DNA of 5,727 nt from Bacillota bacterium. GTDB taxonomy: Bacteria; Bacillota; Clostridia; Acetivibrionales; DSM-2933. Each line of letters opens with the position of its first letter. Positions within the stretch are counted from its first letter, which is position 1. Shown here piece after piece: positions 1-5,727 of this stretch. The stretch lies in NCBI GenBank assembly GCA_023441845.1, contig JAEZNF010000511.1, positions 1 to 5,727 on the forward strand. The letters are read 5' to 3'. The notes under the pieces were generated by a model that was given only the letters and a program-made list of their open reading frames with translations, was not told the origin of the DNA and ran no database searches. A program made the position numbers and the translations under genes.

Positions 1-759
1 TTTACGCTGTTGAACATATGGATGGTCTTGGTTACTGCCTTGCTGATCGTTGCATTGATATTTTGGATGCGCCGCTCAACGCAGCCTTTCCTGCAGTTAT
101 CCGTATTTGCAAACAAACAGTTCTCCATTCTTTTGGTTATTACGGTCATGTTCGGCATACTCAGCTTTGGAATACCGTTCATACTACCGCTTATGTTAGC
201 CGGTATACAAGCGGCTGACGCAGCGGCAATCAGCCTTGTAATACTCCCGGGAACGGTCATAGCGGCTCTGATGGCACGTACTGGCGGCCGGCTGATAGAC
301 AAAAAAGGCAATGCCTTTATGGTTAAGATATCGGTAATACCCATTATTATTTTGCTTTTTATTATGTCCTTGAGCTGCGGATGGTCTATGATCTTTACAG
401 CTTTACTAATGGTATTTTTCTGTATGGCTCAGGTGTTCCTGCAGACTGCTCTGAATAACAGTGTTTCCCATACACTTTCGCCAAAAGAAAGTGGCGTGGG
501 ATTTGGCATGTTCACTATGACTACCTATATATCCGGTGCATTGGCCAACGTGTTAGTCGGCTTGCTGGTAAATTTCTTTACTCTAACACCGGTGCAGCTT
601 AGCCCTGTGCTTATAAACAGCAACGCGTATGCATATAGCAATGCACTACTGGCCTTGATAGTGCCTGCAATATTGATTGGGCTGGTGTTTACCGTATTCT
701 TCAAAAAATCAAAGGCCGATAAAGTAGTAACGGAAGAGATCATAGATACCGAGACATAA
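1..759 (+). CDS. DHA2-type MFS drug efflux transporter, C-terminal part (5' end outside window)
   Basis: This is the C-terminal part of a proton-coupled multidrug or tetracycline-type exporter of the inner membrane. The frame is open from base 1, so the TTG at 10 and the later ATGs are not the real start and the gene begins before the window. The visible 252 residues contain about seven hydrophobic membrane segments. One loop reads LPGTVIAALMARTGGRLIDK, which has the layout of the TetL/TetK/QacA cytoplasmic motif (PGT, then GG-x-L-x-D-x-x-G). Further on, a SPKESGVGFGMF segment and a final SNALLALIVPAILIGLVF helix followed by basic KKSK also resemble the end of 14-TM TetL-like proteins. The stop codon at 757-759 is followed within about a dozen bases by the broken parA remnant on the opposite strand, with no terminator hairpin between them. 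The family call is firm; the substrate cannot be told from this part. Confidence 0.85.
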   Translation, partial: FTLLNIWMVLVTALLIVALIFWMRRSTQPFLQLSVFANKQFSILLVITVMFGILSFGIPFILPLMLAGIQAADAAAISLVILPGTVIAALMARTGGRLIDKKGNAFMVKISVIPIIILLFIMSLSCGWSMIFTALLMVFFCMAQVFLQTALNNSVSHTLSPKESGVGFGMFTMTTYISGALANVLVGLLVNFFTLTPVQLSPVLINSNAYAYSNALLALIVPAILIGLVFTVFFKKSKADKVVTEEIIDTET

Positions 760-769
760 GAAAAACACA

Positions 770-1112
770 TTGCGCAGTACGATCTCACGGCTCATGGTGT
801 TGACCAGCGATACCTCCATGGCAGAAAGCTCGATATTGGCTGGCATCAAGTCAACACCTTCAGCGTGATGCAGAACGCCTCTCCGGGCTCGATTAATTCA
901 TCCATGATGATTTTGGTCATGAGGGTAGCAAGGGTAACCGGCAGCTTGTCCGGCTCGTTCCAGCCGAGGCTGTCGGTAAGGTTGCCCTGCGCGTCTGCGT
1001 CTACCAGCAGCACCTTTTTACCTTGTCGTGCTAAGCCGATACCGAGGTTAACAGCAGTGGTTGTTTTGCCCACACCACCTTTTTGGTTCGCGAGGGCGAT
1101 GATTTTGGACAT
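770..1112 (-). pseudogene. parA/soj remnant: frameshifted and 3'-truncated ParA-family ATPase
   Basis: This is the N-terminal part of a ParA/Soj partition ATPase of the type found in integrative elements and plasmids of Bacillota. The intact protein would bind ATP and DNA to segregate or stabilise the element. The start ATG at 1112 has a perfect AAGGAGG site. Residues 11-18 are the deviant Walker A motif KGGVGKTT, and [10 protein letters not shown] (about 35-44) is Walker A'. After codon 79 (GEA) the frame goes wrong and stops at 846. If one base is restored at about 874-876, the reading continues with [20 protein letters not shown] and then a SLVNTMSREIVLR block, as in intact ParA. Recognisable homology ends at about 770, next to the MFS stop codon. 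About 114 codons therefore survive of a family length near 260-270, and Walker B and the C-terminal half are missing. The protein cannot be functional. The remnant is richer in GC than the genes to its right. Confidence 0.85.
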
Positions 1113-1119
1113 TTCGAAT

Positions 1120-1126
1120 CCTCCTT
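1120..1126 (-). promoter_or_regulatory. Ribosome binding site of the parA remnant
   Basis: AAGGAGG on the minus strand lies seven bases before the ATG at 1112. It is a full match to the anti-Shine-Dalgarno sequence. It fixes the parA start and shows that the 5' end of the gene is intact although the rest is broken. Confidence 0.8.
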
Positions 1127-1158
1127 AATAAAAGTTTATGATTGAGAGATTACTTTTT

Positions 1159-1190
1159 AAAAAAACAGATGCTCGTAATCAAAGCATCTG
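1159..1190 (-). terminator. Rho-independent terminator, minus strand (end of the thyX operon)
   Basis: A perfect 8-bp inverted repeat, CAGATGCT (1166-1173) and AGCATCTG (1183-1190), encloses a 9-base loop. It is followed on the minus strand by seven T residues (1165 to 1159). On the plus strand no T tract follows, so it acts only on leftward transcripts. It lies about 180 bases after the thyX stop, with no gene between, and so is the likely end of the operon that begins to the right of the window. It also lies 46 bases before the parA ATG, so any parA promoter further upstream would have to read through it; an attenuator role in the original mobile element is the alternative. Confidence 0.75.
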
Positions 1191-1367
1191 CCTAATTGAT
1201 AAAATGTATAATACTCGTATTTTATTAGATTTTTATAAGACAGTTTTTATATAAATATTCTGTATGACCACTTGCACCACTGTCAGCCTATCGTCATTTG
1301 GCTTTATTCAATTATTTAAAGGCAGCAAGTTCTCGAATAGTTCAAACAATAAAAAATCGAATATAAT
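1191..1367. other. AT-rich non-coding gap between the thyX operon and its terminator
   Basis: No open frame with a plausible start and ribosome binding site is seen here. The stretch is strongly AT-rich except for a more mixed patch at about 1265-1330. It would be the 3' untranslated region of the thyX transcript. The boundary between the cargo island and the mobile-element remnant probably lies in or next to this gap, but no clear target-site duplication or attachment repeat can be seen. Confidence 0.4.
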
Positions 1368-1991
1368 TTATATTTGAGATATATCTTCAAAAACAACAGG
1401 TATTTTTTCTTTGAATATAGATAAAAGTGGACATGCTATTTCCCTCATTTGAGGATGTGCTTTGGTGCTAGTTCTAAGTCTAAAAAAGTGCCGCCACTCT
1501 CTTAAATTCATAGTAACTACGATTTCTGTTTTTAAACAGTTAGGCAATAAACTTCTTGCTTGCTGAGGCTCAGTTCCTAGCGAGATTAACTTCATATAAT
1601 TTTCTTCTATGATCTGCATAGTTTCTTTCCAAATTTCATACTTTTGACTATCTTCGTTCCAAAAGAATGGTTTAATAAAGGTTAATGAATTACCGAACTT
1701 GTCTTTTGCGTAATTACAATATCGGGTACTTTCTTGGCTGTAGCTAGCGATTCTATGACGAACCAACTCATGTGAGACTCCTCGATCACAAATGAAACGT
1801 ACAGATATTTTCTCATGTTCTAATACTGACTCATGACCATTACGTATGATCATTGCAATAAACACTCTTGCAGAATCGCTGGTAATTCTATCTTCACTTC
1901 TATAGCATGTTCTTCCATAACGCTCGATATTTTTTATTAATTCTTCACCGTCAATATCTTCTATTTCAAAATTTGGTTCAACGATATACAT
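1368..1991 (-). CDS. thyX: Flavin-dependent thymidylate synthase ThyX
   Basis: This enzyme converts dUMP to dTMP in the cytoplasm, using methylene-tetrahydrofolate as carbon donor and reduced FAD as hydride carrier. It is unrelated in fold to ThyA. The 207-residue length is normal for the family. The ThyX signature RHR-x7-S is present at residues 78-88 (RHRIASYSQES), followed by TRY. An upstream HESVLEH block (53-59) is the usual conserved HxSxxEH segment. ARSLLP (145-150), NLREWRHFFRLR (162-173) and the A-x2-QMREI block (178-185) form the expected C-terminal nucleotide/FAD-binding part. The ATG at 1991 is preceded at seven bases by AGAAGG (1999-2004). It is the last gene of the operon, 23 bases after the HD-PRTase gene. 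All signature residues are intact, so activity is expected. Whether it is the host's main thymidylate synthase or accessory cargo cannot be decided here. Confidence 0.95.
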   Translation of the reverse strand: MYIVEPNFEIEDIDGEELIKNIERYGRTCYRSEDRITSDSARVFIAMIIRNGHESVLEHEKISVRFICDRGVSHELVRHRIASYSQESTRYCNYAKDKFGNSLTFIKPFFWNEDSQKYEIWKETMQIIEENYMKLISLGTEPQQARSLLPNCLKTEIVVTMNLREWRHFFRLRTSTKAHPQMREIACPLLSIFKEKIPVVFEDISQI

Positions 1992-1998
1992 ACTTACA

Positions 1999-2004
1999 CC
2001 TTCT
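1999..2004 (-). promoter_or_regulatory. Ribosome binding site of thyX
   Basis: AGAAGG on the minus strand lies seven bases before the thyX ATG, in the 23-base gap after the HD-PRTase stop. It is the best Shine-Dalgarno match in the operon, so ThyX may be translated well and independently of the gene before it. Confidence 0.6.
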
Positions 2005-2014
2005 CTAATATTTA

Positions 2015-3556
2015 TTAGCGCAACTTACATTGATCTTTTAAGCAAAGAGTTTCGCCTGCACAACTGTTGTCTAAAACAATAATTTTTTCAATCTCGTTAC
2101 CTGTTAATATCGCGATTGTTTTATCGTCAGAACAATCACGGCCGCATTGAAATATTGAATATACTACTACTCTATTTTTTCCTATTCCTAGTGTTTGCAA
2201 TTCTTTAAGAAAATTTAGAACTGTCTGACCTGTGCAAAACACATCAGTAATAATAATGAGCAGGTCATCATTAATACTAATTATTCTATCTGAATCAAAT
2301 TTTCCATTTTCATAAAAAGCGAAGCTAAATGCCTTATTTGTTCTATAACCAATTAAGCCAGATAACAGGGCACCATAAAAATTTATACCAACAATATAGG
2401 GGCGCTGAATTGAAGAGTATTTTTTATCCATTAGTAGTTCAATCATATCTTTTGAGATTATATCAGAAACATATTCAGAAAACAGCTTATCCTTTTTTGC
2501 AGGATCATTACAAAAAGTGGTCGTCAATAGTAACTTAATATCAATCCAATGTTTACGACCACCAAAGTCTGAGAGAAGGCCTGTATTTGCTTTAAAAATA
2601 CTAATAATCTCACGGCTGGCATCATCAATAACTTTTTTTTTGGTTAAAATTATTGACAAATAATTGTTTATACTATCTTCTGGATTGTTTGGATTATAGA
2701 TTTTAATATTTTCAATATTGAAATCATCTAATTTGTATTTTGCAGTACTAAAAATTAGCTTATTAACTTCTTTTAAAGAAGCATAAACTTTTTCGTACAC
2801 TTCTACAATTAAGCCAGCCTGATACTCTTTACTTGAATTTAATACTGGATCTTCAAAGCGCAATTTAAGAGCGAGCGTTTTTGAATCTAATAGATGGACT
2901 TCGCTAAAAAGCTGCAACTTATCAAAATGTGGTTTTGATGAACCATTAATAAATTTTTCATAATAATGAGTTCCTTTAAGCCTAGCATAGGTGATATCAA
3001 GTTCATCGGCAAACCTTAATAGTCCTGCAAGTTGAGTAACATTAATTTTTAAAAGGATGGGATCGTCTTTGTATTTGTTAATTATTTCTTTAAGAGTATG
3101 TTTTGTTTGCGATGTTTCTTTAATATCACTATGAGCATATATAATGTCAGCAATGTAATTTCCCCATGAATCAACAGGTATATTTTGACTTATTACAGAA
3201 CTCTTTACATGCATTTCTTCAAGAAATTTGTCTCTTGCAATTTTTGAATGACTTTTTCTGAAATCTTCAGAACTTTTTAAAGTTAAGGCGTAGTCGTGGA
3301 AAAGAACAGCCACCATTAGAATGAACAAACTTTCACCTTTCTTGTCGTGCTTATAAAATGACTCAGGCAAAATCGTATATAAATGGTTATATATATTAAT
3401 ACAATGGTGCTCATAATCATGAGGCGTAAAGGTTACATCACTAAAAAATGCCCCCTCATTAAGTGTCTTGTAATATTTTGTAACCATTTCGACCCAATTT
3501 GAGTATAATTTTTTATTTTTCTTTAGCTTTTGAGCAATGTCAATATCAATACACAT
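2015..3556 (-). CDS. HD-domain / phosphoribosyltransferase-domain fusion protein
   Basis: This 513-residue two-domain protein matches no characterised gene that I can name. Residues about 40-190 have an HD-superfamily metal-site pattern: H46 and H50 in FTPHDYEH, the HD pair H87-D88 in LFHDYA, H142 in YAHS, and D184 in RFADELD. A helical middle section (about 190-380) has no motif I know. Residues about 386-470 look like a type I PRTase: a strand-loop IVGINFYGALLSG, then IIITDVFCTGQTV (434-446), matching the PRPP-loop consensus hhhhDDhhxTGxT with the first acidic residue replaced by T437 and with D438, T442, G443 and T445 kept. The tail has five cysteines (471, 475, 499, 505, 510). HD domains usually hydrolyse phosphoesters of nucleotides or nucleic acids; the substrate here is unknown. 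The ATG at 3556 is 3 bases after the preceding stop, with GAGGA (3567-3571) inside the preceding gene, so the two are translationally coupled. Related HD and PRTase domains have been predicted in bacterial conflict systems, and I consider that role likely but unproven. Confidence 0.8.
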   Translation of the reverse strand: MCIDIDIAQKLKKNKKLYSNWVEMVTKYYKTLNEGAFFSDVTFTPHDYEHHCINIYNHLYTILPESFYKHDKKGESLFILMVAVLFHDYALTLKSSEDFRKSHSKIARDKFLEEMHVKSSVISQNIPVDSWGNYIADIIYAHSDIKETSQTKHTLKEIINKYKDDPILLKINVTQLAGLLRFADELDITYARLKGTHYYEKFINGSSKPHFDKLQLFSEVHLLDSKTLALKLRFEDPVLNSSKEYQAGLIVEVYEKVYASLKEVNKLIFSTAKYKLDDFNIENIKIYNPNNPEDSINNYLSIILTKKKVIDDASREIISIFKANTGLLSDFGGRKHWIDIKLLLTTTFCNDPAKKDKLFSEYVSDIISKDMIELLMDKKYSSIQRPYIVGINFYGALLSGLIGYRTNKAFSFAFYENGKFDSDRIISINDDLLIIITDVFCTGQTVLNFLKELQTLGIGKNRVVVYSIFQCGRDCSDDKTIAILTGNEIEKIIVLDNSCAGETLCLKDQCKLR

Positions 3557-3559
3557 AAA

Positions 3560-4615
3560 TCATAAGTCCTCTTCAAGATAAGCTATTTTATATTCAAAAC
3601 TTTCTGTTAAATGATTTACATTCCCAACTATTGTTTTTATTTGTGAATTTAATTCTCCACTTTTTTTCTTTCTAAAAACATCTTCAACTTTAGCTACCGC
3701 TAAACAGCCTAAGACTTCATTCTTATAATTTTGTAATAAGACTTTTGTTCTTATATATTCCGAACCTAAACAGAGGAAATCAGCAATACAAATATAGCAA
3801 GCATCGCGAATAGGTTCAAAACAAGTGTCTATATTTGTAAATGTATATTCTGGACCTAGTTTATTGATAAATGAAAACTGAATACCTAATTTATAAGCTA
3901 AGATGCCAGCAAGTATTGTGCCGTTAGTGCTAACTCCAAGTAAAATCACTTTTTTTTGTGTTAATGCTCTCATTTTATTAATTTCTCTAGCCATTTCTTC
4001 AATAACACAATTGAATATGTAGTTATCCGGGAATAAACGCTTAATATCAATATACATGTTGGCATAAACATTTGATGATGGTATATAAGTATTTGTTTTT
4101 TCGGTTTTGTTATGTAAGAAATCGCCGATTACGTTTTGGCGTATTTTTGTAGTTATTATTTCATATTTAAGATATTCATTATTTGTATTCAATCCGTGAT
4201 TAAGAGTATCATCAATTATTCTTTCAAAAAAATTTTGGTCGAAGCTGTCATTAAAAACAATAGATTTTTGCCCAAATAATAAACTATTATTAACTTGTAT
4301 ATTCCTTTCCTGAAAAATGGGGATTAATTCCATCAATTTGTCACATGAGATACCTAGAATGGCAACGTTAGACATTTTAACAATCTTATAAAAGTCTTCA
4401 GAAGGTGAGATTTTATGATCTGCTATATATATAATAAAAGATCCATCCGTTAATTGATTGCTATTTATAAAATTTAACATTATTCTAAAATCATTCTCTG
4501 AAATTTCTGTTAAGTTAACTTGTTTATTATTATCAATATAAATAAGATTAAGAGTGGTAGCATCAATATAATATCCGGTAAACAGACTTTTTGATTTATA
4601 AAAAATACTATTCAT
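3560..4615 (-). CDS. Protein with a degenerate phosphoribosyltransferase-like C-terminal domain
   Basis: A 351-residue protein of unknown function. I chose the ATG at 4615 because GAGAG (4621-4625) lies five bases before it. A TTG four codons upstream (4627) is also open but has no ribosome binding site. The N-terminal ~130 residues alternate hydrophobic strands and helices, including FIIYIAD (about 60-66) and NVAILGIS (about 83-90), and I cannot assign them. Residues about 222-310 resemble the PRTase domain of the next gene. The LLGVSTNGTILAG segment matches IVGINFYGALLSG there, and both later reach FSF with the same spacing. The position of the PRPP loop reads CIADFLCLGSE (about 276-286): one aspartate and the glycine remain, but both threonines of the TG-x-T loop are replaced (L283, E286). 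A PRPP-using reaction is therefore unlikely, and a sensor or scaffold role for the HD-PRTase partner is my inference. It starts 14 bases after the GHKL gene. Confidence 0.7.
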   Translation of the reverse strand: MNSIFYKSKSLFTGYYIDATTLNLIYIDNNKQVNLTEISENDFRIMLNFINSNQLTDGSFIIYIADHKISPSEDFYKIVKMSNVAILGISCDKLMELIPIFQERNIQVNNSLLFGQKSIVFNDSFDQNFFERIIDDTLNHGLNTNNEYLKYEIITTKIRQNVIGDFLHNKTEKTNTYIPSSNVYANMYIDIKRLFPDNYIFNCVIEEMAREINKMRALTQKKVILLGVSTNGTILAGILAYKLGIQFSFINKLGPEYTFTNIDTCFEPIRDACYICIADFLCLGSEYIRTKVLLQNYKNEVLGCLAVAKVEDVFRKKKSGELNSQIKTIVGNVNHLTESFEYKIAYLEEDL

Positions 4616-4629
4616 ACATACTCTCAATT

Positions 4630-5595
4630 TTAAAATTTAATATTAATATATATATTAACTCCACCTAAATGGTATTTTAATACTTCAGCTATAGGTATAA
4701 ATGACTTCCTATTCTTTTCTTTGATAGACTGTAGTAATTCTTGAATGCTGTCTTTTAGTTTTTCCTTATCATTTTCAATTGATATATACTTTATTACATA
4801 ATGGTTATCTAAAGATAACCTAACATTTTTATTTTTAATATTTATGGATGACCGGATGCTGTTTTTTACTGTATCTATACATATATCGTATAACCCTCTT
4901 AAACCAACTTTCCTGCGGAAAAGTATTGCTTCAAAAATTGAATAATAATTCCTTTTAATAATGGATAAAGGACTATGGAGATTTTCCAATCCAGCAAAGT
5001 ATTCCAATGGTACAGAATAGCAATCTTCAATCTTAGCTACTAAAGTATCGTAGAAACCGATTCCGGCGTCTGCTATTGAGATTTCCAAGGCGTTGTCTTC
5101 ATTTCCTGAATATGCCTGAAGACCAATTATGCAGATGCTATTCCCATGAAATAAACCGTTATGAAGTGTTTCAACAATAATATCTGCAAATTTTTTCAGT
5201 TTATCAAAATCAACAATATTCTTTTTATCAACTGCAATGTTAGATAATACTTTAAGATATTCTGTATAGTTTTCATTTCGAAATTGATAACCTGTAGTCT
5301 TGTATTTGTTAACAAAACTACTACCTCCATATATCTCATCAACGATACATTTTTTTAATTTATCAGATAAAGGAGTTATACTATTAAAAATAGCATTAAA
5401 CTTAAATATATATTCATTAAGAAGTACTGAAGGTTCATAAACATTTATTATTGTTGTAGCAGAGTTTTCTTCTTCTTTTGAAGCGGTACCAATAGCGTAA
5501 TCACCAAAATCTATATAATCTTTTGCTGATTTTATAAAATTGCTTTTATGAAGGAAGTTAGTGAAGTCAGTACCATAAGATAATTCGACTTTCAA
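4630..5595 (-). CDS. GHKL-fold (histidine kinase / Hsp90-like) ATP-binding protein
   Basis: A soluble 321-residue protein with a GHKL (Bergerat-fold) ATPase domain. The N box is VETLHNGLFHG (141-151), with E142, N146 and H150 in the E-x3-N-x3-H pattern. The G1 box is ISIADAGIGF (172-181), with the D176-x-G-x-G that contacts adenine. A glycine-rich VGLRGL (230-235) is a candidate G2/ATP-lid segment. The ~120 residues before the N box and the C-terminal tail are not recognised. There is no transmembrane segment, no phospho-acceptor H box and no receiver domain, so it is not an ordinary sensor kinase; an anti-sigma-like or Hsp90/MutL-like switch is more likely. The frame contains no methionine codon at all. 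The called start is TTG at 5595, with no ribosome binding site and in frame with the upstream stop at 5620-5622. An ATG at 5618, one base after that stop, would be the natural start but is out of frame by one base across a nine-A tract. The fold is well supported; the start is uncertain. Confidence 0.8.
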   Translation of the reverse strand: MKVELSYGTDFTNFLHKSNFIKSAKDYIDFGDYAIGTASKEEENSATTIINVYEPSVLLNEYIFKFNAIFNSITPLSDKLKKCIVDEIYGGSSFVNKYKTTGYQFRNENYTEYLKVLSNIAVDKKNIVDFDKLKKFADIIVETLHNGLFHGNSICIIGLQAYSGNEDNALEISIADAGIGFYDTLVAKIEDCYSVPLEYFAGLENLHSPLSIIKRNYYSIFEAILFRRKVGLRGLYDICIDTVKNSIRSSINIKNKNVRLSLDNHYVIKYISIENDKEKLKDSIQELLQSIKEKNRKSFIPIAEVLKYHLGGVNIYINIKF

Positions 5596-5605
5596 ATGGA
5601 CCGAG

Positions 5606-5614
5606 TTTTTTTTT
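5606..5614 (-). promoter_or_regulatory. Nine-A tract at the start of the GHKL gene (possible slippage site)
   Basis: On the minus strand the ATG at 5618 is followed by C and nine A residues. As written, that ATG gives only eight codons (MQKKTRSI) before TGA. If the tract had ten A residues, the same ATG would read MQKKNSVHLKVELSYG and continue through the whole GHKL frame. Runs of nine or more A are classic sites of RNA polymerase slippage and also of sequencing or assembly indels. Which applies cannot be decided from one sequence. Confidence 0.5.
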
Positions 5615-5619
5615 GCATC

Positions 5620-5727
5620 TTATCCCAAAGAAATTAATTGCACCAATACATTAATATTTATTCTTGTAACTTGACTTAAATCAAGGATAAAATAGCATTC
5701 TATTTTCTTCGCTTTAATATCAATATA
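5620..5727 (-). CDS. C-terminal end of a possible STAS-like (anti-sigma antagonist-type) protein, 5' part outside window
   Basis: The last 35 codons of an open frame enter from the right edge and stop with TAA at 5622-5620. The visible end contains CYFILDLSQVTRINVNVLV-like sequence (the exact order around residues 20-28 is VTRININVLV): a hydrophobic strand ending in a conserved-looking D-L-S, followed by an amphipathic helix and a short LISLG end. This strand-DLS-helix order resembles the middle of STAS domains of SpoIIAA/RsbV type, and such proteins commonly pair with GHKL ATPases like the one encoded next. One base separates the stop from the out-of-frame ATG at 5618, as expected for tightly coupled genes. 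The fragment is short, so the STAS assignment is tentative, but the coding frame itself fits the operon well. Confidence 0.45.
   Translation of the reverse strand, partial: YIDIKAKKIECYFILDLSQVTRININVLVQLISLG

What the first reader, a model, noticed from the sequence alone, without database searches (positions are those of the whole stretch)
1368..5727. Unrecognised operon: STAS-like + GHKL ATPase + pseudo-PRTase + HD-PRTase fusion + ThyX
Five tightly spaced genes on one strand combine a possible partner-switch pair (STAS-like/GHKL), two phosphoribosyltransferase-type domains, an HD phosphohydrolase-type domain and a dTMP-making enzyme. Seen directly: spacing of 3 to about 24 bases, the GHKL N and G1 boxes, the HD metal-site residues, the PRPP loop and the ThyX signature. 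Known: GHKL proteins of this kind often act as switches, HD domains hydrolyse nucleotides, and HD and PRTase domains have been predicted in bacterial conflict systems. Inferred: a regulated system that senses or alters nucleotide pools, possibly anti-phage defence, with ThyX restoring or redirecting thymidylate. The AT-rich island next to a broken mobile-element gene fits the accessory cargo of a defence hotspot.
Basis: partly seen in the sequence, partly recalled or inferred. Interest (0 to 1): 0.8.

Follow-up and report, generated by a model that had tools for sequence, protein, structure and literature searches.

The report
Portable nucleotide-switch operon with thymidylate synthase
A set of neighbouring genes recurs in the same order in distantly related bacteria, joining a predicted ATPase, a protein resembling a pyrimidine-building enzyme, a predicted nucleotide-cutting enzyme and usually the DNA-building-block enzyme ThyX, and it is likely a virus-defence system that would starve an invader of nucleotides while ThyX would help the host recover.

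Summary
Thirteen other distinct loci, Bacillota and one Bacteroidales, carry the same genes on one strand: GHKL ATPase, orotate-PRTase(OPRT)-like protein, HD-OPRT fusion, ThyX. ThyX follows in 10 of 12 loci where it could be seen; the other proteins share only 16-30% identity with the window, so chance neighbourhood is excluded. Corrections: (1) the "STAS-like" and "GHKL" genes are one gene in all 12 relatives that show it; in the window an in-frame TAA splits it. (2) The "pseudo-PRTase" has the invariant PRPP-type loop (14 of 14 rows); the HD fusion's loop decays (Gly in 7 of 14). (3) Both PRTase domains match OPRT-type structures. New: one Bacteroidota genome keeps ATPase and OPRT protein but has a metallophosphoesterase-like domain instead of HD on the same tail, near Cas6/Cas7 genes. 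Other neighbours include a Tn7-like element, a Gabija pair and integrases. Best reading: a mobile defence system with a fixed switch, exchangeable phosphoesterase effector and ThyX as accessory. Defence and nucleotide depletion are inferred, not shown. No PADLOC or NCBIfam family names it.

The parts
5623..5727 (-). Predicted STAS-like first part of the STAS-GHKL protein (runs off the window), ended by an in-frame TAA at 5620-5622
   Evidence: Piece matches profile positions 31-58 of 12 uninterrupted relatives; STAS assignment weak: prestin STAS E 0.16, DUF4325 E 0.2
4630..5595 (-). GHKL-ATPase part of the STAS-GHKL protein (N box, G1 box D-x-G-x-G); its true N-terminus lies upstream
   Evidence: N146, H150, D176, G178, G180 invariant in 13 rows (shown); three of the four relatives scanned match HATPase models weakly, E 0.008-0.1, and L014 matches none
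3560..4627 (-).
2015..3556 (-). HD-CE phosphohydrolase-type domain fused to an OPRT/APRT-like C-domain (predicted effector)
1368..1991 (-). ThyX, FAD-dependent thymidylate synthase, short form
   Evidence: Pfam Thy1 1e-52, TIGR02170 over its cut-off; RHR(x)7S in 11 of 11 operon copies

Best explanation
This window carries one copy of a conserved four-gene cassette (a predicted GHKL ATPase, a protein with an orotate-phosphoribosyltransferase-like domain, an HD-type domain fused to a second such domain, and ThyX) that is likely a mobile anti-phage system in which the first two proteins would act as a switch that releases the HD hydrolase to destroy nucleotides, while ThyX is predicted to restore the host's thymidylate. 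Shown: gene order, domain make-up, invariant HD residues and GHKL boxes, the invariant PRPP-type loop of the middle protein, the conserved ThyX signature, and, in one relative, a metallophosphoesterase-like domain in place of HD on the same C-terminal domain. Inferred: (1) the ATPase (with a predicted STAS domain) senses or transduces the infection signal; (2) the OPRT-like protein pairs with the OPRT-like tail of the effector, as OPRTs dimerise (recalled), and reads PRPP or a pyrimidine nucleotide, mostly without catalysis; (3) release of the pair activates the phosphoesterase against nucleotides; (4) ThyX, not essential to the switch, keeps or rebuilds dTMP independently of the host's own synthase. 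The window's own copy may be inactive, because its first gene is interrupted.
For: Same order and strand in 13 other loci, gene spacing mostly from overlaps to about 30 bases (47 and 84 before ThyX in L012 and L003). HD-CE over its cut-off in the window protein, L005 and L010; HD-CE heads an archaeal NB-ARC/AAA-TPR protein (L015). Front-end swap with ATPase and OPRT protein kept: L078, with Cas6 and Cas7/Csh2 genes about 2-5 kb downstream. GajA/GajB about 3 kb upstream of the operon in L012 (E 3e-162, 3e-94); TniB, TniQ, TnsE and a PADLOC candidate gene beside L006; integrase genes at L004, L005, L010, L011 and a Mob_Pre gene at L010; L001 (the same operon as L005) and L002 lie in IMG/VR contigs. 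Patchy: strong pPRT-profile hits in 1 of 397, 1 of 73, 2 of 296 and 2 of 229 sampled genomes, of which only G790 was not already a known carrier. 8 of 9 genomes with the operon ThyX hold another thymidylate synthase, and the two absences (L007, L009) are nested among ThyX-bearing copies: ThyX looks like an accessory. A related ThyX starts a second conflict-type operon with PRTase-CE, ORC-CDC6-like and CARF genes. A thymidylate synthase and a metallophosphatase are among domains first validated in E. coli anti-phage systems (PMC13092281, section 5 read), in other systems that I did not compare by sequence.
Against: No experiment. The flanking genes scanned were picked by eye, without a random-locus control. 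L007 and L009 sit among what look like surface-polysaccharide genes (by eye). The operon ThyX is not shown to be one clade (held-together tree lnL 26 lower, AU p 0.07), near relatives lie among ordinary-looking genes (by eye) and ThyX is common in phages (1446 of 50,697 records match), so it may be recruited repeatedly. The substrate of HD-CE is unknown. STAS assignments are weak. No core homologue in the phage and plasmid collections. The front-end swap rests on one genome and a phosphoesterase match of E 0.0014 plus motifs read by eye.
Confidence: 0.45

Rival explanations
1. A regulated backup thymidylate/pyrimidine supply carried on mobile DNA: the OPRT-like proteins would sense PRPP or pyrimidines, HD and GHKL would tune the pool, and ThyX would be the payload that keeps DNA synthesis going when folate or the host synthase is blocked.
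For: The enzyme parts with a known chemistry point to pyrimidines (OPRT-type domains; ThyX); ThyX is by far the most conserved part (59-72% against 16-30% for the other genes of the 13 loci).
Against: ThyX is missing in 2 of 12 evaluable loci (L007, L009) and no ThyX match was found in the L078 stretch, while the switch stays; 8 of 9 hosts with the operon ThyX have another synthase.
Confidence: 0.2
2. A biosynthetic operon for a modified nucleotide: the PRTase domains would build, ThyX would methylate and HD would dephosphorylate a nucleoside-like metabolite or signal, with the GHKL protein as regulator.
For: Domain logic; a ThyX homologue in polyoxin biosynthesis is recalled to methylate UMP (recalled, no call).
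Against: By eye, no further gene is conserved beside the four across the loci, apart from a DUF2992 gene in three close relatives; the fusion's PRPP loop lacks its Gly in half the rows; the front domain differs in L078 and ThyX is missing in L007 and L009.
Confidence: 0.15
3. A toxin-antitoxin-like stabilisation module of mobile elements: HD or metallophosphoesterase as toxin, the ATPase/OPRT pair as restraint, ThyX as partial antidote.
For: Mobile context, tight coupling, two decayed copies: window STAS-GHKL and L006 fusion gene in pieces.
Against: Three to four conserved genes are more than addiction modules need; in both decayed copies the remaining genes are still open.
Confidence: 0.12

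Closest known systems
HD-CE domain proteins (Pfam PF24391)
   Same: HD-CE domain over the Pfam cut-off in the window protein, L005 and L010
   Different: Here fused to an OPRT-like tail and encoded with an OPRT-like partner, a GHKL protein and ThyX; in L015 HD-CE is fused to an NB-ARC/TPR protein instead
PRTase-CE / retron type III-A PRTase modules (Pfam PF24390, PADLOC PRTase_III-A)
   Same: PRTase-fold proteins in conflict operons; one such operon (L025) starts with a close ThyX relative
   Different: No gene beside the four in the window matches a reverse transcriptase or ORC-CDC6 model; PRTase-CE was not among the window matches; profile comparison with the L025 PRTase-CE is marginal for the middle protein (E 8e-4, probability 24%) and absent for the fusion
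Orotate phosphoribosyltransferase / PurR-type regulatory PRTases
   Same: OPRT fold in the middle protein; the fusion's tail aligns with APRT, OPRT and the regulator PurR
   Different: First acid of the PRPP loop lost in 13 of 14 rows of the middle protein and 14 of 14 of the fusion; the OPRT catalytic loop is not recognisable by eye in the window copy; fused to other domains
Nucleotide-depleting defence (HD dGTPases, dCTP deaminases; recalled)
   Same: HD phosphohydrolase as predicted effector against nucleotides
   Different: No match of the window proteins to PADLOC models; here predicted control by a GHKL/OPRT switch and an adjoining thymidylate synthase
RsbW/SpoIIAB partner switching
   Same: GHKL fold and a possible STAS domain
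   Different: One protein in the relatives; majority consensus V-E-P-x-V-I-P-N where SpoIIAA has its phosphorylatable Ser region (SpoIIAA motif recalled)

Membership tests
ThyX (TIGR02170 / PF02511) | Score over the curated cut-off | tested here: met
   138.6 bits against 87.9; 179 against 24.8
ThyX (TIGR02170 / PF02511) | RHR(x)7S motif | tested here: met
   11 of 11 operon copies
HD-CE (PF24391) | Score over the gathering cut-off | tested here: met
   45.6 bits against 27 for the window; also L005, L010
HD-CE (PF24391) | Conserved HD metal-site-type residues | tested here: met
   H87/D88 and H46, H51, H103, H142, D184 invariant in 14 rows; that these bind metal is recalled from HD domains
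HD-CE (PF24391) | Acts as effector in a conflict system | not testable with these tools
   Architecture and context only
Orotate phosphoribosyltransferase | OPRT fold | tested here: met
Orotate phosphoribosyltransferase | PRPP loop with both acidic residues | tested here: not met
   Middle protein keeps only the second acid (D283) in 13 of 14 rows (L014 has E-D); fusion keeps D438 in 12 of 14 and has no first acid in any row
Two-protein partner-switch (RsbW/SpoIIAB type) | Separate STAS and GHKL proteins | tested here: not met
   One protein in 12 of 12 relatives with the gene visible
Two-protein partner-switch (RsbW/SpoIIAB type) | Recognisable STAS domain | tested here: inconclusive
   Best E 0.16 and 0.2
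Retron type III-A | PRTase_III-A / PRTase-CE protein | tested here: not met
   No PADLOC hit at E up to 1 for the window proteins, none at 0.01 for the L005 and L010 fusions; PF24390 not among window matches
Any system in PADLOC-DB 2.0.0 | Hit of a component model | tested here: not met
   0 hits for the four window proteins; of four operon proteins of relatives scanned, three none and one a marginal SduA hit, E 0.004

The most novel reading that the evidence does not exclude
An undescribed class of bacterial immune system: a fixed switch made of a GHKL ATPase and an OPRT-derived nucleotide sensor, coupled through a paired OPRT-like tail to interchangeable phosphoesterase effectors (HD hydrolase or metallophosphoesterase), and carrying its own thymidylate synthase so that the host survives the nucleotide starvation it inflicts on the phage.
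Probability: 0.38. Interest if true: 0.85.

Novelty: new variant of a known kind. Interest (0 to 1): 0.74.

Why it matters
If right, enzymes of basic pyrimidine metabolism have been turned into a sensor and a coupling part of immunity, and a thymidylate synthase serves as a recovery gene. The modular effector gives a direct test: kill or exchange the HD or phosphoesterase domain and see whether protection follows. It also suggests that other 'housekeeping' ThyX genes next to PRTase conflict genes (L025) deserve a second look.

Full report
WHAT IS IN THE WINDOW. On the minus strand lie ThyX (1368-1991), an HD-PRTase fusion (2015-3556), a PRTase-like protein (3560-4627) and a GHKL ORF (4630-5595), preceded by a short STAS-like stretch that runs off the end. 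Pfam gives Thy1 1e-52 and HD-CE 9e-12; PRTase models are weak and below their cut-offs. PADLOC has no model for any of the four. No whole genome is held for the window. The STAS-like stretch and the GHKL ORF share one frame with a TAA at 5620-5622; a profile built only from 12 relatives matches the first piece at positions 31-58 and the second at 129-306, in order. In all 12 relatives where the gene is visible it is one protein. So there are four genes, and the first is interrupted here.

IT RECURS. Proteins like the fusion are rare: 6 matches, the window's own included, in a search of 5.8 billion clustered proteins that scored only the 7996 best candidates, and 8 with a 14-row profile under the same limit. 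One pattern-based scan of 84,980 species genomes gave 13 loci and the viral set 2. L001 repeats L005 (same ORF lengths and scores), and L015 holds only an HD-CE domain in another protein; that leaves 13 distinct loci with the operon (L002-L014). The pPRT and fusion genes are side by side in all 13 (pPRT cut by the contig end in L003, fusion cut in L013, fusion in pieces in L006); the ATPase precedes them in 12 (L003 starts inside pPRT). ThyX follows in 10 of 12 (L002, L003, L004, L005, L006, L008, L010, L011, L012, L014); L007 and L009 lack it, and L013 ends inside the fusion. Record titles: Lachnospiraceae and allies (L003, L007, L010-L013), Cellulosilyticum (L009), Oscillibacter (L008), Desulfosporosinus (L005), Thermincola (L004), another Bacillota (L006), Bacteroidales (L014); L002 is a viral contig. 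Identity of the loci to the window is 21-30% for the fusion (L006 and L013 not aligned), 16-24% for pPRT (L003 not aligned), 16-21% for the ATPase and 59-72% for ThyX; the single proteins P0002 and P0008 reach 39% and 38%. A core tree nests L007 beside L012 and L009 beside L010/L011/L013, so the two absences look like losses. In sampled groups the pPRT profile has strong hits in 1 of 397, 1 of 73, 2 of 296 and 2 of 229 genomes (the centre genome, a known carrier, is included in each; cut-off 1e-3 with 5 weak hits set aside, 1e-10 in the others). Only G790 was new.

THE FRONT-END SWAP. A Bacteroidota genome (G790, unnamed) carries the ATPase and the OPRT-like protein, overlapping, followed by a 561-aa protein whose C-terminal part matches the fusion profile at positions 334-521 (E 1e-22) while its N-terminal part, searched apart, does not match it (the whole-protein search also drew in a short stretch of the linker region). 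That N-terminal part resembles the phosphodiesterase Rv0805 (E 0.0014) and shows metallophosphoesterase-type motifs (D-L-H, G-D, G-N-H-D, G-D-C-H; read by eye, motif names recalled). In this copy the middle protein reads D-F-C-F-A-G-T-E, keeping D, F, G and E. No ThyX profile match was found among the ORFs of that 17-kb stretch. Cas6 (E 1.3e-12) and Cas7/Csh2 (E 1e-40) genes follow about 2-5 kb downstream. One case, but it suggests that the tail is a coupling part and that the front end can be exchanged.

CONTEXT. Known or candidate defence genes: GajA/GajB by L012, a PADLOC candidate (PDC-S15) with TniB/TniQ/TnsE by L006; an OLD-like ATPase gene by L005 has only generic hits. Mobile genes: integrases at L004, L005, L010, L011, relaxase-type Mob_Pre at L010 (and weakly L011), a peptidoglycan-binding/SH3 protein on viral contig L002. 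These neighbours were picked by eye from the gene lists, and no random-locus control was run. L007 and L009 stand among what look like surface-polysaccharide genes (by eye). In the genome of L011 a close ThyX heads another operon with an N6 methylase, PRTase-CE (8e-39), ORC-CDC6-like (1e-81) and CARF proteins; of 7 PRTase-CE places below E 1e-17 in 299 genomes only this one lies by a ThyX. Twelve further Lachnospiraceae genomes carry strong ThyX matches (L044-L055); the eight whose neighbours I listed show ordinary-looking genes (by eye).

THYX AS ACCESSORY. Of 9 host genomes with the operon ThyX, 5 have ThyA (G001, G006, G008, G010, G012), 3 have a further ThyX (G002, G003, G009) and 1 has neither (G004, a MAG). 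So in most hosts ThyX is not there because the activity is lacking. The operon copies lie within the diversity of clostridial short ThyX proteins, without resolved branching. A thymidylate synthase was among domains first validated in E. coli defence systems (PMC13092281, section 5); that system was not compared by sequence.

MECHANISM. I commit to a defence reading: ATPase plus OPRT-like sensor hold or release a phosphoesterase effector through paired OPRT-like domains; the effector consumes nucleotides; ThyX restores thymidylate. Shown are anatomy, conservation, recurrence and the one swap; sensing, pairing, substrate, protection and the role of ThyX are inferred. Rivals are a backup thymidylate operon, a nucleoside-like metabolite pathway and an addiction module.

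NOVELTY. Domain families (HD-CE, ThyX, OPRT, GHKL) are known; the combination, the OPRT-based coupling and the front-end exchange carry no name in the libraries scanned and appear in no paper my searches returned. PHROG 3364, of unknown function, matches the ATPase of L005 (E 2.5e-12) and, more weakly, those of L002 and the window.

Noticed in passing
L025:7544-13551 (genome of L011): A close ThyX relative heads a different operon: N6 methylase, PRTase-CE, ORC-CDC6-like ATPase, CARF protein.
   Followed up: partly
L010:7401-7521, L011:7354-7474, L013:210-330: An azaaromatic (yjdF) riboswitch lies upstream of a gene that directly precedes the operon in these three related loci; that gene is DUF2992 in L010, the only one tested, and looks alike in the other two.
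   Followed up: no
L015:9797-13396: Methanosarcinales protein with HD-CE at the N-terminus followed by NB-ARC/AAA-like and TPR regions, an immune-receptor-like architecture.
   Followed up: no
window 846-1112 (-): ParA fragment, 88 aa, matching only the first 69 of 177 AAA_31 positions; broken.
   Followed up: no
window 1-759 (+): MFS transporter cut by the window start; over the Pfam MFS_1 cut-off, but far below every NCBIfam efflux or resistance cut-off it resembles.
   Followed up: no
L006:9929-11588: The HD-PRTase gene is in three pieces in the Tn7-like locus, a second decayed copy of a core gene.
   Followed up: no
L007:11780-12619: A 279-aa gene without Pfam or PADLOC match takes the place of ThyX.
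   Followed up: partly
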